The notes under the pieces are model-generated. The model ran no database searches. It saw only the letters and a program-made list of their open reading frames with translations, and was not told the origin of the DNA. From Neptunicoccus cionae (lineage in GTDB: Bacteria > Pseudomonadota > Alphaproteobacteria > Rhodobacterales > Rhodobacteraceae), in NCBI RefSeq assembly GCF_014643735.1, contig NZ_BMKA01000004.1, positions 1-64,000 on the forward strand: a stretch of DNA of 64,000 nucleotides, read 5' to 3'. Below are positions 1-64,000 of this stretch, one piece after another (the first letter of the stretch is position 1; each line of letters begins with the position of its first letter). Position numbers and translations under genes: made by a program.

Positions 1-43
1 TTCTGCGTTCATCTATGTTCAATTTGCGGTAGGGTCGTCTCAT
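1..43 (-). CDS. 5' end of a leftward gene, possibly IS30-type transposase (partial)
   Basis: An ATG on the minus strand at 43-41 follows a perfect AGGAGG ribosome site (54-49) with a five-base spacer, so a real start is likely. Only 14 residues are visible (MRRPYRKLNIDERR). The pattern of basic residues, YRxL and DERR recalls the N-terminus of IS30-family transposases, but this is too short to be sure. The rest lies outside the window. The AT-rich DNA at 55-250 would then hold an insertion end and the promoter of the next gene. Confidence 0.4.
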   Translation of the reverse strand, partial: MRRPYRKLNIDERR

Positions 44-252
44 CACAACCTCCTGATCTGCATCAGAAATTTATCTAGTGATGCAATCCAAAATGGAATG
101 TGCCCGCTACACCTACTTAACTCGCATAATGATAGTTATGTTAATTATAACGTATAAATCTCCCATCACAAAACCGGGAGCGGAAACCGAACACGCTTGC
201 ATAGTAAGGTCGACTTAATATATGCAAGGCTTTCAACATTCGGAGCCTTGCC

Positions 253-729
253 GTGAAACAGTCAATCGACAGTGATAACTTCTCTTTTCTGCTTCTGGAT
301 GTGGCACGGCTGCTTCGCGCGGATTTTGAACGCCGTGTTGCGGGGGCCGAGCTTGGGATTACACCTGGAGAGGCACGGACCCTTGCCAATGTGGCGCGGT
401 TCGGCCCGTTGCGGCAGCATGATTTGGCCAATCTGACCGGCATCGGCCCGATGAGCGTGACCGGAATGATCGACAACCTTGAACAAGCGGGTCTTGTGAT
501 ACGCACGCCTGATCCCGACGATCGCCGCGCCAAGCAGGTGCAGATTACGCAAAAAGCGCATGCGTTGCTGGAGGATCTTCACCGGATCGGTGAGGACGTC
601 CGCGCAATCTCTCGCGGCGGGCTTTCAACCGAAGAATGGGACACGTTCCACCGCTTGTTAAAATCAGCACGCGACAACCACCTGAGCGCGCATCACAGCA
701 GACGCATTTCGGGAAAGGCAGAAACATGA
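253..729 (+). CDS. MarR family transcriptional regulator
   Basis: This 158-residue protein has the size and layout of a MarR dimer. The winged helix-turn-helix spans about residues 55-100, with a recognition helix around IGPMSVTGMIDNLE and a wing with the typical DPDDRRAKQV signature. The GTG start at 253 is preceded by GGAG (242-245). The stop overlaps the start of the downstream MFS exporter (ATGA, 726-729), so the two are co-transcribed and translationally coupled. By analogy with MarR-exporter pairs it probably represses its own operon and responds to a small molecule carried by the exporter. The ligand cannot be read from sequence. Confidence 0.9.
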   Translation: MKQSIDSDNFSFLLLDVARLLRADFERRVAGAELGITPGEARTLANVARFGPLRQHDLANLTGIGPMSVTGMIDNLEQAGLVIRTPDPDDRRAKQVQITQKAHALLEDLHRIGEDVRAISRGGLSTEEWDTFHRLLKSARDNHLSAHHSRRISGKAET

Positions 730-2024
730 GCACCGCAGAGACAAATGTTGACAGACAGGCGTCCAGCGATGCGCCCAAGATGTCCATGCGCCGCGTTAGC
801 CTGCTTGGCGCGCTGTTTATTGCGACGGGGCCGATTGGGATGGCGCTGTATACGCCTGCAATGGCAGAGGTGGTGACAGCCTATGGCACGACGAACTCTT
901 TGGTGAAAATGACGCTGACGCTCTATTTTGCGGGATTTGCGACGGCGCAATTGATCGCTGGCCCGTTGTCAGACGCATTGGGGCGCAGACCTGTGATCAT
1001 CGGTTTTATGATGCTTTTTGTGGCGGCGAGCCTGCTGGCTCTGATCGCCCCGTCCATTGAAACACTGATCGCAGCGCGCTTTGTCCAAGGGGTCGGTGCC
1101 AGTGCGGGTGTCGCGATTTCACGGGCACTGGTGCGCGACATGTTTGAAGGGGACGAGTCCTCTAAGATCATGAACTTGATGGGGATTATTCTGGCGATTG
1201 CGCCAGCAATGGCCCCTGCGCTGGGGGGGATGGCTGTCACGCATGCCGGTTGGCATTCTGTTTTCGGGCTGATGATGATCTTTGGTCTGGTGGTTATCAC
1301 GCTGGCAATTTGGGGCCTGAGAGAAACCATCGTGCCGGATCGGAGTCGCCTCAACCTGAATGCGCTTGGGCGGTCTTATCTGACCTTGCTGACAAACCGG
1401 CACTTCATGGCGACCACGATGACCATTGCCGGTTCCATCGGTGCGATATACGCGCTGGCGACAATCCTTCCTTTCATTTTGATGCAAAGGCTGGGCCTAA
1501 GCCCAACGGTGTTCGGGCTGTGGATGTTGTCACAATCAGGCAGCTTTTTTGTTGCATCTCTGCTGGTGCGCCGTTTGATGAAGAACCAGAGCGCTTACCG
1601 GCTGGTTACGCCGGGACTGGTTGTGATCATGATCGGCAGCGCCTTGATCCTGTCGCTGTTGTTTGGCGAAATTTCGGTCCTGCGCGTCATGGTGCCGGTC
1701 GGCGTTTACACCTTTGGGATCGCCTTTGTGATGCCTGCCATGTCAACCGCTGCGCTGGCGCCCTTCCCCCAAATTGCGGGCGCGGCTTCGTCGTTAATGG
1801 GCTTCTTTCAGATGGGCGCAGGGCTGTTTGTCGGCTCTCTGGCTGCTTTGTTCGGCAATCCGGTAATTGCCCTTGCCGTTTTGATACCGGCGATGGGTTC
1901 TACTGCGTGTTTGTCTTATGTCTACTACCGCAGAAACCCCCATCTGACTGAACCTGAACCCCGCAAGGATGCAATCAGCGGGCCGCCAATGGGGCGTTCC
2001 TGGATGCCGACCCAAAAGGACTAG
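726..2024 (+). CDS. MFS drug-resistance-type exporter (Bcr/CflA-like)
   Basis: A 432-residue, 12-helix major facilitator. The loop between helices 2 and 3 carries motif A (GPLSDALGRRPV), and the RFVQGVGASAG segment follows in helix 4, as in the Bcr/CflA drug:H+ antiporters. The start chosen is the ATG at 726, which gives MSTAET and sits inside the stop of the marR gene; in-frame codons further upstream lie inside marR and are unlikely. Likely role: proton-driven efflux of a toxic compound across the inner membrane. Substrate unknown. A strong terminator follows at 2129-2158. Confidence 0.88.
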   Translation: MSTAETNVDRQASSDAPKMSMRRVSLLGALFIATGPIGMALYTPAMAEVVTAYGTTNSLVKMTLTLYFAGFATAQLIAGPLSDALGRRPVIIGFMMLFVAASLLALIAPSIETLIAARFVQGVGASAGVAISRALVRDMFEGDESSKIMNLMGIILAIAPAMAPALGGMAVTHAGWHSVFGLMMIFGLVVITLAIWGLRETIVPDRSRLNLNALGRSYLTLLTNRHFMATTMTIAGSIGAIYALATILPFILMQRLGLSPTVFGLWMLSQSGSFFVASLLVRRLMKNQSAYRLVTPGLVVIMIGSALILSLLFGEISVLRVMVPVGVYTFGIAFVMPAMSTAALAPFPQIAGAASSLMGFFQMGAGLFVGSLAALFGNPVIALAVLIPAMGSTACLSYVYYRRNPHLTEPEPRKDAISGPPMGRSWMPTQKD

Positions 2025-2128
2025 GTTGATAAGGGGGAGTGGAAGAATGCCCTGCCCGACCCGCCAAAAGCTGCAAGAAACAGATCGTTCTCAGCGGCGG
2101 GCCACAACAAATTCTCTTCTGCCAGATC

Positions 2129-2158
2129 AAAAGGACGTGCAATTGCGCGTCCTTTTCC
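2129..2158 (+). terminator. Rho-independent terminator after the marR-MFS operon
   Basis: Arms AAAAGGACGTGC (2129-2140) and GCGCGTCCTTTT (2145-2156) pair with one wobble around an AATT loop. The A-run on one side and T-run on the other allow it to work in both directions. It sits between the MFS gene and the end of the leftward Rieske gene. Confidence 0.8.
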
Positions 2159-2268
2159 TTGATCGTTCGATAGCACCGCAATCAGATTAGCGTGGCGTGA
2201 GGGAGCACAAGAAGTGGGGCCGCACGGTTTCCTGTGCGCCCCTTCTAACATTCCCGCGTGTGAGCGCC

Positions 2269-2586
2269 TTAGGCTTTGATCTGCACCATGCCTTCATGCA
2301 CGCGCGTTTGAAAAGTCATCATTGGGCGAGTTGCCGGGGCCCCGACCGGCCGTCCATCGCGCACATCAAAGGCGCCCTGATGCAGCGGGCATTCGATGAC
2401 GTGACCGTCAAAATACCCGTCGCACAGATCGACACCACCATGATTACACAGCGCCATAGAGGTATATATTCCGCTGGGCGTGTCATACACAGCCAGCTTT
2501 CGCGCACCAAAGTCCACCCGCGTGACCCATTTTTCTTCCAGCTTTTCCACCGGTAGAATGTCTTTCCAGATCTTCTCACGCGCCAT
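2269..2586 (-). CDS. Rieske [2Fe-2S] ferredoxin, MocE-like
   Basis: A 105-residue stand-alone Rieske domain. Cluster ligands are visible as C47-x-H49 (CNHGG) and C66-x2-H69 (CPLHQG). No signal peptide or membrane segment is seen, so it is a soluble cytoplasmic electron carrier. It starts one base after the stop of the upstream membrane di-iron enzyme, an arrangement like MocD/MocE of rhizopine catabolism, where the ferredoxin feeds electrons to the oxygenase. The ATG at 2586 gives MAREKIW; the longer reading frame upstream lies within the desaturase gene. No intact reductase is adjacent; a decayed one lies at 13.3-13.9 kb. Confidence 0.87.
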   Translation of the reverse strand: MAREKIWKDILPVEKLEEKWVTRVDFGARKLAVYDTPSGIYTSMALCNHGGVDLCDGYFDGHVIECPLHQGAFDVRDGRPVGAPATRPMMTFQTRVHEGMVQIKA

Positions 2587-2587
2587 A

Positions 2588-3541
2588 TTACACCCCCTCA
2601 GCAGCTGTTTTCTGCGACCGGATATGGCGAATAATATCCACATGCGCCCCGACATAGCCGTATTTTTCCACATGAATGTGGTCTTTCAATTTCTCATGCA
2701 GTTTGGGCAATGTGTGATAGGGCACCGATGCCACATAGTGATGTTCTGCGTGGTAGTTCATGTTCCAGCACAAAAAACGCCAAGGCATAGAAACGATATT
2801 TGTGCGCGTGTTTTCATGCATTTGTGCCACTGTCGGGCGGCCAACATGTTCCGTCATCCGAATAAACCGCATTACAGGTTCGCCCATTATCACCGGAATG
2901 ATCCAGAGCCAGATCAAACCCCACCAGCCTGTAACGGCCATGCCGACAAACAGCAGGGCATAGACGCTTAGCATCAAACGGGCATCGCGGTAGACAGAGG
3001 CGTATTCTTCTTTTGGAATGAACTTGCGTTCGACATCGTTGAGCTGCCCGCGCGCGTGACGAAAGATCTCAACAAATTTATTGCGCCAGTAGGGAATGGC
3101 GGAGAGGTAAAGAAGATATTCACCATAGGTTTTCGGTGCCGGAATAAGCTCCGGATCATCGCCGTGAATTTGGGTGTATGTGTGGTGATCACAATGTTCA
3201 TAGCGAAAGAACCGATGGGGCAGCATAATGATATAGCCGCAAATCTGTCCGACCAGATCATTCAGCCAGCGGGTGCGAAACACGGTATAATGCACGCATT
3301 CATGCTGCAGCGAAAAGTGATGTACCAAAACGATGCCATGGATGAACATAGCAGGCCAGATCAACCAAGAATTCCAAGCCAATACGACTATTGTTGTTGT
3401 TGCGATCAAGACCAGAACCCAAACGCCCAATCGTCGCAGCGATATGGCATCCGACCTTTGCATGAGTTCCTTCAATTCTTCACGGGAAAGCTTACCCTCG
3501 GCCAATGCCTGAGTAAGCGGCGTTACGATTTGTTGTGACAC
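2588..3541 (-). CDS. Membrane di-iron hydroxylase/desaturase (fatty acid desaturase fold, MocD-like)
   Basis: A 317-residue membrane enzyme with the histidine boxes of the fatty-acid desaturase/alkane hydroxylase superfamily: H80ECVH84, H116CDHH120 and a C-terminal HAEHH. Hydrophobic stretches lie near residues 38-72, around 100, and between the second and third boxes. The GTG at 3541 is the best start because GGAA lies just upstream; codons further out precede it without a ribosome site. Paired with the Rieske ferredoxin downstream, it probably hydroxylates or demethylates a small substrate at the membrane. Substrate unknown; resemblance to MocD suggests, but does not prove, oxidative removal of a methyl group. 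Confidence 0.82.
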   Translation of the reverse strand: MSQQIVTPLTQALAEGKLSREELKELMQRSDAISLRRLGVWVLVLIATTTIVVLAWNSWLIWPAMFIHGIVLVHHFSLQHECVHYTVFRTRWLNDLVGQICGYIIMLPHRFFRYEHCDHHTYTQIHGDDPELIPAPKTYGEYLLYLSAIPYWRNKFVEIFRHARGQLNDVERKFIPKEEYASVYRDARLMLSVYALLFVGMAVTGWWGLIWLWIIPVIMGEPVMRFIRMTEHVGRPTVAQMHENTRTNIVSMPWRFLCWNMNYHAEHHYVASVPYHTLPKLHEKLKDHIHVEKYGYVGAHVDIIRHIRSQKTAAEGV

Positions 3542-3816
3542 GTGATTTCCTAAAATTTTTGCTCGTATGCGGGCCCTGCCCTGCGATACTAACTTCGGAG
3601 ACGGGAGTGCTCCGCACCACAAGATCGATCAGAAAATATCGTCTTGTTGGCTCCAAATTACCCGATCTCTTTAATCCAAGTCAAATAAAAAAGCCATTCA
3701 AGCGGTAGAGTTGACGGAGTGGGTTGGTAGGGTAAGATGCTAATAATAATAGATTATATCTCGAAACATCGATTTTAAAGCTACCGAGATTTTCACCATT
3801 ATGAAAGCGACACTTT

Positions 3817-4809
3817 ATGACCAAAACGGCTGTTACTGCGACGATCGATTTCAAAGCGGAGGGTCGTAATATTGGCGATCTAAGAGTTCCCTGGTCGGAC
3901 AACTCCTGCCCGCTCGGGTTTCACCCTGTACCTGTGATCAGTTTGAAGAACGGCGACGGACCGGTCGTGTTGATGTGTGCCGGTACCCACGGCGACGAAT
4001 TTGAAGGTCCGGCGGCCCTGATGCGGTTGGTTGCTGATCTGCGCCTGGATCAGTTGCAAGGTCAGGTTATCATATTGCCAGCGCTTAACTTTGCAGCTCT
4101 TAAGGCATCCGCTCGTGTGTCTCCGTTAGATAATGTCAATCTGAACAGAGCGTTTCCGGGTGATCCAAGGGGCAGTATTACCGAGCAGATTGCCTTCTAT
4201 GTAGAAAGCGAATTACTGCCCCTTGCAGATGCTGCGGTTGATTTACACTCCGGTGGTAAAGCTTCGGTTTTTGCAACCTGCACTTTAGCCACGCAAACCA
4301 AAGATCGCGCTTTGTTCGAGAAGAACCTAGAGCTTGCCAATGTCTTTGGTCTGCCGCTGATCTGGGTTCTGACTGGATTGAATGATCCACGATCCTTGAA
4401 CTCTGCTGCGGCACGTTGCGGTGTGCCGGCGATTGCCACGGAACTGGGCGGCGGTGGTGGGGTCGATCCTGATATTACCAACGCTACCGAACGCGGACTT
4501 TATTCCATATTTTGCCATCTTGGGATGCTAAATGGCGCGCCGACTCCTGCTTTAAATCCCAAGCGGGTGGCCAGCAAATCTTTGGATCACAGCCTTTTTG
4601 CCACCGGTGAAGGCATCTTTGATCGTGGGGTCAACGCGGGCCAATCTGTGAAGGCCGGTCAGGTTGCGGGGCGGTTTCACTACATTTGCGAACCGGAACG
4701 CGGCGCTGAGACCCTGCATTTCAAATACGACGGCTTTGTGCTGGCGCACAGCAATCGCGGGTTTGTGCAGCGGGGTGACGCATTGGTGCTGGTTGTGCAG
4801 GATCACTGA
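3817..4809 (+). CDS. Succinylglutamate desuccinylase/aspartoacylase family zinc deacylase
   Basis: A 330-residue cytoplasmic zinc hydrolase of the M14-related AstE/AspA family. Zinc ligands are seen as H58 and E61 in THGDEFEG and H144 in DLHSGG, with the substrate-binding NLNRAFPG at 107-115. Members remove acyl groups from N-acyl amino acids; DoeB of ectoine breakdown belongs here, but no other ectoine genes are present, so the substrate is left open. It converges on an amino-acid ABC operon, which may import its substrate. The ribosome site is weak. Confidence 0.82.
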   Translation: MTKTAVTATIDFKAEGRNIGDLRVPWSDNSCPLGFHPVPVISLKNGDGPVVLMCAGTHGDEFEGPAALMRLVADLRLDQLQGQVIILPALNFAALKASARVSPLDNVNLNRAFPGDPRGSITEQIAFYVESELLPLADAAVDLHSGGKASVFATCTLATQTKDRALFEKNLELANVFGLPLIWVLTGLNDPRSLNSAAARCGVPAIATELGGGGGVDPDITNATERGLYSIFCHLGMLNGAPTPALNPKRVASKSLDHSLFATGEGIFDRGVNAGQSVKAGQVAGRFHYICEPERGAETLHFKYDGFVLAHSNRGFVQRGDALVLVVQDH

Positions 4810-4811
4810 CT

Positions 4812-4840
4812 AAAAAGCTGGTCCTCTGCGGGGCCAGCCT
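4812..4840 (-). terminator. Terminator of the leftward amino-acid ABC operon
   Basis: GCTGG (4817-4821) pairs with CCAGC (4834-4838). On the minus strand the stem is followed by five T residues, so it ends the ABC operon, and it lies between convergent genes. Confidence 0.65.
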
Positions 4841-4873
4841 TGATCTCCATGACAAGGAAAGTCCGACTTGGTG

Positions 4874-5740
4874 CTACCTTTCCAAGCGGCGGAACAGCAT
4901 GGACAGCCCGAAACAAATCACGAAGTAGAAAGCAGCGGCAGTAAACCAGCCCTCAAAGATCATCCGCGTGGATGCCACCAATTCAATGGTTTTGAACGTC
5001 AGGTCCGGCACCGAAATCAGCGATACCAAAGAGCTGTCTTTCACAAGGGTGATGAACTGGTTCGCAAGCGGCGGTATAACTTTTTTTAGTGCTTGTGGAA
5101 GAACAATGTACCGCAATTCCTGACCCCTGCTCATCCCGATAGAGCGCGCGGCTTCGCGTTGTCCTTTCGGAACGGACTGGATACCAGCGCGAATAATCTC
5201 ACCTACAAAAGCGCTTTCAAACAGGGCCAGAACGATGACACCTGAAATAAGCGCAGGGAAACGGCGCATGTCGCCAAACAGGAAGCTCCAGATTTCATTA
5301 TTCTCACTGCGCGCAATACCACGGGCCCAGCGTTCCATATTCAACGCCGAGATAAGCTGCTCGGACAGGAAAAAGAAGAAGATGAAGATGATGACCACGG
5401 GTGGGACATTGCGCAGAAATTCAAGATACGTGCGTGCCAGCATGCGGATGGTCAGGTTTTCAGATACCCGCGCCACACCCAATATCACCCCGAGGATCAG
5501 CGCCAGAATGCTGGAATAAATCGTGATCCGGATTGTCGCGAACAGCCCTTGCATCAGCAGGTTAGGAACCCAGGCGTCTTCGCTCGCTTTATAGCGGTAA
5601 AGGTAGTTCGGGATTTTGTCCCACCGCCAGTTGTAGTTCAGCTCCGCGCCGATGCGGGTGGCAATATACCCCCCGAGAGCGACAACCACGAGAAGGATCA
5701 CCGCGTCCATCCAATGGAGTTTTTTGAGTATTCTTCGCAT
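4874..5740 (-). CDS. Polar amino-acid ABC transporter permease (HisM/GltK type)
   Basis: A 288-residue inner-membrane permease. The cytoplasmic EAA loop is clear (REAARSIGMSRGQ), followed by RYIVLPQAL, both typical of the His/Glu/Gln permease family. It is the last gene of a leftward operon: ATPase, permease 1, binding protein, permease 2. It is separated from the binding-protein gene by a stable stem-loop. Together with the permease at 6662 it should form the heterodimeric channel. Substrate is a polar or modified amino acid, not defined by sequence. Confidence 0.9.
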   Translation of the reverse strand: MRRILKKLHWMDAVILLVVVALGGYIATRIGAELNYNWRWDKIPNYLYRYKASEDAWVPNLLMQGLFATIRITIYSSILALILGVILGVARVSENLTIRMLARTYLEFLRNVPPVVIIFIFFFFLSEQLISALNMERWARGIARSENNEIWSFLFGDMRRFPALISGVIVLALFESAFVGEIIRAGIQSVPKGQREAARSIGMSRGQELRYIVLPQALKKVIPPLANQFITLVKDSSLVSLISVPDLTFKTIELVASTRMIFEGWFTAAAFYFVICFGLSMLFRRLER

Positions 5741-5762
5741 GCGCGCAACCTTGGGCTATGGT

Positions 5763-5783
5763 GGACGGGCAGGAAGCCCGTCC
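5763..5783. promoter_or_regulatory. Stem-loop between binding-protein and permease genes
   Basis: A perfect inverted repeat, GGACGGGC and GCCCGTCC, around a five-base loop. It lies just downstream of the binding-protein gene on the minus strand with no T-run. Such hairpins commonly stabilise the upstream message or partly attenuate, giving more binding protein than permease. Confidence 0.6.
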
Positions 5784-5803
5784 GTCGATAGTTTTAGCGG
5801 AGT

Positions 5804-6637
5804 TTACTGGGCAACCTCAGAATGCCACTCATTGCCACGGAACCAGTAATCGTGACGCTCTTTCAGCCAACCCTGACGGTTTTTGACGCCGATCCAATTG
5901 TTAAAGAAATTCTCTGCATCTGGGTCACCCTTGCGAAAGGCAAAGGCTTCACCGCCAGCTTGAAAGGCTTCATTAAAGGGAACGTTCACCGTATCGGGAT
6001 AACGACGCGCAGCTTCGGAGGGCACCGGCTCGGAGGACATCAAAGCATGTGCGTTGCCGTTCAGGACTTCCTGTGTCACTGCGCTTTCTTCATCAAACTG
6101 AAGGATCTTTGCTTTTGGGAACATGGACTCAATCACCGAAACAGCAATCGCACCGCGACGGCCGGCAAAGGTCACGTCTGGGCTGTTATAGTCTTCAAGT
6201 GTAAAGCCCTCGGTCATTGACGTATTCGCCAAAATTGTCTGACCGGAGTAAGCATAAGGATCAGAGAAAGAGACCGTCAGGTTCCGCTGCGGTGTCACCG
6301 ACATCCCCGAGATGATGACGTCGAATTTTCCCGAAACAAGGGCAGGAATGATGCCGTCCCATGCAGTCGGCACGAATTCCACTTCGACGCCCATATCTTC
6401 GGCCAGCTGGCGGCCTACGTCCAGTTCAAAGCCGATCAGTTCACCGTTCATATCGCGTAGGGACCAAGGTGTGAAAAGGGACAGGCCGATCTTGATCACG
6501 CCCTCTTCTTTGATGCTTTCAATCACCGAACTGCTGGACAGTTCCTGGCGGGTATTTTGCGCGGAAGCCGGCGCCGCTAGTGCAAGTGCGGTGGCCGAGG
6601 CAAGGGCAAGCCCTGCCATGCGTCTGGTAAAATTCAT
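5804..6637 (-). CDS. Amino-acid ABC transporter periplasmic binding protein
   Basis: A 277-residue family 3 solute-binding protein. A signal peptide is evident (MNFTRRMAGLALASATALAL, cut near ASA-Q at about residue 27). The mature part has the SBP_bac_3 landmarks: GFELDVGRQLAEDMGVEVEFV, GKFDVIISGMSVTPQR and a second lobe rebuilding around RRGAIAVSV. It captures a polar amino acid or derivative in the periplasm and hands it to the permeases on both sides. The neighbouring deacylase at 3817 suggests an N-acylated amino acid as one possibility; this is inference. Confidence 0.9.
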   Translation of the reverse strand: MNFTRRMAGLALASATALALAAPASAQNTRQELSSSSVIESIKEEGVIKIGLSLFTPWSLRDMNGELIGFELDVGRQLAEDMGVEVEFVPTAWDGIIPALVSGKFDVIISGMSVTPQRNLTVSFSDPYAYSGQTILANTSMTEGFTLEDYNSPDVTFAGRRGAIAVSVIESMFPKAKILQFDEESAVTQEVLNGNAHALMSSEPVPSEAARRYPDTVNVPFNEAFQAGGEAFAFRKGDPDAENFFNNWIGVKNRQGWLKERHDYWFRGNEWHSEVAQ

Positions 6638-6661
6638 TATGTCTCTCCTTGTTGGTTGTTG

Positions 6662-7471
6662 TCAGTTTTGAACAGCGAATTTCTTTTCAATGCGGGTCAC
6701 GCCTATGGATAATGCAAGTGTCAGGATGAGATACACAACTGCGATTGTGAACCAGATTTCAAAGCTCATGTAGGTGTCCGAAATCAGGTTTCGCCCGATA
6801 GTTGTCAGTTCCGCCACCGCGATCACACTTACGATGGCAGAGCTCTTTACCAGATGAACCAATTCGCCCGTCATCGGGGGCAACATGAATTTTACTGACT
6901 GGGGCAGGACGATATAGCGGTAGGCCTGTGATTTGGTCATCCCGATAGAGGTTGCGCCTTCCCATTGGCCTTTGGGCACCGAGTTGATGCCAGCGCGGAA
7001 AATCTCCGAGATCAGCGCAGCATGAAAGACCGCCAAACACAGAATGCTCGCCGTGTAGCGGTCAAGTTTGAAGATCGGTCCAAGGACGTAGTAAAACAGG
7101 TACAGCAAGACAAGGATCGGCATGTTGCGCACAAATTCAAGGAAGGCCACTGCAACAGCAGTGCCAACCACAAGACCGGACAACCGTAGCAGCGCCACAA
7201 TAAGCCCGAGAAGCGTTGCGAAAAAAAATGCCGTCGCCGAAAGCTGTATCGTCTTCATCAGACCGATGACGATCTCCCCCCACTGGAACCCGTCTTCGGT
7301 CAGGCGGTAAAAATACTGCGGCATACGATACCACTGCCAGTTGTAGCCCATCGCCTGCGCGCCATTAAAAGCCAGCCAAAAAATTCCGAAAATTACAACA
7401 ATGTAGAGACCGATCGCCACTGGAGCAGCGTTCAAAAAACCTTTGAGCGTCCTGCGCTTTGCCGAAGCCAT
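6662..7471 (-). CDS. Polar amino-acid ABC transporter permease
   Basis: A 269-residue permease of the HisQ/GlnP type with the EAA loop (WEGATSIGMTKSQAYRYIVL) and about five membrane helices. It abuts the ATPase gene without a gap (7471/7472) and precedes the binding-protein gene by 24 bases. It resembles the permease at 4874, with which it should pair in the membrane. Confidence 0.9.
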   Translation of the reverse strand: MASAKRRTLKGFLNAAPVAIGLYIVVIFGIFWLAFNGAQAMGYNWQWYRMPQYFYRLTEDGFQWGEIVIGLMKTIQLSATAFFFATLLGLIVALLRLSGLVVGTAVAVAFLEFVRNMPILVLLYLFYYVLGPIFKLDRYTASILCLAVFHAALISEIFRAGINSVPKGQWEGATSIGMTKSQAYRYIVLPQSVKFMLPPMTGELVHLVKSSAIVSVIAVAELTTIGRNLISDTYMSFEIWFTIAVVYLILTLALSIGVTRIEKKFAVQN

Positions 7472-8200
7472 TTAGTGCTCCAGAATCTGGTTGAGGAACA
7501 TTCTACAACGCTCGCTTTCGGGGTTTGTAAAGAATTTCTCAGGGGGGGACACTTCGACGATTTTTCCAGACTCCATAAACACCATCGTGTCGGCAACCTT
7601 GCGGGCAAAACCCATTTCGTGGGTCACACAAACCATGGTAATGCCTGTGTCGGCCAGCTCTACCATTACGTCCAGCACTTCGTTAATCATCTCTGGATCA
7701 AGGGCGGATGTGGGTTCGTCAAACAGCATGATCCGCGTTTCCATGCACAAGGAACGGGCAATCGCCACCCGCTGCTGTTGACCACCTGACAACTGCCCTG
7801 GATATTTATCCGCTTGCTCGGGGATGTGGACCCGTTCCAGATACTTGCGGGCGCGGGCTTCTGCTTCGGATTTGCCGATCTTTTGCACCTTCATCGGTCC
7901 AATAGTCAGGTTTTCAAGGATCGTAAGATGGGGAAACAGGTTGAACTGCTGGAAAACCATGCCGACTTCCTGACGCAGGCGACGCAAATCCTTACTGTCT
8001 TCTTCAACCTCGATCCCGTCGATCCTGATTGAACCGGAAGAGTGGAATTCCAAGCCGTTAAAGCACCGGATCAAAGTAGACTTGCCAGAACCGGACGGTC
8101 CGCAGATCACTACACGTTCGCCTTGCTGTACTGTGAGACTTACATCCGTCAACGCCTGAAATGTTCCATAGAACTTATCAACATTGTTGACTGATATCAT
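7472..8200 (-). CDS. Amino-acid ABC transporter ATP-binding protein
   Basis: A 242-residue ATPase of the GlnQ/HisP family. Visible motifs: Walker A GPSGSGKST, Q-loop MVFQQFNLF, signature LSGGQQQR, Walker B IMLFDEP, and switch histidine in VTHEM. The ATG at 8200 (MISVNNVDKFYG) matches family N-termini; an in-frame TTG at 8218 would add six residues. First gene of the operon, so the promoter should lie in the AT-rich DNA just above 8220. Confidence 0.92.
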   Translation of the reverse strand: MISVNNVDKFYGTFQALTDVSLTVQQGERVVICGPSGSGKSTLIRCFNGLEFHSSGSIRIDGIEVEEDSKDLRRLRQEVGMVFQQFNLFPHLTILENLTIGPMKVQKIGKSEAEARARKYLERVHIPEQADKYPGQLSGGQQQRVAIARSLCMETRIMLFDEPTSALDPEMINEVLDVMVELADTGITMVCVTHEMGFARKVADTMVFMESGKIVEVSPPEKFFTNPESERCRMFLNQILEH

Positions 8201-8218
8201 TGCTTCTTGAGCTTCCAA

Positions 8219-8758
8219 GGCGAGTCCCCACAGATTAACAATTGCTTAACGGTAATATGTCTGTGGTTAATATTTCAAAGCAAGATATTTTTTTAAGGCC
8301 CACTTATCCTTCATAACCGACTGCACAAAAAGGTGCCAGAACTTCCTGTTTCGCACAAGTTAAGGGCGACAGGCCAATCACCCCTTTTTGCAGACCGCGC
8401 AGTGTCGTTATTAAAGGAGTGCAGCAACAATGGATTGCGCGTATTATCCCTGTGCCGTCTGTTCCTAAAACATCGCCAAATCATAGCCTTAGCGGTCCGG
8501 TCAATCGCACTGAACATTCTTCGACCTGCATATCGGCGGGCATCTCCGAATTTTAAAAATGCTTGTAATATCAAGGGTTGCATTGAGCTATGCAGTATTG
8601 AACAGCGCCCCAATGGCCATAAGCCAGATTAATGGCAACATAAGAAGATTGTGGTCATGCCTTGGCACTCTCCTTGCTAGAGGTGGGCAAGGAAGACGCT
8701 ATTCTGGCCCTCTGCGCACCAGGTTTGCCTTAACGGCACACCCTTGCTGGGGAACGCG
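8219..8758. other. 540-base gap between divergent ABC operon and DMT gene
   Basis: The first 80 bases are AT-rich and probably hold the ABC operon promoter. The rest carries short unrelated open frames on both strands with no recognisable domain, no ribosome site of note and no clear hairpin. I see no gene here; it may be relict DNA. Confidence 0.4.
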
Positions 8759-9811
8759 ATGCCAGAGCTCACCCATACTGCAAACCAGATCCGACCGCCG
8801 ACAAGGCGCGTGCAACCCGAACGGGGGACTCTTTTGAAGACGACGGCATCCCATGATGTGTTAAGTGTTAACAATCTCATCCCGATTATCTGCGTATGTA
8901 TCGCCTCTGTTGTGTTTTCCATTCACGATGTGGCGTTAAAGCTTCTTAGCAGCACCTATCCTCTTCACGAAATGATTGCCGTCCGTTCGTCCGTGGCCCT
9001 AATCGTAATCTGCGTTTACCTGTACTGGACCACCGGCAGTTTCCAAGCGCTGAAAACGCGGCGGCCTGCGCTGCATACTGTTCGTGCGTTGTTGATGATC
9101 GCCACCAATACGACCCTTTACATATCGCTCGCAGCGATGCCGATTGCGGATGCCGTTGCGATCTTCTATTCGGCCCCGCTGATCATCACGTTCCTATCAA
9201 CGATACTGTTGCGAGAGTTCGTAGGCCCGATGCGCTGGCTGGCAGTGTGTCTTGGATTGCTGGGGATGTTAATGATCGTGAAACCGTCGGGGGCGGATTA
9301 CACAGGCGCGGCGTTGATCGCGGTACTATCCGCCTTTATCTACGCTTTTAGCCAGATTTTAACCCGTAATCTGGGCAAGACCGAAAGCACCGTGACCATG
9401 TCCTTTTATGGCCAGATCGGACACAACAGTTTCGCAGTTCTGATCGGGCTTATGATCGGCAGCGGCCGGTTTTTTGGCGGCGAAGGTGAAATCCTCAGCT
9501 TTGTTTTGCGCCCTTGGAGCTGGCCCAGCGTCTTTGACATGCTGATGTTTGTCGGCTTTGGCTTGATTAGCGGCGTGGGCGGATTGCTGATGACCAAAGC
9601 CTACCGCGACGGCCCGCCGAGCCTTATAGCCTCTTTTGAATATGTGGCCCTGTTGATGGCGGTTGTTTGGGGTGTGATCTTTTGGAACGAAATTCCCGAT
9701 ATCTGGACCAGTCTTGGCATTGCCCTTATCCTTGGCGCCGGGATATTCGTTGCCCTGCGTGAGGCTAAAAAGGGGGCGCCGCCGCCGCCAAGGCGCCGGA
9801 TGTCACCGTAA
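8759..9811 (+). CDS. DMT superfamily permease (EamA/RhaT type)
   Basis: A 350-residue protein with about ten membrane helices in two EamA repeats; the first repeat ends near GLLGMLMIVKPSGADY, the second near ALILGAGIFVALREA. The ATG at 8759 has a GGGGAA ribosome site; a TTG at 8744 would add five residues. EamA permeases export or import amino acids and metabolites. Its position between the amino-acid ABC operon and the molybdoenzyme cluster fits efflux of a pathway product, but no direction can be inferred. Confidence 0.85.
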   Translation: MPELTHTANQIRPPTRRVQPERGTLLKTTASHDVLSVNNLIPIICVCIASVVFSIHDVALKLLSSTYPLHEMIAVRSSVALIVICVYLYWTTGSFQALKTRRPALHTVRALLMIATNTTLYISLAAMPIADAVAIFYSAPLIITFLSTILLREFVGPMRWLAVCLGLLGMLMIVKPSGADYTGAALIAVLSAFIYAFSQILTRNLGKTESTVTMSFYGQIGHNSFAVLIGLMIGSGRFFGGEGEILSFVLRPWSWPSVFDMLMFVGFGLISGVGGLLMTKAYRDGPPSLIASFEYVALLMAVVWGVIFWNEIPDIWTSLGIALILGAGIFVALREAKKGAPPPPRRRMSP

Positions 9812-9827
9812 TTGACCGACTTAAATC

Positions 9828-12164
9828 CTAGCTGTCGGGACGTTTGTTAACAGCGCAAATCTCGGGTGGTTGGTGGGCTGTGACTTTTGGTGGCGTGTCG
9901 GTGAACAGGCTAACCTCAACAAGGCAGGAATGGGCAATCGGCCCTTGGGCCAGCGTTGAAGTCCCCCGATCAAGGGTCAGAACATTCGGGTTGCCATGTT
10001 TACACATTGCGTTTCCGTCCGCCCCTTTTTCGGGATCATACCATGCTCCGGTGCTTAGCTGGACGACACCCGGCATCACTTCGCTACTGACTATCACCCC
10101 GCAGAGGCAGGCGCCCCTGTCGTTGTGGACCTTCACAACGTCACCGGATTGAACGCCGCGCCGGGCGGCGTCATCGGGGTGCATGGTAAGGGGTTCGCGT
10201 TCTGAAATCTTGTGCTGGCGGCTGTATGACCCGTGATCCAGTTGCGAATGCAGCTTGGTTTTGGGTTGGTTGGAAAGGATATGCAGCGGATGGCGCGACG
10301 TGTCACCGCCCAGCCATTCTTGCGGTTCGAACCATGCGGGATGGCCATAGCAATCAGTCAGATTGTAACCCGCAATCGTTCGAGAGCCGATTTCAATTTT
10401 GCCACTGGGGGTTTTCAAAGGATGCGCCTCAGGATTGCGCCGGTAGTCGGCCAACATTATGAACGCGTCCTGCGGCGGGGCGATATGCTGGTATTCTGCG
10501 TCCTTCAGTTCGGAAAGCTTGAACATTGGTTCTTCCAGATCGGTGTTCATCGCGCGGGACCGGTCCTGAAGTACCTCTAACCATTCCTGCTGCGTCCGCC
10601 CTTCGGTAAAGGCTTCTTCGAACCCCAATTTAGCGGCAAGCATCCGAAAAATTTCAAAGTCGTCCAGCACACCTTTTGGCGGCTCCACTACTTTTTGCAT
10701 CCAAATCTGGTAGGGATCTCTGGGATTCAACAACAGGTCTTCCCGCTCCGGCGGGGTGGTGCAAGGCAGCACAATGTCCGCGTGTTTGGCATGGGAGTTC
10801 CAGCACCATTCATGGGCGATGATGGTTTCAGGTTTCGCCCAAGCTTTGCGAAGCCGGTTCAGATCCTGATGGTGGTGGAACGGATTGCCGCCCGCCCAGT
10901 AAATCAGCTTGATGTCAGGATAGCTGTACTGCGCACCGTTGTAGGAAAACTCCGTGCCTGGATTCAGCAGCATATCGGAAATGCGGGCGACAGGGATAAA
11001 GCTGTCGACCGGATTGTGCCCTTGTGACATGGCGGCCAGTTTGATGTCCTTGCCTTCCAGCCCGATGTTGTTCACCGCAGAATAGCCAAGACCGAACCCG
11101 CCACCGGATAGGCCGATCTGCCCGACCATCGCCGCCAATGTGATTAACATCCAGAACGGTTGCTCTCCGTGTTCTTGGCGTGTCAGGGACCAGCTGGCGG
11201 ACAGCATGGTCCGTTTGCTGCACATCTGGTGCGCAAGGTCGATGATCTGCTGGGCGGGAATGCCGGACTTTTCCGCAGCCCAAGCCGCCGATTTCGGCTG
11301 GCCGTCATTTTCCCCCAAAAGATAGGCGTGAAACTGGTCAAAGCCGACTGTGCATCGTTCCAGAAAATCGCGCGCGTGCAGGTTTTTCGACACCAATGTA
11401 TGCGCAAGCCCCAGCATAAAGGCCACGTCCGACCCGGGGCGCAAAGCAATCCAATCCGCATCAAGGTCTCCGGTGACATCTGCACGTATGGGCGAAACAT
11501 TAACAAACTTAACGCCCGCATCCCGCGCTTGCTGCATCGCCTCGGCCTGCCGGTGCCGCCCGACACCACCCTGCCCGATCTGCCCGTTTTTCAGAGGCAA
11601 CCCGCCAAAAGCCACGAACAGTTCCGTGTCATCAATGATGCTTTGCCAACTGGTCTGGCGGTAAATCATTTCGTTGTAGTTACCAAGCACATGATCAACG
11701 ATCACCTCGCCGGCAGCAAGGCTGTAGGAATTGACCGATCGCACAAATCCGCCCATGCCATTCATAAACCGTTTAAGCTGGCCCTGCGCATGGTGGAACC
11801 GTCCCGCCGAAGCCCAGCCATACGAACCGGCGTAGATCGCCTCGTTTGAATAGTTTTTCTTCACCCGCTGCAATTCGCGCGCAACAAGGTCGATGGCCGT
11901 GTCCCAACTTACCGGGACAAAACTATCTTCCCCGCGAGGGGTATCACCCGCTTGCGGCCCGTTTTCCATCCAGCCCTTGCGCACCATTGGCTGGGTGATC
12001 CGCGTTGGCCCGTCCAACACATCCACAATACCTGCACCGATGGGCGAAGGATCGTCATCATGTTCAAAGTCGTGTAACTTTGAAAGCTTGCCCTGACCGT
12101 CCAGCTCGGCGCGGTAGGTGCCCCAGTGGAAACTGGTAAGCGGAAACGTCTTGGGGGATGTCAT
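9828..12164 (-). CDS. Molybdopterin-dependent S-/N-oxide reductase (BisC/TorA/DMSO-reductase family)
   Basis: A 778-residue MGD-binding oxidoreductase. The segment AGSYGWASAGRFHHAQ is characteristic of the biotin sulfoxide/TMAO/DMSO reductase group, in which a serine ligates molybdenum. No Tat signal and no N-terminal [4Fe-4S] cysteines are present, so it should be cytoplasmic like BisC rather than periplasmic TorA. A clear AGGAG six to ten bases before the ATG at 12164 sets the start. It follows the amidohydrolase by 48 bases on the same strand. Likely reaction: reduction of a sulfoxide or N-oxide; the natural substrate is not evident. Confidence 0.83.
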   Translation of the reverse strand: MTSPKTFPLTSFHWGTYRAELDGQGKLSKLHDFEHDDDPSPIGAGIVDVLDGPTRITQPMVRKGWMENGPQAGDTPRGEDSFVPVSWDTAIDLVARELQRVKKNYSNEAIYAGSYGWASAGRFHHAQGQLKRFMNGMGGFVRSVNSYSLAAGEVIVDHVLGNYNEMIYRQTSWQSIIDDTELFVAFGGLPLKNGQIGQGGVGRHRQAEAMQQARDAGVKFVNVSPIRADVTGDLDADWIALRPGSDVAFMLGLAHTLVSKNLHARDFLERCTVGFDQFHAYLLGENDGQPKSAAWAAEKSGIPAQQIIDLAHQMCSKRTMLSASWSLTRQEHGEQPFWMLITLAAMVGQIGLSGGGFGLGYSAVNNIGLEGKDIKLAAMSQGHNPVDSFIPVARISDMLLNPGTEFSYNGAQYSYPDIKLIYWAGGNPFHHHQDLNRLRKAWAKPETIIAHEWCWNSHAKHADIVLPCTTPPEREDLLLNPRDPYQIWMQKVVEPPKGVLDDFEIFRMLAAKLGFEEAFTEGRTQQEWLEVLQDRSRAMNTDLEEPMFKLSELKDAEYQHIAPPQDAFIMLADYRRNPEAHPLKTPSGKIEIGSRTIAGYNLTDCYGHPAWFEPQEWLGGDTSRHPLHILSNQPKTKLHSQLDHGSYSRQHKISEREPLTMHPDDAARRGVQSGDVVKVHNDRGACLCGVIVSSEVMPGVVQLSTGAWYDPEKGADGNAMCKHGNPNVLTLDRGTSTLAQGPIAHSCLVEVSLFTDTPPKVTAHQPPEICAVNKRPDS

Positions 12165-12212
12165 CTGGTCTCCTGAAACCTGTACCAACCCAACCGGCCG
12201 GTTCTGATGGCT

Positions 12213-13265
12213 TTACCCGATACTCTGGACTTTTTCGGATCGTAGCGCATCAAGTCTGTCACATAAATCTTGCGCGGTTTTCCACGCGATCTGCTGCTTG
12301 TCTGCATCGCTCAGCTTGGCGGGTGCCAGCGCATGGGCGTAGGGGTCATCTTTGAAAATCGGATAGTCAGACCCCAGCATCAACCGATCCGCGCCGAACA
12401 GCTGCACAGCGGCTTCTAGCGCACGCGGACCGAGCGAGGCGCAGTCATACCACAAACGGCGCAAACGGTCGGTCGGGAAAGGCTGATCCGGTGTCCTGTG
12501 GCGCGCGATGCTTTCGATACGTTCAAAGATAAACGGCAAAGTGCCACCCAGATTGACCACTTGGAAGGTAATGTTCGGGTAAGCGTCCAGCATATCCGAG
12601 AGGATCACCGTCAGGGCCACCTGCGAGGCACTCGATTGCAATTCTACTGCTGAAAGACGGTATTGCACGTTGTCCGCCGGACGCGGTGGCACTGCTTCGC
12701 CTACCTTCAGGCCAGGATGCAACATGATGTGGCAGCCGTATTCATTGGCAGCCACCAGCAAAGGGCGCATCTCCTCGGCTTCAGCCAGAGAATTGAAATA
12801 ATTCGAAGGCAGAATGATCCCTGGCAGGCCAAGATTCCGGCGCACGCGGGTGACTTCTGCACAGGCAAGATCCATGTTTGCCAACGGTACACCACCAAGG
12901 CCGATCAACGCGCCATTCGTTTCTTTGGTAAGTTGGGACAGATAGGTGTTATAGACTGAAATCGACTCTGCAATTTGGTTTGCGGGCAAAAGTTCAACGC
13001 CTAAGGCCCCTGGAAAGGTCAACAAGCGGCGGGTCAGACCGCTGGCCTCCATCCGCTCCAACCCAACGCGGTGGTCGTGGTAATGATCGGTAAATTCAAA
13101 TTCACCGTTCATCGCCACCATCATCAAGGCACCGTCATCGCGGCGGCGCAGATAGGGGCGCTCACTGCGGGACATCAAGGTTTCAACCAATCCCCCACCG
13201 TAAAAATGCGAATGCATATCAATGCGTTGGGTGATTTCATCCATGTTAGGCCCCATAGCTTTCAT
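12213..13265 (-). CDS. ACMSD-type amidohydrolase (metal-dependent hydrolase/decarboxylase)
   Basis: A 350-residue TIM-barrel amidohydrolase. The first metal ligands are H18 and H20 in IDMHSHF, with HIMLHPG in the middle and LMLGSDYP near the C-terminus giving the catalytic aspartate. This set is typical of the aminocarboxymuconate-semialdehyde decarboxylase group, which includes decarboxylases of aromatic ring-cleavage products and hydrolases. ATG codons at 13265, 13256 and 13244 all work; the first is listed. The gene lies between a dead ferredoxin reductase (12 bases upstream) and the molybdoenzyme gene, probably one transcript. Confidence 0.8.
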   Translation of the reverse strand: MKAMGPNMDEITQRIDMHSHFYGGGLVETLMSRSERPYLRRRDDGALMMVAMNGEFEFTDHYHDHRVGLERMEASGLTRRLLTFPGALGVELLPANQIAESISVYNTYLSQLTKETNGALIGLGGVPLANMDLACAEVTRVRRNLGLPGIILPSNYFNSLAEAEEMRPLLVAANEYGCHIMLHPGLKVGEAVPPRPADNVQYRLSAVELQSSASQVALTVILSDMLDAYPNITFQVVNLGGTLPFIFERIESIARHRTPDQPFPTDRLRRLWYDCASLGPRALEAAVQLFGADRLMLGSDYPIFKDDPYAHALAPAKLSDADKQQIAWKTAQDLCDRLDALRSEKVQSIG

Positions 13266-13277
13266 TGTGGCTTTGGC

Positions 13278-13939
13278 TCAAAGGAACGCTTTCAGATCGG
13301 TCGCGGGACCATCCACAGACAGGGGTGCAACGGTTTTACCGGCTTCGATCAGTTTCTTGCCAAGTATATATTCCCGCGGCGCATTCTATGCGTCAACGGT
13401 CAAAAGTTGCGGTTCATTGAAATACCAATGAGAGACAGAACCGTTCCCACAATCACGAAATCCACGTCAAGCACTGTGCCACCGCTCAGCTGCGCGCTTT
13501 GCACACGTTCGTCACCTTGCAATTTGGACAGATCAACGCCTTCGGTAATTTCCATACCATAAGATCGGTCCAACGCCCGAAAATAGCCAGAGGTCTGCGG
13601 AGCCGCAACACGCTCCAGAATGCGATCTGCCACTTCCACCAGCGTAATTTTGGGCCCACTTTTCGCCGCAACTGACGCCGCTTCCGGTCGGATATACCCG
13701 CCACCGCCAATAAGAACCCGTGCACGCTTTTTAAAAAAAGGCGTCATCCGGTTAATATCGGCCAGCGAGCGAATGGTGAGCACTTTGTCCAATTCCCCCA
13801 GAAGATAGGCTGTAGACAGCGGTGGACGCTGATACAGCGGGGCGTTTTCTTAACCGATAAGGGTGATCCCGCCAGTATGCCCCAATGCCCGCAACCTGAA
13901 TGCGGCAGAAGACCCTGCCAGCCCTGCCCCTGTTAACTA
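13278..13939 (-). pseudogene. Decayed FAD-dependent ferredoxin reductase (MocF/putidaredoxin reductase type)
   Basis: Translation of the minus strand gives pieces of one ferredoxin reductase in order. The N-terminal FAD fold (TGAGLAGSSAAFRLRALG) starts at about 13936 without a start codon and just after a TAG; a TAA at 13853-13851 interrupts it. It runs on through PLYQRPPLSTAYLLGELDK and the NAD fold (RARVLIGGGGYI) to about 13400. The middle (roughly 150-200 residues) is missing. After a frame change the C-terminus follows (NAPREYILGKKLIEAGK, ending DLKAFL and TGA at 13280-13278), again with a TAG before NAPREY. Two deletions or frameshifts and three stops mean it cannot be functional. Confidence 0.85.
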
Positions 13940-14081
13940 AATGTTGTCAGAAGCAATTGGGTGTTGACCGATTGGGCAAACCATCTCTTTTGTGCATCGC
14001 AGTCGTGCGGTAGTAGAAAGAAGCTAGTCGATTGGGAAATTCGTTCCAACAGACCTTAAAATCTTCTTTCTAAGTACAAGC

Positions 14082-14102
14082 GTATGCATTATATGTGCAT
14101 AC
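14082..14102. promoter_or_regulatory. Inverted repeat upstream of hutF, candidate HutC operator
   Basis: GTATGCA (14082-14088) and TGCATAC (14096-14102) form perfect seven-base arms seven bases apart, 24 bases before the hutF start. Size and AT-rich centre fit a GntR/HutC-type dimer site. A hutC gene lies at 21.0 kb. Assignment is inference. Confidence 0.45.
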
Positions 14103-14125
14103 ATAAAAATACGGGAGTCGTTCAA

Positions 14126-15484
14126 ATGATTTTTGCGAAACAAGCTCTGATCTCTACCGGTTGGGTGAAAAATGTGCGTTTGACGCTCTCAGAGGGGCGC
14201 ATTGCATCACTTGACACAGACGAAACCGCGCAGGACGGTGACACGCAAGTTGATGTACTGCTGCCAGCACTCGCCAACCTGCATTCCCATAGCTTTCAGC
14301 GGGCTATGGCGGGGATGACAGAGTATCGCAAAGCGGGAAAAGACAGCTTTTGGACGTGGCGCGATTTAATGTACCGCTTTACCAAACACCTCTCGCCAGA
14401 CCAGATCGAAGCGATTGCCGCACTGGTGTTTATGGAGATGCAGGAAGCGGGGTATGCAAGCGTTGGTGAGTTTCACTATATCCACCACCAGCCCGATGGC
14501 TCGCCCTATGACGACCTTGGTGAACTGTCGGGGCGTATTGCTTCGGCGGCTGGGAACACCGGCATTGGCCTGACCCACTTGCCGGTTCTGTATTCCTATG
14601 GCGGCGCAGGTCAGGTGCCACTGGAATCCGGTCAGGCCAGATTTGGCAATCCGGTTGAACGGTTTAACACACTTGTTGAGCGTGCCCGCGATCTGGTTAG
14701 CAACCTGTCTGCGGACTGTCAGGTCGGAATTGCGCCCCACTCCCTGCGGGCCACTTGTCCCGAAGCTCTGGCCGTAGTGCTTCAAGACCACGGCAATGGC
14801 CCTGTCCATATCCACATTGCAGAGCAGCCGAAAGAAGTAGAAGATATATCAAAATGGCTTGGCGCGCGCCCTGTCGAATGGCTGTTGGAAAACGCGGATG
14901 TTTCGAAAAACTGGTGCCTGATCCACGCGACCCATATGACGCAAAGTGAAACACAAAACATGGCCCAATCCGGTGCCGTGGCTGGGCTTTGTCCGATCAC
15001 GGAAGCCAATCTGGGGGATGGTCCGTTCAATGGTCCAGAGTATCTGTCCCACGGCGGGCGGTTTGGTGTCGGTTCGGATTCTAACGTACTGATCTCTTTG
15101 ACAGAAGAACTGCGAACCCTTGAGTATTCCCAACGACTGCGGGACGTTGCCCGTAATGTTATGGTGGTGGGGGAAGGCTCTATTGGTGAGACACTTTATT
15201 GCGGTGCGGCCCGTGGTGGCGCACAGGCGCTCAACCGTGGCGCGGGTGAAATCTCTGTTGGTGAACTGGCTGATCTGGTGGCGATAGACAGCACTGACAC
15301 CGCACTCTGCGCGCTGGAATCCCACCAACTTCTGGATGGGATTTGCTTTGCCGGAAGAGACCGCGTTGTCACCGATGTGTGGTCCGCCGGTCGCCACTCG
15401 GTCAAGGGCGGCCAGCATGTGCAACGGGAGCGGATTGTTGCAGATTATCGCTCTGCTATGCAAAGCCTGATGTCTGCACTTTGA
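14126..15484 (+). CDS. hutF: Formimidoylglutamate deiminase
   Basis: A 452-residue amidohydrolase matching HutF, which converts N-formimino-L-glutamate to N-formyl-L-glutamate and ammonia in the five-step histidine pathway. Metal ligands H53 and H55 lie in LANLHSHSFQRAM, further histidines in VHIHIAEQ and LIHATHM, and the catalytic aspartate in GVGSDSN. The ATG at 14126 follows GGGAG; the frame is open back to 14084 but that region carries the palindrome. Its 3' end overlaps the convergent hutD by 40 bases. The other hut enzymes (hutH, hutU, hutI, hutG) are not in the window. Confidence 0.9.
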   Translation: MIFAKQALISTGWVKNVRLTLSEGRIASLDTDETAQDGDTQVDVLLPALANLHSHSFQRAMAGMTEYRKAGKDSFWTWRDLMYRFTKHLSPDQIEAIAALVFMEMQEAGYASVGEFHYIHHQPDGSPYDDLGELSGRIASAAGNTGIGLTHLPVLYSYGGAGQVPLESGQARFGNPVERFNTLVERARDLVSNLSADCQVGIAPHSLRATCPEALAVVLQDHGNGPVHIHIAEQPKEVEDISKWLGARPVEWLLENADVSKNWCLIHATHMTQSETQNMAQSGAVAGLCPITEANLGDGPFNGPEYLSHGGRFGVGSDSNVLISLTEELRTLEYSQRLRDVARNVMVVGEGSIGETLYCGAARGGAQALNRGAGEISVGELADLVAIDSTDTALCALESHQLLDGICFAGRDRVVTDVWSAGRHSVKGGQHVQRERIVADYRSAMQSLMSAL

Positions 15485-16032
15485 TCTAACGGCTGGATTA
15501 GAATTTCCAGCACCGCATCCCCCTGATCAAGCACCACCGGCGCTTGGTCTGACGAGGTCAGAAACAGGCTGTCCCCTACCCCAAACCCCTGCGCTTCACT
15601 CTGCGGGGTGCCTTGCAGCACATGCAAAACACAGATGCTTTGGTCCGTTGGGGGGGCAATTTGATCGGGGCCACGGCTGACTTTTGCATGTGCCCTGCAA
15701 AGTGTCGGATCAAACATCAGGTTAAGATCGGTCAGCGGGCCGTCCGGCAGATGGGACACAACCTCCAATCCTCCGTCGAACTTCAACGGAGTCCACGAGT
15801 GGGCATGCAGTACCCCGTCATCATGGCGCAACTCCATTGAATGGTCAGACACAACCGTCAGGATTCGTGTCAAACCTTCGAAATTGGAAAACGGCCCTTC
15901 CATATCTACATCCGCCCGGCTTATACGCCAGGCGAGCGCGTCACCACGCATGCCCGTCGCGATATTGCGTGTGATGCCCCCGCCGTTTTTCCAAGGGACG
16001 CCGATTAGATCTTTCCGTCGAAGTTTTTGCAT
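15445..16032 (-). CDS. hutD: HutD family protein
   Basis: A 195-residue cupin-like protein with the HutD N-terminal signature WKNGGGITR. HutD is found with histidine-utilisation genes and is thought to tune the pathway, possibly by binding formimino- or formylglutamate; its exact job is not settled. It is transcribed towards hutF and the last 40 bases of the two genes overlap tail to tail. Confidence 0.88.
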   Translation of the reverse strand: MQKLRRKDLIGVPWKNGGGITRNIATGMRGDALAWRISRADVDMEGPFSNFEGLTRILTVVSDHSMELRHDDGVLHAHSWTPLKFDGGLEVVSHLPDGPLTDLNLMFDPTLCRAHAKVSRGPDQIAPPTDQSICVLHVLQGTPQSEAQGFGVGDSLFLTSSDQAPVVLDQGDAVLEILIQPLDQSADIRLCIAER

Positions 16033-16137
16033 AAAATTGCTCCTAATGACCTTAGTGGCCCGCCATGTTACTTGACACTATTCGACACAGAATAATAAGC
16101 ATTAGGTAAATATGTACAGACAAAAAGAGAGCGCATT

Positions 16138-17274
16138 ATGAGAACCCGTGCAGCCGTCGCGTTGGAAGCTGGCAAACCCCTCGAAGTCATGGATGTAGAA
16201 CTGGACGGCCCGAAGGCCGGAGAGGTCTTGATCGAAGTGAAAGCAACCGGCCTGTGCCATACGGACGAGTTTACACGCTCCGGTGCGGACCCCGAAGGCC
16301 TGTTCCCGACCATCCTCGGGCATGAAGGCGCTGGCGTTGTCATGGAAGTTGGCGAGGGCGTCACAACCCTGAAGCCCGGCGATCACGTGATCCCGCTTTA
16401 TACACCGGAATGCCGCGAATGTTATGCCTGCCTGTCAGGCAAAACCAACCTTTGCACTGCGATCCGCGGCACACAGGGTCAGGGTTTGATGCCTGATGGG
16501 ACGACGCGGTTTAAAATGCTGGATGGCACGCCGATCTACCACTACATGGGGTGTTCTACCTTTGCGAACCATACAGTACTGCCTGAAATCGCGCTCGCCA
16601 AGGTGCGCGAAGACGCGCCGTTTGATAAGATTTGCTACATCGGGTGTGGTGTCACAACTGGCATTGGTGCCGTGATCAATACTGCTGGCGTCGAACTGGG
16701 CGCTTCTTCTGCGGTCTTCGGACTCGGCGGTATTGGCCTTAATGTGATTCAGGGCCTGCGCATGGCTGGGGCGGACATTATTATCGGTGTCGATCTTAAC
16801 GACGACAAAGCGGAAATGGCCAAAAAGTTTGGCATGACCCATTTTGTGAACCCGTCCAAACTGCCCGAGGGTCAAACCGTGGTGGATGCGATTGTCGAGA
16901 TTACCAAGTCGGAAAAAGACAACTTCGGCGGCGTGGACTACTCGTTCGATGCAACCGGCAACGTGAATGTGATGCGCGATGCGCTGGAATGCTCCCACCG
17001 CGGCTGGGGCGTTTCGGTCATCATCGGTGTTGCACCGGCGGGTGCTGAAATTTCGACCCGTCCTTTCCAACTGGTTACAGGGCGTGTTTGGAAAGGCACG
17101 GCGTTTGGCGGCGCGAAGGGGCGGACTGACGTGCCGAAATTTGTGGATTGGTACATGGAAGGCAAGGTCGAAATCGACTCCATGATCACCCACAAGCTGA
17201 AGCTTGAAGACATCAACGAAGGCTTTGAGCTGATGCACGCTGGCAAATCAATCCGCGCAGTTGTGGAATTCTAA
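16138..17274 (+). CDS. frmA: S-(hydroxymethyl)glutathione dehydrogenase, class III alcohol dehydrogenase
   Basis: A 378-residue zinc medium-chain dehydrogenase. Catalytic zinc ligands: cysteine in [10 protein letters not shown], histidine in LGHEGAG and a cysteine in [11 protein letters not shown]. The structural zinc site is [17 protein letters not shown]. The NAD fold is [12 protein letters not shown]. It oxidises S-hydroxymethylglutathione, the adduct of formaldehyde and glutathione, to S-formylglutathione. A VanA-like oxygenase lies convergently downstream and a MocDE-like pair sits at 2-3.5 kb; both kinds of enzyme can release formaldehyde, so local detoxification is plausible. It is also a common housekeeping gene. 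Confidence 0.93.
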
Positions 17275-17352
17275 ACGTCGTTTGGCAAATGCTGCGTTAG
17301 GGCGCCCTTCGTTAGGACCCCGAACGCAGCCCCCTAGCGACTACGCCATAGG

Positions 17353-17387
17353 AAAAGGCCACCCCCGCACCAGGGAGTGGCCTTTTT
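17353..17387. terminator. Bidirectional terminator between frmA and the Rieske oxygenase
   Basis: AAAAGGCCAC (17353-17362) pairs with GTGGCCTTTTT (17377-17387). The stem has A- and T-runs on its two sides and lies between convergent genes. A second weaker repeat (CTGCGTT ... AACGCAG) sits at about 17290-17328. Confidence 0.85.
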
Positions 17388-17409
17388 CAATGGGACGTTA
17401 ATTCATCAT

Positions 17410-18450
17410 TCAGGCAAGCACGGTCTCGCCGACCTGCTCTGCATCGATCAAACGTTGCAGTTTCATGCGGAAGGTCTTTGCCCCGAGATCAAGCCCGAGA
17501 TCGATATTCGGCGTGACTTTTTCCGCCATGTGTTTGTGCACAGCTTCAAGAACTTCTTTGTCCTCGTTAAAGGCCATGATTGCGCCATCGTTCATCTTTT
17601 TAGACACTGCAGCATCGTGCGGATCAGTGTTGCGATGTTGGAACCAGATGTACTGGGTGTTGTTTTCATCGACGGGTGTCATGAAATTGTAAGAGATGTT
17701 GATATAGGTCTCATCTGTCAGCGGCGCATCCTCACCCCCTGTGCCAACAGGCGTGTAAATTGATTTGTTCAGCGCGGTGGACGGAACACACAGTTCGTAG
17801 TGTTGTTTGCGGTCACAATTGCCTTTGAACTTCACCAGATCTTTATAATAGGGCGAAGGTGGCTGGTCGTGAATCCAGCGTGACACAATCACTCCGCGAT
17901 CCGTCTGATCCATTTGCAGGGGCGCGTCATCAGTGCCTCCGCCGGCGAATGATGTCACGTGAACCCACGCAACATGGCTTGGATCGAGCAGATTATCACA
18001 GACCCACAGGTAGTTGCACGCAATCGGCAACATGCCACCATCCGTATAGCCCCACGATGGGTTGTCGTAGTTTTCGATCTCAAAGATGTCGTTTGGATCA
18101 GCTTTGTCCGGATCGCCCATCCAAATCCACAGCAGGCGGTAGCGGTCAACGACCGGATAGGATTTTACCACCGCGCGACGCGGTGTCATTCCGCGCTGGG
18201 TGGGGGAATCCGTGCATTTGCCGGTGCAGTCAAACGTCAGACCGTGGTATCCGCACACCACGTTATCGCCTTCCAACTGCCCCATCGACAACGGCAGTTT
18301 ACGATGGGGACAGGCGTCTTCAAGGGCTACTGGCTTGCCGTCTGACTGACGATAGAAAACGACGTTTTCACCGAGCAATTTCTGGGCCTTCAAATCGCGG
18401 CCGTAATCCCTACTCCATCCGGCAACATACCAGCAATTGCGCAAAAACAT
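17410..18450 (-). CDS. VanA-like Rieske non-heme iron oxygenase (demethylase type)
   Basis: A 346-residue alpha subunit of the vanillate O-demethylase class. The Rieske centre has C47-x-H49 (CPHRKLP) and C66-x2-H69 (CGYHG). The mononuclear iron site is D156-x2-H159-x4-H164 in NLLDPSHVAWVH. Such enzymes remove O- or N-methyl groups from aromatic or heterocyclic substrates, releasing formaldehyde, or hydroxylate rings. No VanB-type reductase is adjacent. A LysR regulator is divergent (18825), the usual arrangement for an inducible catabolic gene. Confidence 0.86.
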   Translation of the reverse strand: MFLRNCWYVAGWSRDYGRDLKAQKLLGENVVFYRQSDGKPVALEDACPHRKLPLSMGQLEGDNVVCGYHGLTFDCTGKCTDSPTQRGMTPRRAVVKSYPVVDRYRLLWIWMGDPDKADPNDIFEIENYDNPSWGYTDGGMLPIACNYLWVCDNLLDPSHVAWVHVTSFAGGGTDDAPLQMDQTDRGVIVSRWIHDQPPSPYYKDLVKFKGNCDRKQHYELCVPSTALNKSIYTPVGTGGEDAPLTDETYINISYNFMTPVDENNTQYIWFQHRNTDPHDAAVSKKMNDGAIMAFNEDKEVLEAVHKHMAEKVTPNIDLGLDLGAKTFRMKLQRLIDAEQVGETVLA

Positions 18451-18824
18451 CGGGTTCTCCTAGTTATTCGTTTAACCGCAGGATAAGCCCAGAACTCTGC
18501 AAGTGCCATGCAGTTCTATTTATGCGCAAGTTTAGCTGGTCTTATGACGGATGACTGCGTATCGGGCTGTCAATTTAACGGGAACTAACCAATATATGAC
18601 CGCAGATATCGGCGCGAAAATTGGTCCCATTGGACCGGCTTGCCATTTAAATTGCACAGACATAACATAAGCAAATACGCCGGATCCGGAAACTTTGCAG
18701 TGAAGCGGGAATGGGAGGTTCCAGTCGCCAACACCCGATTGGGATGTGCGCCATCCCTGATTGACCGGCGATTTTACGATGTAAGGTCCCGCGCCAAACA
18801 GTCTATTTGAAAAAGTGTCTAGCC
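18451..18824. other. Divergent promoter region between Rieske oxygenase and LysR genes
   Basis: About 370 bases containing the start signals for both genes. No convincing gene is present: a minus-strand open frame across 18532-18843 has no recognisable domain and runs into the LysR start. LysR sites usually lie in such gaps, but no clear dyad could be picked by eye. Confidence 0.45.
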
Positions 18825-19727
18825 ATGCTGAAAACCCTGCCATTCAATGCCCTTAGAACACTGGAATCCGTGGTTAGACTTCGCGGTTTCGGGCGGGCTG
18901 CGGATGAACTTAACATCTCTCAAAGTGCTGTTAGTCAACACATAAAACAACTTGAGGAGTGGCTCGGGCATCAGCTTTTAATTCGCAAGAACCCCAAAGT
19001 AATTCCAACCGATGATGGCACCCGTCTGGCCAATGCTGCGCGCAATGGATTTGGTATGGTAGAAGCGGTCTGCGACAGCCTTCGTGACAGCAAAAAATCC
19101 GCGAGCAAAGGGCTCCTTGTCGCCGCTCCGCCTGGCTTTGCTTTTATCTGGCTGCTGCCAAGGCTTCTTGATTTTAACGATAGCCATCCGGGCATTCAGA
19201 TTTCACTTTCAACGGATCCAAAATCGCTCGATCCGACCACCAGCGAAGCAGATGTGATTATCGCATACAGCACCGGTGGCTTTCCCAGCCTTCATTCAGA
19301 AAAACTTATGAGTGAACGGATGTCTCCCGTCTGCACACCCAAGCTGGCGGAGCAGATAAGATCCCCGCAAGATTTGGAGCATCATACAATTTTGCAAGAC
19401 GGTCAGTCCGAGACCGAACATCTGTCCAACTGGGAATTCTGGGCCTCTGAACTTGGGATTAAGCTGCCAATTACACAGAGAAAACAGGTCTACAGTCAGG
19501 CCAATATGGTCATTCAGGCGGCGATCAACGGCTCTGGCGTGGCGATGGGGCGTTGCCCGCTGGTGATTGATGCGCTTGAGAACGGGCAATTGGTGCGCCC
19601 CTTCAGGCAAGAGGCGCAATCGCAGTTTTCCTATTGGTTTGTCTGCGCCCACAACAAGGCACATTCAAAGTTCATGCAGGAATTCCGCAATTGGCTGCAC
19701 GATCAGGCGGAACCCTTAAACGCCTGA
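18825..19727 (+). CDS. LysR family regulator (GcvA-like)
   Basis: A 300-residue LysR protein. The N-terminal winged HTH covers about residues 5-62 (GRAADELNISQSAVSQHIK), followed by a co-inducer domain with PGFAFIWLLPRLLDF as in the GcvA branch. The ATG at 18825 gives MLKTLPFNALRTLE, the usual N-terminus; an in-frame codon at 18807 would add six residues. Divergent from the VanA-like oxygenase, which it probably activates in response to the substrate. Confidence 0.88.
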   Translation: MLKTLPFNALRTLESVVRLRGFGRAADELNISQSAVSQHIKQLEEWLGHQLLIRKNPKVIPTDDGTRLANAARNGFGMVEAVCDSLRDSKKSASKGLLVAAPPGFAFIWLLPRLLDFNDSHPGIQISLSTDPKSLDPTTSEADVIIAYSTGGFPSLHSEKLMSERMSPVCTPKLAEQIRSPQDLEHHTILQDGQSETEHLSNWEFWASELGIKLPITQRKQVYSQANMVIQAAINGSGVAMGRCPLVIDALENGQLVRPFRQEAQSQFSYWFVCAHNKAHSKFMQEFRNWLHDQAEPLNA

Positions 19728-19738
19728 TCCGTTAAGGC

Positions 19739-20851
19739 TCAGGCGTAGGCCAGTCGCCCGCATGGGGCTTGACCGACTGCCGTTTTAGGGTGATCGAAAA
19801 TTTCTTTCAATTCGGGGAATTGTGACAGAACCTCTGTCCCGCCTTCCAAACGCTCGGGGTGAAGACGCCCTTCGTCCCAGACAGCAACGCCATCAAGACG
19901 CACTGTCGGGTCAAGTACGTTAAGCGAAATTTCACCCGGAGGATAACCGCCACATGTGTGGATGTGCAGGATGCGCGGGTTGCCAAAAGCGCCACCACTC
20001 CAGCGTTCAAAATGGCGCGCGGCTTCCTGTTCATACGACAGACCGGGGTGGATACCGGCGTGCCATGAATGGACGCCGTATGTGTCGATATCAAACCGCT
20101 TACCTACAAATTCATAGTGGGCTTTGGCAGCATCCACGTCAGCCTCTGCGCCATCAAACTCGACAATGCGAGAGCCCTCAATCTTGACGAACAGTATGTC
20201 CTTCACTTCGCAGGACCACGGGGTGTAGAAATTGGAACCCGTGCCAGTCAAGAACCCCACCTGTGCAATCCGTCCGGTGAACCCTTTGGACGGCACGGGC
20301 GTGAAGACCGACAAAGGAAAGCGTTTCAGCGTTGTATCACCGCATGTTGTGTTAAAATCGAGCGCCGAACCGCGATAATCCGTGCCCGCAGAACAGGTTA
20401 CATGGATGTCCTCTGCTGTCGCCAAGGCGTTGTCGATGACCCGCTTTATGGCGGCAAAAGCTGCGTAATTTGTTTCGCCAAAGGGCGATCCCATCATATT
20501 ACAATCCAAGGCGTAGCTCATGACTTGTGTGGTTTTACAACTGTTGGAGCGGAACCGGATCTGATCTCCGAGGCGGGCCAAAAACACGGCGCAATCAACG
20601 GCTTCGATGCGTGCAGACAGGTCCGGATCCAGAACAGTCGCATGCTTGTTCACAGGTACGCCGTAAAGCTGCGCCTCAAATCCCAGATCAGCTGCAGCCT
20701 TGGCAAGCCCCCGCGCAAGTTCGGGATCATAATAACCGTCTTCTTCCGTTTCATGAATAAACAAAACCGATTGCCCCTTTCGGCATCCGGCACAATTCAC
20801 CAACAGGTTATGCGCGCTTCTGGCCAAACGGTCCTGAACATCTCCGTGCAC
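19739..20851 (-). CDS. M29/NicX-like metalloprotein, function unknown
   Basis: A 370-residue protein resembling the family that contains thermophilic aminopeptidases (M29) and 2,5-dihydroxypyridine 5,6-dioxygenase (NicX). Possible metal ligands in the C-terminal third are the histidines in VHSWHAGIHPG and HIHTCGGYPPGE; PPGE followed by a beta strand is typical of M29-like folds. No signal peptide, so cytoplasmic. It sits between a LysR regulator and hutC, near a Rieske oxygenase, which favours a ring-cleaving or amide-cleaving role in a nitrogen heterocycle pathway, but the reaction cannot be assigned. Confidence 0.65.
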   Translation of the reverse strand: MHGDVQDRLARSAHNLLVNCAGCRKGQSVLFIHETEEDGYYDPELARGLAKAAADLGFEAQLYGVPVNKHATVLDPDLSARIEAVDCAVFLARLGDQIRFRSNSCKTTQVMSYALDCNMMGSPFGETNYAAFAAIKRVIDNALATAEDIHVTCSAGTDYRGSALDFNTTCGDTTLKRFPLSVFTPVPSKGFTGRIAQVGFLTGTGSNFYTPWSCEVKDILFVKIEGSRIVEFDGAEADVDAAKAHYEFVGKRFDIDTYGVHSWHAGIHPGLSYEQEAARHFERWSGGAFGNPRILHIHTCGGYPPGEISLNVLDPTVRLDGVAVWDEGRLHPERLEGGTEVLSQFPELKEIFDHPKTAVGQAPCGRLAYA

Positions 20852-21043
20852 GGTTTTCTCCTTCTGCCACGCTACACAGGCGGGCGGTCTGCATTTGGAG
20901 AAGACCTACCAAGGGGCAAAATTCCTAGCTATATACGAGAAGTTATGCTCTGCATTCGATTACCTTATGGGAGGTGGCAAATCCTTGCTTAATTGGTCAA
21001 ATAAATTATAAAGATAGACATAATAAACATTCAGGGCAGTTAG

Positions 21044-21733
21044 ATGCGCATTAGTTACCGCGATGTTAAAGCAGAAATCCTAAATCGCATCCGAAGCAAC
21101 ACCTGGCCTCTGGGGACAAACCTACCCGGTGAAATCGAACTGGCTAAGGAATTCGGCTGTGCCCGCGCCACCATGAACCGCGCCATGCGCGATCTGGTTG
21201 ATGATGGTATTTTGGAACGCAAGCGTAAGGCTGGCACCAAGGTAAAGCAGTCTCCGGTGCGTCAGGCGCAATTTTCCATTTCCATCGTGCGCGAGGAGGT
21301 GGAACAAGCCGGCTCTGTTTATTCCTATAGTCTGATAGAGCGTGAACTGATCCCTGCACCTGCATGGCTGCGTGAACGGATCAAAGTCGCAAAAGATGCG
21401 CCGATCTTACACTTGAAGTGCATGCACTACTCCGGAAAAAACCCGTATCAGTTCGAAGACCGTTGGATCAATCTGGACGTGGTCCCCGCCGCGCGGGAGT
21501 TCGATTTTGAAGACGTCGGTCCGAACGAATGGCTGATCCAGCAGATACCGTTTTCCACGGGTGAGTTGGTTTTTTCTGCCACCAACGCCCCGGAAAGCAT
21601 AGCGCGCTTTTTAAAGGCCCCCGTCGATACGGCCCTGTTTTCTGTGGAACGGACCACATGGCTGGAAGACAAAAGCGTCACTTACGCGCAGCTTTATTTT
21701 GCCCGTGATCACAAAATGACCACCTACATCTGA
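21044..21733 (+). CDS. hutC: Histidine-utilisation repressor, GntR family with UTRA domain
   Basis: A 229-residue GntR/HutC regulator. The winged HTH (residues 1-66) contains LAKEFGCARATMNRAMRDL. The UTRA ligand domain follows, with the HutC-like segments FEDRWINLDVVPAA, NEWLIQQIPF and SVERTTWL. HutC proteins repress hut operons and are released by urocanate. It is divergent from the NicX-like gene and 7 kb from hutF. The family also includes regulators of related imidazole pathways, so a modified ligand is possible. Confidence 0.85.
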   Translation: MRISYRDVKAEILNRIRSNTWPLGTNLPGEIELAKEFGCARATMNRAMRDLVDDGILERKRKAGTKVKQSPVRQAQFSISIVREEVEQAGSVYSYSLIERELIPAPAWLRERIKVAKDAPILHLKCMHYSGKNPYQFEDRWINLDVVPAAREFDFEDVGPNEWLIQQIPFSTGELVFSATNAPESIARFLKAPVDTALFSVERTTWLEDKSVTYAQLYFARDHKMTTYI

Positions 21734-21964
21734 CGCTACTTGGTGAACTTGCACGGCCCTCTTCTTGAAGACTCTGCAACCGACGCTTGCCAGCCTGTCC
21801 GATGCAAATCACCTGAAGTGGTCATTTCCTCGACCCGCTTACGTTTCGGTTTATGTCCAAGGACGGCAGGCGCGCAGCCATGCGTCGCCGTTGCAGTTGT
21901 GCTGCACGAAGGCTAGGACTGACACAGACCGTTGCTTTGGGACGAGCATAAGGGAGCGCTTTAC

Positions 21965-22666
21965 ATGGAGAGGATCTACTGCGGGCCACCGCCCCTGCCA
22001 CAGGAGCTTTGGAGCAGCTGGAACTTTGATCCACTGCTTTTGCTGTGTCTGGCGGGCATGGCATATCTGCTACGGGGCAGTGCAGTTGGTCTAACGGCAG
22101 TCGCAGTCCTGATTGTGGCGTTCATCTCACCGCTGTGTGCGCTGTCATCGGCGTTGTTTTCGGCGCGTGTGGTGCATCATGTGCTTCTTATCGCGGTTGC
22201 AGCACCCCTGCTGGCCTTGGCGATCAACACCCGCAAGCCGGTTTCAATAGCCGTCCCCTTCGTTGTTTCGAGCGTTATCCTGTGGGGCTGGCATCTGCCG
22301 GTTGCTTACGACCTCGCCCTGTCCAATGTTGCGGTTTACTGGCTTATGCAGATTAGCCTTCTAACCAGTGCCATCTGGTTCTGGCGAGCGGTCCTTGCGG
22401 GGGAGGATGCAGTCGTGGAGCGGATCGCCTATATCGTCGCCGGGTTCGCGCAGATGGGGATGCTGGGCGCGGTCCTGACCTTTGCCCCCGCTGCCCTGTT
22501 CGCTGCCCATGCGCTTGCGCCGTTCGACTGGGGGCTGACCCCGCTGCGGGACCAACAGCTTGGCGGGTTGATCATGTGGGTTCCTGCAGGCCTGCCTTAT
22601 GCGATGGCCGCTGCCTTGCTGGCGCGCCATCACTGGGGCCAACTGACGCGCGGTGCCGCGTGGTAG
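21965..22666 (+). CDS. CtaG-like (caa3-type) cytochrome oxidase assembly protein
   Basis: A 233-residue protein with about seven hydrophobic segments and the histidine-rich turns typical of the CtaG_caa3/DUF1404 family (HHVLLIAVAAPLLAL, WGWHLPVAYD). This family is needed for maturation of caa3-type oxidases in Bacillus, probably copper delivery. It is unrelated to the Cox11-type CtaG. The ATG at 21965 follows AGGGAG. It begins the oxidase island and overlaps the next gene by seven bases. Confidence 0.8.
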   Translation: MERIYCGPPPLPQELWSSWNFDPLLLLCLAGMAYLLRGSAVGLTAVAVLIVAFISPLCALSSALFSARVVHHVLLIAVAAPLLALAINTRKPVSIAVPFVVSSVILWGWHLPVAYDLALSNVAVYWLMQISLLTSAIWFWRAVLAGEDAVVERIAYIVAGFAQMGMLGAVLTFAPAALFAAHALAPFDWGLTPLRDQQLGGLIMWVPAGLPYAMAAALLARHHWGQLTRGAAW

Positions 22667-23169
22667 AGTGGATTTTGTCAACGATACCTCTGTTCAAAGT
22701 GGTGCACATCGCAGCGCTTCTGACGTGGTGCGGCGGATTGCTGGCCTTACCATTGATGTTGTCCCGCCACGATCCTGACGGGCTGGCGGAGGATTACCGT
22801 CGGATACGTCACGCAACCCATAATGTTTACACTCTCGTTGTTACACCTGCTGCCGTGTTCACTGTGATAGCCGGAACTTGGCTGATCTTTCTGCGCGGCG
22901 TGTTCGTGCCTTGGCTGTTTGCGAAACTTGTCTTTGTGGTGCTGCTTGTGGTGGCTCATGTCTGGATTGGGCATATCGTTGCGAAGGTTGCCGAACTGCC
23001 CGAAGATCACACACCACCGCGTCCGACCTTGCCATTGCTGGCCGTTTGTGTGCCGATCGTTGCGATCCTGATCCTCGTGCTTGCCAAACCTGCGTTAGAC
23101 GGGATCACATTTCCGGACTGGTTGCTGGAACCCCGCGGCGGTCAGTTGCCTTTTGAGGTGCCAAGTTGA
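22660..23169 (+). CDS. CopD/HemJ-like four-helix membrane protein
   Basis: A 169-residue membrane protein with about four helices. The opening (KVVHIAALLTWCGGLLALPLM) and RHATHNVYTLVVTPAAV place histidines as in CopD, DUF2269 and HemJ-type proteins, which bind heme or copper. The GTG at 22660 overlaps the end of the CtaG-like gene. A role in copper or heme handling for the adjacent oxidase is plausible. Its 3' end overlaps the convergent DUF2231 gene by 28 bases. Confidence 0.7.
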   Translation: MVEWILSTIPLFKVVHIAALLTWCGGLLALPLMLSRHDPDGLAEDYRRIRHATHNVYTLVVTPAAVFTVIAGTWLIFLRGVFVPWLFAKLVFVVLLVVAHVWIGHIVAKVAELPEDHTPPRPTLPLLAVCVPIVAILILVLAKPALDGITFPDWLLEPRGGQLPFEVPS

Positions 23170-23657
23170 TAGTCAAACACCAACTTACCACCATGCCAGC
23201 CAGTGAAACTGACCACCAACACGCACAGGCCCGACAGCAGAATACCATAGGGCAGCACCGCATCTTCATATCCGAAAAGCCGGTAGCCCCAGTTCGCCCC
23301 CAGCAAAGCGAGGAGTGTGACGGCAATTATAAAATGGGTCCACGCTGGTGCACGGGCGCGAATGCCGGGCACCAGCAACAGTTCCGCCGTGCCCGAAACA
23401 CCGGCAAGCATCCCGAACAGGAACCCTGTCCCCGCCGCCCAAAGCGCGGCCCGCGCCCAGAAGACATCCCCGGTCCACCAGTAGATAGCATCCGCGCCGA
23501 GCACACAGAACGTCAGCGCCACAGGGAAGGCGACGCTCATTGCGTGGATGGGATGGCCGTGAATAGCAATGCGCGATTCCGTCTGGTCAAACCCCGGCAT
23601 CTCGCTGATCGGGTCGATCAGGTCCTCGGTGTTTTGATCCTTGGTCTGCTCCGCCAT
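23142..23657 (-). CDS. DUF2231 membrane protein
   Basis: A 171-residue protein with a soluble N-terminus followed by the DUF2231 signature IHGHPIHAMSVAFPVAL and about four helices. The two conserved histidines suggest heme or metal binding. Function unknown. It is the only leftward gene in the oxidase island: its 3' end overlaps the CopD-like gene and its start lies next to, or overlaps, the start of the subunit II gene. Confidence 0.8.
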   Translation of the reverse strand: MAEQTKDQNTEDLIDPISEMPGFDQTESRIAIHGHPIHAMSVAFPVALTFCVLGADAIYWWTGDVFWARAALWAAGTGFLFGMLAGVSGTAELLLVPGIRARAPAWTHFIIAVTLLALLGANWGYRLFGYEDAVLPYGILLSGLCVLVVSFTGWHGGKLVFDYQLGTSKGN

Positions 23658-24344
23658 ATCGCCGCCATCCTTCGATTTTTCGTGCCTGCCACGTTGTTCA
23701 TCCTGCTTACAGGGTGCGAGGGGGCGCTTTCAACTGTTGATCCGGCAGGACCGGCCGCACGTTCCATCACGACACTGTGGTGGGTGATGCTGGCAGGCGC
23801 GTCAGGGATATTCGGACTGGTGATGATCTTGCTGGTATTCTCCTTCCGCCGCAACAGCGAAAGCGGTGTAGAAGCGAGGCAGGAAAGTATTTGGATACTG
23901 GGCTTCGGGCTCGTCTTTCCAGCGGTTATTCTTGGCGCCTTGCTTGCCTATGGGTTGGTGATTGGCGCGCAACTATCGCCGCAAAACGGCGCTAACGCGG
24001 TGAAGGTCACAGCAGAGGCCCGTCGCTGGGAATGGCGCTTCACCTACGCCGATGCCCCCGCGCTTGAGACAACAGGCACACTGCATATACCGGCAGGTCG
24101 CCCTGTGGATATCGCGATCACCACTGCGGATGTGATCCACAGTTTCTGGGTTCCCCGTCTGGCAGGCAAGCTTGACGCGATCCCCGGCCACATCAATACC
24201 CTGCGGCTGGAGGCGGATATGCCGGGCACCTACAAAGGCGTCAGCGCAGAGTTTAGCGGCGCGGGATATGAAGCCTTTACCTTTCGAGTCATCGCGCACA
24301 CCGAAGCTGGATGGACCAAATTTTTACAGGGACAACCGGAATGA
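23634..24344 (+). CDS. Heme-copper oxidase subunit II lacking the CuA site
   Basis: A subunit II with a lipoprotein-type leader ending LLTGC, two membrane helices, and a periplasmic cupredoxin domain with ARRWEWRF and DVIHSFWVPRLAGKLDAIPG. Where cytochrome c oxidases carry the CuA ligands CxxxC, this protein reads SAEFSGAGYEAFTF: both cysteines are serines and the His/Met pair is gone. This resembles quinol-oxidase subunit II (CyoA). The start is uncertain: TTG at 23634 gives a leader with two arginines (236 residues); GTG at 23682 gives 220. It overlaps the next gene by ATGA. Confidence 0.85.
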   Translation: MILGLLRHIAAILRFFVPATLFILLTGCEGALSTVDPAGPAARSITTLWWVMLAGASGIFGLVMILLVFSFRRNSESGVEARQESIWILGFGLVFPAVILGALLAYGLVIGAQLSPQNGANAVKVTAEARRWEWRFTYADAPALETTGTLHIPAGRPVDIAITTADVIHSFWVPRLAGKLDAIPGHINTLRLEADMPGTYKGVSAEFSGAGYEAFTFRVIAHTEAGWTKFLQGQPE

Positions 24345-26824
24345 ACGCGCTAGAGAGACATCGCAAACTCACTGAAATCTGGGCCTCTGACAAAGGATTC
24401 AAGGGCTGGTTTTCAACGGTCAACCACAACGATCTTGGCCGGATGTTTTTGGTCACGGCCTTCTTTTTCTTCATTGTCGGCGGATTGCTGGCAATGTTGA
24501 TCCGCGTGCAATTGGCGACCCCTCATTCGGCGTTTGCAGGACCGGAAATCTACAACCAGATTTTCACCATGCACGGCACGGTGATGATGTTTCTCTTTGC
24601 TATCCCGACGTTTGAGGGGCTGGCGATTTATCTGCTGCCCAAGATGCTCGGCACCCGCGATCTGGCTTTCCCGCGCCTCACGGCCTATGGCTTTTGGTGT
24701 TATGCTTTTGGTGGGTCGATGCTGATTGTTGCCATGCTGTTCGGTATCGCGCCGGATGGGGGGTGGTTTATGTACCCGCCCCTGACCAGCGCGATCCATT
24801 CACCCGGCATCAACGCGGATTTCTGGCTGATCGGCATCACCTTTGTGGAAATTTCCGCCATCGCTGCCGCGGTGGAAATTACCGTGTCGGTGCTGAAATA
24901 CCGCGCCCCTAGCATGTCGCTGGCCAAGATGCCCATATTCGCGTGGTATGCGTTGATCACGGCACTGATGATCCTGACGGGGTTTCCGCCGCTGATCCTT
25001 GGCTCTGTCCTGCTGGAACTGGAACGCGCGTTTGGTTTGCCGTTCTTTCAGGTGGACCTCGGCGGGGATAGTTTGCTCTGGCAGCATCTGTTCTGGCTGT
25101 TCGGCCACCCTGAGGTCTATATCATCTTTCTGCCTGCAGCGGGGGTGATTTCGACCGTGCTGCCGGTGATGTGCCGCACGACACTTCTTGGTTATGGCTG
25201 GATCGTGTCTGCCGCTGTAGCACTGGCGTTTTTGTCTTTCGGGTTGTGGGTCCACCACATGTTTACAACAGGCATTCCGCACATGGGACTGGCGTTCTTT
25301 TCTGCGGCCTCAACCCTTGTGGCAGTGCCAACCGGTGTTCAGATATTCGCGTGGATCGGCACCATGTGGAAAGGCCGCCCCGAATTGCACCTTCCGATGC
25401 TCCACATCCTCGGGTTCTTTTTTACCTTTGTGATTGGCGGGCTGACAGGGGTTATGGTAGCGGTTGTGCCCTTCGACTGGCAAGCCCATGACACCGCATT
25501 CATCACGGCACACCTGCATTACGTGCTGTTTGGCGGCTTTGTTTTTCCGATCTTCGCGGGGGTCTACTATTGGCTGCCCCATTTTACTGGACGTAAGCGG
25601 TTTTTCTGTTTGGGAGAGTTGGCATTCGCGTTGGTCTTTGTTGGATTTCACGTCACGTTTCTGGCGATGCACTGGGTCGGATTGCTCGGCCAGCGGCGGC
25701 GCATCCCGACTTACGCGCCAGAGGACGGCTGGACTGCGATTAATCTGATCTCTTCTGTGGGGAGCTTTATTCTGGCCATCGGAATCGCGATGATTTTGGT
25801 CGATGTGGTCCTGCACATCGTCACCGCTCATCGCGGCAGGCGCAATCCCTGGAATGCCACAACCCTAGAGTGGGCGATGATTACTCCTGCACCTGCCTAC
25901 ACATTTGCAAGCCTGCCGCGCATCACGTGGCGAGACCCGTTAAGCGCTGAACCGGATCTTGCCGTAAGTCTGGCGCGCGGCGAAGGGTATCTTGGAACAC
26001 CGCGACACAACTGGCGCGAGACTTTGGCCGTGGATATCGCCAGCGGGAAACCCGAGATGCATGTCCTGTATCCGGCAAACACCAGGCTGCCCATCCTGAT
26101 GTCGGCGGTAACGGGCCTGTTCTTTCTGTCATTGCTGATGAAATTCTACTGGACCGTTCCGCTGGCGATGGGGGGCGTTGCATTTCTGGCGTGGAAATGG
26201 GTCTGGGGCTTGGGCCTGCGGCAGGATCAGGCGGTGCAGAGCGTTGGTCACGGGCTAAGCCTCCCGAATGCCGCCACAGTTGCACGATCACCGGGCTGGT
26301 GGGGAACGGCCTTCCTGCTGACTGCAAATGCTACGTTCTTTGGTGCGCTTCTCTTCGGGTTTGCGTTTTTATGGACCATTGCGCCGGGTTGGCCGCCACC
26401 CGCATGGTTTACTCCTTCCATATTCGAACTCGGCGTTGGCATCAGCGGCGCGGCACTTGCGCCCTTAGCCATACGTCACGCAACCCGCGTGAATGAGAGC
26501 GGAGGCACTCCGTTTCCGACTGTTATCCTAGCCCTCTGTGGGATCGTCGCGCTTGGCTTTGCATGCGCTTCTTTGATGTGGCGCGCACCTACCCCGAATG
26601 AACATGCCTACGGGGCAACCATGCTGGTGCTTGGGGGCTACGGGACGTTCCACACAGCAATCTCAGGTTTGATGGGGGGCTTTTTGACAGCACAGATCCG
26701 AAGCGGGTACACCTCGGCCAATCGACGCGCAGCCTTTCCGATAGTTGGGCTCTGGGTCAAGTACACCAGCGCGACAGGTGTTATCATCCTTCTGGCGGCC
26801 CATCTACCCGGGCTCATCCCGTGA
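24341..26824 (+). CDS. Fused heme-copper oxidase subunit I-III
   Basis: An 827-residue fusion. Residues 20-560 are subunit I with all key ligands: H78 (low-spin heme), H256 and Y260 of the GHPEVY cross-link, H305-H306 (CuB), H391 and H393 in TAHLHYVLFGG. From about residue 650 a subunit III-like domain follows (WWGTAFLLTANATFFGALLFG). It reduces oxygen to water and pumps protons in the inner membrane. The electron donor is unclear because subunit II lacks CuA; quinol is possible, but the second histidine of the CyoB PHHYDQ region is not conserved here (PEIYNQ). Start ATG overlaps the subunit II stop. Confidence 0.93.
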   Translation: MNALERHRKLTEIWASDKGFKGWFSTVNHNDLGRMFLVTAFFFFIVGGLLAMLIRVQLATPHSAFAGPEIYNQIFTMHGTVMMFLFAIPTFEGLAIYLLPKMLGTRDLAFPRLTAYGFWCYAFGGSMLIVAMLFGIAPDGGWFMYPPLTSAIHSPGINADFWLIGITFVEISAIAAAVEITVSVLKYRAPSMSLAKMPIFAWYALITALMILTGFPPLILGSVLLELERAFGLPFFQVDLGGDSLLWQHLFWLFGHPEVYIIFLPAAGVISTVLPVMCRTTLLGYGWIVSAAVALAFLSFGLWVHHMFTTGIPHMGLAFFSAASTLVAVPTGVQIFAWIGTMWKGRPELHLPMLHILGFFFTFVIGGLTGVMVAVVPFDWQAHDTAFITAHLHYVLFGGFVFPIFAGVYYWLPHFTGRKRFFCLGELAFALVFVGFHVTFLAMHWVGLLGQRRRIPTYAPEDGWTAINLISSVGSFILAIGIAMILVDVVLHIVTAHRGRRNPWNATTLEWAMITPAPAYTFASLPRITWRDPLSAEPDLAVSLARGEGYLGTPRHNWRETLAVDIASGKPEMHVLYPANTRLPILMSAVTGLFFLSLLMKFYWTVPLAMGGVAFLAWKWVWGLGLRQDQAVQSVGHGLSLPNAATVARSPGWWGTAFLLTANATFFGALLFGFAFLWTIAPGWPPPAWFTPSIFELGVGISGAALAPLAIRHATRVNESGGTPFPTVILALCGIVALGFACASLMWRAPTPNEHAYGATMLVLGGYGTFHTAISGLMGGFLTAQIRSGYTSANRRAAFPIVGLWVKYTSATGVIILLAAHLPGLIP

Positions 26825-27138
26825 CGGAGGTTCTGCGCATCCTGATCGCGCCACTGGTGTGGCTGGCTTCCTTCAGTGCGATTTATGGATTGCACGGTTT
26901 GTTGTGCCAAAACGCGCTTGCCGCAGTCGCGGGCTTCCCTGCCGAGCGGGCTGTTCTGATGGCGGCCTACGGGGTGGCCATTGCGTTACAGATCATACTG
27001 CTGTGGATATTACATCACCCCCGCTTTGCCGCCCCTTCTGGACTGTTAAGGTTTGTCAGCCGTGCAAGCGGCTGGACAGGGCTGATTGCGTCAGTATGGA
27101 CGCTGTTTCCGGTGGTTGCCTTACCCACCTGCTTTTAA
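26821..27138 (+). CDS. Small membrane protein of the oxidase island
   Basis: A 105-residue protein with three predicted helices, starting at a GTG that overlaps the stop of the fused oxidase gene (GTGA). No known domain is recognised. Its tight coupling suggests a small accessory or assembly subunit of the oxidase. Confidence 0.65.
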   Translation: MTEVLRILIAPLVWLASFSAIYGLHGLLCQNALAAVAGFPAERAVLMAAYGVAIALQIILLWILHHPRFAAPSGLLRFVSRASGWTGLIASVWTLFPVVALPTCF

Positions 27139-27249
27139 GCGTATCAAAGCGCCATAGGCTAATACTATATCCCCCCACGCATTGTTGAATGATGCCCACG
27201 CGCCTAGTTTCTGGCAAGAGGGCACGAAAGGTTGAATCGAGGACTAAAA

Positions 27250-28419
27250 ATGGCGGATTTATCGGGATTGTTTGTGGTGTCTGTGGAACAAGCCGTGGCA
27301 GCCCCCTATGTGTCTGCCCGTCTGGCAGAGGCCGGCGCCCGTGTCATAAAGGTCGAACGTCCCGAGGGAGATTTCGCCAGAAACTACGACGCACTTGTTC
27401 ACGGAGAAAGCGCCTATTTCGTCTGGCTCAATCGCGGCAAGGAAAGCGTCTGTCTTGATCTGCGCGATGACAAGGACAAGGCACTGCTGTCAAAGCTGAT
27501 CGCCCGCGCAGACGTTTTCATCCAGAACCTCGCCCCCGGCGCAATCGAACGTTTGGGCTTTGCGCCAGAGGCACTGCGGGCGGAAAACCCACGTCTGATA
27601 ACCGTATCCATCAGCGGTTACGGCGAAGACGGGCCGATGGCGGATCGCAAAGCCTATGACCTGCTGGTGCAAGCGGAAAGCGGTCTGTCTGCGATCACCG
27701 GAAATGAATCCGGTCCTGCCCGTGTCGGTGTGTCGGTCTGTGATGTGGCCTGCGGGATGACCGCCTATCAATCGGTTCTTGAGGCGCTTATCGCCCGGGG
27801 CACCAGCGGCGAGGGGCGGCATCTGTCGATCAGCCTGTTCCACGCGCTTAGCGACTGGATGAACGTGCCCTATCTGCAATATGCCTACGGCGGCAAAACA
27901 CCAGCGCGGGCCGGACTGTCCCATCCCACCATCGCGCCTTACGGGGTGTTCACCTGTGCGGACGGCGGTCAGATCCTGCTGTCGATCCAGAATGAACGGG
28001 AATGGATAAGGTTCTGTTCGGACGTTCTGGGCGATGACACGCTGGCCACCGATCCCCGCTTTGCCACCAATGCGCTGCGGGTTGAAAACCAGCCGGTACT
28101 GGATGGTCTTGTCGCTGGCGCTTTTGCTCTGCGCGAAAGGGCAGAGGTTGCGCGGATACTCGACGATGCGGCGATTGCCTTTGGTCAGGTATCTACGATG
28201 GAAGATCTGGCCGCGCATCCGCAGAACCGTTTTGTCACTGCGGACACGCCCTCGGGCCCTGTACGTCTTTTGGCACCGGGCACCCGGATCAACGGGGAGT
28301 CCCGTGACTTTGGCCCCGTCCCCGCGCTTGGTGCGCATACCGAAGCCCTGCGGGATGAGTTTTCATCTCCTGCAAAGCACACTAAACCAAAGCCTGAAAC
28401 CGGAGAAAACTTGACATGA
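27250..28419 (+). CDS. CaiB/BaiF family CoA-transferase (class III)
   Basis: A 389-residue family III CoA-transferase, recognisable by VSVEQAVAAPYVSARLAEAGARVIKVE, the NRGKESVCLDLRD stretch and an aspartate in the AYDLLVQAESG region at the acyl-aspartate position. It moves CoA between carboxylic acids. The ATG at 27250 follows GAGGA. It overlaps the downstream acyl-CoA dehydrogenase by four bases, so the pair likely activates and then oxidises one organic acid. Similar pairs act on branched or dicarboxylic acids; substrate not defined. Confidence 0.88.
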   Translation: MADLSGLFVVSVEQAVAAPYVSARLAEAGARVIKVERPEGDFARNYDALVHGESAYFVWLNRGKESVCLDLRDDKDKALLSKLIARADVFIQNLAPGAIERLGFAPEALRAENPRLITVSISGYGEDGPMADRKAYDLLVQAESGLSAITGNESGPARVGVSVCDVACGMTAYQSVLEALIARGTSGEGRHLSISLFHALSDWMNVPYLQYAYGGKTPARAGLSHPTIAPYGVFTCADGGQILLSIQNEREWIRFCSDVLGDDTLATDPRFATNALRVENQPVLDGLVAGAFALRERAEVARILDDAAIAFGQVSTMEDLAAHPQNRFVTADTPSGPVRLLAPGTRINGESRDFGPVPALGAHTEALRDEFSSPAKHTKPKPETGENLT

Positions 28420-29585
28420 CCCTGCCCACCAGCGCCTCCCCCAACCATGACGATTTGCGCAGCGCGCTGCGTGCCTTATGTGCCGGTTTCGCCCCAGAAT
28501 ACCACCGCAAGCACGCTCAGGACGGGACGTATCCATCAGAATTCATCGACGCGTTGACCCGCGATGGCTGGCTGGCTGCGATGATCCCAGAAAGCTATGG
28601 CGGCGCAGGGCTGGGCCTGACCGAAGCCTCTGTCATCATGGAAGAAATCAACCGTGGTGGCGGAAATGCAGGCCATTGCCACGGGCAGATGTACAATATG
28701 GGTACGCTCTTGCGCCACGGTTCGGACGCCCAAAAAGCCCGCTATTTGCCGGACATCGCATCTGGCAAGCTTAGGCTTCAATCCATGGCCGTGACAGAGC
28801 CGACGACCGGAACGGACACCACCAAGATTAAAACCACTGCACGCCGTGACGGGGATCGCTATGTGATCAACGGCCAGAAGGTCTGGATCAGCCGGCTGGA
28901 ACATTCCGATCTGATGATCCTGCTGGCACGCACCACCCCGCTGGCAGAGGTGAAAAAGAAATCCCATGGGATGAGCATCTTTATTGTCGAACTGTCAAAA
29001 GCGCTTGGTCAAGGGATGGATATCCTGCCGATCCGCAACATGGTCGGGCATGAAACCCACGAGGTCTTCTTTGACAATCTGGAAATTCCCGCCGAAAATC
29101 TGATCGGCGAGGAAGGCATGGGCTTTCGCTATATCCTTGACGGATTGAATGCTGAACGAACCCTGATCGCTGCGGAGTGTATCGGGGACGGTTACTGGTT
29201 TCTGGAACATGCCGCAGATTATGCCAACGAACGGGTGGTCTTTGATCGCCCCATCGGGCAAAATCAGGGCGTGTCTTTCCCCCTTGCGCGGGCCTATGTG
29301 AATGTCGAAGCTGCCAATCTTATGCGTTTTGAAGCCTGCCGCCGGTTTGATGCCCAAGAAGACTGCGGGGCGCAGGCCAATATGGCAAAGCTGCTGTCTG
29401 CCGATGCGTCTTGGGAGGCGGCAAATGCATGTCTTCAAACCCACGGCGGCTTTGGCTTCGCTGAGGAATACGACATCGAACGCAAATTCCGCGAAACACG
29501 ACTCTATCAGGTTGCGCCGATTTCAACCAACCTTATCCTAAGCTATGTGGCAGAGCATGTGCTCGGTTTGCCCAGATCTTTCTAG
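28416..29585 (+). CDS. Acyl-CoA dehydrogenase
   Basis: A 389-residue FAD-dependent acyl-CoA dehydrogenase. Family signatures: AVTEPTTGTDTTKIKT, the KVWISRLEHSD region and near the C-terminus QTHGGFGFAEEYDIERKFRE. It introduces a double bond next to the CoA thioester and passes electrons to ETF. Translationally coupled to the CoA-transferase. It ends eight bases before the convergent LysR gene. Confidence 0.9.
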   Translation: MTLPTSASPNHDDLRSALRALCAGFAPEYHRKHAQDGTYPSEFIDALTRDGWLAAMIPESYGGAGLGLTEASVIMEEINRGGGNAGHCHGQMYNMGTLLRHGSDAQKARYLPDIASGKLRLQSMAVTEPTTGTDTTKIKTTARRDGDRYVINGQKVWISRLEHSDLMILLARTTPLAEVKKKSHGMSIFIVELSKALGQGMDILPIRNMVGHETHEVFFDNLEIPAENLIGEEGMGFRYILDGLNAERTLIAAECIGDGYWFLEHAADYANERVVFDRPIGQNQGVSFPLARAYVNVEAANLMRFEACRRFDAQEDCGAQANMAKLLSADASWEAANACLQTHGGFGFAEEYDIERKFRETRLYQVAPISTNLILSYVAEHVLGLPRSF

Positions 29586-29593
29586 GGGATTGG

Positions 29594-30538
29594 CTATTCC
29601 GGCGTCCAGACCAGCTCTCCTTCCCAAATCCCACGCCCGACCATTTCAGCGGCGACTTTCAGGGTCATCTTTTCAATAGCAGCACTCGCGCGGGTTTGGG
29701 TGCGCAGCGGGTTCTTCACCAGATACACGGGCCGTGAAATCGTCGGGTCAACAATCGGGGATTTTAGCAGCTTGCCTTCTTGGACATAGTCATGGCAGGC
29801 CGCAGGTGCAAAGATCGAAAACCCCGACCCCCGCGCGACCAGCTCTTTGATCTGGGTCATCGCGTCCAATTCTGTCACCACATTCAGGCTGACACCGCTT
29901 TGTGCGGCGGCCTCTTCAACGATCCGGCGCAGGCCGTGGGGTTCGCCCGGAAGGATCAGATCCAACTGCTCTAGGGCTTTCAGGGGAACTGCGGCACCGG
30001 GTGGGGTGTCTAAGGGCCAAGCATCCGGTGCCGAAAAAAAGTAAAGTTGCTCGTTCAGCACATGGGTGGCGTGCAATCGGGATATGTCTTTAAGGTCATA
30101 GAGAAAGCCGATTTCTACTGTTTCGTCCTCAATCCACGACTTTATAAAACCGCTCATCGCTTCACTAACCCGCAGGCGGACCTGCGGCAGTTCCAGACGG
30201 ACAGTTTCAGACAGGGGCACCGACATGACCATAGAAACCGACGGCGGCATTCCGAAGTGGACTTTACCCGCCACATGCTGACCTGTTTCGCGCAATTCGG
30301 TCACGCAGCGCGACATCGCCTCGCAGATCTCCTTGGCGTGGCGTAGCAGCAATTCGCCCTCGGCAGTTAGGGTGGAACCACGCGGGGACCGGACCACCAG
30401 CTGAACCTGCAGATCTTGTTCCATGTTCACCAAATGCTGGGACAGCGAGGGTTGTGCAATGTTCAGACGCAATGCCGCAGCCGACACAGAGCCGGTTTCT
30501 GCAATTGCGATGAAATACCGAAGCTGGCGAATATCCAC
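29594..30538 (-). CDS. LysR family regulator
   Basis: A 314-residue LysR protein; HTH in SVSAAALRLNIAQPSLSQHL. The GTG at 30538 gives VDIRQLRYFIAIAE, the family N-terminus, and follows GAAGGAG. The effector domain resembles the NAC/Cbl-like branch regulating catabolic genes. It converges on the CoA-transferase/dehydrogenase operon and is a candidate regulator of it. Confidence 0.88.
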   Translation of the reverse strand: MDIRQLRYFIAIAETGSVSAAALRLNIAQPSLSQHLVNMEQDLQVQLVVRSPRGSTLTAEGELLLRHAKEICEAMSRCVTELRETGQHVAGKVHFGMPPSVSMVMSVPLSETVRLELPQVRLRVSEAMSGFIKSWIEDETVEIGFLYDLKDISRLHATHVLNEQLYFFSAPDAWPLDTPPGAAVPLKALEQLDLILPGEPHGLRRIVEEAAAQSGVSLNVVTELDAMTQIKELVARGSGFSIFAPAACHDYVQEGKLLKSPIVDPTISRPVYLVKNPLRTQTRASAAIEKMTLKVAAEMVGRGIWEGELVWTPE

Positions 30539-30635
30539 GAAGGCTCCTTCAATAGGCGGTGACCGGACGATCCCGCGCCCTGCCCTTTCCAATTTAGACC
30601 AAAACGGCCACTTCACCTGAATAGAATGCAGAGGC

Positions 30636-31181
30636 TTATTCGGCAATCGCTTCGAAAACAGAGGTCATTTCAGCCAAACTGCGCGGATTATCGGTTAGCT
30701 GTAGCTGGAGAAGATAGCGGAACGCGCCGTCCAACCGCAGATACAACAGTTCTTTTTGCGCGCGCGTGTCTGCAAAGGGGCTCACCATTTCGATCAACTG
30801 ATCTTCGATAGAACCAACCACCGGCACAAAGGTATTATCGAACATTGCCTGATTACGGATATCATACCAAAGCCGGTGCAATTCAGCTTCTCCGGCGTTT
30901 GTCTCGGCCATCGCGTGACAAAATGCGGTCCTTATATCTTTGCGTGTCGATAGTCCTTGCACAGCCGCAATGATCGTTTCGACAAAGGCACTTTTGTACT
31001 GCTGGACACAATAGATCAGCAGCTCGTCGTTATCTTCAAAGTAGTAGTGCAGACTGCCCATAGACATGTCCGACTGGGCCGCAATATTGCGTAAGGTGGT
31101 GCGCACATACCCATAAAGCCTTAGCGCATTGATCGCGCTCTGGGCGATTTCGCGTTTCCGGCTTTCGCGCTTGTAAATCAT
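30636..31181 (-). CDS. TetR family regulator (BetI-like)
   Basis: A 181-residue TetR protein. The HTH is within residues 10-50 (VRTTLRNIAAQSDMSMGSLHYYF). The C-terminal domain resembles BetI-type ligand domains. It is divergent from the peptide transporter operon and lies next to an eight-base perfect dyad, so it may repress both itself and that operon. Confidence 0.85.
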   Translation of the reverse strand: MIYKRESRKREIAQSAINALRLYGYVRTTLRNIAAQSDMSMGSLHYYFEDNDELLIYCVQQYKSAFVETIIAAVQGLSTRKDIRTAFCHAMAETNAGEAELHRLWYDIRNQAMFDNTFVPVVGSIEDQLIEMVSPFADTRAQKELLYLRLDGAFRYLLQLQLTDNPRSLAEMTSVFEAIAE

Positions 31182-31494
31182 CGCGGTGATTGAACTGCTG
31201 CCGCAACGCCAAGCGCGGCAGACCTGCGCATGAAATCACAGCGAGAGTTTTTTTTGGCCTCAGATGCACGGTCGACAGTTTCTTGTTTAACCATATACGA
31301 TTGAAAAATACATTCATTTTCAATTTTTTAATGACAAATTGCGCAAAAATTTTGGAAAGCCATATAAATCAAAAACGGAAGGCTTTCACCGAAAATCGAC
31401 GCCTAAACTCAGATTGTTATTTTTCTACCAATTCTACTCAATAATGATAGAGTGGCACCATATTTCTGATTCTAACCACGGAAAGAGATTGATT
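31182..31494. other. Divergent control region between TetR and peptide-transporter operon
   Basis: About 310 AT-rich bases. It holds the perfect dyad listed separately and the ribosome site GGAAAGAG of the binding-protein gene. Upstream in-frame codons exist before 31495 but lack ribosome sites. Confidence 0.5.
31300..31324. promoter_or_regulatory. Perfect dyad, candidate TetR operator
   Basis: ATTGAAAA (31300-31307) and TTTTCAAT (31317-31324) are perfect eight-base arms nine bases apart, lying in the gap between the TetR gene and the peptide-transporter operon. Position and symmetry fit a TetR dimer site. Confidence 0.5.
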
Positions 31495-32994
31495 ATGATC
31501 AATGCCAAGGGACTGGTGATCGTCACGTTCGCGACTGCCACACTCGCCGGAGGTGCGATTGCGCAGGACATCGTTCGCATCGCTTCGCCTAACAAAGTTA
31601 CGACGCTTGACCCGATTGCATCCGCAGCGGCGGGGAATATCGAAGCGTTCGGCCAGCTATACGCGCGGCTGCTGCGCAAGGACGCAGAAGGCAAATTGCA
31701 GCCTGCTCTGGCAGAAAGCTGGACAGTCTCGGATGACGGGCTGACCTATACGTTTGAGCTTCGGGACGCGAAGTTCTCGGACGGTTCAGAAATTACCGCA
31801 GAAGACGTTGCCTTCAGCCTGAACCGTGTCGCCAAGGACGAAGCTTCGGCCTATCCTGCGGCCTATGCACCGGTTTCCGCGTTCACGGCGGTCGATGAAG
31901 ATACGGTTTCTCTGACACTCGATTACCCAAGCGCACCGATGCTATCCTATATGGAAATTTTTAACGCCGGTATCGTCAGCAAGGATGATGTCGAAGCCCG
32001 CGGCGAAGATGCTTTCGCCGCTGATCCCGTGTCCTCCGGTCCGTTTATGGTAGACGTCTGGAAACCAAATGACCGCCTCACCCTTAAGGCAAATCCGAAT
32101 TACTGGCGGGAAGGCTATCCCAAAGTGGCCGGCGCCGACCTGATCGAGGTTCAGGACGATAACACCCGCACATCCATGATGCTTGCCGGCGAAATTGACG
32201 CCAACCGCGGCGTTCCTTTTGCTCAGGTGGATGAAGTTGATGCCAGCGATTCTGTGAATGTGCCGCTGTCCCCGTCTACGCTGATCTACGGCGTGATGCC
32301 AAACCACACCAAACCGCCGTTTGACAATCTGAATGTGCGGAAGGCTGCGGCAATGGCGCTGAACCGCGAGGCAACGACAAAGGCGATGACCCTTGGCAAA
32401 GCGGTTGTGGCGAACAGCACCCTGCCAAACGCGCTGACCTATCACAATGCTGACATCGCCCCGCCCGCTTACGATCCGGCGGCAGCGCGAGAGTTGTTGG
32501 AGTCCGAAGATGCGCTTGGGGCTGAAATCACCCTGATGATCACCCCGACCTTTGAACAGGCTGCTACCCTTCTGAAAGCACAATGGGACGCTGCAGGCTT
32601 TAAAACGACCGTCGAGCGTGTTGACGGTGGCCTGTGGTGGGATCGCCTGACTAAGGGTGATTATCAGGTGACAATCAACTGGTGGTACAACGAAACCGAG
32701 GATCCCGATCTGGCAGTTCGTTGGGCCGTTTGTGGCAGCTGTGGTAACAATTCCTACTACACTAACTACAACAACGAAGATGTAAACCAGATGGTAGAAG
32801 ACGCCCTGCGCGAACAGGACGATGCCAAACGTGGTGCGCTGTATAAGGAAATCCAGCGTATTTCCACCGAAGAACTGGCGCAAATCCCGCTTTACTATCC
32901 TCCGTTTGCCAATGCCTATTCCACACGGATCAAGGGCCTGACCCTGACACCGGCGCTGCAATGGACACTGGAAGAAACAGAGATCGTTAACTGA
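31495..32994 (+). CDS. Peptide ABC transporter substrate-binding protein (DppA/OppA family)
   Basis: A 499-residue family 5 solute-binding protein with a signal peptide ending GGAIAQ (about residue 22). Landmarks: VTTLDPIASAAA, SWTVSDDGLTYTFELRDAKFSDG and the conserved NYWREGYPKV. It binds peptides or similar amide compounds in the periplasm. First gene of an operon with two permeases, a fused ATPase, RpiR and a DmpA-type aminopeptidase; the last suggests peptides, possibly with D- or beta-residues. Confidence 0.92.
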   Translation: MINAKGLVIVTFATATLAGGAIAQDIVRIASPNKVTTLDPIASAAAGNIEAFGQLYARLLRKDAEGKLQPALAESWTVSDDGLTYTFELRDAKFSDGSEITAEDVAFSLNRVAKDEASAYPAAYAPVSAFTAVDEDTVSLTLDYPSAPMLSYMEIFNAGIVSKDDVEARGEDAFAADPVSSGPFMVDVWKPNDRLTLKANPNYWREGYPKVAGADLIEVQDDNTRTSMMLAGEIDANRGVPFAQVDEVDASDSVNVPLSPSTLIYGVMPNHTKPPFDNLNVRKAAAMALNREATTKAMTLGKAVVANSTLPNALTYHNADIAPPAYDPAAARELLESEDALGAEITLMITPTFEQAATLLKAQWDAAGFKTTVERVDGGLWWDRLTKGDYQVTINWWYNETEDPDLAVRWAVCGSCGNNSYYTNYNNEDVNQMVEDALREQDDAKRGALYKEIQRISTEELAQIPLYYPPFANAYSTRIKGLTLTPALQWTLEETEIVN

Positions 32995-33050
32995 TCCAAC
33001 GCTCCGGCTTGTCAGATCGGCAGGCCGGAGACCTTTGGCGGAGCATACCC

Positions 33051-33989
33051 TTGAAAATATTACGTTTCATCGTCTCCAGATTGCTGCAATCTGTGCCGGT
33101 TTTGCTGGGTGTCAGCATCGTGACATTCCTGCTTATGGTGAACACCCCCGGCGACCCGATCCGCCTGCTTGTCGGCGTCCGTGCCTCTGACGAGACTATC
33201 GCGATCATCCGCGACCGCTATGGTCTCGATGATCCGATCCTCTCGCAGTATTTCACCTACCTTGGCAATTTGGTGCAGGGCGATCTCGGCGCTTCCTTAC
33301 GCTTTAAAGTGCCTGTGTCCGAACTGGTTGCCCAATTCTATCCGGTCACTTTGTTCCTTGTCGTCTATTCAATCGTGCTGATCCTGCCCCCGGTGATCCT
33401 GTTGTCTGTGTGGTCTGCAAAACGGCCGAACGGTCCGGCCGACCAGATCATCCGCATTGTCGGCGTCATCGGTCTGGCGATGCCTGTGTTCTGGGTCGGC
33501 TTGCTGTTTGCCCGCTTCTTTGGCGTCACGCTCGGCCTGTTTCCGGTTAGTGGTTTTGGCACAACAATCCCCGAGCACTTTCTCCACTTGTTCCTGCCCT
33601 CCCTGACAACTGCCATCTGGGTGGTGCCTATCCTGACCCGCAACCTGCGATCTGCGCTGTTGGATGAAATGAACCGCGATTATGTGACCGCTGGTATGTC
33701 CAAGGGGCTTGGCGCGCCGCAAGTGTTCCGTACCCATGTTTTTCCCAACTCTTTATTGCCCACGCTGAACCTGTTCGCCGTGATCGTGGCCTACCTGCTG
33801 GGCGGTTCGGTCATTGTTGAAACCGTTTACGCCGTGCCCGGTATGGGAAAACTCATGGTCGATAGCATACTCGCGCGAGATTATTTCGTTGTTCAAGGGG
33901 CCACGCTGGTCTTTGCCCTGACAACCATCGTCGTAATGCTGGCTGTAGACATTCTGTCCGCCCTCATCGATCCGAGGATCAACACATGA
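33051..33989 (+). CDS. Peptide ABC transporter permease (DppB type)
   Basis: A 312-residue permease with about six helices and the DppB-type conserved loop (GLGAPQVFRTHVFPNSLLP). The TTG at 33051 follows GGCGGAG at good spacing; a TTG at 33009 lacks a ribosome site. Overlaps dppC-type gene by four bases. Confidence 0.9.
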   Translation: MKILRFIVSRLLQSVPVLLGVSIVTFLLMVNTPGDPIRLLVGVRASDETIAIIRDRYGLDDPILSQYFTYLGNLVQGDLGASLRFKVPVSELVAQFYPVTLFLVVYSIVLILPPVILLSVWSAKRPNGPADQIIRIVGVIGLAMPVFWVGLLFARFFGVTLGLFPVSGFGTTIPEHFLHLFLPSLTTAIWVVPILTRNLRSALLDEMNRDYVTAGMSKGLGAPQVFRTHVFPNSLLPTLNLFAVIVAYLLGGSVIVETVYAVPGMGKLMVDSILARDYFVVQGATLVFALTTIVVMLAVDILSALIDPRINT

Positions 33990-34789
33990 AGCTGTCACCG
34001 ATGTTTGTTTGCGGCGCCACACTGGTCGCGGTGTGGAGCCTGATTGCCCTCGCAGCGCCCTTGCTTGCGACCCATGATCCTTACGCTATCGACTTTGAGG
34101 CACTTCTTGCCCCGCCAAGTGCAGACCACTGGTTTGGCTCTGACAATGTGGGACGCGATACCTACAGCCGTGTGATCTATGGCTCGCGGCTTGCGCTGTA
34201 CATCGGGCTGCTCGGAGTGATTGCGCCGATGATTATTGGTATGACCATTGGTCTGCTGGCAGGGTATTTTGGCGGCTGGGTCGATACGATTGCCATGCGT
34301 GTTCTGGACATTACCGTGCCATTTCCGTTTTTTGTGCTGGTCTTGTCCATTGTTGCGGTTCTCGGGCCAGGGATTGAGAATTACTTTATCGCGCTGGCAC
34401 TGGTCGGCTGGGTTGGATATGCGCGACTTGCGCGGGCCGAGGCCATTGTCCTGCGCAGTTCTGAATTCGTTCTCGCAGCGCGAACGATGGGATTTTCCCA
34501 CCCCTACATCCTGTTCCGCCACGTTCTGCCCAACGCCATGTCACCGGTGGTGGTTTATATGATGACGGATGTCACACTGGTGATCCTGTTTGGCGCGGCA
34601 CTCGGCTTTTTGGGGATGGGGGTTTCTCCGCCCGCTGCGGAATGGGGCGTGATGATTGCCGAGGGACAGATTTACATTTCTTCGGCGTGGTGGATCAGTT
34701 TCTTCCCCGGGCTGGCAATGGTGCTGATCGGTGTCGGTTTTGCCCTGATGGGTGACGGACTGGCCAAAATGCTGAGGATCGAACGATGA
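33986..34789 (+). CDS. Peptide ABC transporter permease (DppC type)
   Basis: A 267-residue permease with the DppC N-terminal segment ending in HWFGSDNVGRDTYSRVIYG and the EAA-like loop AARTMGFSHPYILFRHVLPN. It partners the DppB-type permease. ATGA overlaps link it to both neighbours. Confidence 0.9.
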   Translation: MKLSPMFVCGATLVAVWSLIALAAPLLATHDPYAIDFEALLAPPSADHWFGSDNVGRDTYSRVIYGSRLALYIGLLGVIAPMIIGMTIGLLAGYFGGWVDTIAMRVLDITVPFPFFVLVLSIVAVLGPGIENYFIALALVGWVGYARLARAEAIVLRSSEFVLAARTMGFSHPYILFRHVLPNAMSPVVVYMMTDVTLVILFGAALGFLGMGVSPPAAEWGVMIAEGQIYISSAWWISFFPGLAMVLIGVGFALMGDGLAKMLRIER

Positions 34790-36390
34790 ACCCCTTACTG
34801 TCTGTGCGCAACCTGTTCGTACGCTTTGGCGAGACCCTTGCCGTTGACGATGTCTCTTTCGATCTTCCCAAAGGCGGTGCCTTAGGTATCGTCGGCGAGA
34901 GCGGGTCCGGAAAGTCTGTCACATGCCGTGCGCTGATGAAACTCTTGCCCACCACGGCCCTTGCGAAAGGCGAGATCAATTTCGACGGGCAGGATATTCT
35001 GGGGGCGTCCGAAGCCACACTGAACACCCTGCGGGGCAAACGCATTGCGATGATCTTTCAAAGCCCTGCGTCTCATCTTGATCCGCTGATGCGGATCGGG
35101 GACCAGGTTGCGGAAACCCTGCGCAAACACACAGACCTTAAAGGCCGCGCCATTCACCAAGAGGTCCTGCGCCTGTTGGATGTGGTGCGCATTCCCGAAC
35201 CGGAACGCTGGGCGCAGGCCTATCCGCATCAGTTGTCTGGCGGGATGAAGCAGCGGGCAATGATCGCTGGTGCGCTCGCGTGTAAGCCTGATTTGCTGCT
35301 GGCGGATGAACCGACAACGGCGCTTGATGCGACCGTGCAAAAGAGCGTTCTGGACCTGTTGGTGGACCTGCGCAAATCCCAAGGTCTGTCGATGATCTTC
35401 GTCAGCCATGACCTTGGCGCAGTAGCGCGGGTGTGCGAAGATGTTATCGTGATGCGGAAATCCCGCGTGGTTGAAACGGGCAAGACCCGCGAAGTTATTG
35501 ACGCACCGCAGCATGAATACACACAGATGTTGATCGCGTCCCACCCCGATCGCCTGACATTGCACACGCCGCAACCCGTCCCCCAAGCCACCCCCCTGAT
35601 AGAGGCCCGCGGGATGCAGATCAGATATGGTGGCGGCGGGTTGATCGACATCCTCACCAAACGCGCTGGCGGCTTTCTGGCTGTGAAAGGCGCTGATTTT
35701 ACCGTGCAACCCGGAGAGACCCTTGGCATTGTCGGGGAAAGCGGATCAGGCAAAAGCACAATGGCGCGTGCACTGGTGGGGCTGGTGAAACCTGCCGCAG
35801 GCGAAATCTTGTTTGAGGGCGCACCCGCCAAACCATTGGGGCGCAATCGGGCTGCCTATCTGCGCGATGTGCAACTGGTTTACCAACACCCCTACGAAGC
35901 CTTGTCCCCACGGATGCGCATCCGCGACGCCATCGCCGAACCGCTACGCCGCCACAAACTCTGCCCTGCGCAAGAGGTTCCCGCACGGGTTGCCGATCTG
36001 ATGGCGCAGGTCGATCTGGACCCCACACTCGGGGACCGACTGCCTGCGCAGCTATCGGGTGGACAGTGCCAACGGGTCGCGATTGCGCGGGCGCTGGCGA
36101 TGGACCCGCGGGTTCTGATCGCGGATGAAGTCACTTCGGCACTGGACGTAACCCTGCAAGCGCAGGTAATGGATCTTTTGATCCGGCTGCAAAAGGAACG
36201 GGGATTGACGATGATTTTTATCAGCCACGATCTCGCTGTGATCCGCCGGTTGTGCAATTCCGTGATTGTGATGCGGCGGGGCGAAATCGTCGAAGCCGGC
36301 CCGACCGGTCAGGTCTTTGACGATCCGGCACAAGAATACACGCGCACCCTGATTGATGCGATCCCGAGACTAGAAGCAGCGCATCCATGA
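34786..36390 (+). CDS. Fused peptide ABC transporter ATPase (DppD-DppF)
   Basis: A 534-residue protein with two complete ABC domains. Domain 1: Walker A GESGSGKS near residue 37, signature LSGGMKQR, Walker B LLLADEPTTALD. Domain 2: GESGSGKST near residue 315, signature LSGGQCQR, Walker B VLIADEVTSALD, where the usual catalytic DEP reads DEV but the glutamate is kept. In most systems DppD and DppF are separate; here one chain supplies both sites. Confidence 0.92.
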   Translation: MNPLLSVRNLFVRFGETLAVDDVSFDLPKGGALGIVGESGSGKSVTCRALMKLLPTTALAKGEINFDGQDILGASEATLNTLRGKRIAMIFQSPASHLDPLMRIGDQVAETLRKHTDLKGRAIHQEVLRLLDVVRIPEPERWAQAYPHQLSGGMKQRAMIAGALACKPDLLLADEPTTALDATVQKSVLDLLVDLRKSQGLSMIFVSHDLGAVARVCEDVIVMRKSRVVETGKTREVIDAPQHEYTQMLIASHPDRLTLHTPQPVPQATPLIEARGMQIRYGGGGLIDILTKRAGGFLAVKGADFTVQPGETLGIVGESGSGKSTMARALVGLVKPAAGEILFEGAPAKPLGRNRAAYLRDVQLVYQHPYEALSPRMRIRDAIAEPLRRHKLCPAQEVPARVADLMAQVDLDPTLGDRLPAQLSGGQCQRVAIARALAMDPRVLIADEVTSALDVTLQAQVMDLLIRLQKERGLTMIFISHDLAVIRRLCNSVIVMRRGEIVEAGPTGQVFDDPAQEYTRTLIDAIPRLEAAHP

Positions 36391-37316
36391 GCAGCATTCA
36401 ACCAGAGCTGACAGGTACTGTGCTTGAACGGGTTGCTCGGGCTAGCAACCTGTCCAAAGCCGAAAGCACCGTTGCACGCTGGGTGGAAACAGACCTGATG
36501 GATGTGCCGATTGATACAGCAGGTGAACTCGCGAAATACGCCGGTGTCAGCGAAATGACCGTGACCCGATTTGTACGCCGCTTGGGATATAAAAACTTTA
36601 AGGCGTTCATGAGCGCGGTCAACGCTGACCTGCGCTCGGAGATCGTATCGAGCAGCGCCTTACGCCAGTTGCGCGTTGCCATTCCGCTCACCACCGAGGA
36701 CGAACTTTCCCGCCAGTTGGAGTTAGAGATCGAGGCCATCGTGGAGGTATACCGCCTTGCAAGCACCGATCAGTGGCACGCGGCTATGGATACCGCGATG
36801 CAGGCCCGTTACATCAAGGTTTGCGGCTTTCAGGGGTCAATGGGGCTTGCGATGGATTTCGCAACCCGTCTGAAATACGCCCGCTCCGGTGTGCGATATG
36901 TACCCGGCACCAGCGGTAACTGGTCCGAGATTTTTGAGGACGATGTAGAGGACAGTTGCGTCATCCTTGTGGACACTGTGCCCTACGCCGAAACCTCGCT
37001 CAAGATTGCAGAGCTATGCTTGCGCCGCTCTATTCCGCTGGTGACGGTCACAGATCGTTTTGATCCTTGGCCAAGACAGTACACGCCCCATGCCCTGTCT
37101 GTTAGCACCGTCACCAAAACCTTTCTGGACAGTACCGCCGGACTGTCCGCGCTATTGAACCTGATGCTGAACGGCATGACGGCCCGCGCCGGAAAATCCG
37201 CAAACGAGCGGATTGAAAAGATGGGCATGCTCGGCCAGCATTTCGCCGCCTACACCTTTGAACCGGGCACGCAAACACGCCCGCTGCAAAGCGACAAAAG
37301 AGAGAAACCAGAATGA
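36387..37316 (+). CDS. RpiR/MurR family regulator with SIS domain
   Basis: A 309-residue regulator. The N-terminal HTH_6 (residues about 15-80) includes AGVSEMTVTRFVRRLGY; the C-terminal half is an SIS domain, which normally binds phosphosugars. It sits inside the peptide transporter operon between the ATPase and aminopeptidase genes with ATGA overlaps on both sides, so it probably controls this operon. An SIS ligand might point to amino-sugar or muropeptide cargo. Confidence 0.88.
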   Translation: MSSIQPELTGTVLERVARASNLSKAESTVARWVETDLMDVPIDTAGELAKYAGVSEMTVTRFVRRLGYKNFKAFMSAVNADLRSEIVSSSALRQLRVAIPLTTEDELSRQLELEIEAIVEVYRLASTDQWHAAMDTAMQARYIKVCGFQGSMGLAMDFATRLKYARSGVRYVPGTSGNWSEIFEDDVEDSCVILVDTVPYAETSLKIAELCLRRSIPLVTVTDRFDPWPRQYTPHALSVSTVTKTFLDSTAGLSALLNLMLNGMTARAGKSANERIEKMGMLGQHFAAYTFEPGTQTRPLQSDKREKPE

Positions 37317-38401
37317 ACCAGCCCTCCCGCGCCCGCGACATCGGCCTGAATTTTTCCGGCACGCCCGGCCCCCATAACGCGATCACCGATGTGCCCGGTA
37401 TCACGATCGGCTACAGCACCATTCTGGAAGACCCGATCGAGGGCGTTCACAAAGGTCTGTGCACTGGTGTGACAGCGATTATACCGCGTGGCGGGTCTGG
37501 CAGCATCCAACCCGTTTGGGCCGGCATCGATTCCTTCAACGGCAACGGCGAATTCACCGGCAGCCATCTGATCCGCGATTTAGGCTGGTTTCTCGGGCCG
37601 GTTATGATCACAAATTCCCACGGGGTGGGCATGACCAGCCACGCAACTGTGGGATGGATGGTAGAGCGCTATAAAGACACTTTCACCGAGGATCACATGT
37701 GGTGCCTTCCCGTCGTCGGAGAAACCTACGACGGTGTTTTGAACGACATCAACGCCCGTGGCGTGCAAGAACATCATGTGGTTGAAGCGCTGAACACCGC
37801 CACGGACGGGCCGGTTGTCGAAGGCAATGTCGGTGGCGGCGCCGGCATGATTGCTTATGAATTCAAGGGCGGCACCGGAACCGCATCCCGTAAAGTTACG
37901 GTGGCGGGATCCGAATACACTTTGGGTGTTGTCGTACAAGCCAACCACGGGACCCGCGACTGGTTTGAAGTCTCCGGCGTGCCGGTGGGACAGCACATGC
38001 GCGACGATATGGTGTTCGGCCATGAACAAGGCTCGATCATCATTGTCATCGCAACCGATGCCCCGCTGATACCCCATCAACTGAACCGGTTGGCGCGGCG
38101 CGGCTCCATCGGGATCGGTCGCAACGGCAGTAAAGGGGGCCACAACAGCGGTGACATCTTCCTTGCTTTCAGCACCGCCAACGGACACGATAATCCGTGG
38201 CGCGCACCCGATTTGATGAAGCTTGAAATCCTCAACGACGTCCATCTCGATCTGTTCTACGAAGCCGCAGTTCAATCGATTGAAGAGGCAATTTTAAACG
38301 CCATGATCGCCGCAGAGGATCGGGTTGCAGTGAAACCCGCTGGCAAAGTCGTCAAAGCCATCGACCCCGCTAAACTGCTTGAGGTGGTGAAGGGGGGCTA
38401 A
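37313..38401 (+). CDS. P1 family peptidase (DmpA/BapA-type aminopeptidase)
   Basis: A 362-residue N-terminal nucleophile hydrolase. The self-cleavage site is visible as HNS279GDIFLAFSTAN; S279 would become the N-terminal nucleophile after cleavage into alpha (about 278) and beta (about 84) chains. DmpA cleaves peptides with D- or L-N-terminal residues and BapA cleaves beta-peptides. No signal peptide, so it acts in the cytoplasm on imported peptides. Last gene of the operon. Confidence 0.9.
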   Translation: MNQPSRARDIGLNFSGTPGPHNAITDVPGITIGYSTILEDPIEGVHKGLCTGVTAIIPRGGSGSIQPVWAGIDSFNGNGEFTGSHLIRDLGWFLGPVMITNSHGVGMTSHATVGWMVERYKDTFTEDHMWCLPVVGETYDGVLNDINARGVQEHHVVEALNTATDGPVVEGNVGGGAGMIAYEFKGGTGTASRKVTVAGSEYTLGVVVQANHGTRDWFEVSGVPVGQHMRDDMVFGHEQGSIIIVIATDAPLIPHQLNRLARRGSIGIGRNGSKGGHNSGDIFLAFSTANGHDNPWRAPDLMKLEILNDVHLDLFYEAAVQSIEEAILNAMIAAEDRVAVKPAGKVVKAIDPAKLLEVVKGG

Positions 38402-38410
38402 GCCCCCGCT

Positions 38411-39193
38411 TCAACTTTCACAGAAACCTTTCAGCCAACCCAAACTGGCCTTGGTCGTGGTCTTTGGCTGATACTCTGCCCCGATAAAGCCGTCGTAGCC
38501 GAGTTCCGCAATCCGCTGCAAAAGCCAGCGGTAATCCACTTCGCCATGATCCGGCTCTGCTCTGTCGGGGACAGCAGCGATCTGGATGTGACCGATTTTC
38601 GGCAATAGGCGCTCCAGTGTTCTGGCCAGATCGCCCTGCATGATCTGCATGTGATAGCAGTCAAACATGATCTTCAGATTGGGCCGTGCCAACGCGTCGA
38701 GAATGCGTTCGGCGTGATCCGTGGTGGACAGATGATAGCCCGCTACATCGCGGGTGTTGATTGGTTCGATCAGGATATTGATCCCGCGCGCCTCTGCCAG
38801 ATCACAGGCATGGTTGAGGTTGGTCCGAAAGCAATCCTCCGCCTTTTTGTCGCCTTCCGTGCGCCCAGCCATGACGTGAACCGCCTCGACCCCTGCCGCA
38901 GCTGCATAATCCACCGCACGGGCGATTTCGGTGTGGGCGTCTGCAACACGGTCCGGCAAAGCGGCCAGCCCGAAATCCCCTGCCCCGCGATCACCGGGCC
39001 AGGTGTTCAACCCCAGCATCCGGAGTCCGGTTTGCGCCAATGCGCCTTTCATTTGTGCGGGCGGTGTTTCATAGGGGAAGTGACATTCCACCGCGTCAAA
39101 TCCGGCAGCCTTTGCCGCATGAATGGCTTCGGGCAGATCCAGTTCAGTAAACAGAAACCCCAGATTGGCAGAGAATTTTATCAATCGTCCCAC
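38411..39193 (-). CDS. otnI: 2-oxo-tetronate isomerase (hydroxypyruvate isomerase family)
   Basis: A 260-residue TIM-barrel isomerase of the Hyi/OtnI family; LFTELDLPEAIHAAKAAGFDAVECHFPYE and a metal site including NILIEPINTRD and IMFDCYHMQ are typical. Within the D-erythronate/L-threonate pathway OtnI interconverts 2-oxo- and 3-oxo-tetronate. Last gene of a leftward operon, overlapping otnC by 13 bases. Confidence 0.88.
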   Translation of the reverse strand: MGRLIKFSANLGFLFTELDLPEAIHAAKAAGFDAVECHFPYETPPAQMKGALAQTGLRMLGLNTWPGDRGAGDFGLAALPDRVADAHTEIARAVDYAAAAGVEAVHVMAGRTEGDKKAEDCFRTNLNHACDLAEARGINILIEPINTRDVAGYHLSTTDHAERILDALARPNLKIMFDCYHMQIMQGDLARTLERLLPKIGHIQIAAVPDRAEPDHGEVDYRWLLQRIAELGYDGFIGAEYQPKTTTKASLGWLKGFCES

Positions 39194-39828
39194 TCCACAT
39201 CAAATTTCGTCACCAAGGCCTGCACCTGTGGATCGCTCAAGCCGCGCGCGTTCATGCCGCGCAACATCAGGGCAAGCCGCGCAGTGTCTTCCAGTTCTTC
39301 GATCGCGTTGCAGGCGGCCTCTACATCCTTGCCCGCCACGACCGGTCCATGATTGGCGAGCATCACAGCACTGCGTTTCCCCGCTAGACCGCGCACTGCA
39401 TTCCCCATCGCCGGATCACCGGGCATAAAGTAAGGCAGAAGCCGCACTTTGCCGAGCTTCATAATACCATAGGGTGTCAGCGGCGGGAGAAAGTTTTCAG
39501 GGTCCGTATCCGGCAGCATCGAGAGCGCCACCGAATGGCAACTGTGCAAATGCACCACCGCGCCCGCCGTGCTGCGGGTGTCGTAAAAAGCTTTGTGCAG
39601 GGGCATTTCCTTGGTCGGTTGATCGCCACCGATCAGGGTGCCTTTGGCATCAAAACGGGACAGCCGCGCCGGATCAAGCCGCCCGAAACTGGTCCCTGTA
39701 GGCGATACCAGCAAACCGCCGTCTTCGGTGCGCGCCGAAATGTTGCCGGTGCTGCCGCCGGTCAGCCCACGATCAAAGATGGATTTGGCCAGCAGACAGA
39801 TGTGTTCACGCAGGGCGGTTTCCGACAT
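39181..39828 (-). CDS. otnC: 3-oxo-tetronate 4-phosphate decarboxylase (class II aldolase family)
   Basis: A 215-residue class II aldolase-fold enzyme. Zinc ligands are seen in VVHLHSCHSVA and the catalytic region STGNISAR. Next to otnK it should decarboxylate 3-oxo-tetronate 4-phosphate to dihydroxyacetone phosphate. Its start overlaps the otnK stop by one base. Confidence 0.9.
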   Translation of the reverse strand: MSETALREHICLLAKSIFDRGLTGGSTGNISARTEDGGLLVSPTGTSFGRLDPARLSRFDAKGTLIGGDQPTKEMPLHKAFYDTRSTAGAVVHLHSCHSVALSMLPDTDPENFLPPLTPYGIMKLGKVRLLPYFMPGDPAMGNAVRGLAGKRSAVMLANHGPVVAGKDVEAACNAIEELEDTARLALMLRGMNARGLSDPQVQALVTKFDVEWDD

Positions 39829-41063
39829 CAGTTTTGCCCCAACACATTAGCGGCTTTTTCAAAGTAATCCTCGGCCCCGAAGTTACCCGATTTCAGCGCA
39901 ATGACCAAATCATCTCCGGCCCGTAAGGCTGGCACGCCGGGGTCGATCTCCGGTCCGATTTCAAGTGTCTGAATGTCGAGCGCCTCAACCACAGCGCCGG
40001 ATGTTTCGCCACCGGCGGTCAGGATACGTGTCACACCTAATTCCGCCAGACAAACAGCCGTTTGACCAAAGAAGGTTTCAATCGCATTTGCCGCTGTATC
40101 GCTGCCAAATTTTTCCTGAACCGCAGCCACATCTGCGGGATCGGCGGAACTGTAGGCAAGGGGCAAACCATCGTTTTCAAACAACCACTGCGCCGTTGCT
40201 TGTGGTGTTTGCGCGCCGCTGATTACATCGGCGGGATCAATCTTCAGGCTTGGGTGGCGGGCAACGTGATAGGCAATCTGCCCCCGCGTTGCGACAGAGC
40301 ACGAACCGGATAGCAGCGCCGTCTTACCGTTTTGCGGGGTCCACGGCACATCTGCGGGAGCGATTCCGAAATTCGCGGGCAAGCCAAGTGCCACGCCGGA
40401 ACCGCCCGTGATCAGGGGCAGACCTTTGGCCGCCGCGCCGATTTCCATCAGGTCACTGTCGCGCAGCGCATCAACGATCAACATCCGGTGGCCAGCGGCT
40501 TTTTCAGCCTCCATCCGCGCACGGATCGCTTTGGTCCCTTCAAACACAACCTCTGCAGGGACATGGCCAACGCTGTTTCCACTTTGCGCTGCCATCAGGC
40601 GACGCAGGTTTGCGTCCTTCATCGGTGTCAGCGGATGGTTTTCCATGCCGCTTTCGTTCAGCAGCGCATCCTTGACGAACAGATACCCCTGATAGACCGA
40701 CCGCCCCGCCCCCGGAAACGCCGGACAGACAATCACATTATCCGCCTTCAGAGCATCCGCCAGCGCATCAGCAACGGGGCCGATGTTGCCGTCTGCGGTG
40801 CTGTCAAAGGTGGAACAGTATTTGAAGAAAATCTGCTCACATCCCTGTGCTTGCAACCATGCCAAAGCCTCTAGCGATTGGCGGATCGCCTCCTGCGGGT
40901 CGATGGAGCGGGATTTCAGTGCAACCACACCGGCCTGAACATCCGCGCCTGCGGGGTCTGTCGGTACGCCGCTATACTGAACCGTGCGCATACCCGCCTT
41001 GGCTAGCGTGTTTGCCAGATCGCTCGATCCGGTGAAATCATCACCAATACAACCCAGTAACAT
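39828..41063 (-). CDS. otnK: 3-oxo-tetronate kinase
   Basis: A 411-residue four-carbon acid sugar kinase (DUF1537 family). The N-terminus LLGCIGDDFTGSSDLANTLA and C-terminal TRILTAGGETSGAVVEAL (nucleotide site) are diagnostic. It phosphorylates 3-oxo-tetronate at C4. Starts at the base where ltnD ends. Confidence 0.93.
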   Translation of the reverse strand: MLLGCIGDDFTGSSDLANTLAKAGMRTVQYSGVPTDPAGADVQAGVVALKSRSIDPQEAIRQSLEALAWLQAQGCEQIFFKYCSTFDSTADGNIGPVADALADALKADNVIVCPAFPGAGRSVYQGYLFVKDALLNESGMENHPLTPMKDANLRRLMAAQSGNSVGHVPAEVVFEGTKAIRARMEAEKAAGHRMLIVDALRDSDLMEIGAAAKGLPLITGGSGVALGLPANFGIAPADVPWTPQNGKTALLSGSCSVATRGQIAYHVARHPSLKIDPADVISGAQTPQATAQWLFENDGLPLAYSSADPADVAAVQEKFGSDTAANAIETFFGQTAVCLAELGVTRILTAGGETSGAVVEALDIQTLEIGPEIDPGVPALRAGDDLVIALKSGNFGAEDYFEKAANVLGQN

Positions 41064-41947
41064 TATTGATCCCCCGGAAGTTTCACGCCGCCCTGACGGG
41101 CAAAATATTTTGCGATGGCCGCGTCGTCTTCATCCCCGAGACCGGCGGCAGAGGCGGCTTTGAACTGCGCAAGTGCATTGGCCGAGATCGGCACAGGCAG
41201 ATCGGATGCAGCGGCGACTTCCCCGACGATGCCCAGATCCTTTAGCCAGATATCCACCTTGGAATGGGGCGTGTAATCGCCCTCCACCACATGGGGACCA
41301 CGGTTTTCAAACATCCAAGACGTGCCAGCGGAAACGGACACAACATCCACCACCTGCGCCGGATCGAGCCCTTGGGACGCGCCAAACGCCAGCGCCTCGC
41401 CCATCGCAGCAATATGAACCCCTGCTAGAAGCTGGTTCACCGCTTTCATCGCAGAACCTGGCCCCGCGCGTTCCCCCAAGCGGTGCACGGTTTCGGCCAT
41501 CGCGTCCAGGGCAGGCTCCGCCGCGTCAAAGGCGGCCTGTGTGCCGGAAGCCATGATCGACAGGCGTCCTTCAGCAGCTTTGATTGCGCCACCTGAAATT
41601 GGCGCATCAAGATAAAGTAGACCGAGGGCTTCAGCCTCTGCCTCCATTTCGGATGCGAAGGCCGGCGTGACTGTGGCGCAAGAGATAATGACCCCGCCCT
41701 TGCGCAATCGCGCTGCCGCACCGTTTTCACCAAACAGCGCCGTCCGCGTTTGGAGCGCATTCAGCACCGTGCAAACAACAACATCTACGGGCGCATCCCC
41801 GTCTGCCACCCGCTTGCCGCCTGCTTCGCACAACAGATCAACCTGACTTGTTGCCGGATCAAATCCGCGCACCTCAAAACCCGCTCGCACAAGGCTTTTG
41901 GCCATTCCCAGCCCCATTGAGCCAAGACCAACACAATAAACAGACAT
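41063..41947 (-). CDS. ltnD: L-threonate dehydrogenase
   Basis: A 294-residue beta-hydroxyacid dehydrogenase with the dinucleotide motif GLGSMGLGMAKSL, DAPISGGAIKAAEG (substrate loop) and the catalytic lysine region GPGSAMKAVNQLL. In otn clusters LtnD oxidises L-threonate to 2-oxo-tetronate. Two ATGs in tandem (41950 and 41947) follow GGAGG; the second is better spaced. Confidence 0.88.
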   Translation of the reverse strand: MSVYCVGLGSMGLGMAKSLVRAGFEVRGFDPATSQVDLLCEAGGKRVADGDAPVDVVVCTVLNALQTRTALFGENGAAARLRKGGVIISCATVTPAFASEMEAEAEALGLLYLDAPISGGAIKAAEGRLSIMASGTQAAFDAAEPALDAMAETVHRLGERAGPGSAMKAVNQLLAGVHIAAMGEALAFGASQGLDPAQVVDVVSVSAGTSWMFENRGPHVVEGDYTPHSKVDIWLKDLGIVGEVAAASDLPVPISANALAQFKAASAAGLGDEDDAAIAKYFARQGGVKLPGDQ

Positions 41948-43230
41948 CATTTTCCTCCGAAAATCCATTCAACCGGCCACAGTGTGATTGCCGGAACATA
42001 GGTGATCACCATCAATGCCGCGAACACCGTCAGCACGAACCAGATCAGTTGCGGAATGATTTTTTCCACCTTCAATTGCGCTACCGAACAAGCTGCGAAC
42101 AGGTTCACCCCAAGGGGCGGCGTGATCATGCCAAGCGCAAGGTTGACCACGATGATCAGACCGAAATGCACCGGATCCACCCCATAGCTGAGCGCGATAG
42201 GCGTCAGGATTGGTGCCAGCACAAGGATCGCTGCCGAGGTTTCGATGAACATGCCAACGATCAGAAGAAGGATATTTACAGCCAGAAGAAAGGCGATGCG
42301 GCTTTCAAAGATTTCCTTGAACCACTGGGCGATTTCATTTGGCAGACCGGAGCGTGTGATTAGGAAGGAAAACAGCGACGCAGCGGAGATAATGATCATA
42401 ATAGCAGAGGTGGAGATCACGGTTTTCTTAAGGATCTCTGGCAGATGGGACGGTTTAAGCTCTTTATACAGGCCCATGCCAACAATCAGGGCCGCCGCAA
42501 CAGCGGCGGCGCTGGCTTCGGTTGGGGTGAAGATACCGGAATAGATACCCCCAAGGATCACCACAGGCACCAGCATTGCAGGCAGGGCCGCCTTCAGAGC
42601 AGCAGCCGGACTTGCGCGGCCCATGCCGTCATCCTTACCGATACCACGCATCCGGCAAATCACCAGAACCAGTGCCATCAGAGAACCGGCAACGACCACA
42701 CCGGGGCCAAGGCCTGCGACGAACAGCTTGCCGATAGAAGTGTCGGTGGACACACCGTAAAGGATCAACGGAATGGACGGCGGGATCAAAACGCCCAGTT
42801 CAGCCGATGACGCCTGAATAGATGCGGCCAGCGGTTTGGGGTAGTTATGTTTGACCATTGCGGGAATAAGGATTGCACCAATGGCAAAGGTGGTTGCCAC
42901 GGACGATCCGGAGACCGACGCGAACAGCATGCAGGTCAGCACACAGGTACAGGCCAACCCGCCCTGAATGCCCCCGACCAGCGATTTGGCCAGTTCCACC
43001 AGACGGTGGGAAATCCCCCCCGCTGACATCAGGTTGCCTGCAAGGATAAACAACGGGATCGCCATTAGCGGGAAGCTGTCGATGCCGGTAAACATACGTT
43101 GTGCAATCAGCAACAGCGGCAAGCGGCCCTCTGCCTGAATACCGATGATCGATGCGAGACCGATCGAAACCGCAATCGGCACGCCAAGCACGAACAGAAT
43201 TGCGAGTGAAAGACCAAGAGCGCTGTTCAT
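41947..43230 (-). CDS. TRAP transporter large permease (DctM family)
   Basis: A 427-residue DctM-type protein with about 12 helices. The ATG at 43230 follows GAGGAGG; upstream in-frame codons fall within the DctQ gene. It powers uptake by sodium symport together with DctQ and the binding protein. Genomic context points to a four-carbon sugar acid such as D-erythronate or L-threonate. Confidence 0.92.
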   Translation of the reverse strand: MNSALGLSLAILFVLGVPIAVSIGLASIIGIQAEGRLPLLLIAQRMFTGIDSFPLMAIPLFILAGNLMSAGGISHRLVELAKSLVGGIQGGLACTCVLTCMLFASVSGSSVATTFAIGAILIPAMVKHNYPKPLAASIQASSAELGVLIPPSIPLILYGVSTDTSIGKLFVAGLGPGVVVAGSLMALVLVICRMRGIGKDDGMGRASPAAALKAALPAMLVPVVILGGIYSGIFTPTEASAAAVAAALIVGMGLYKELKPSHLPEILKKTVISTSAIMIIISAASLFSFLITRSGLPNEIAQWFKEIFESRIAFLLAVNILLLIVGMFIETSAAILVLAPILTPIALSYGVDPVHFGLIIVVNLALGMITPPLGVNLFAACSVAQLKVEKIIPQLIWFVLTVFAALMVITYVPAITLWPVEWIFGGK

Positions 43231-43733
43231 AGGGCGTCCTCCTCGTTGCGGGCAATCAACCAGTCGCCTTGGACTGCACGGATGATGGAGGCCACGATGG
43301 CCACAAGTATGAATACCGATCCGGTGGGCAGCGCCGCGTAGACCCAAGCAATAGAGATTTCTAGCGCCGACAGGCTTTGCGGGATGACGCGCAGGGTCAT
43401 GAGGTAACCCTGCCAGAACAGAAAGGAAAAGAAGATCAGGGACCCGATGCTCGCCAGCACATAAAGCGCAAGACCAAGGCGCGGCGGCAGGGCGTTCTGG
43501 ATCATATCAACAGAGATCATGGCACCGTGTTTGAACGCCACGGCGACCCCTAGAAACACCGACCAGATCATGGCTGAACGGGTGATCACCTCGGACCATG
43601 TAGAGGGGGCGCCAAAGACAAAGCGGGTGACAACCTGATAAAGCGCCAGACTGGCAGCGATCACCAGAAAGGCGATGGAGAGCCTCAGCGCGACTCCTGT
43701 CGTTAAATTTTCGAGGCGCAGGAAAAAGCGCAT
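43227..43733 (-). CDS. TRAP transporter small permease (DctQ family)
   Basis: A 168-residue four-helix DctQ protein with the typical TWSEVITRSAMIWSVFLG segment. It overlaps the large permease gene by four bases. Confidence 0.9.
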   Translation of the reverse strand: MRFFLRLENLTTGVALRLSIAFLVIAASLALYQVVTRFVFGAPSTWSEVITRSAMIWSVFLGVAVAFKHGAMISVDMIQNALPPRLGLALYVLASIGSLIFFSFLFWQGYLMTLRVIPQSLSALEISIAWVYAALPTGSVFILVAIVASIIRAVQGDWLIARNEEDAL

Positions 43734-43806
43734 GTCGGTGCCTCATGGAAATTATGGGAAAGGACTGGCAGGCGCGGTTCGTATCTCGCGCCTGCCATTT
43801 GTAGGA

Positions 43807-44778
43807 TTACTCGACGTTTTGGATACGTGTCACCAGTTCGGTGCCGTATTTGTCGGTGTAAACAGCGTAGGCAGGCTCTGCCAGTTTGGCGAAGGGGGCT
43901 TTGTCCACATCAGTGATCACTTCCATGCCGTTTTCACGCAGCAGGGCAACGCCAGCTTCTTCCAGACGGTTCACTTCGGCCCGTGTCGCCGCAGCCGATG
44001 CTTTGGCCGCTTCGTCAAACCAGCCTTTTTGCTCGTCTGTGAGGCCGTCCATCAGGATCGGAGAGGCCAGAACAATCGCCGGAGAATACACGTGCCCTGT
44101 CAGGGAAACATGGTTTTGCACTTCCCAGAATTTGGAGGATGTGATCACGGTGACAGGGTTTTCCTGACCGTCAACAACCCCTTGTTGCAGGGCTGTGAAC
44201 AGTTCGGGAAAGGCCATCGGGGTCGGAGATGCGCCCATACCGGAGAAGGCTTCCATGTGGACCTTGTTTTCCATTGTGCGCAGCTTCAGACCGTCCAGAT
44301 CGGCAGGTGTTTTTACCGCGCGTTTGGAGTTGGTCACATGGCGGAAGCCGTTTTCAGTCCACGCAAGACCAACCAGCTGGTTTTCTCCAACTTTAGCCAG
44401 CAGTTCCTGACCGATGTCACCGTCAAGTACCTTGCGCGCGTGGTCATAGCCACGGAACAGAAACGGCAGGTCGAGCGCGAAAACTTCGGGTACAAAGTTG
44501 CCAAGCGGGCCTGTGGAGGTGATCACCACATCCATAGAGCCGATTTGCAGACCTTCGATCATGTCCCGCTCACCGCCGAGCTGACCTGCGGGGGCTTGCG
44601 TGCCGGTGAACTCTCCGCCCGACAATTCTTCGAGCTTGGCGATGAATGCATCTGCGCCAACGCCGTAATGGGACGTGGGCGACAACGAGTGGCCGATCAC
44701 GATGGATTGCTCTGCCTGTGCAGGTGTAAAGCTTAGGGCAGCCAATGCGCTCGCCACTGCGAATACTGTATGTTTCAT
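43807..44778 (-). CDS. TRAP transporter periplasmic binding protein (DctP family)
   Basis: A 323-residue DctP protein with a signal peptide (cut after AQA, residue 22). Conserved parts include GGERDMIEGLQIGSMDVVIT and the carboxylate-binding arginine region GLKLRTMENKVH. Predicted ligand: D-erythronate or L-threonate, from the operon. Confidence 0.92.
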   Translation of the reverse strand: MKHTVFAVASALAALSFTPAQAEQSIVIGHSLSPTSHYGVGADAFIAKLEELSGGEFTGTQAPAGQLGGERDMIEGLQIGSMDVVITSTGPLGNFVPEVFALDLPFLFRGYDHARKVLDGDIGQELLAKVGENQLVGLAWTENGFRHVTNSKRAVKTPADLDGLKLRTMENKVHMEAFSGMGASPTPMAFPELFTALQQGVVDGQENPVTVITSSKFWEVQNHVSLTGHVYSPAIVLASPILMDGLTDEQKGWFDEAAKASAAATRAEVNRLEEAGVALLRENGMEVITDVDKAPFAKLAEPAYAVYTDKYGTELVTRIQNVE

Positions 44779-44852
44779 TTTGGTTCCTCCAATGGTATTA
44801 ATGTCTTAGGGTCTTTGTGACGCGCGGTGTAATGTGAACGCGCCCCTCCCAG

Positions 44853-45827
44853 TCAGGCCGATTGGCCCATCTCATCCTCGAGATAAATCCTGATGATTTC
44901 CTCGAAAGAATTCTCGGCACGGAACCCTGTTTCAAGGGCACGTACGGTGTCAAAATCGCGGGGCCAGCCCGCGACGATGCTGGCAATCGTCGCATCGGGT
45001 TCGCGGCGGATCAAGGCGACGGCCTCGTCTCCGGCCACTGCGCGCAGGGCCTCGATCTGTTCGGCCACAGTTGCAGACACGCCGGGCATGGTCATGCAAC
45101 GCTGCGCCCCGAGCGGGGCCGTGTCCATCATTGCCGCATGTTCGATGTAACCCACAGCCGCGCGGGGGCTGGCAAACCAGTGGCGCACGTCATCGTCTAC
45201 CGGCAGAATTGCTTCCTGACCGTTCAAAGGCTCCCGCAGGATGCCCGAAAAGAAGCCGGAGGCCGCTTTGTTCGGCTTGCCCGGACGGATGCAAATGGTC
45301 GGGAAGCGGATGCCTACCCCGTCCAGAATGCCACGGCGGGAATAATCGTTCAGCAGCAGCTCTCCCATCGCCTTTTGCGTGCCATAGCTGGTCAGCGGCG
45401 TGAGGTTGAAATCGTCGGAAATTTTTGTCGGGAAAGGTGCGCCAAACACGGCAAGCGACGAGGCATAGATCACCCGAGGGCAATAATCGGGCACGCCCGC
45501 AATGGCCTCTAGCAGCGCACGTGTTCCGTCCAGATTGACGCGGTAGCCTTTGTCCATATCGGCTTCGGCCTCTCCGGACACAATCGCGGCCAGATGCACG
45601 ATTACATCCGGCTTGTCAGCGACCAGCTTGGCAGCAACTCCGGCTTCGGTCAGATCAGCCGCATATGACACGCGCTGGCCTGTAAAATCCGTCGCAACAT
45701 CAGGCGCTACCACATCCACAAGGGTCATGGCGTCCACTGTCTGCCCGCCGATTGCGCCGGTTTGTGCGATGCGTTCTGCCAGCTTGCGCCCGATCATGCC
45801 CGCTGCGCCAATAATTGTAATTTTCAT
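44853..45827 (-). CDS. denD: D-erythronate dehydrogenase
   Basis: A 324-residue extended short-chain dehydrogenase/epimerase. NAD motif GAAGMIGRKLAERI and catalytic YxxxK as TSYGTQKAMGELL. DenD oxidises D-erythronate to 2-oxo-tetronate, feeding the same otnI-otnK-otnC route as LtnD. It overlaps the gntR gene by four bases. Confidence 0.88.
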   Translation of the reverse strand: MKITIIGAAGMIGRKLAERIAQTGAIGGQTVDAMTLVDVVAPDVATDFTGQRVSYAADLTEAGVAAKLVADKPDVIVHLAAIVSGEAEADMDKGYRVNLDGTRALLEAIAGVPDYCPRVIYASSLAVFGAPFPTKISDDFNLTPLTSYGTQKAMGELLLNDYSRRGILDGVGIRFPTICIRPGKPNKAASGFFSGILREPLNGQEAILPVDDDVRHWFASPRAAVGYIEHAAMMDTAPLGAQRCMTMPGVSATVAEQIEALRAVAGDEAVALIRREPDATIASIVAGWPRDFDTVRALETGFRAENSFEEIIRIYLEDEMGQSA

Positions 45828-46576
45828 TCTGATGCCTTCTTTTGTGGTGTCGCAAGCACGGCGCGCGTGCTGTCGTAAATGCGTCTTTCATGAATGCCCA
45901 AGCCGTCGGCCAACCCATCCGCATCCCCTGCCGTTAAGGCGGCAAGAATGACGCGGTGGTCCTCGATGCTTTGCGCTATGGCGCCCGTGGCTTCGATTGC
46001 GCGGCGGCGGTGATTCAGCTGATAAGAATAAAGTGTCGTGGCGAGGTCGGATAAAACCGCATTGCCACACGCCTGATAGATCGTCGTGTGAAAGGCACGG
46101 TCGGCGATCAGAAAACGCACCGGATCATTCCCAGCAGCCACTTGCGCTTCGATCAGTTTTTCCAGTTCGGCCAATGTCGCGGACTGCACCCGCTGCGCTG
46201 CCAGCCTTGCGACACGTTCCTCCACCATCAGACGACCTTCGTGAACGTCTTCCAACTCGTAATCCGTGACGCGACCGTTAAAGAGAGCCGACAACCCCAG
46301 CCCCCCCACGTCATCAGAAATCACTTTGGTGCGTGCGCCCTGAACGACAGAAACAAGGCCCTTGGTCGAAAGGATTAGCAATGCGCCACGAATGGTTTCG
46401 CGGCTGACGCCCATCGTCGCGGCCAGCTCACGTTCACTGGGCAGCGTATCGCCGACATTCATGACACCCGACGCGATCAGTGTTGCAAAGCGTGCGGCAA
46501 CCTCGTCCTTAACGGAGCGATGCGTTACCTTATTTAAAGGCGCATTCTGTCCTGCCAAAAGAGCGTTTTCGCCCAT
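45824..46576 (-). CDS. GntR/FadR family regulator with FCD domain
   Basis: A 250-residue regulator. The N-terminal winged HTH carries SERELAATMGVSRETIRGAL; the C-terminal FCD domain has metal-binding histidines (RAFHTTIYQA, EDHRVILAAL). It is the first gene of the erythronate/threonate operon, and a dyad just upstream suggests autoregulation with the sugar acid or an oxo-tetronate as ligand. Confidence 0.88.
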   Translation of the reverse strand: MGENALLAGQNAPLNKVTHRSVKDEVAARFATLIASGVMNVGDTLPSERELAATMGVSRETIRGALLILSTKGLVSVVQGARTKVISDDVGGLGLSALFNGRVTDYELEDVHEGRLMVEERVARLAAQRVQSATLAELEKLIEAQVAAGNDPVRFLIADRAFHTTIYQACGNAVLSDLATTLYSYQLNHRRRAIEATGAIAQSIEDHRVILAALTAGDADGLADGLGIHERRIYDSTRAVLATPQKKASE

Positions 46577-46610
46577 CCAAGTCCTCCGTCCAAAACCAGT
46601 TCCCAGCTAA

Positions 46611-46639
46611 CTGGTCTGGTTACTAGACCACTAGACCAG
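46611..46639. promoter_or_regulatory. Candidate FadR-type operator of the otn/den operon
   Basis: CTGGTCT (46611-46617) and AGACCAG (46633-46639) are perfect arms, with inner GGTTACTAGACC adding TGGTCTAG repeats on the minus strand. It lies 35 bases before the gntR start. FadR-family proteins typically bind TGGTxxxACCA-like sites. Confidence 0.55.
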
Positions 46640-46737
46640 AGTGGAGTCAAACGGTTTAATTAGAGCGAAAGCCAAGTTTTGTTCTGTGCGGGTTATTCAA
46701 TGGGTTCAGGAATGGCATCGACGCCAAAATCGTTCTG

Positions 46738-46809
46738 ACCTCTACGTGTCGAAAGACACGGAGGTGCTGCATTCGGGACGGTGAACAATCGCCCCCGCCC
46801 CGAACGCAT
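46738..46809. other. Two stem-loops downstream of the periplasmic DsrE gene
   Basis: Hairpin 1: ACCTC and GTGTC pair with GACAC and GAGGT around a GAAA tetraloop (46738-46765). Hairpin 2: GCATTCGGG (46770-46778) pairs with CCCGAACGC (46801-46809 region) with one wobble. No T-run on either side, so they may mark an RNA 3' end or protect the leftward transcript. Confidence 0.4.
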
Positions 46810-46830
46810 TATAAAAATGTCAAACCAACA

Positions 46831-47295
46831 TCACGGTTTTATATAGGTATAACCCTGCTGTTGAAGATGGGATAACTCAGCAACTCCGCTTGGCACGATA
46901 TCCTCCTCAAACACGTCGAACAGGTCATCGTTGTAGGAAATTTTGCGCCCTCTAAGTGTATTATTACAGACGTGCACGGCTACATTCTGACCTTTGAGTT
47001 CCAAAATCTGGCCTTGCAACAATTCATTTGTCTTGGCCTGCGATAACAACCCGAGACCATTGCCGTGGAGAACAACTTTGATCTCCATATTCTCCGCCCC
47101 AACCGCGTTGATGTGGTTCTGGATGTTCCGCATGGCGCCGCGATATTTCTTATCATCTGCACCACCATCATAGTTGATGTGGTAGACCACCTTTTGCTTT
47201 CCATAACGTTCATTAGCCTCGGCATTAAGCCCTGAAGACAACATCACAACGGCAAAGAGCATGAGTGCTGTGGCGATCGAATATAAGAATTTCAT
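46831..47295 (-). CDS. Periplasmic DsrE-like protein
   Basis: A 154-residue protein with a signal peptide (MKFLYSIATALMLFAVVMLS, cut near residue 27) and a DsrE/F-like fold: IKVVLHGNGLGLL and VAVHVCNNTLRGR with a single conserved cysteine. It is similar in layout to the DsrE-like protein at 58554, so it is likely a sulfur-binding or sulfur-carrier protein of the Sox locus. Last gene of the leftward soxS-soxR arm, 115 bases after the LuxR-type regulator. Confidence 0.75.
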   Translation of the reverse strand: MKFLYSIATALMLFAVVMLSSGLNAEANERYGKQKVVYHINYDGGADDKKYRGAMRNIQNHINAVGAENMEIKVVLHGNGLGLLSQAKTNELLQGQILELKGQNVAVHVCNNTLRGRKISYNDDLFDVFEEDIVPSGVAELSHLQQQGYTYIKP

Positions 47296-47397
47296 AGTTT
47301 CCTCCCTGAAAATTCCAGTTCATTCTGGTCTTTACAGGATGCCACGCCCGTGCAGTCACGCCAGCTAGCATAAGCCCCGATGTTCGGGAGAAAATCG

Positions 47398-47415
47398 CCT
47401 AGGGTATACCCTAGG
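47398..47415. promoter_or_regulatory. 18-bp perfect palindrome, candidate operator
   Basis: CCTAGGGTATACCCTAGG at 47398-47415 is perfectly symmetric. It covers the TAG stop (47413-47411) of the PhnD-LuxR regulator gene and lies 103 bases before the DsrE gene on the same strand. The TACCC/GGGTA elements recall sites of NarL/LuxR-type HTH proteins. A role as the binding site of the adjacent regulator is inferred. Confidence 0.55.
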
Positions 47416-48634
47416 TCGCCATAGCGACGAGCTGGCTAGAGGTTCGCGCACCGAATTTCTTCAACAAATTTGCGCGGTGAAACTCCACTGTTTTTGGGCT
47501 GATCCCCAATTCTTTGGCAATCTCTTTGGTTGAGTGTCCCTGAGCGACGAATTTTAGAACCTGTTCCTCCCGCTGGGTCAGGGAAACTCCGCCTGCGTTG
47601 ACAGGGCCAGACCGGCCCGCCTCTTTGCGCTTTGAATGAAACAGCCAAAGCACCCATCCAGCGAGCAGCACAATAGGCAGGGCTGCAAAGACAATCCAAA
47701 ACTTCAGTCTGGTTAATCCGTTCTCTCGCTGCGCGTTTACAGCAAGGCTGCTATCAAACCGCCGCCGCAACTCTACAACGCTGTGATAAGATACTGGTGC
47801 AGACCAATTGTCTATCATTCCTGCCTTTTGCGCGGCGGGACTGCTGCCTGACTGCAAGAGAGTTAACGCTACACGGTCCCTCAATACGGGGTCGGTTGTG
47901 GCAAGTGCCGAAAACGTCCACTCGGGAACCAAGCGGGTGCTTGTGATGTCGGGATGACCATAAGTGGCGCTTGAATTCAGGAATTCCAGCTCTGCCGGAT
48001 CGACCCGACCCTCTGCGGCCAGCTCTTCGATCAATCCACTGCGCACAATCCCAACATCAACACCACCCTCCTGCACCAGCCTCACGATTTGATCCATAGG
48101 AAACCCGACAAACCGCAATGCGGCCGGATCTGTGTGAAGATCAATACCCGCCCGATCAAATTCACTCCAAGCCAGTTGAAATCCGCCAAAAGCGTATCGG
48201 TCCACCGCGGCCACCGTTTTACCCTTCACGTCCTGCAATGTGGAAATACCGCTCCGTTTAAGGGCAAAGATCGTGCTCCCGAACTTGCCTGTTAACGATC
48301 CGTCAGACTTCCGTTGCAATCGTGACGCAATCACGCTCATCCGGTGGATGCCATTTAGATCCACGAAATGTCCCGGATTGGTGACTACAAAATCTAGCTG
48401 TTCAGTCTCAATTTGTTCAAACGCCGAGGACAGGGTCATCGGGATGATGGAAAAGGTCCACTCGGGGATGGTCGCATTGAGATAGGTGCTTAGGTTTTGC
48501 CACTTATCTTGGACCTGATCAGAACCCCGAAAGGCAAGAACCCCGATACGGGCTTCGCGGGGTGGCTCTTGTGCCAGACTCCCAAGCGCCATAGCGCACC
48601 AGAGGAACACTAAATAAACCGGAATACGGGTCAC
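47411..48634 (-). CDS. Membrane one-component regulator: PhnD-like sensor, TM helix, LuxR-type HTH
   Basis: A 407-residue protein. Residues 1-21 form a signal or anchor helix; about 28-290 is a PhnD/TtrS-like periplasmic binding domain (ARIGVLAFRG, TNPGHFVDL, FVGFPMDQIVRLVQEGGVDVGIVRS). A membrane helix spans 312-333 and residues 350-407 are a LuxR/NarL HTH (LTQREEQVLKFVAQGHSTKEI). No histidine kinase or receiver domain is present. It should sense a periplasmic sulfur anion or other ligand and bind DNA directly from the membrane. The GTG at 48634 has a strong GGAGGAG site. It lies in the soxS-soxR-tsuA-like arm, probably controlling the DsrE gene downstream. Confidence 0.85.
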   Translation of the reverse strand: MTRIPVYLVFLWCAMALGSLAQEPPREARIGVLAFRGSDQVQDKWQNLSTYLNATIPEWTFSIIPMTLSSAFEQIETEQLDFVVTNPGHFVDLNGIHRMSVIASRLQRKSDGSLTGKFGSTIFALKRSGISTLQDVKGKTVAAVDRYAFGGFQLAWSEFDRAGIDLHTDPAALRFVGFPMDQIVRLVQEGGVDVGIVRSGLIEELAAEGRVDPAELEFLNSSATYGHPDITSTRLVPEWTFSALATTDPVLRDRVALTLLQSGSSPAAQKAGMIDNWSAPVSYHSVVELRRRFDSSLAVNAQRENGLTRLKFWIVFAALPIVLLAGWVLWLFHSKRKEAGRSGPVNAGGVSLTQREEQVLKFVAQGHSTKEIAKELGISPKTVEFHRANLLKKFGARTSSQLVAMAT

Positions 48635-48708
48635 TAACTCTCCTCCCCAATTCGCGTTTGCTCTACCCCTATGATCCTTGCGCACGGGCATAGCCCACCA
48701 TCACCCGC

Positions 48709-49764
48709 CTAAACTGAAGGCGCATAGCCCAATATCAGTTGCCGCAATCCGATTGCTGCTCCGATACCGATAAAAACCAGTGTCAAAGGCGCGCTGTAAG
48801 CCAACACAGAAAATGCAGACAATCCTTGTCCGACGCTGCAACCTACCGCTACGACCGCACCGATCCCCATAAGAACCGCCCCGAACATCTGGCGGCGCAA
48901 TTCTCTTGGGTCCTCGCAGGCCTCCCAGCGGAAATGACCCTTTATCATGCTCCCCAATAACGCCCCGACGACAACTCCGATAACCGATCCGGTGCCAAAG
49001 CTGATGGAATTACCTGAAGAGGTCATTGCATAGAGTATCGTTTCACCAATGGGGGCAGAAAACGTATGGCTGACCACACGGGTTGCATCAAACCCGTTGC
49101 TTGCAACCCACTGCGTCCCGGCCCAACCTGATAAAATCGCTACCCCAGCGGCCGCACCCCAAAACATATGACTATAGGAACGACGCAGAGGGCGGTGCGC
49201 TAAAGTGATGATTAAAATGGCTATACCGACCGTTATACCGGCCGTTTCGGGCGATACACCGCTTTGCTGTGCCAGAAAATCTGCAAGCGAATTGGATCTT
49301 GTCGCCTCGACGGTGTCACCGAATATCCAGACACGCAGCGCCGACAAAGGGCCACCCAATGTGACGTAAGCCGATACGCCCATAACCAGAACTATCATCA
49401 AAGAGCGTAAGTCGCCGCCCCCTACGCGGGCGAGCGCGCCATATCCACAGTTGCCAGCAAGCGCCATGCCATAGCCAAAGACCAAGCCGCCAACGATACT
49501 TTCCAGCGGATTCCACTGCCTCGAAAGATAGAGAGTTTGCTGAAGATCGAGCAGCCCGACTGCCGCCAGGCCGAAAGTCCCGACAATCGAGACTCCGATA
49601 GCAAGGCCCCACATCCGCAACCGCAGGGTATTCTCTCCGTAAAAAAGATCTTCGATCGCACCTAAGGTGCAAAAGCGCCCCATGCGGGCGGCCAGTCCCA
49701 GAATGATACCACCGAACAGGCCAACCAACGCGGTGAAAGCCGGTTCTGAAATATGGTCAAACAT
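48709..49764 (-). CDS. YeeE/YedE (DUF395) family thiosulfate permease, TsuA-like
   Basis: A 351-residue membrane protein with two repeats. Conserved cysteines are in GRFCTLGAIEDLF, GNCGYGALARVGGGDLRS and VGCSVGQGLSAFS, matching the TsuA family of thiosulfate importers in which cysteines pass the anion through the pore. In Sox clusters such genes are often called soxT. It probably imports thiosulfate or a sulfur intermediate. 45 bases separate it from soxR. Confidence 0.85.
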   Translation of the reverse strand: MFDHISEPAFTALVGLFGGIILGLAARMGRFCTLGAIEDLFYGENTLRLRMWGLAIGVSIVGTFGLAAVGLLDLQQTLYLSRQWNPLESIVGGLVFGYGMALAGNCGYGALARVGGGDLRSLMIVLVMGVSAYVTLGGPLSALRVWIFGDTVEATRSNSLADFLAQQSGVSPETAGITVGIAILIITLAHRPLRRSYSHMFWGAAAGVAILSGWAGTQWVASNGFDATRVVSHTFSAPIGETILYAMTSSGNSISFGTGSVIGVVVGALLGSMIKGHFRWEACEDPRELRRQMFGAVLMGIGAVVAVGCSVGQGLSAFSVLAYSAPLTLVFIGIGAAIGLRQLILGYAPSV

Positions 49765-49809
49765 ACCCGCCCCCCACGTGTAGATTGAGGAACCACGCTG
49801 GCTCCTAGG

Positions 49810-50166
49810 TCACTTTTCGCGACAAAACAGATCGTAGACCACTTCCATGATCTGCTTTGGCCGGTCGTCTGTCAGCCTGTAGTAGATCGCCTTACCATCA
49901 CGCCTTGGTGTCACCAAACCTTCAAGACGGAGCCGCGATAATTGCTGTGACACTGCGGCCTGACGGGACGATAAAAGGTTTTCCAACTCCGTCACCGACT
50001 TCTCGCCGGATGCCAGATGACACAGGATCATTAAACGACCCTCATGACTGATCGCTTTCAGAAAGTTGGACGCTTCCAAAGCATTGGCAGCCATTTTATC
50101 CATGTCTTCGGCACACATGTTTACGTCGAAAGTTGGAAGACCCATAGAATTCTCAATCTTGTGCAA
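49810..50166 (-). CDS. soxR: ArsR-type sulfur-responsive repressor SoxR
   Basis: A 118-residue ArsR winged HTH (SSRQAAVSQQLSRLRLEGLV recognition helix). Cysteines C49 and C115 are 66 residues apart, the same spacing as the redox pair of SqrR, which forms a tetrasulfide with reactive sulfur species. SoxR represses sox genes in related bacteria by binding the soxS-soxV and soxW-soxX gaps; similar sequences are seen in both gaps here. Downstream of soxS in the leftward arm. Confidence 0.9.
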   Translation of the reverse strand: MHKIENSMGLPTFDVNMCAEDMDKMAANALEASNFLKAISHEGRLMILCHLASGEKSVTELENLLSSRQAAVSQQLSRLRLEGLVTPRRDGKAIYYRLTDDRPKQIMEVVYDLFCREK

Positions 50167-50211
50167 TGTTGTCGTTAAACGGGTAGTGGTTGGCGAATTC
50201 CTATACAGTCC

Positions 50212-50580
50212 TCATCCTGACATATCAACATCAGCGTCTCGAAGCATTTTGCCAAGCAATCCCCAAAAGAAATCCTCTCCGGGATAACCCTCAATCCGCG
50301 AGACCTCTTGCCCGTCCACAACCAGCACAAAGGTTGGCGTAAAATGTAGCGATCTGGCGAACTTGATATCATCCGGACGCTCTGCGTGTATGTCAATCCG
50401 CTGCAATGGCGCTGCACGACCTTCTTCGGATTTCGGGTAAATATGGGATATTTCGTCGTTCCATCGCGCGCACCAAATGCACCCGTGTTCTTCCACCATG
50501 ACAAGTCGCACCTGACCAGAGGCTTGCACCAGAGACAGGGCAAGCAAGGCAAAGCTGACAATCAAGGACCTGAGGAACAT
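50212..50580 (-). CDS. soxS: Periplasmic thioredoxin-like SoxS
   Basis: A 122-residue protein with a signal peptide (MFLRSLIVSFALLALSLVQA) and a thioredoxin active site CIWC, followed by a cis-proline region HFTPTFVLVVDG. SoxS reactivates the SoxYZ carrier by reducing the SoxY cysteine. It is first in the leftward arm, divergent from soxV, with a SoxR-like box between. Confidence 0.88.
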   Translation of the reverse strand: MFLRSLIVSFALLALSLVQASGQVRLVMVEEHGCIWCARWNDEISHIYPKSEEGRAAPLQRIDIHAERPDDIKFARSLHFTPTFVLVVDGQEVSRIEGYPGEDFFWGLLGKMLRDADVDMSG

Positions 50581-50613
50581 GTGTAATTGACCTTTTCTTA
50601 ATATACAACGTAA

Positions 50614-50635
50614 TATGAATATGTGAATTATTCAA
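50614..50635. promoter_or_regulatory. Putative SoxR operator, soxS-soxV gap
   Basis: An AT-rich stretch running from ATATGAATATG (50614) to a TGAATTATTCA dyad (50625-50635). A closely related sequence lies in the soxW-soxX gap, and both positions match known SoxR-binding sites in Pseudaminobacter. Confidence 0.6.
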
Positions 50636-50650
50636 GGGCGAGACAGTCAC

Positions 50651-51391
50651 ATGATGGAAATTACCTATTTCGGCGCGGCCTTCGCCGGTTTGCTCTCGTT
50701 TTTGTCCCCCTGCATCCTGCCGATTGTCCCCTTTTATCTCAGCTATCTGGCTGGGGTCGGTATGAACCAGATAACCGCAGATGCCGCGATTGACGGGAAA
50801 ACCCGCAGGCGAGCGGTCCTTGCAGCGTGCTTTTTCTCTGCCGGAGTCATCACGATCTTTATAGGGCTCGGGGCGGCGGCTACCCTGTTCGGCCAGATCG
50901 TGCGCGAGTATTTCGATGTCCTCCGCTGGCTTGCTGCTGCTATGATAATTGCGATGGGCTTGCATTTTCTTGGCGTGATCCGGATCGGATTTTTGTACCG
51001 GCAATTGCGCGCTGATGCAGGCAACACATCCAATGTCAGCCTTGCCGGTGCTTACGTTATCGGTTTGGCTTTTGCCTTTGGGTGGACACCTTGCGTCGGT
51101 CCCGTGCTGGCAGCAATCCTGTTCACCGCAGCGGGCGCTGACGCTCTGTCCGGCGGGACTGCACTATTGTTTGTCTATGGTCTGGGCATGACAGCCCCCT
51201 TTGTTTTGGCGGCCCTTTTTATCGGGCCATTCATGCGCTGGATGTCCGGCTTTCGCAGGCACCTTAGCCTGATTGAAAAAATCATGGGTGGGATGCTGAT
51301 CGTATTTGGCCTGCTAATCGCAACAAACTCAATGAACTATATCGCGCAGTGGATGCTGGAGGTTGGTCCAGACATCGGCGTGCTGCGTTAA
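50651..51391 (+). CDS. soxV: SoxV, CcdA-type thiol:disulfide interchange protein
   Basis: A 246-residue, six-helix CcdA/DsbD-beta protein. The two redox cysteines are in FLSPCILPIVP and WTPCVGPVLA. It carries reducing power from the cytoplasm to periplasmic SoxW. Tandem ATGs at 50651 and 50654. First gene of the rightward sox operon. Confidence 0.9.
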   Translation: MMEITYFGAAFAGLLSFLSPCILPIVPFYLSYLAGVGMNQITADAAIDGKTRRRAVLAACFFSAGVITIFIGLGAAATLFGQIVREYFDVLRWLAAAMIIAMGLHFLGVIRIGFLYRQLRADAGNTSNVSLAGAYVIGLAFAFGWTPCVGPVLAAILFTAAGADALSGGTALLFVYGLGMTAPFVLAALFIGPFMRWMSGFRRHLSLIEKIMGGMLIVFGLLIATNSMNYIAQWMLEVGPDIGVLR

Positions 51392-51406
51392 ATCGGAGGA
51401 TCACGG

Positions 51407-51961
51407 ATGTTACGTTTATTTCTCGCATTGGTTGTCTCGCTCAATCTGTTCACCAGCGCATCTGCTGCGGAGCTTGGCGACGATGGCCTGCACAAAACCG
51501 CATGGATGCGTGACACGTTTAAAGACCTGTCCGAGGATCTTGCGGAAGCGAATTCCGAAGGTAAACGACTTATTGTTATGGTCGAGCAACGGGGCTGTAT
51601 TTACTGCAAGAAAATGCACGAGGAGGTTTTCCCGCGCCCCGAGATTGCATCCTACATCGAAAACAATTTCTTTGTGGTGCAGGTTAACATGTTTGGCGAC
51701 GTGGAAATGACTGATTTCGATGGAACTGCCCTACCGGAAAAGGAGATGGTGAAAAAATGGGGCGTCCTGTTTACGCCGATGATCCTGTTTTTTCCCGAAA
51801 CCGTAGATCCGGCGCTTACCGCTTCTCAGGCCACAGTGGCCACAATGCCGGGAGCATTTGGCCCTGACATGACGTTAAATCTGCTGCGCTGGGTGGTTGA
51901 AAAAGGCTACGATGGCGAAGAAACCTTCCAAAAGTATCACGCCCGCATGCTCGCTGAGTAA
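51407..51961 (+). CDS. soxW: SoxW, periplasmic thioredoxin
   Basis: A 184-residue thioredoxin-like protein with a signal peptide ending SASA and active site CIYC (EQRGCIYCKKMHEEVF). Receives electrons from SoxV and reduces periplasmic Sox partners. Fifteen bases after soxV. Confidence 0.9.
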   Translation: MLRLFLALVVSLNLFTSASAAELGDDGLHKTAWMRDTFKDLSEDLAEANSEGKRLIVMVEQRGCIYCKKMHEEVFPRPEIASYIENNFFVVQVNMFGDVEMTDFDGTALPEKEMVKKWGVLFTPMILFFPETVDPALTASQATVATMPGAFGPDMTLNLLRWVVEKGYDGEETFQKYHARMLAE

Positions 51962-52000
51962 GGGAAGCAGTTGCGGCGGGGGTAAATGTTCGTTCAGCTA

Positions 52001-52026
52001 CATATGAAATAATTCACGTACATGAA
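52001..52026. promoter_or_regulatory. Putative SoxR operator, soxW-soxX gap
   Basis: On the minus strand this reads ATTCATGTACGTGAATTATT followed by TCATATG, sharing the GTGAATTATT core with the soxS-soxV site. It sits 65 bases before soxX, the known position of the second SoxR site in related bacteria. Confidence 0.55.
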
Positions 52027-52090
52027 TTTGTTGTTGCGTATAGCAGCGTCTGTACGCTACTCTACCGCAAAACAGTGTTTGGGAGGACTC

Positions 52091-52564
52091 ATGAAAATTT
52101 CATTAACCGGAGCAGTTTTTGGTGCTGTCATGGCCTCGGCGGTATACGCTGGGGAAGTTCTGCCAACCGCAGTGGCTTTTACCGACGGGGCAGTCGAACA
52201 ATCCCTTTCCGGTATGCCCGGCGACGCCGCCAACGGACGATTGATCGTTGGTGACAAGAAGAAGGGCAACTGCGTAGCTTGCCATCAGGTGTCCGATTTA
52301 GCAGACGTTCCCTTTCAAGGGGAAATCGGCCCGCCACTGGACGGCGCTGGCGAACGGTGGAGCGAAGCAGAGTTACGCGGAATTGTCGCGAACGCAAAAA
52401 TCATGTTTGAGGACAGTATGATGCCGTCTTTTTACAAAACCGAAGGCTTCATTCGGCCGGGCAAAGCCTACACAGGCAAGGCTGCCGATGACACATTCGG
52501 CCCGCTGTTGGGCGCGCAACAAATTGAAGATGTCGTGGCGTATCTGACCACACTGAAAGAGTAA
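52091..52564 (+). CDS. soxX: SoxX, monoheme cytochrome c
   Basis: A 157-residue exported cytochrome: signal peptide to about residue 20, heme motif C61VACH65, axial methionine in DSMMPSFYK. With SoxA it forms SoxAX, which couples thiosulfate to the SoxY cysteine. The ATG at 52091 follows GGGAGG; upstream in-frame codons lack a site. Confidence 0.93.
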   Translation: MKISLTGAVFGAVMASAVYAGEVLPTAVAFTDGAVEQSLSGMPGDAANGRLIVGDKKKGNCVACHQVSDLADVPFQGEIGPPLDGAGERWSEAELRGIVANAKIMFEDSMMPSFYKTEGFIRPGKAYTGKAADDTFGPLLGAQQIEDVVAYLTTLKE

Positions 52565-52619
52565 CCTGCCCCCAAGGGGGTATTGAAGTACAGCCCCTCG
52601 GGGTGGAGGAGAGTTATAA

Positions 52620-53039
52620 ATGGAACTAACAAGACGAAGTGCAATCCTTCTTGGTGCGAGCGCGATCTTTGTCGCAGGCCTGCCAAAGATCGGTGCTGCA
52701 GCGACCGGTGATGATCTTATCGCCGAATTTACCGGCGGTGCCGAAGTTGGTGAGGGTGACCTGAAGCTGGTTGCACCGGAAATTGCAGAAAACGGCAACA
52801 CCGTTCCAATCGAAGTATCATCCGGTTCAGCCGCGGAAATTCTGGTGCTTGCGATGGGCAACCCGACGCCCAGCGTTGCGACCTTCAAATTCGGCAAACT
52901 TGCAGCATCCCGCGCCGCATCGACACGTATCCGCCTTGCAGGCACTCAGGATGTTGTCGCCATTGCGAAGCTTGAGGATGGCTCGTTCGTCAAAGCATCA
53001 AGCACCGTAAAAGTCACTATTGGCGGCTGCGGCGGTTAA
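52620..53039 (+). CDS. soxY: SoxY, sulfur-carrier subunit
   Basis: A 139-residue protein with a Tat-type leader (TRRSAILLGASAIF) and the C-terminal swinging arm GGCGG carrying C137, to which sulfur intermediates are covalently attached. Partner of SoxZ. GGAGGAG precedes the start. Confidence 0.95.
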   Translation: MELTRRSAILLGASAIFVAGLPKIGAAATGDDLIAEFTGGAEVGEGDLKLVAPEIAENGNTVPIEVSSGSAAEILVLAMGNPTPSVATFKFGKLAASRAASTRIRLAGTQDVVAIAKLEDGSFVKASSTVKVTIGGCGG

Positions 53040-53059
53040 AGAATTCAGGAGAAAATATC

Positions 53060-53389
53060 ATGGCATCTGGTGTAAAACCCCGCGTCAAAGTTCCAAAATC
53101 CGCTGCCGCGGGTGAGGCTATTACAATTAAGACTCTGATCAGTCACAAGATGGAATCCGGTCAGCGTAAAGATAGCGACGGCAACATCATTCCGCGCTCG
53201 ATCATCAACAGGTTTACGTGCGATTTCAACGGCGAGAACGTCGTTGACGTGGAACTGGCCCCTGCGATCTCGACCAACCCATATTTTGAATTCGAAGCTC
53301 TGGTTCCAGAAGCTGGCGAGTTCAAGTTCACGTGGTACGACGATGACGGCTCGGTTTACGAAACATCCAAAAAAATTGCGATTGGCTGA
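53060..53389 (+). CDS. soxZ: SoxZ
   Basis: A 109-residue immunoglobulin-like subunit without its own signal, exported with SoxY. Features KAAAGEAI-like start (PKSAAAGEAITIKTLISHKM) and FKFTWYDDDGSVYE are diagnostic. Twenty bases after soxY. Confidence 0.95.
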   Translation: MASGVKPRVKVPKSAAAGEAITIKTLISHKMESGQRKDSDGNIIPRSIINRFTCDFNGENVVDVELAPAISTNPYFEFEALVPEAGEFKFTWYDDDGSVYETSKKIAIG

Positions 53390-53414
53390 TTATCACAGTC
53401 TTGGGAGGGACATC

Positions 53415-54260
53415 ATGAGAAAATTGACAGGTGCCATACTGGCGACATTGTTGACTACACCCGTAGCCTTTGCCGATCCGGTCGATGATACACTGGTCCT
53501 GAACGAAGAGACTGAGATAGTGACGCGAACTGCCGCTCCGGATCATCTTTCGGACTCGCTGGATGAAGTAATGTCCGGCTGGCTGTTCCGCGGCAAGGAA
53601 ACCCGCGCCATGCAGGCGGACGACTTCGACAATCCGGGCATGATTTTTGTTGAACAGGCCATGGACAGTTGGAATGCAGTGGACGGGTCGGAAGGCAAGT
53701 CCTGTGCATCCTGTCACGACGGTTTGGAGACTATGGCCGGTGTGAAAGCGACCTATCCTAAGTGGGACGAGGCCGCCGGCAAAGTTCAAACCTTGCAGAT
53801 GCAGGTGAACGAATGCCGGACCGAACGCATGGGCGCCGAGGCATGGCCATACGACAAGGGCAATGCGATCAATATGGAGGCAGCCTTGTCTTCGGTCTCT
53901 CGTGGGTTGCCTGTTAACGTTGCCATTGATGGACCCGCCAAGGAGACTTGGGAACAGGGTAAGGACATGTACTATACCCGCACGGGTCAGCTCGAACTGT
54001 CTTGCGCGAATTGCCATGAAGACAACTATGGCAATATGATCCGTGCGGATCATCTCAGTCAGGGGCAAATCAACGGATTTCCGGTTTATCGGCTTAAAAA
54101 TACCAAACTGAACGGGTCGCATTCTCGCTTTAAGGGCTGCATCCGGGACACAAGGGCCGAGACCTACAAGCCTGGCAGTCCCGAGTTCATCGCTTTGGAG
54201 CTGTATGTCACGTCCCGTGGCAATGGGCTGAGCGTGGAAGGTCCGTCCATCCGCAACTAA
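53415..54260 (+). CDS. soxA: SoxA, diheme cytochrome c
   Basis: A 281-residue exported cytochrome. Signal peptide to residue 20; heme motifs C97ASCH101 and C197ANCH201; the active-site cysteine C242 in KGCIRDTRAE carries the persulfide ligand. Two hemes are present, as in Paracoccus-type SoxA. ATG at 53415 follows GGGAGG. Confidence 0.95.
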   Translation: MRKLTGAILATLLTTPVAFADPVDDTLVLNEETEIVTRTAAPDHLSDSLDEVMSGWLFRGKETRAMQADDFDNPGMIFVEQAMDSWNAVDGSEGKSCASCHDGLETMAGVKATYPKWDEAAGKVQTLQMQVNECRTERMGAEAWPYDKGNAINMEAALSSVSRGLPVNVAIDGPAKETWEQGKDMYYTRTGQLELSCANCHEDNYGNMIRADHLSQGQINGFPVYRLKNTKLNGSHSRFKGCIRDTRAETYKPGSPEFIALELYVTSRGNGLSVEGPSIRN

Positions 54261-54268
54261 AACGAATG

Positions 54269-54298
54269 TAGTCTCGCGATCTTACGGTTGCGGGACTA
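54269..54298 (+). terminator. Hairpin between soxA and soxB
   Basis: TAGTCTCGC (54269-54277) pairs with GCGGGACTA (54290-54298) with one wobble, followed by TTCTTACC. A leaky terminator or mRNA-stability element; soxB may also have its own promoter in the AT-rich 54300-54340. Confidence 0.5.
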
Positions 54299-54354
54299 TT
54301 CTTACCATAACTTATTCATAAATGCGCATATAAGCGTATGATCCGGAGACACGA

Positions 54355-56058
54355 ATGATATCCCGCCGCGACTTTATGCAAACCTCTATGGCGACTGCCG
54401 CCATATACGGCTCTACCGGATTTGGAAACTGGGCGCGGCTTGCAGCGCAACAGGCGCTTACCCAAGACAAGCTGCTGGAATTCGACACGTTCGGAAACGT
54501 CTCGCTGATCCATATCACGGATATACACGCCCAGCTGAAACCGATCTATTTCCGAGAGCCGGAAATCAACATAGGTGTGGGCGATAACAAAGGTGTGGTG
54601 CCGCACGTCACTGGCGCGGATTTCCGCAAGCTTTACGGGATCAACGACGGCAGCCCTTCGGCCTATGTGCTAAGCTATGAAGACTTCTCCGCTCTCGCCA
54701 AGACCTATGGTCGGGTTGGTGGGCTTGACCGTGTTGCAACCGTCATCAATTCCATCCGGTCCGAACGTCCCGATGCCCTATTGCTGGACGGGGGCGACAC
54801 ATGGCACGGCAGTTACACCTGTTATCATACTGAAGGGCAGGACATGGTGAATGTCATGAACGCCCTGAAGCCGGACGCGATGACCTTCCATTGGGAATTC
54901 ACCCTTGGTTCGGATCGGGTCAATGAAATTGTAGAAGGTCTGCCATTTGCGGCTTTGGGCCAGAACATTTTCGATGCCGAATGGGACGAACCGACAGAGC
55001 TTTTCCCCCCATATAAGTTTTACGAAAGCGGTGGGGTCAAAATCGCCGTGATCGGTCAAGCTTTCCCTTATATGCCAATTGCCAATCCGGGCTGGATGTT
55101 CCCCGAATACTCCTTTGGGATCCGTGATGAACGGATGCAGGAAATGGTTAACGAAGTCCGCAGCAAAGGCGCCGAACTGGTTGTTTGCCTCAGCCACAAC
55201 GGGTTTGATGTGGACAAGCAAATGGCTGGGACGGTCGAAGGCATCGACGTGATCCTGTCCGGACACACCCACGACGCGCTGCCCGAACCGGTTCTGGTGG
55301 GCGAAACCATCATCGTGGCCTCCGGCTCTAACGGAAAATTTGTCAGTCGTGTTGATTTGAATGTACAGAACGGGCGCATGATGGGGTTCCGTCACAAGCT
55401 GATACCGATCTTCTCTGACGTGATTACCCCTGACAAAAGCATAACCGCACTGATAGATGAACAACGCGCGCCCTATCTGGATGCATTGACCGAGGTGATC
55501 GGGAAAACCGGCGACGACCAACTGCTGTATCGGCGCGGGAACTTTAACGGGACGTGGGACGACCTGATCTGCGACGCCCTGATTTCCGAACGCGATGCAG
55601 ACATCGCACTGTCTCCCGGCGTGCGCTGGGGGCCGTCCATTCTGCCGGGTCAGGACATCACCCGTGAAGATATCTGGAATGTCACCTCTATGACGTACGG
55701 AGAAGCATACCGCACCGAAATGACGGGCGAGTTTTTGCATATTGTTCTGGAAGATGTGGCGGACAACCTGTTCAACCCCAATCCCTACTACCAGCAAGGC
55801 GGTGATATGGTGCGGGTTGGTGGTTTGGGCTACCGGATTGATGTGACCAAGCCGCAGGGCAGCCGGATTACAGATATGACGCTGCTGAAAACCGGCGAGA
55901 AAATCGACCCATCGAAGACGTATCAGGTGGCCGGTTGGGCCTCTGTGAACGAGGACACCGAAGGCCCAGCAATTTGGGATGTTGTCGAGGCCCACATCGC
56001 TAAGCAAGGGGTCATCTCTCTCGATCCAAATAACAGTGTAAAGGTTGTCGGTGCCTAA
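54355..56058 (+). CDS. soxB: SoxB, dimanganese sulfate thiohydrolase
   Basis: A 567-residue 5'-nucleotidase-family enzyme with a Tat leader (SRRDFMQTSMATAA). Metal ligands in ITDIHAQLK (D56, H58), DGGDTWHGS, LSHNGFD and SGHTHD. It hydrolyses the terminal sulfone of thiosulfonate-SoxY to release sulfate. Confidence 0.95.
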   Translation: MISRRDFMQTSMATAAIYGSTGFGNWARLAAQQALTQDKLLEFDTFGNVSLIHITDIHAQLKPIYFREPEINIGVGDNKGVVPHVTGADFRKLYGINDGSPSAYVLSYEDFSALAKTYGRVGGLDRVATVINSIRSERPDALLLDGGDTWHGSYTCYHTEGQDMVNVMNALKPDAMTFHWEFTLGSDRVNEIVEGLPFAALGQNIFDAEWDEPTELFPPYKFYESGGVKIAVIGQAFPYMPIANPGWMFPEYSFGIRDERMQEMVNEVRSKGAELVVCLSHNGFDVDKQMAGTVEGIDVILSGHTHDALPEPVLVGETIIVASGSNGKFVSRVDLNVQNGRMMGFRHKLIPIFSDVITPDKSITALIDEQRAPYLDALTEVIGKTGDDQLLYRRGNFNGTWDDLICDALISERDADIALSPGVRWGPSILPGQDITREDIWNVTSMTYGEAYRTEMTGEFLHIVLEDVADNLFNPNPYYQQGGDMVRVGGLGYRIDVTKPQGSRITDMTLLKTGEKIDPSKTYQVAGWASVNEDTEGPAIWDVVEAHIAKQGVISLDPNNSVKVVGA

Positions 56059-56083
56059 ACCGGTAAGAAAGGAGACACCCGGA

Positions 56084-57367
56084 ATGTCAGAGAATAAATC
56101 CCGCACCGGAACGACACGTCGTTCGTTCCTTCAAGGGGCAGCGGCCGTTGGCGTCGGGGCGGTTTCCGCATCGGCTGCCAAAGCGCAGGCGGCAGATCCA
56201 CTGATCACTGAAGTCCAACCATGGGCACAGGGTTTTGGCGACGGCGTGGACGAAACACCCTACGGTCTGCCCATTCAGTACGAAGGCGACGTCATCCGCC
56301 GCAACGTTGAATGGTTGACCGCCGACACCGTGAGTTCGATCAATTTCACTCCCATTCACGCGCTGGATGGAACCATTACACCGCAAGGCTGCGCGTTTGA
56401 ACGGCACCACTCCGGTGCGATAGAGCTGAAAAAAGAAGATTACCGGCTGATGGTGAACGGTCTGGTGGATACGCCACTGGTGTTCTCTTACGCCGATCTT
56501 GAACGTTTCCCGCGTGAAAATCACGTGTATTTCTGCGAATGCGCTGCCAATTCTGGTATGGAATGGGCCGGCGCGCAGTTGAATGGCGCACAGTTTACGC
56601 ACGGCATGATTCATAACATGGAATATACCGGCGTCCCCTTGCGTACCCTTCTGGAAGAGGCAGGCTTTGACACGTCAGGCGACGTTTCGGGCAAATGGGT
56701 TTACGTCGAAGGTGCTGATGCGTCGTCGAATGGTCGTTCTATTCCAATGGAAAAAGCGCTCGACGACGTTCTGGTCGCGTTCAAAGCGAATGGCGAAGCC
56801 CTACGCAAAGAGCACGGCTACCCTGTGCGCCTAGTCGTTCCCGGTTGGGAAGGCAACATGTGGGTGAAGTGGATACGCCGGATCGAAGTGCTCGACAGTC
56901 CTGTCGAAAGCCGGGAGGAAACCAGCAAATACACTGACACACTGGAAGACGGGACTAGTCGGAAATGGACATGGGCGATGGATGCAAAATCTGTCGTTAC
57001 AAGCCCCAGCCCCCAATCCCCGATCACCCACGGCAAAGGCCCGCTGGTCATCACAGGTTTGGCATGGTCTGGGCGCGGCGCAATCACCCGCGTCGATGTC
57101 TCCCGCGATGGTGGCAAAAGCTGGGAAACTGCACGTCTGGGCAAGCCTGGCGAAAAGATGGCACTGACCCGCTTTTATCTTGATGTGGACTGGGACGGAT
57201 CCGAAATGATGCTGCAGTCCCGCGCCATCGACGACACGGGCTACATCCAACCGACAAAAACCCAACTGCGCGAGGTTCGCGGGTTGAATTCAATCTACCA
57301 CAATAACAGCATTCAAACATGGCTGGTTCGATCAAACGGAGAGGCCGAAAATGTCGAAGTTTCTTAA
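56084..57367 (+). CDS. soxC: SoxC, molybdenum sulfur dehydrogenase subunit
   Basis: A 427-residue sulfite-oxidase-fold protein with a Tat leader (TTRRSFLQGAA) and Mo-ligand cysteine C153 in YFCECAANSGMEW. With SoxD it oxidises the outer sulfur of the SoxY persulfide, giving six extra electrons per thiosulfate. ATG at 56084 follows AAAGGAG. It overlaps soxD by 17 bases. Confidence 0.94.
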   Translation: MSENKSRTGTTRRSFLQGAAAVGVGAVSASAAKAQAADPLITEVQPWAQGFGDGVDETPYGLPIQYEGDVIRRNVEWLTADTVSSINFTPIHALDGTITPQGCAFERHHSGAIELKKEDYRLMVNGLVDTPLVFSYADLERFPRENHVYFCECAANSGMEWAGAQLNGAQFTHGMIHNMEYTGVPLRTLLEEAGFDTSGDVSGKWVYVEGADASSNGRSIPMEKALDDVLVAFKANGEALRKEHGYPVRLVVPGWEGNMWVKWIRRIEVLDSPVESREETSKYTDTLEDGTSRKWTWAMDAKSVVTSPSPQSPITHGKGPLVITGLAWSGRGAITRVDVSRDGGKSWETARLGKPGEKMALTRFYLDVDWDGSEMMLQSRAIDDTGYIQPTKTQLREVRGLNSIYHNNSIQTWLVRSNGEAENVEVS

Positions 57368-58424
57368 GATAGCAACTCTGGCGGTGGCAACGACGGCCTT
57401 TGCTGGATCGGCATTGGCCGAGAAATACGGGCTGGGCCGCCCTGCCCTGCCAGCTGAAATTGCGGCTTGGGATCAGGATATTCTTCCCGATGGCACCGGA
57501 TTGCCGGACGGATCGGGTGATGCCATCGTCGGCGAGGAAATCTTCGCAACCCAATGTGCTGCCTGCCACGGGGATTTTGCCGAAGGTATCGGCAACTGGC
57601 CCAAGCTGGCCGGGGGTGCCGACACGCTGGATCGGGAAGACCCCCTGAAAACTGTCGGGTCCTATTGGCCACATCTGTCCACAGCTTTTGACTATATCCG
57701 TCGTTCCATGCCGTACGGCAACGCTGGCACGCTGTCGGATGAAGACACTTACGCAATCCTTGCTTATATTCTTTATTCCAATGATCTGATCGAAGACGAT
57801 TTCGTCCTGTCCAAGGACACGTTCTTCGATGTTGAGATGCCAAATGCAAACGGCTTTATCATCGATGATCGTGCCGAGACCGAATACAGCAGATGGTCAT
57901 CCGGCGATCCCTGCATGAAAGATTGCAAGGAAGACGTGAAAGTCACTATGCGCGCGATGGTTCTTGATGTGACCCCGAAGGAAGAAGGGGCCTCGGAAGA
58001 ACTGGAGCAAGCCGCCGAGGTTCTGTCTCAAGAGGATTCCGCGCCAGAACCGGCACCTGCTTCCAAGGAAGAAGAACCGATCGCCGCAGAACCTGCATTC
58101 GATGCGGCATTGGCCAAGTCCGGTGAAAAGGTGTTCAAAAAGTGCAAAGCCTGCCATCAGGTCGGTGATAGTGCCAAAAGCAGGGCCGGACCGATCTTGA
58201 ACGGGATTGTCGGGCATCCTGCCGGCGCGGTTGAGGACTTCAGGTACTCTAAAGCGATGAAGGCAGCGGCCGGAGAAGGTTTGATCTGGACCGAAGAAGA
58301 ATTGGCAGCATTTCTCGCCAAACCTAAGAAGTACATGAAAGGGACCAAGATGTCCTTTCCCGGCCTTAAGAAAGAAAAAGACCAGAAGGCGATTATAGAA
58401 TACCTGAAGTCATTCGCTGACTAA
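57351..58424 (+). CDS. soxD: SoxD, diheme cytochrome c
   Basis: A 357-residue exported protein. Signal peptide to residue 23; first heme C69AACH73; an acidic, proline-rich linker at about 208-248; second heme C265KACH269 in a mitochondrial-type cytochrome c domain (KKYMKGTKMSFPGLKK carries the methionine). Electron acceptor of SoxC. Starts inside the soxC end. Confidence 0.94.
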   Translation: MSKFLKIATLAVATTAFAGSALAEKYGLGRPALPAEIAAWDQDILPDGTGLPDGSGDAIVGEEIFATQCAACHGDFAEGIGNWPKLAGGADTLDREDPLKTVGSYWPHLSTAFDYIRRSMPYGNAGTLSDEDTYAILAYILYSNDLIEDDFVLSKDTFFDVEMPNANGFIIDDRAETEYSRWSSGDPCMKDCKEDVKVTMRAMVLDVTPKEEGASEELEQAAEVLSQEDSAPEPAPASKEEEPIAAEPAFDAALAKSGEKVFKKCKACHQVGDSAKSRAGPILNGIVGHPAGAVEDFRYSKAMKAAAGEGLIWTEEELAAFLAKPKKYMKGTKMSFPGLKKEKDQKAIIEYLKSFAD

Positions 58425-58452
58425 GGCTCCTACGCGTCTGAAAAGTCCTGCA

Positions 58453-58488
58453 CGAGCTTTCGGTTGGCATATGCCGGTCGAAAGCTCG
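58453..58488 (+). promoter_or_regulatory. Long stem-loop between soxD and the DsrE-like gene
   Basis: CGAGCTTTCG (58453-58462) and CGAAAGCTCG (58479-58488) are perfect ten-base arms enclosing another palindrome, GGCATATGCC. No T-run follows. Probably stabilises the upstream sox message or partly ends it before the accessory genes. Confidence 0.6.
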
Positions 58489-58553
58489 AAATATGACCAA
58501 CGACAACTTAACTAGGCGGCCCTGAAAGAGGTTGCCAACGGGAGGAAATAACC

Positions 58554-59000
58554 ATGAAGTTCTTCAAAATTCTGACGGCGTTAATTTTCGCGACCTTTAC
58601 CGCGACCGCTTCCTTTGCGCAGGATGGTCTCGCAGATCACAAACTGGCGCTGCAAATTAGCGACAACAATCCCCAGAAGATGGCAACTGTTCTGAATGTG
58701 GCCGTGAACGTGACCAAATACTACGAAAGCATCGGCGAAACCGTGGAAGTGCGCATCGTCGCCTTCAACGCCGGACTGCACATGCTGCGCGAGGATACAT
58801 CGCCGGTTCTGGACCGGTTGTCCTCTTTCGGATCTTCCATGCCGAACGTGACATTTGCCGCCTGTGGTAATACAATCGATGCCATGACGAAGAAGGAGGG
58901 GAAAGCCACTCCGATCGTTTCCGTGGCTGAACGGGTCCCAGCCGGTGTGGTCGATTTGATGACGCTCGACGAAAACGGGTGGACCATCGTACGTCCCTAA
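58554..59000 (+). CDS. Periplasmic DsrE-like protein of the sox operon
   Basis: A 148-residue protein with a signal peptide (ATASFA-Q) and a DsrE/F-like fold: VRIVAFNAGLHML and FAACGNTIDAM with one conserved cysteine, matching CNNT of the protein at 46831. Likely sulfur-binding. GGGAGGA precedes the start. Confidence 0.78.
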   Translation: MKFFKILTALIFATFTATASFAQDGLADHKLALQISDNNPQKMATVLNVAVNVTKYYESIGETVEVRIVAFNAGLHMLREDTSPVLDRLSSFGSSMPNVTFAACGNTIDAMTKKEGKATPIVSVAERVPAGVVDLMTLDENGWTIVRP

Positions 59001-59061
59001 TCCCGTTTCAAAGCAGCGTGCAGAACTGCGCGCTGCTTACATTTCAACAAAGGAGACGATT

Positions 59062-59496
59062 ATGAACAAGTTTTTTGCTGGAATAATAGGTTTGTGTCTG
59101 ACTGCGACGACGTCTTTTGCACAAGAAGCTACGACCTACCCCTTCGATGGATCCTTTGACGATGCCACCTTTGGGGTCGAAAGCGCGATTGTGAACAAGG
59201 GTTTGGTTATCGACCTTATCAGTCACGTTGGCGAAATGTTGAACCGCACCGGTCAGGACGTCGGCAGCGATGTGAAACTGTTTGAAAACGCAGATATATT
59301 CATGTTCTGCTCGGCCGTGGTGTCACGGAAGGTCATGGAAGCAGATCCAATGAACATCGTCCATTGCCCCTACGGTATATTCGTGGCGGAGCGTGAAGGT
59401 AAGGTCATGGTCGGATATCGCAATTATCCCGAAGGTCCGATGCAAGAGGTTCAGGCCCTTCTTGATGAAATCGTCCGCGAGGCTGTTGGCGATTAA
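59062..59496 (+). CDS. Periplasmic DUF302 protein
   Basis: A 144-residue protein with a signal peptide (TTSFA-Q) and a DUF302 domain (FDDATFGVESAIVNKGLVI and YGIFVAERE). Two cysteines are present, in MFCSAV and VHCPYG. DUF302 proteins have no firm function; a place in the sox operon suggests a sulfur-binding or redox role. Confidence 0.75.
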   Translation: MNKFFAGIIGLCLTATTSFAQEATTYPFDGSFDDATFGVESAIVNKGLVIDLISHVGEMLNRTGQDVGSDVKLFENADIFMFCSAVVSRKVMEADPMNIVHCPYGIFVAEREGKVMVGYRNYPEGPMQEVQALLDEIVREAVGD

Positions 59497-59518
59497 TAGC
59501 GTTTTTGGATTGGCAATG

Positions 59519-59542
59519 GCCTGCCCAATCGAAAGGGCAGGC
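59519..59542. terminator. Hairpin between convergent DUF302 and hydrolase genes
   Basis: GCCTGCCC (59519-59526) and GGGCAGGC (59535-59542) pair perfectly around an eight-base loop. No T-run, but the position between convergent genes fits a terminator. Confidence 0.55.
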
Positions 59543-59593
59543 ACAGACTCTACTCGATAAGTTCAGGTAACACCCGCCCCTATAACCCGAGGT

Positions 59594-60538
59594 CTACTCG
59601 AATTCCATCTGTTCGTAGACGCGACCGGCGTTCTTCGTTGCCAGTTCTTCAAACGTGTCCAGATGCGCATAGGGTGATTGATCCACATAATAGGCTTCTG
59701 CCAAGTCGCCCCCGTCTTCCAAATGTGCGCCAATTTTATCTCTCAGGTAAACCAGATAGTCTCTGGTGTAACGTCTGACCTGATCCATGTTTGTGGGATG
59801 GCCGTGACCGGGAATGACATAGGTAGCGCCCAAGGCTTCAAAGGCATTGTCCCAAGTTTCAATCCATTCCGCTGTCATTGTATGGGGGAACACAGGCAGC
59901 ATACGTTCGTGAAACGCCAAATCCCCCGAAATCACGAGGCTCTTTTGAGGCAGCCAGACAACGATATCTCCGGGGCTATGGGCGGGGCCAAGATAGCGCG
60001 CCTCTATGTCGATACCCCCAAGTGTGATGGTGTAGCTGTCCTCAAAAGTCTTCGTCGGAAGAACCACAGTCGTTTTCTCTGCTCGTTCCTTAACTGTGTT
60101 TTGGGCAGATCTTAAAGACTGCGCCCCGTATTCCTCAAACTCCGCGGACGCTTCAACATGAGCGACGATTTCAACATTCTGTTCCGCCCAGTAGGAGTTG
60201 CCAAGCATCGCATGGCCTTGACCGTTTTCATTAATAACCAACACCACCGGTTGCGCGGTCACGGCCTTTATCTCTGAATGCAACGCTGCGGCCAGTTCAT
60301 AAGACGCACCCCCGTTGATTACGGCAACGCCCTCGTCTGTCACGATAAAACTCAGGTTATTGTTGTGGCCTGCATTCTCATAGGTTGGCGGGGCGGTTGC
60401 CCCTGTTGCCGAGAATACGCCGGGAATAAATTCAACAGGTTTGGCGTACAGAATGGAACCGGGGTACTGATCGGCAATATCTTCGCTGGCGGCTGCTGGA
60501 AATGCAGCGATAACGAACAGTGGGATCAAATGTTTCAT
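59594..60538 (-). CDS. Metallo-beta-lactamase-fold protein, SoxH-like, with altered metal motif
   Basis: A 314-residue exported protein (signal peptide ending AAFPAAAS). It resembles SoxH/quinoprotein-relay hydrolases. The main metal motif HxHxDH is replaced by INENGQGHAMLGN, so three of four ligands are lost, while histidines and aspartate in LGPAHSPGD, ISGDLAFHER and IPGHGHPT remain. A normal dizinc centre is therefore unlikely. Two bases separate it from the upstream hydrolase gene. Confidence 0.8.
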   Translation of the reverse strand: MKHLIPLFVIAAFPAAASEDIADQYPGSILYAKPVEFIPGVFSATGATAPPTYENAGHNNNLSFIVTDEGVAVINGGASYELAAALHSEIKAVTAQPVVLVINENGQGHAMLGNSYWAEQNVEIVAHVEASAEFEEYGAQSLRSAQNTVKERAEKTTVVLPTKTFEDSYTITLGGIDIEARYLGPAHSPGDIVVWLPQKSLVISGDLAFHERMLPVFPHTMTAEWIETWDNAFEALGATYVIPGHGHPTNMDQVRRYTRDYLVYLRDKIGAHLEDGGDLAEAYYVDQSPYAHLDTFEELATKNAGRVYEQMEFE

Positions 60539-60540
60539 GC

Positions 60541-61461
60541 TTAGGACTCCGCTATAAATCGGTAGGCATCGGCAGTCTTATCGACGTACCCTAGCCCGCT
60601 GTTTGGCAAGTGAAAGCCTACGACACGCATCTTTTCGGCGGCCAGTTGATCCAACAAGGCCATCCGCGTTTTGGCACCCAGTTCGGGGTTCTGATCCGAT
60701 CCGGAATGCCACTGCGGCTTTTCGAACGCGACATGGTGGTTGCCGATGCAATCTCCCAATATCATCAGGCTTTCGCTTCCGTCACGCAGCTCGAATGCCA
60801 TATGACCGGGCGTATGGCCAAAGGTGGCCCGTGCCGCAACACCCGGAAGGATCTCCTCACCGTCTTTGAAGAACGTTATGCTGTCTTCCAGCATTGCAAG
60901 CCGCCGTGCCGCACCAACCGCAAATGAGGCGCGGGACTCGCCGATTTCGTCTACGGTTTTGGGATCGATCCAGTAATCCCATTCGGTTTTGCCGATCATA
61001 TAGCTGGCCTCAGGAAACAGCGGATCGTCGAAATCATCCAACAATCCCCAAAGGTGATCGGGATGGGCGTGAGTGAATATCACATCCGTAACGTCATCAG
61101 GCACAACGCCGAGTGCCTCCAGAGAGGCCAGTAATGTCCCCGCATTCGGTGCGAAATCGGGACCAGAGCCGACATCAAAAAGGACCGTCCTATCACCGTG
61201 GCGCATCAGCGTAACGTTGCAAGGCGGGGTCAGAACCTCCGCAGACAGGTCGTATTTCTTAAGGATCGGCGCCAGTTCGTCCTTTGGCATCGGATCGAAC
61301 AGGAACCCACCGGGCAATGTTAGAGAACCATCGCTCACCACGTCAATCTTCATATCACCGAGTACGAGCTGTGCGTGGGCAAACCTTGGCCGCAATGCCA
61401 GTCCAGCGACGGTCGCCACCCCCGCACTGCCCGCTAGAAACTTACGTCTTGAAAGTGCCAT
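60541..61461 (-). CDS. Metallo-beta-lactamase-fold hydrolase with Tat signal, SoxG-like
   Basis: A 306-residue exported hydrolase. Tat motif SRRKFLAGSAG at the N-terminus. The dizinc site is intact: FTHAHPDHLWGL, FGHTPGHMAF and GFHLPNSGLG. The ATG at 61461 follows GAGGG. By position it parallels soxG of Paracoccus; it may hydrolyse a sulfur thioester or thioether. First gene of the leftward pair, with a SoxR-like box upstream. Confidence 0.8.
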   Translation of the reverse strand: MALSRRKFLAGSAGVATVAGLALRPRFAHAQLVLGDMKIDVVSDGSLTLPGGFLFDPMPKDELAPILKKYDLSAEVLTPPCNVTLMRHGDRTVLFDVGSGPDFAPNAGTLLASLEALGVVPDDVTDVIFTHAHPDHLWGLLDDFDDPLFPEASYMIGKTEWDYWIDPKTVDEIGESRASFAVGAARRLAMLEDSITFFKDGEEILPGVAARATFGHTPGHMAFELRDGSESLMILGDCIGNHHVAFEKPQWHSGSDQNPELGAKTRMALLDQLAAEKMRVVGFHLPNSGLGYVDKTADAYRFIAES

Positions 61462-61483
61462 TTCGCCCTCATTCAAATTCTTC

Positions 61484-61506
61484 TATACGAATATGAATGA
61501 ATGAGG
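61484..61506. promoter_or_regulatory. SoxR-like box upstream of the hydrolase operon
   Basis: ATACGAATATGAATGAATGA resembles the ATATGAATATGTGAAT of the soxS-soxV site. It also forms, with CCTCATTCA at 61467-61475, a perfect nine-base dyad ending TGAATGAGG (61498-61506). Confidence 0.45.
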
Positions 61507-61554
61507 GTAAGGAGGCAAGCAATTGCGCGCCGGTGTAAGAACTTTAATAGGTCC

Positions 61555-62619
61555 CTAATGGTCTGTTTGAAAAACTGCGCCGGTTCTGGTGGCTAGGAAT
61601 GCCTCCAACGGGATATCTTCCTGTTTCAGAAAACCGCTTTGGGGCAAAGCACCATCGCGCACCATTTCTATCACTGCAACAACCGAACAGGTGGTGGTCC
61701 AGGCGATTGCCGTGCGGGTTGAACCGGCCAGTTCGCGCGGTTTATAGGCCCGCACAAATTCTTCGCGGGCCAGTTCACCGCCCTGCCGACCCTCGGCGGC
61801 GGCATGGACGTAGACCACATCATCGCTGACAGGTGGTTTGGCATTCACAAGGATTTCGCCCGCCTCTTTACGCCGCTCCCGCATGAGAAGTTCATGAAAG
61901 AAAAAGTTCATCTGCGCCGCGTGTCCGGGGTAGCGCATAGTCTTATAGTCCATATTGGGCACCCGCCCGAGATAGGTTTCGCACATGGTGCCAAGCCCGC
62001 CGGAAGTGGTAAAAGCTTCCAGCTCCACCCCATTGATGTAGTGTTTTTCCATCCATTCCATCGCGGAAACGGATTTGATCTCGCCGTTCTCCAGAACCTC
62101 GCAATCATTCAGATATTCGTTCACCACCCCTTCCGGCGACCAGTTGAAGGAATAGCCCATCAGCCCCGTCGGGTTCTGCGGCAACGCCCCGACCCGCATC
62201 TTGCAGGACCGGCAGTCATCCAACCGCGCGATCAGATCGGCCCCGACAATCCCGATAAACCCCGGCGCCAATCCGCATTGGGGGGCCATCAAACGGTGAG
62301 AGGATTTCGACATCTCCAGAATAGCCTTGGTGGTCGGCACATCTTCGGTCAGATCGAAGTAGTGAATGTCAGCGGCCAGCGCAGCCTTGGCCAGCTTGGC
62401 GTTCAGGTTATAGGGCAGACAAGAGAGAACGGCATCGACCTCCTTAAATGCGGCTTTGATAGCGGTTTCGTCTTGCACATCCGTTGCGCGGATCTCAAAC
62501 GGCAGTGTGTGGGTTCGGGCGCTTACGTCATGGGCGATGACGGTGAACCCTGCGTCGTGAAGCAGTTCCGCCGCCAGCGTGCCGATTTTTCCCAAACCTA
62601 AAACCGCGATTGTTTTCAT
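61555..62619 (-). CDS. Saccharopine dehydrogenase family protein (lysine-dehydrogenase-like)
   Basis: A 354-residue NAD(P)-dependent enzyme. Dinucleotide motif VLGLGKIGTLAAELL, then SCLPYNLNAKLAKAA and APQCGLAPGF, as in saccharopine reductase and L-lysine 6-dehydrogenase. It likely acts in lysine breakdown or a related amino acid. An Lrp regulator is divergent. Confidence 0.83.
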   Translation of the reverse strand: MKTIAVLGLGKIGTLAAELLHDAGFTVIAHDVSARTHTLPFEIRATDVQDETAIKAAFKEVDAVLSCLPYNLNAKLAKAALAADIHYFDLTEDVPTTKAILEMSKSSHRLMAPQCGLAPGFIGIVGADLIARLDDCRSCKMRVGALPQNPTGLMGYSFNWSPEGVVNEYLNDCEVLENGEIKSVSAMEWMEKHYINGVELEAFTTSGGLGTMCETYLGRVPNMDYKTMRYPGHAAQMNFFFHELLMRERRKEAGEILVNAKPPVSDDVVYVHAAAEGRQGGELAREEFVRAYKPRELAGSTRTAIAWTTTCSVVAVIEMVRDGALPQSGFLKQEDIPLEAFLATRTGAVFQTDH

Positions 62620-62773
62620 GATGTTCTGTCCTTTTATCTTTGGGCGGGACGTCCCGCCGCCTGTGCTTCTGCAAGCAACGTCGAATATTGCGGTGTTAGA
62701 AAAAAGATGCGAAGCTACAGCAAATCGTCAACTATTTGGCATAATGACAAAATCAGTCGAAACGGAACCGGAT

Positions 62774-63196
62774 ATGGACGACATAGACCAAAGACTTCTG
62801 GCGCTCCTTGGTAAAGATGCCCGTACCAGCGCGAGCGATCTTGCCGCTACGTTAAAGATATCCCGCGGAACGGTGCAGAACCGGATCGGGCGGATGCAGG
62901 ATCAGGGGATCATTAAGCGCTTCACGGTAGAGCTTGGGGACGGGCAGCAGGATCAGCAGATTAGTGCCTTTACCCTCATACGTGTAGCTGCGGATGACGG
63001 GAAAGTCGCAATCGCAGCGTTGAAACGGATCGAAGGTGTGATGGATATTTCCACCCTAAGCGGTGAATTTGATCTGGTGGTGGAACTGCGCACCAGCTCC
63101 CTGCGGGAGTTGGACACCCTGCTTGATAAAATCCGTGCGATTAAGGATGTGGCCCAAACCCAAAGCCATATTCGCCTGATGACGGTCGCTCTTTGA
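62774..63196 (+). CDS. Lrp/AsnC family regulator
   Basis: A 140-residue protein with the Lrp N-terminal HTH (DIDQRLLALLGKDARTSASD, ISRGTVQNRIGRM) and a RAM ligand domain. Two starts are possible, 62774 (MDDIDQ, family-like) and 62744. Divergent from the saccharopine-dehydrogenase-like gene, which it probably controls in response to an amino acid. Confidence 0.88.
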   Translation: MDDIDQRLLALLGKDARTSASDLAATLKISRGTVQNRIGRMQDQGIIKRFTVELGDGQQDQQISAFTLIRVAADDGKVAIAALKRIEGVMDISTLSGEFDLVVELRTSSLRELDTLLDKIRAIKDVAQTQSHIRLMTVAL

Positions 63197-63217
63197 AGTG
63201 ACTTTGCCAGCCGTGCT

Positions 63218-63922
63218 TCAATCGACGCGAAAGACCGTGCCATCGCCTGCATCGCGGATCAGGTCAACGGTGGTTCCGTCCCAGTGGTAATCCAAATGCC
63301 GCGCTTGCACCGGTGCCTCTGCGAGATCGGGGTAAAACAGTCCGGTGCAATCGCCCTCCCCCCGAACGCTCGGGTAGGCGATACCTTGGCCGTCTGCTGC
63401 ACGGATCGCCGCGCCAAAGGCCTGCGCGGCTTGGTAATCTTCAGGGTCAAGAAGCGCATCGGCCGCCTGACCGCGCAGATCGTAAAGGTCGGCACGTACG
63501 TCCAAAACCAATTCGCGGAATTGGGAGGTCCAACCCGCCGGTTGCGCCGTTGCTGCCATGAACCGTGCGTGGTGGTGGATGGTCTCATAAACCGCCGTTT
63601 CAAAGTCCCGCGCCACATAAAGCACACCGCGCTGGCCATCGGAAAAACGGCTGGGCCTGTCGGTGCTGGTATGGGTGAAGGGCGCCATCAGATAGCTCGC
63701 CCCCTGCCCGCCAACGCGCCGGTGTGGCGGTATCAGATCCAGATTACCGATGGTCTCCATCAGGCGGGGGTTGGTCTTTTGTTCTGCCGAGATCAGCAGC
63801 GGCCAGTCTTCAGGGGCGGCGATGTCTTCGAACAGATCAATCGGGGGATAGACGCTGCGGATAATGCGCACCGCACCCTTCCATTCGATCCGGTTGACGG
63901 GAACATCCTGTGGGGTAATCAC
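63218..63922 (-). CDS. RES domain toxin
   Basis: A 234-residue RES-family protein, the toxin of type II systems that degrade NAD+ (for example ParT/MbcT). Active-site elements are the arginine in AVRIIRSVYPP and the YETIHH helix glutamate in LYVARDFETAVYE. The start is the GTG at 63922 that overlaps the antitoxin stop (GTGA); a TTG at 63925 is also in frame. Confidence 0.82.
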   Translation of the reverse strand: MITPQDVPVNRIEWKGAVRIIRSVYPPIDLFEDIAAPEDWPLLISAEQKTNPRLMETIGNLDLIPPHRRVGGQGASYLMAPFTHTSTDRPSRFSDGQRGVLYVARDFETAVYETIHHHARFMAATAQPAGWTSQFRELVLDVRADLYDLRGQAADALLDPEDYQAAQAFGAAIRAADGQGIAYPSVRGEGDCTGLFYPDLAEAPVQARHLDYHWDGTTVDLIRDAGDGTVFRVD

Positions 63923-64000
63923 CAAGCTCCGCGCTCTGCGTCTAGGTAGCGGCGCACCCGCATCAGGTCTGTCAATTCACCGCCGAGCATTACGGACAGT
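63919..64000 (-). CDS. Xre/MbcA-type antitoxin (partial, C-terminus)
   Basis: The minus strand reads LSVMLGGELTDLMRVRRYLD then AERGAW and TGA at 63921-63919, the usual end of Xre/MbcA/ParS antitoxins paired with RES toxins. The N-terminal part lies beyond the window. The stop overlaps the toxin start, as is normal for this pair. Confidence 0.75.
   Translation of the reverse strand, partial: LSVMLGGELTDLMRVRRYLDAERGAW

Follow-up and report, generated by a model that had tools for sequence, protein, structure and literature searches.

A predicted membrane-bound one-component regulator pairs a TtrS-like periplasmic domain with a LuxR-type DNA-binding domain and a candidate operator in front of dsrE

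The window, by which we mean the whole 64,000-nucleotide stretch of Neptunicoccus cionae DNA that was analysed, carries on its minus strand a gene for a 407-residue protein (47411..48634) that combines sensor and regulator in one chain. The protein begins with a signal sequence (approximately residues 1–22, 48569..48634; hydrophobic core VYLVFLWCAMAL, the end of the signal being judged by eye), followed by a PhnD-like periplasmic binding domain (residues 30–270, 47825..48547; PF12974, E 8.9e-32; TtrS family NF040750), a transmembrane helix (approximately residues 314–332, 47639..47695; mean hydropathy 2.52, with a net charge of +3 behind the helix) and a LuxR/GerE-type helix-turn-helix (HTH) domain containing the motif ISPKTVEFHR (residues 351–406, 47417..47584; PF00196, E 3.8e-21), all encoded on the minus strand. 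The reading frame runs from a GTG at 48634 to a stop at 47411; an in-frame ATG at 48691 offers an alternative start, which is less likely because the hydrophobic signal sequence comes after the GTG. Upstream on the same strand lie a gene for a TsuA/YeeE-like permease (48709..49764; PF04143, E 8.9e-63), SoxT by its position beside soxR, and a soxR-like ArsR-family repressor gene (49810..50166; Pfam and NCBIfam). Downstream, also on the minus strand, is the predicted target gene, dsrE (46831..47295), whose product has a hydrophobic N-terminus read as a signal peptide and belongs to the DsrE family (PF02635, E 1.9e-12, residues 63–154). Pfam and NCBIfam searches thus bear out the permease, repressor and DsrE neighbours named in an earlier, sequence-only reading of this DNA.

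That reading had also proposed a PhnD-type domain joined by a single transmembrane helix to a LuxR-type HTH, with neither kinase nor receiver, and Pfam, NCBIfam and hydropathy analysis confirmed this anatomy, which we regard as established. No kinase or receiver domain was found in the protein by Pfam search. The best NCBI family for the sensor half is NF040750 (TtrS; E 2.4e-50, residues 28–334), matched over profile positions 7–307 of 555 with 171.6 bits, below the cut-off of 750; the protein therefore has the PhnD-like periplasmic sensor domain of the TtrS family (NF040750, PF12974) and lacks its kinase core, as judged by this score and by Pfam. The C-terminal GerE domain (PF00196) is that of the LuxR/FixJ-type HTH proteins, and EsrB and FixJ were the best chains for it in a search of solved structures. 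The helix expected between the domains is present as a single hydrophobic 19-mer, IVFAALPIVLLAGWVLWLF, at approximately residues 314–332, and a corresponding 19-mer occurs in all 18 proteins of this architecture (means 1.53–2.95), marginally so in L033 (1.53) and L035 (1.57). In the L041 sensor frame as read, no signal core was identified. The protein fits the definition of a transmembrane transcription regulator, a DNA-binding domain and a transmembrane region in one protein, given in the excerpted text of PMC10269533, and its architecture is not a product of chance, since full-length relatives are known at 34–58% identity.

A scan of GTDB contigs yielded five loci at 50–58% identity to the window sensor, from an uncultured Sulfitobacter, Sulfitobacter sp. 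F26169L, Sulfitobacter brevis DSM 11443 (L004), a Silicimonas MAG and a Rhodobacterales MAG. Family scans used evenly drawn samples. G003 is the Sulfitobacter behind locus L003, and of 394 genomes sampled from its family at least 16 matched at E 1e-40 or better, a lower bound because at most four candidates were scored per genome. Thirteen of these 16 have the direct PhnD-TM-LuxR architecture, G269 has an additional cytoplasmic stretch ahead of the HTH, and G008 and G351 lack a direct HTH, the former encoding a TtrS-like kinase and the latter a longer PhnD protein that is kinase-like by a simple motif test (the architectures of L037 and L086 were assigned by eye). In L086, from G269, a 648-residue frame comprises a PhnD domain, a transmembrane helix, approximately 215 residues with no assigned domain and a LuxR HTH, a second one-component layout; the weak palindrome behind this regulator (6.6 bits by the site matrix described below) is the best of its locus.

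When 385 genomes drawn at class level were searched with a profile built from 17 sensors (A2), four matches were obtained at 1e-60, namely the control G003 and three PhnD kinases. The phylum-level draw (398 genomes) gave 29 genomes at the same threshold: the control, one more one-component case (G864) and 27 whose matches end before the end of the HTH. Among the phylum-level loci read, no PhnD frame other than those of G864 and the control runs directly into an HTH. Plasmids were searched too, and 372 records matched, seven of them covering at least 80% of the query (the 40 best records being listed); the relatives H1 and H11 are PhnD proteins of approximately 600 residues whose genes precede a response regulator gene, and are therefore probably kinases. 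Positions 44000–56000 of the window gave no megablast match to plasmids. The comparisons below rest on 18 loci, from the window, G001–G005, eleven family genomes (G067, G075, G148, G161, G181, G185, G210, G324, G363, G379 and G387) and G864; L001–L004 are identical to L038, L039, L036 and L037, respectively, and were counted once, and the flanks are short or cut in L005, L029, L032 and L035.

Neighbourhoods were compared by tblastn of 17 window proteins against the loci. This established the pairing of the sensor with dsrE, which follows it immediately and in the same orientation in 15 of the 18 loci, the window included, with a fragment in one more; the count takes in L029, where the frame is broken after approximately 94 residues, L035, where it is cut by the contig end, and L033, where identity is 28% as against 60–81% elsewhere. 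The fragment, in L005 (4290–4439), is a short frame resembling the dsrE signal sequence and first residues, and may be a remnant of the gene or an assembly fault. No dsrE was found behind the sensor in L032 or L034. In L032 (G161, 79–1047) and in L086 (63–1199), a solute-binding protein gene (PF13531) takes the place of dsrE behind the regulator; the two proteins look alike by eye, and that of L032 is ModA-like at a score below the cut-off. The sensor–dsrE pair recurs in largely different neighbourhoods. Five loci (L026, L027, L028, L030 and L031) have flanking gene families in common around the pair (clusters 2 and 3, and partly 4 and 5). A scan for sigma-70 promoters found none in front of dsrE.

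At the junction of the two genes lies CCTAGGGTATACCCTAGG, a perfect 18-bp palindrome of the form CCTAGGG-N4-CCCTAGG (47398..47415, no strand assigned) that overlaps the TAG stop of the sensor gene and precedes dsrE, and which we predict to be an operator. Exact copies are expected 4e-5 times in 64 kb under a dinucleotide model. With up to three mismatches allowed, the window has three matches against 1.56 expected, a number reached by 17 of 100 shuffles, so only the exact match is remarkable. We built a symmetric matrix of 20 positions from nine sites, each locus being scored without its own site. A matrix site stands just behind the sensor gene in 16 of the 18 loci, at 11.2–32.5 bits, and is the best of the examined stretch in 15 of them and the second best in L026; no convincing site was found behind the sensor in L034 (2.9 bits) or in L074, which has dsrE. 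Of the nine sensor loci outside the training set, among which L029 is close to the training locus L030, six have their best-scoring site behind the sensor. Best scores in shuffled loci, one shuffle each, averaged 8.9 bits and reached 19.5, so that sites of 11–15 bits count only through their place.

Comparison of dsrE genes establishes that the site is conserved and that it occurs together with the sensor. Within 450 bp upstream, 15 of the 16 dsrE genes with an adjacent regulator have a site of at least 11.2 bits, and at the 17 close dsrE genes lacking a detected sensor no score rises above 0.7 bits, these 17 being the sensor-less ones among 27 genomes of the same family draw with a close dsrE (E up to 4e-30). 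The exact palindrome occurs four times in the 394 family genomes, each time directly behind the sensor (G002, G075, G210 and G379); the reversed pattern, used as a control, turns up seven times in six of these genomes. We considered a wider regulon and rejected it, there being never more than one exact site per genome across the 394. With up to two mismatches allowed, matches outnumber those of the reversed control in only one of 21 genomes (G210, nine against four), which makes looser counting uninformative on this point. A degenerate second copy of the palindrome can be seen in the window (47361–47379), where it is very weak and visible only by alignment, and in L033 (10624), L039 (17055) and L041 (10605), at a distance of approximately 33–35 bp from the first, or 62 bp in L041.

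A palindrome that overlaps a stop codon could instead be the transcription terminator of the sensor gene. The window palindrome is indeed terminator-like, with the tail CGATTTTCTC, and over 20 sites pairing holds in 85.0% of cells, a level reached by only 31 of 500 shuffles. Yet five T in the eight bases behind the stem are present at only three of the 20 sites, the window among them, and covariation does not rise above that of shuffles (62 of 500 shuffles reached its score, and 407 of them its number of pairs with both bases changed). What is conserved is the letters of the left half, and we judge a terminator to be highly unlikely.

Similar sites also accompany PhnD relatives of other architecture. 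In four of 15 such loci, one lies between the response regulator gene and a target, which is a set of tetrathionate reductase-like genes, dsrE or sox. In L040 (G008), the kinase is TtrS-like (353.2 bits against a cut-off of 750) and the response regulator scores 225.2 bits with the FixJ model and 172.7 with the TtrR model, both under cut-off; a site of 20.9 bits follows, and then genes that score best with the TtrB, TtrC and TtrA models without reaching any of these cut-offs. The TtrB-like protein passes the DsrO cut-off as well, at a lower score. The order in L075 (G988) is kinase, regulator, site (25.7 bits) and dsrE (50%). In L076 (G523), the regulator is followed by a site of 11.6 bits and sox genes, and in L077 (G447) by one of 14.2 bits and soxCD; these two PhnD-kinase systems adjoining sox hint at kinase-based control of sox by sulfur compounds elsewhere. 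In each of the other 11 loci, none of the three best sites exceeds 9.9 bits, and all lie approximately 1 kb or more from the PhnD gene.

The sequence-only reading had taken the sensor to be a second control layer for the sox operon itself, and the window gives some grounds for this. The sensor adjoins soxR and soxT, and the sensor–dsrE pair is co-oriented with soxS, soxR and soxT and follows them, the successive gaps being 45, 45 and 74 bp, an arrangement in which it may be co-transcribed with them. SoxB is moreover encoded elsewhere in all nine sensor genomes tested (78–90% identity; only sensor-bearing genomes were included), and the two-component relatives beside sox in L076 and L077 favour the same reading and leave a link to sulfur oxidation likely. 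Against it, a sox cluster is found in none of the 17 other loci in which the architecture was detected, within the available flanks, some of them short. The sole sox match there is a partial SoxB (36%) approximately 8.6 kb away in L037, and tblastn found no TsuA-like permease beside the sensor in these loci. Set against 15 of 18 for dsrE, the 0 of 17 for sox means that dsrE is the usual neighbour and that the sox genes beside the window sensor are exceptional. The site in front of dsrE is also the only strong one in the 64 kb, the next best (11.3 bits at 35366) lying outside the sox operon, and exact sites, at most one per genome in 394, lie beside the sensor. Control of sox thus did not hold up as a claim, and we consider it unlikely. 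Neither TtrR nor tetrathionate reductase genes are present near the sensor in the window, where its neighbours are TsuA-like, SoxR-like, DsrE, GntR and sox genes. dsrE adjoins sox operons in three of 17 loci without a detected sensor (L126, L133 and L135).

The geometry of the site has counterparts in published work. The ThsR element TATGTGGTTTACCACAAT has the same N4 spacing, and its mutation abolished activation by thiosulfate, whereas mapping of the Shewanella baltica TtrR site was inconclusive by the authors' own account (excerpts of PMC5408782); in V. parahaemolyticus, a ttrR box GTGG-N4-CCAC was required for gel shifts (excerpt of PMC11293645). In the ttr locus of an E. coli plasmid, GTGGTTAACCAC stands between ttrB and ttrS. 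All seven regulators with an R-T-[VI]-E recognition helix, a set that includes close relatives, have GTGG-N4-CCAC in their locus and none has TAGGG-N4-CCCTA. For the K-T-[VI]-[EQ] helix, TAGGG-N4-CCCTA is present in 10 of 23 loci; GTGG-N4-CCAC is found in 10 of the 23 as well, mostly in longer stretches, the window copy being inside dsrE. As far as these sequences indicate, with L005 outside the pattern and counts uncorrected for relatedness, recognition helix and site letters go together.

We next turn to the periplasmic half and its origin. In an unrooted maximum-likelihood tree of 52 PhnD domains, the 18 one-component sensors fall on one side of a branch (support 88/83; 90% of bootstrap trees), and TtrS stands apart from them. 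The sensor HTH is 34–47% identical to those of the response regulators. The simplest history would be a single loss of kinase and receiver with the place and geometry of the site kept. Our preferred reading, which we hold to be probable, is that a TtrSR-type two-component system has shrunk to a single transcription factor in the membrane, which senses a sulfur oxyanion and controls dsrE. The fuller version, that a TtrSR-type phosphorelay collapsed once into such a factor, keeping the ancestral operator geometry and place and ending as a circuit of one operator and one gene acting on an exported DsrE, we favour with rather less assurance.

The predicted structure of the sensor was poor (mean pLDDT 51.7, pTM 0.40, six sequences in the alignment), and the ligand pocket was therefore compared by sequence only. 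Of 45 positions conserved at 94% or more in the 18 sensors, 38 are identical in the L040 TtrS-like kinase and 33 in the L137 TtrS. All 18 have Gly at position 200, where Cys is found in five of 11 comparison rows, all five in the TtrS clade, which suggests that the ligand may not be tetrathionate. This difference could also mean that the PhnD-like part is a relic or senses something other than sulfur, for example phosphite or phosphonate; PtxB, named as a phosphite-binding protein, was the best-scoring solved binding protein by sequence (E 1.5e-9), and no chain named TtrS was among the matches listed in that search. The 38 positions common with the L040 kinase argue otherwise, as do the sulfur genes that are the neighbours of the sensor and the targets of its relatives, and a non-sulfur ligand or a relic seems improbable to us. 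Alternatively, the sensor could read the state of an exported, sulfur-loaded DsrE rather than a free anion, the two forming a feedback pair. The two genes occur side by side in 15 of 18 loci whose surroundings largely differ, which speaks for this; on the other side, the conserved positions are common to TtrS-type kinases, and L032 keeps sensor and site with another gene downstream. We regard such feedback as very unlikely.

The regulator inferred here, descended from a TtrS/TtrR-type system through loss of kinase and receiver, would bind a sulfur oxyanion, most likely thiosulfate or tetrathionate, in its periplasmic PhnD-like domain. The choice of ligand follows the published responses of TtrS and ThsS to tetrathionate and thiosulfate, as summarized in the excerpts available, while Gly200 warns against equating the sensors. 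The signal would cross the single transmembrane helix to the LuxR-type HTH, a dimer of which would bind CCTAGGG-N4-CCCTAGG at 47398–47415, as site conservation and co-occurrence suggest. From the membrane, it would then control the adjacent dsrE, probably by activation, a direction taken from the analogy with TtrR and ThsR; control of dsrE by the sensor is itself a prediction from sequence. The exported DsrE may carry sulfane or thiosulfonate sulfur. A DsrE homologue forms a protein thiosulfonate with tetrathionate (excerpt of PMC4175335), which would fit a tetrathionate-responsive dsrE. The analysis as a whole supports the earlier proposal of a one-component regulator in the membrane that joins a TtrS-like periplasmic domain to a LuxR-type HTH and probably reads a sulfur oxyanion.

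TtrS/TtrR and ThsS/ThsR, each a PhnD-domain kinase with a LuxR/FixJ-type response regulator, resemble the window system in their homologous periplasmic domain, LuxR-type HTH, N4 palindrome before the target and sulfur context. Here, by contrast, there is no kinase, receiver or phosphorelay, sensor and HTH are in one polypeptide, dsrE is downstream, the site is CCTAGGG rather than GTGG, and position 200 is Gly instead of the Cys of the TtrS clade. ToxR and CadC have an N-terminal cytoplasmic winged HTH and a C-terminal periplasmic domain. The sequence-only reading likened the sensor to them, and in principle this stands, since it too would be one membrane protein binding DNA without phosphotransfer. 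The likeness does not extend to domain order, sensor fold or HTH class: the family layout is not found in the sensor, which has an N-terminal signal and PhnD domain outside and a C-terminal GerE HTH inside.

Rsp of Neisseria gonorrhoeae, in which the PilS receptor is joined to the PilR DNA-binding domain and which represses pilA (PMC10269533, in excerpt), likewise unites the receptor and DNA-binding halves of a two-component pair in one membrane protein. By its description there, it differs from the window sensor in both sensor and target, and it offers a precedent for a fused two-component origin. In Hyphomicrobium denitrificans, SoxR and SoxT1B (PMC11582611, in excerpt) likewise provide sulfur-responsive control encoded beside a YeeE-like soxT, although that system is a repressor signalled via a YeeE-like membrane protein and the window sensor is a one-protein membrane sensor. 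The available text of PMC10269533 counts 50,302 transmembrane regulators, which may include sequences of the present architecture. Transmembrane one-component regulators are known, whereas the pairing of PhnD with a LuxR-type HTH and its own site was not found described. Among the literature matches listed, with subscription journals and supplements outside the scope, there was no description of the PhnD-TM-LuxR architecture, in agreement with the sequence-only reading; nor did those matches include a one-component sulfur-oxyanion sensor or a role for an exported DsrE.

If the preferred reading is true, this family records the conversion of a two-component into a one-component system in which operator geometry and placement were retained, and the ancestral and collapsed forms of one circuit could be compared along with their DNA sites. 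The thiosulfate and tetrathionate sensors in the literature examined, as far as the excerpts extend, are kinase-based; the regulator would add a compact periplasmic sensor for one or other of these compounds. It would also give the exported DsrE, which adjoins sox operons in some genomes, a proposed regulator and DNA site.
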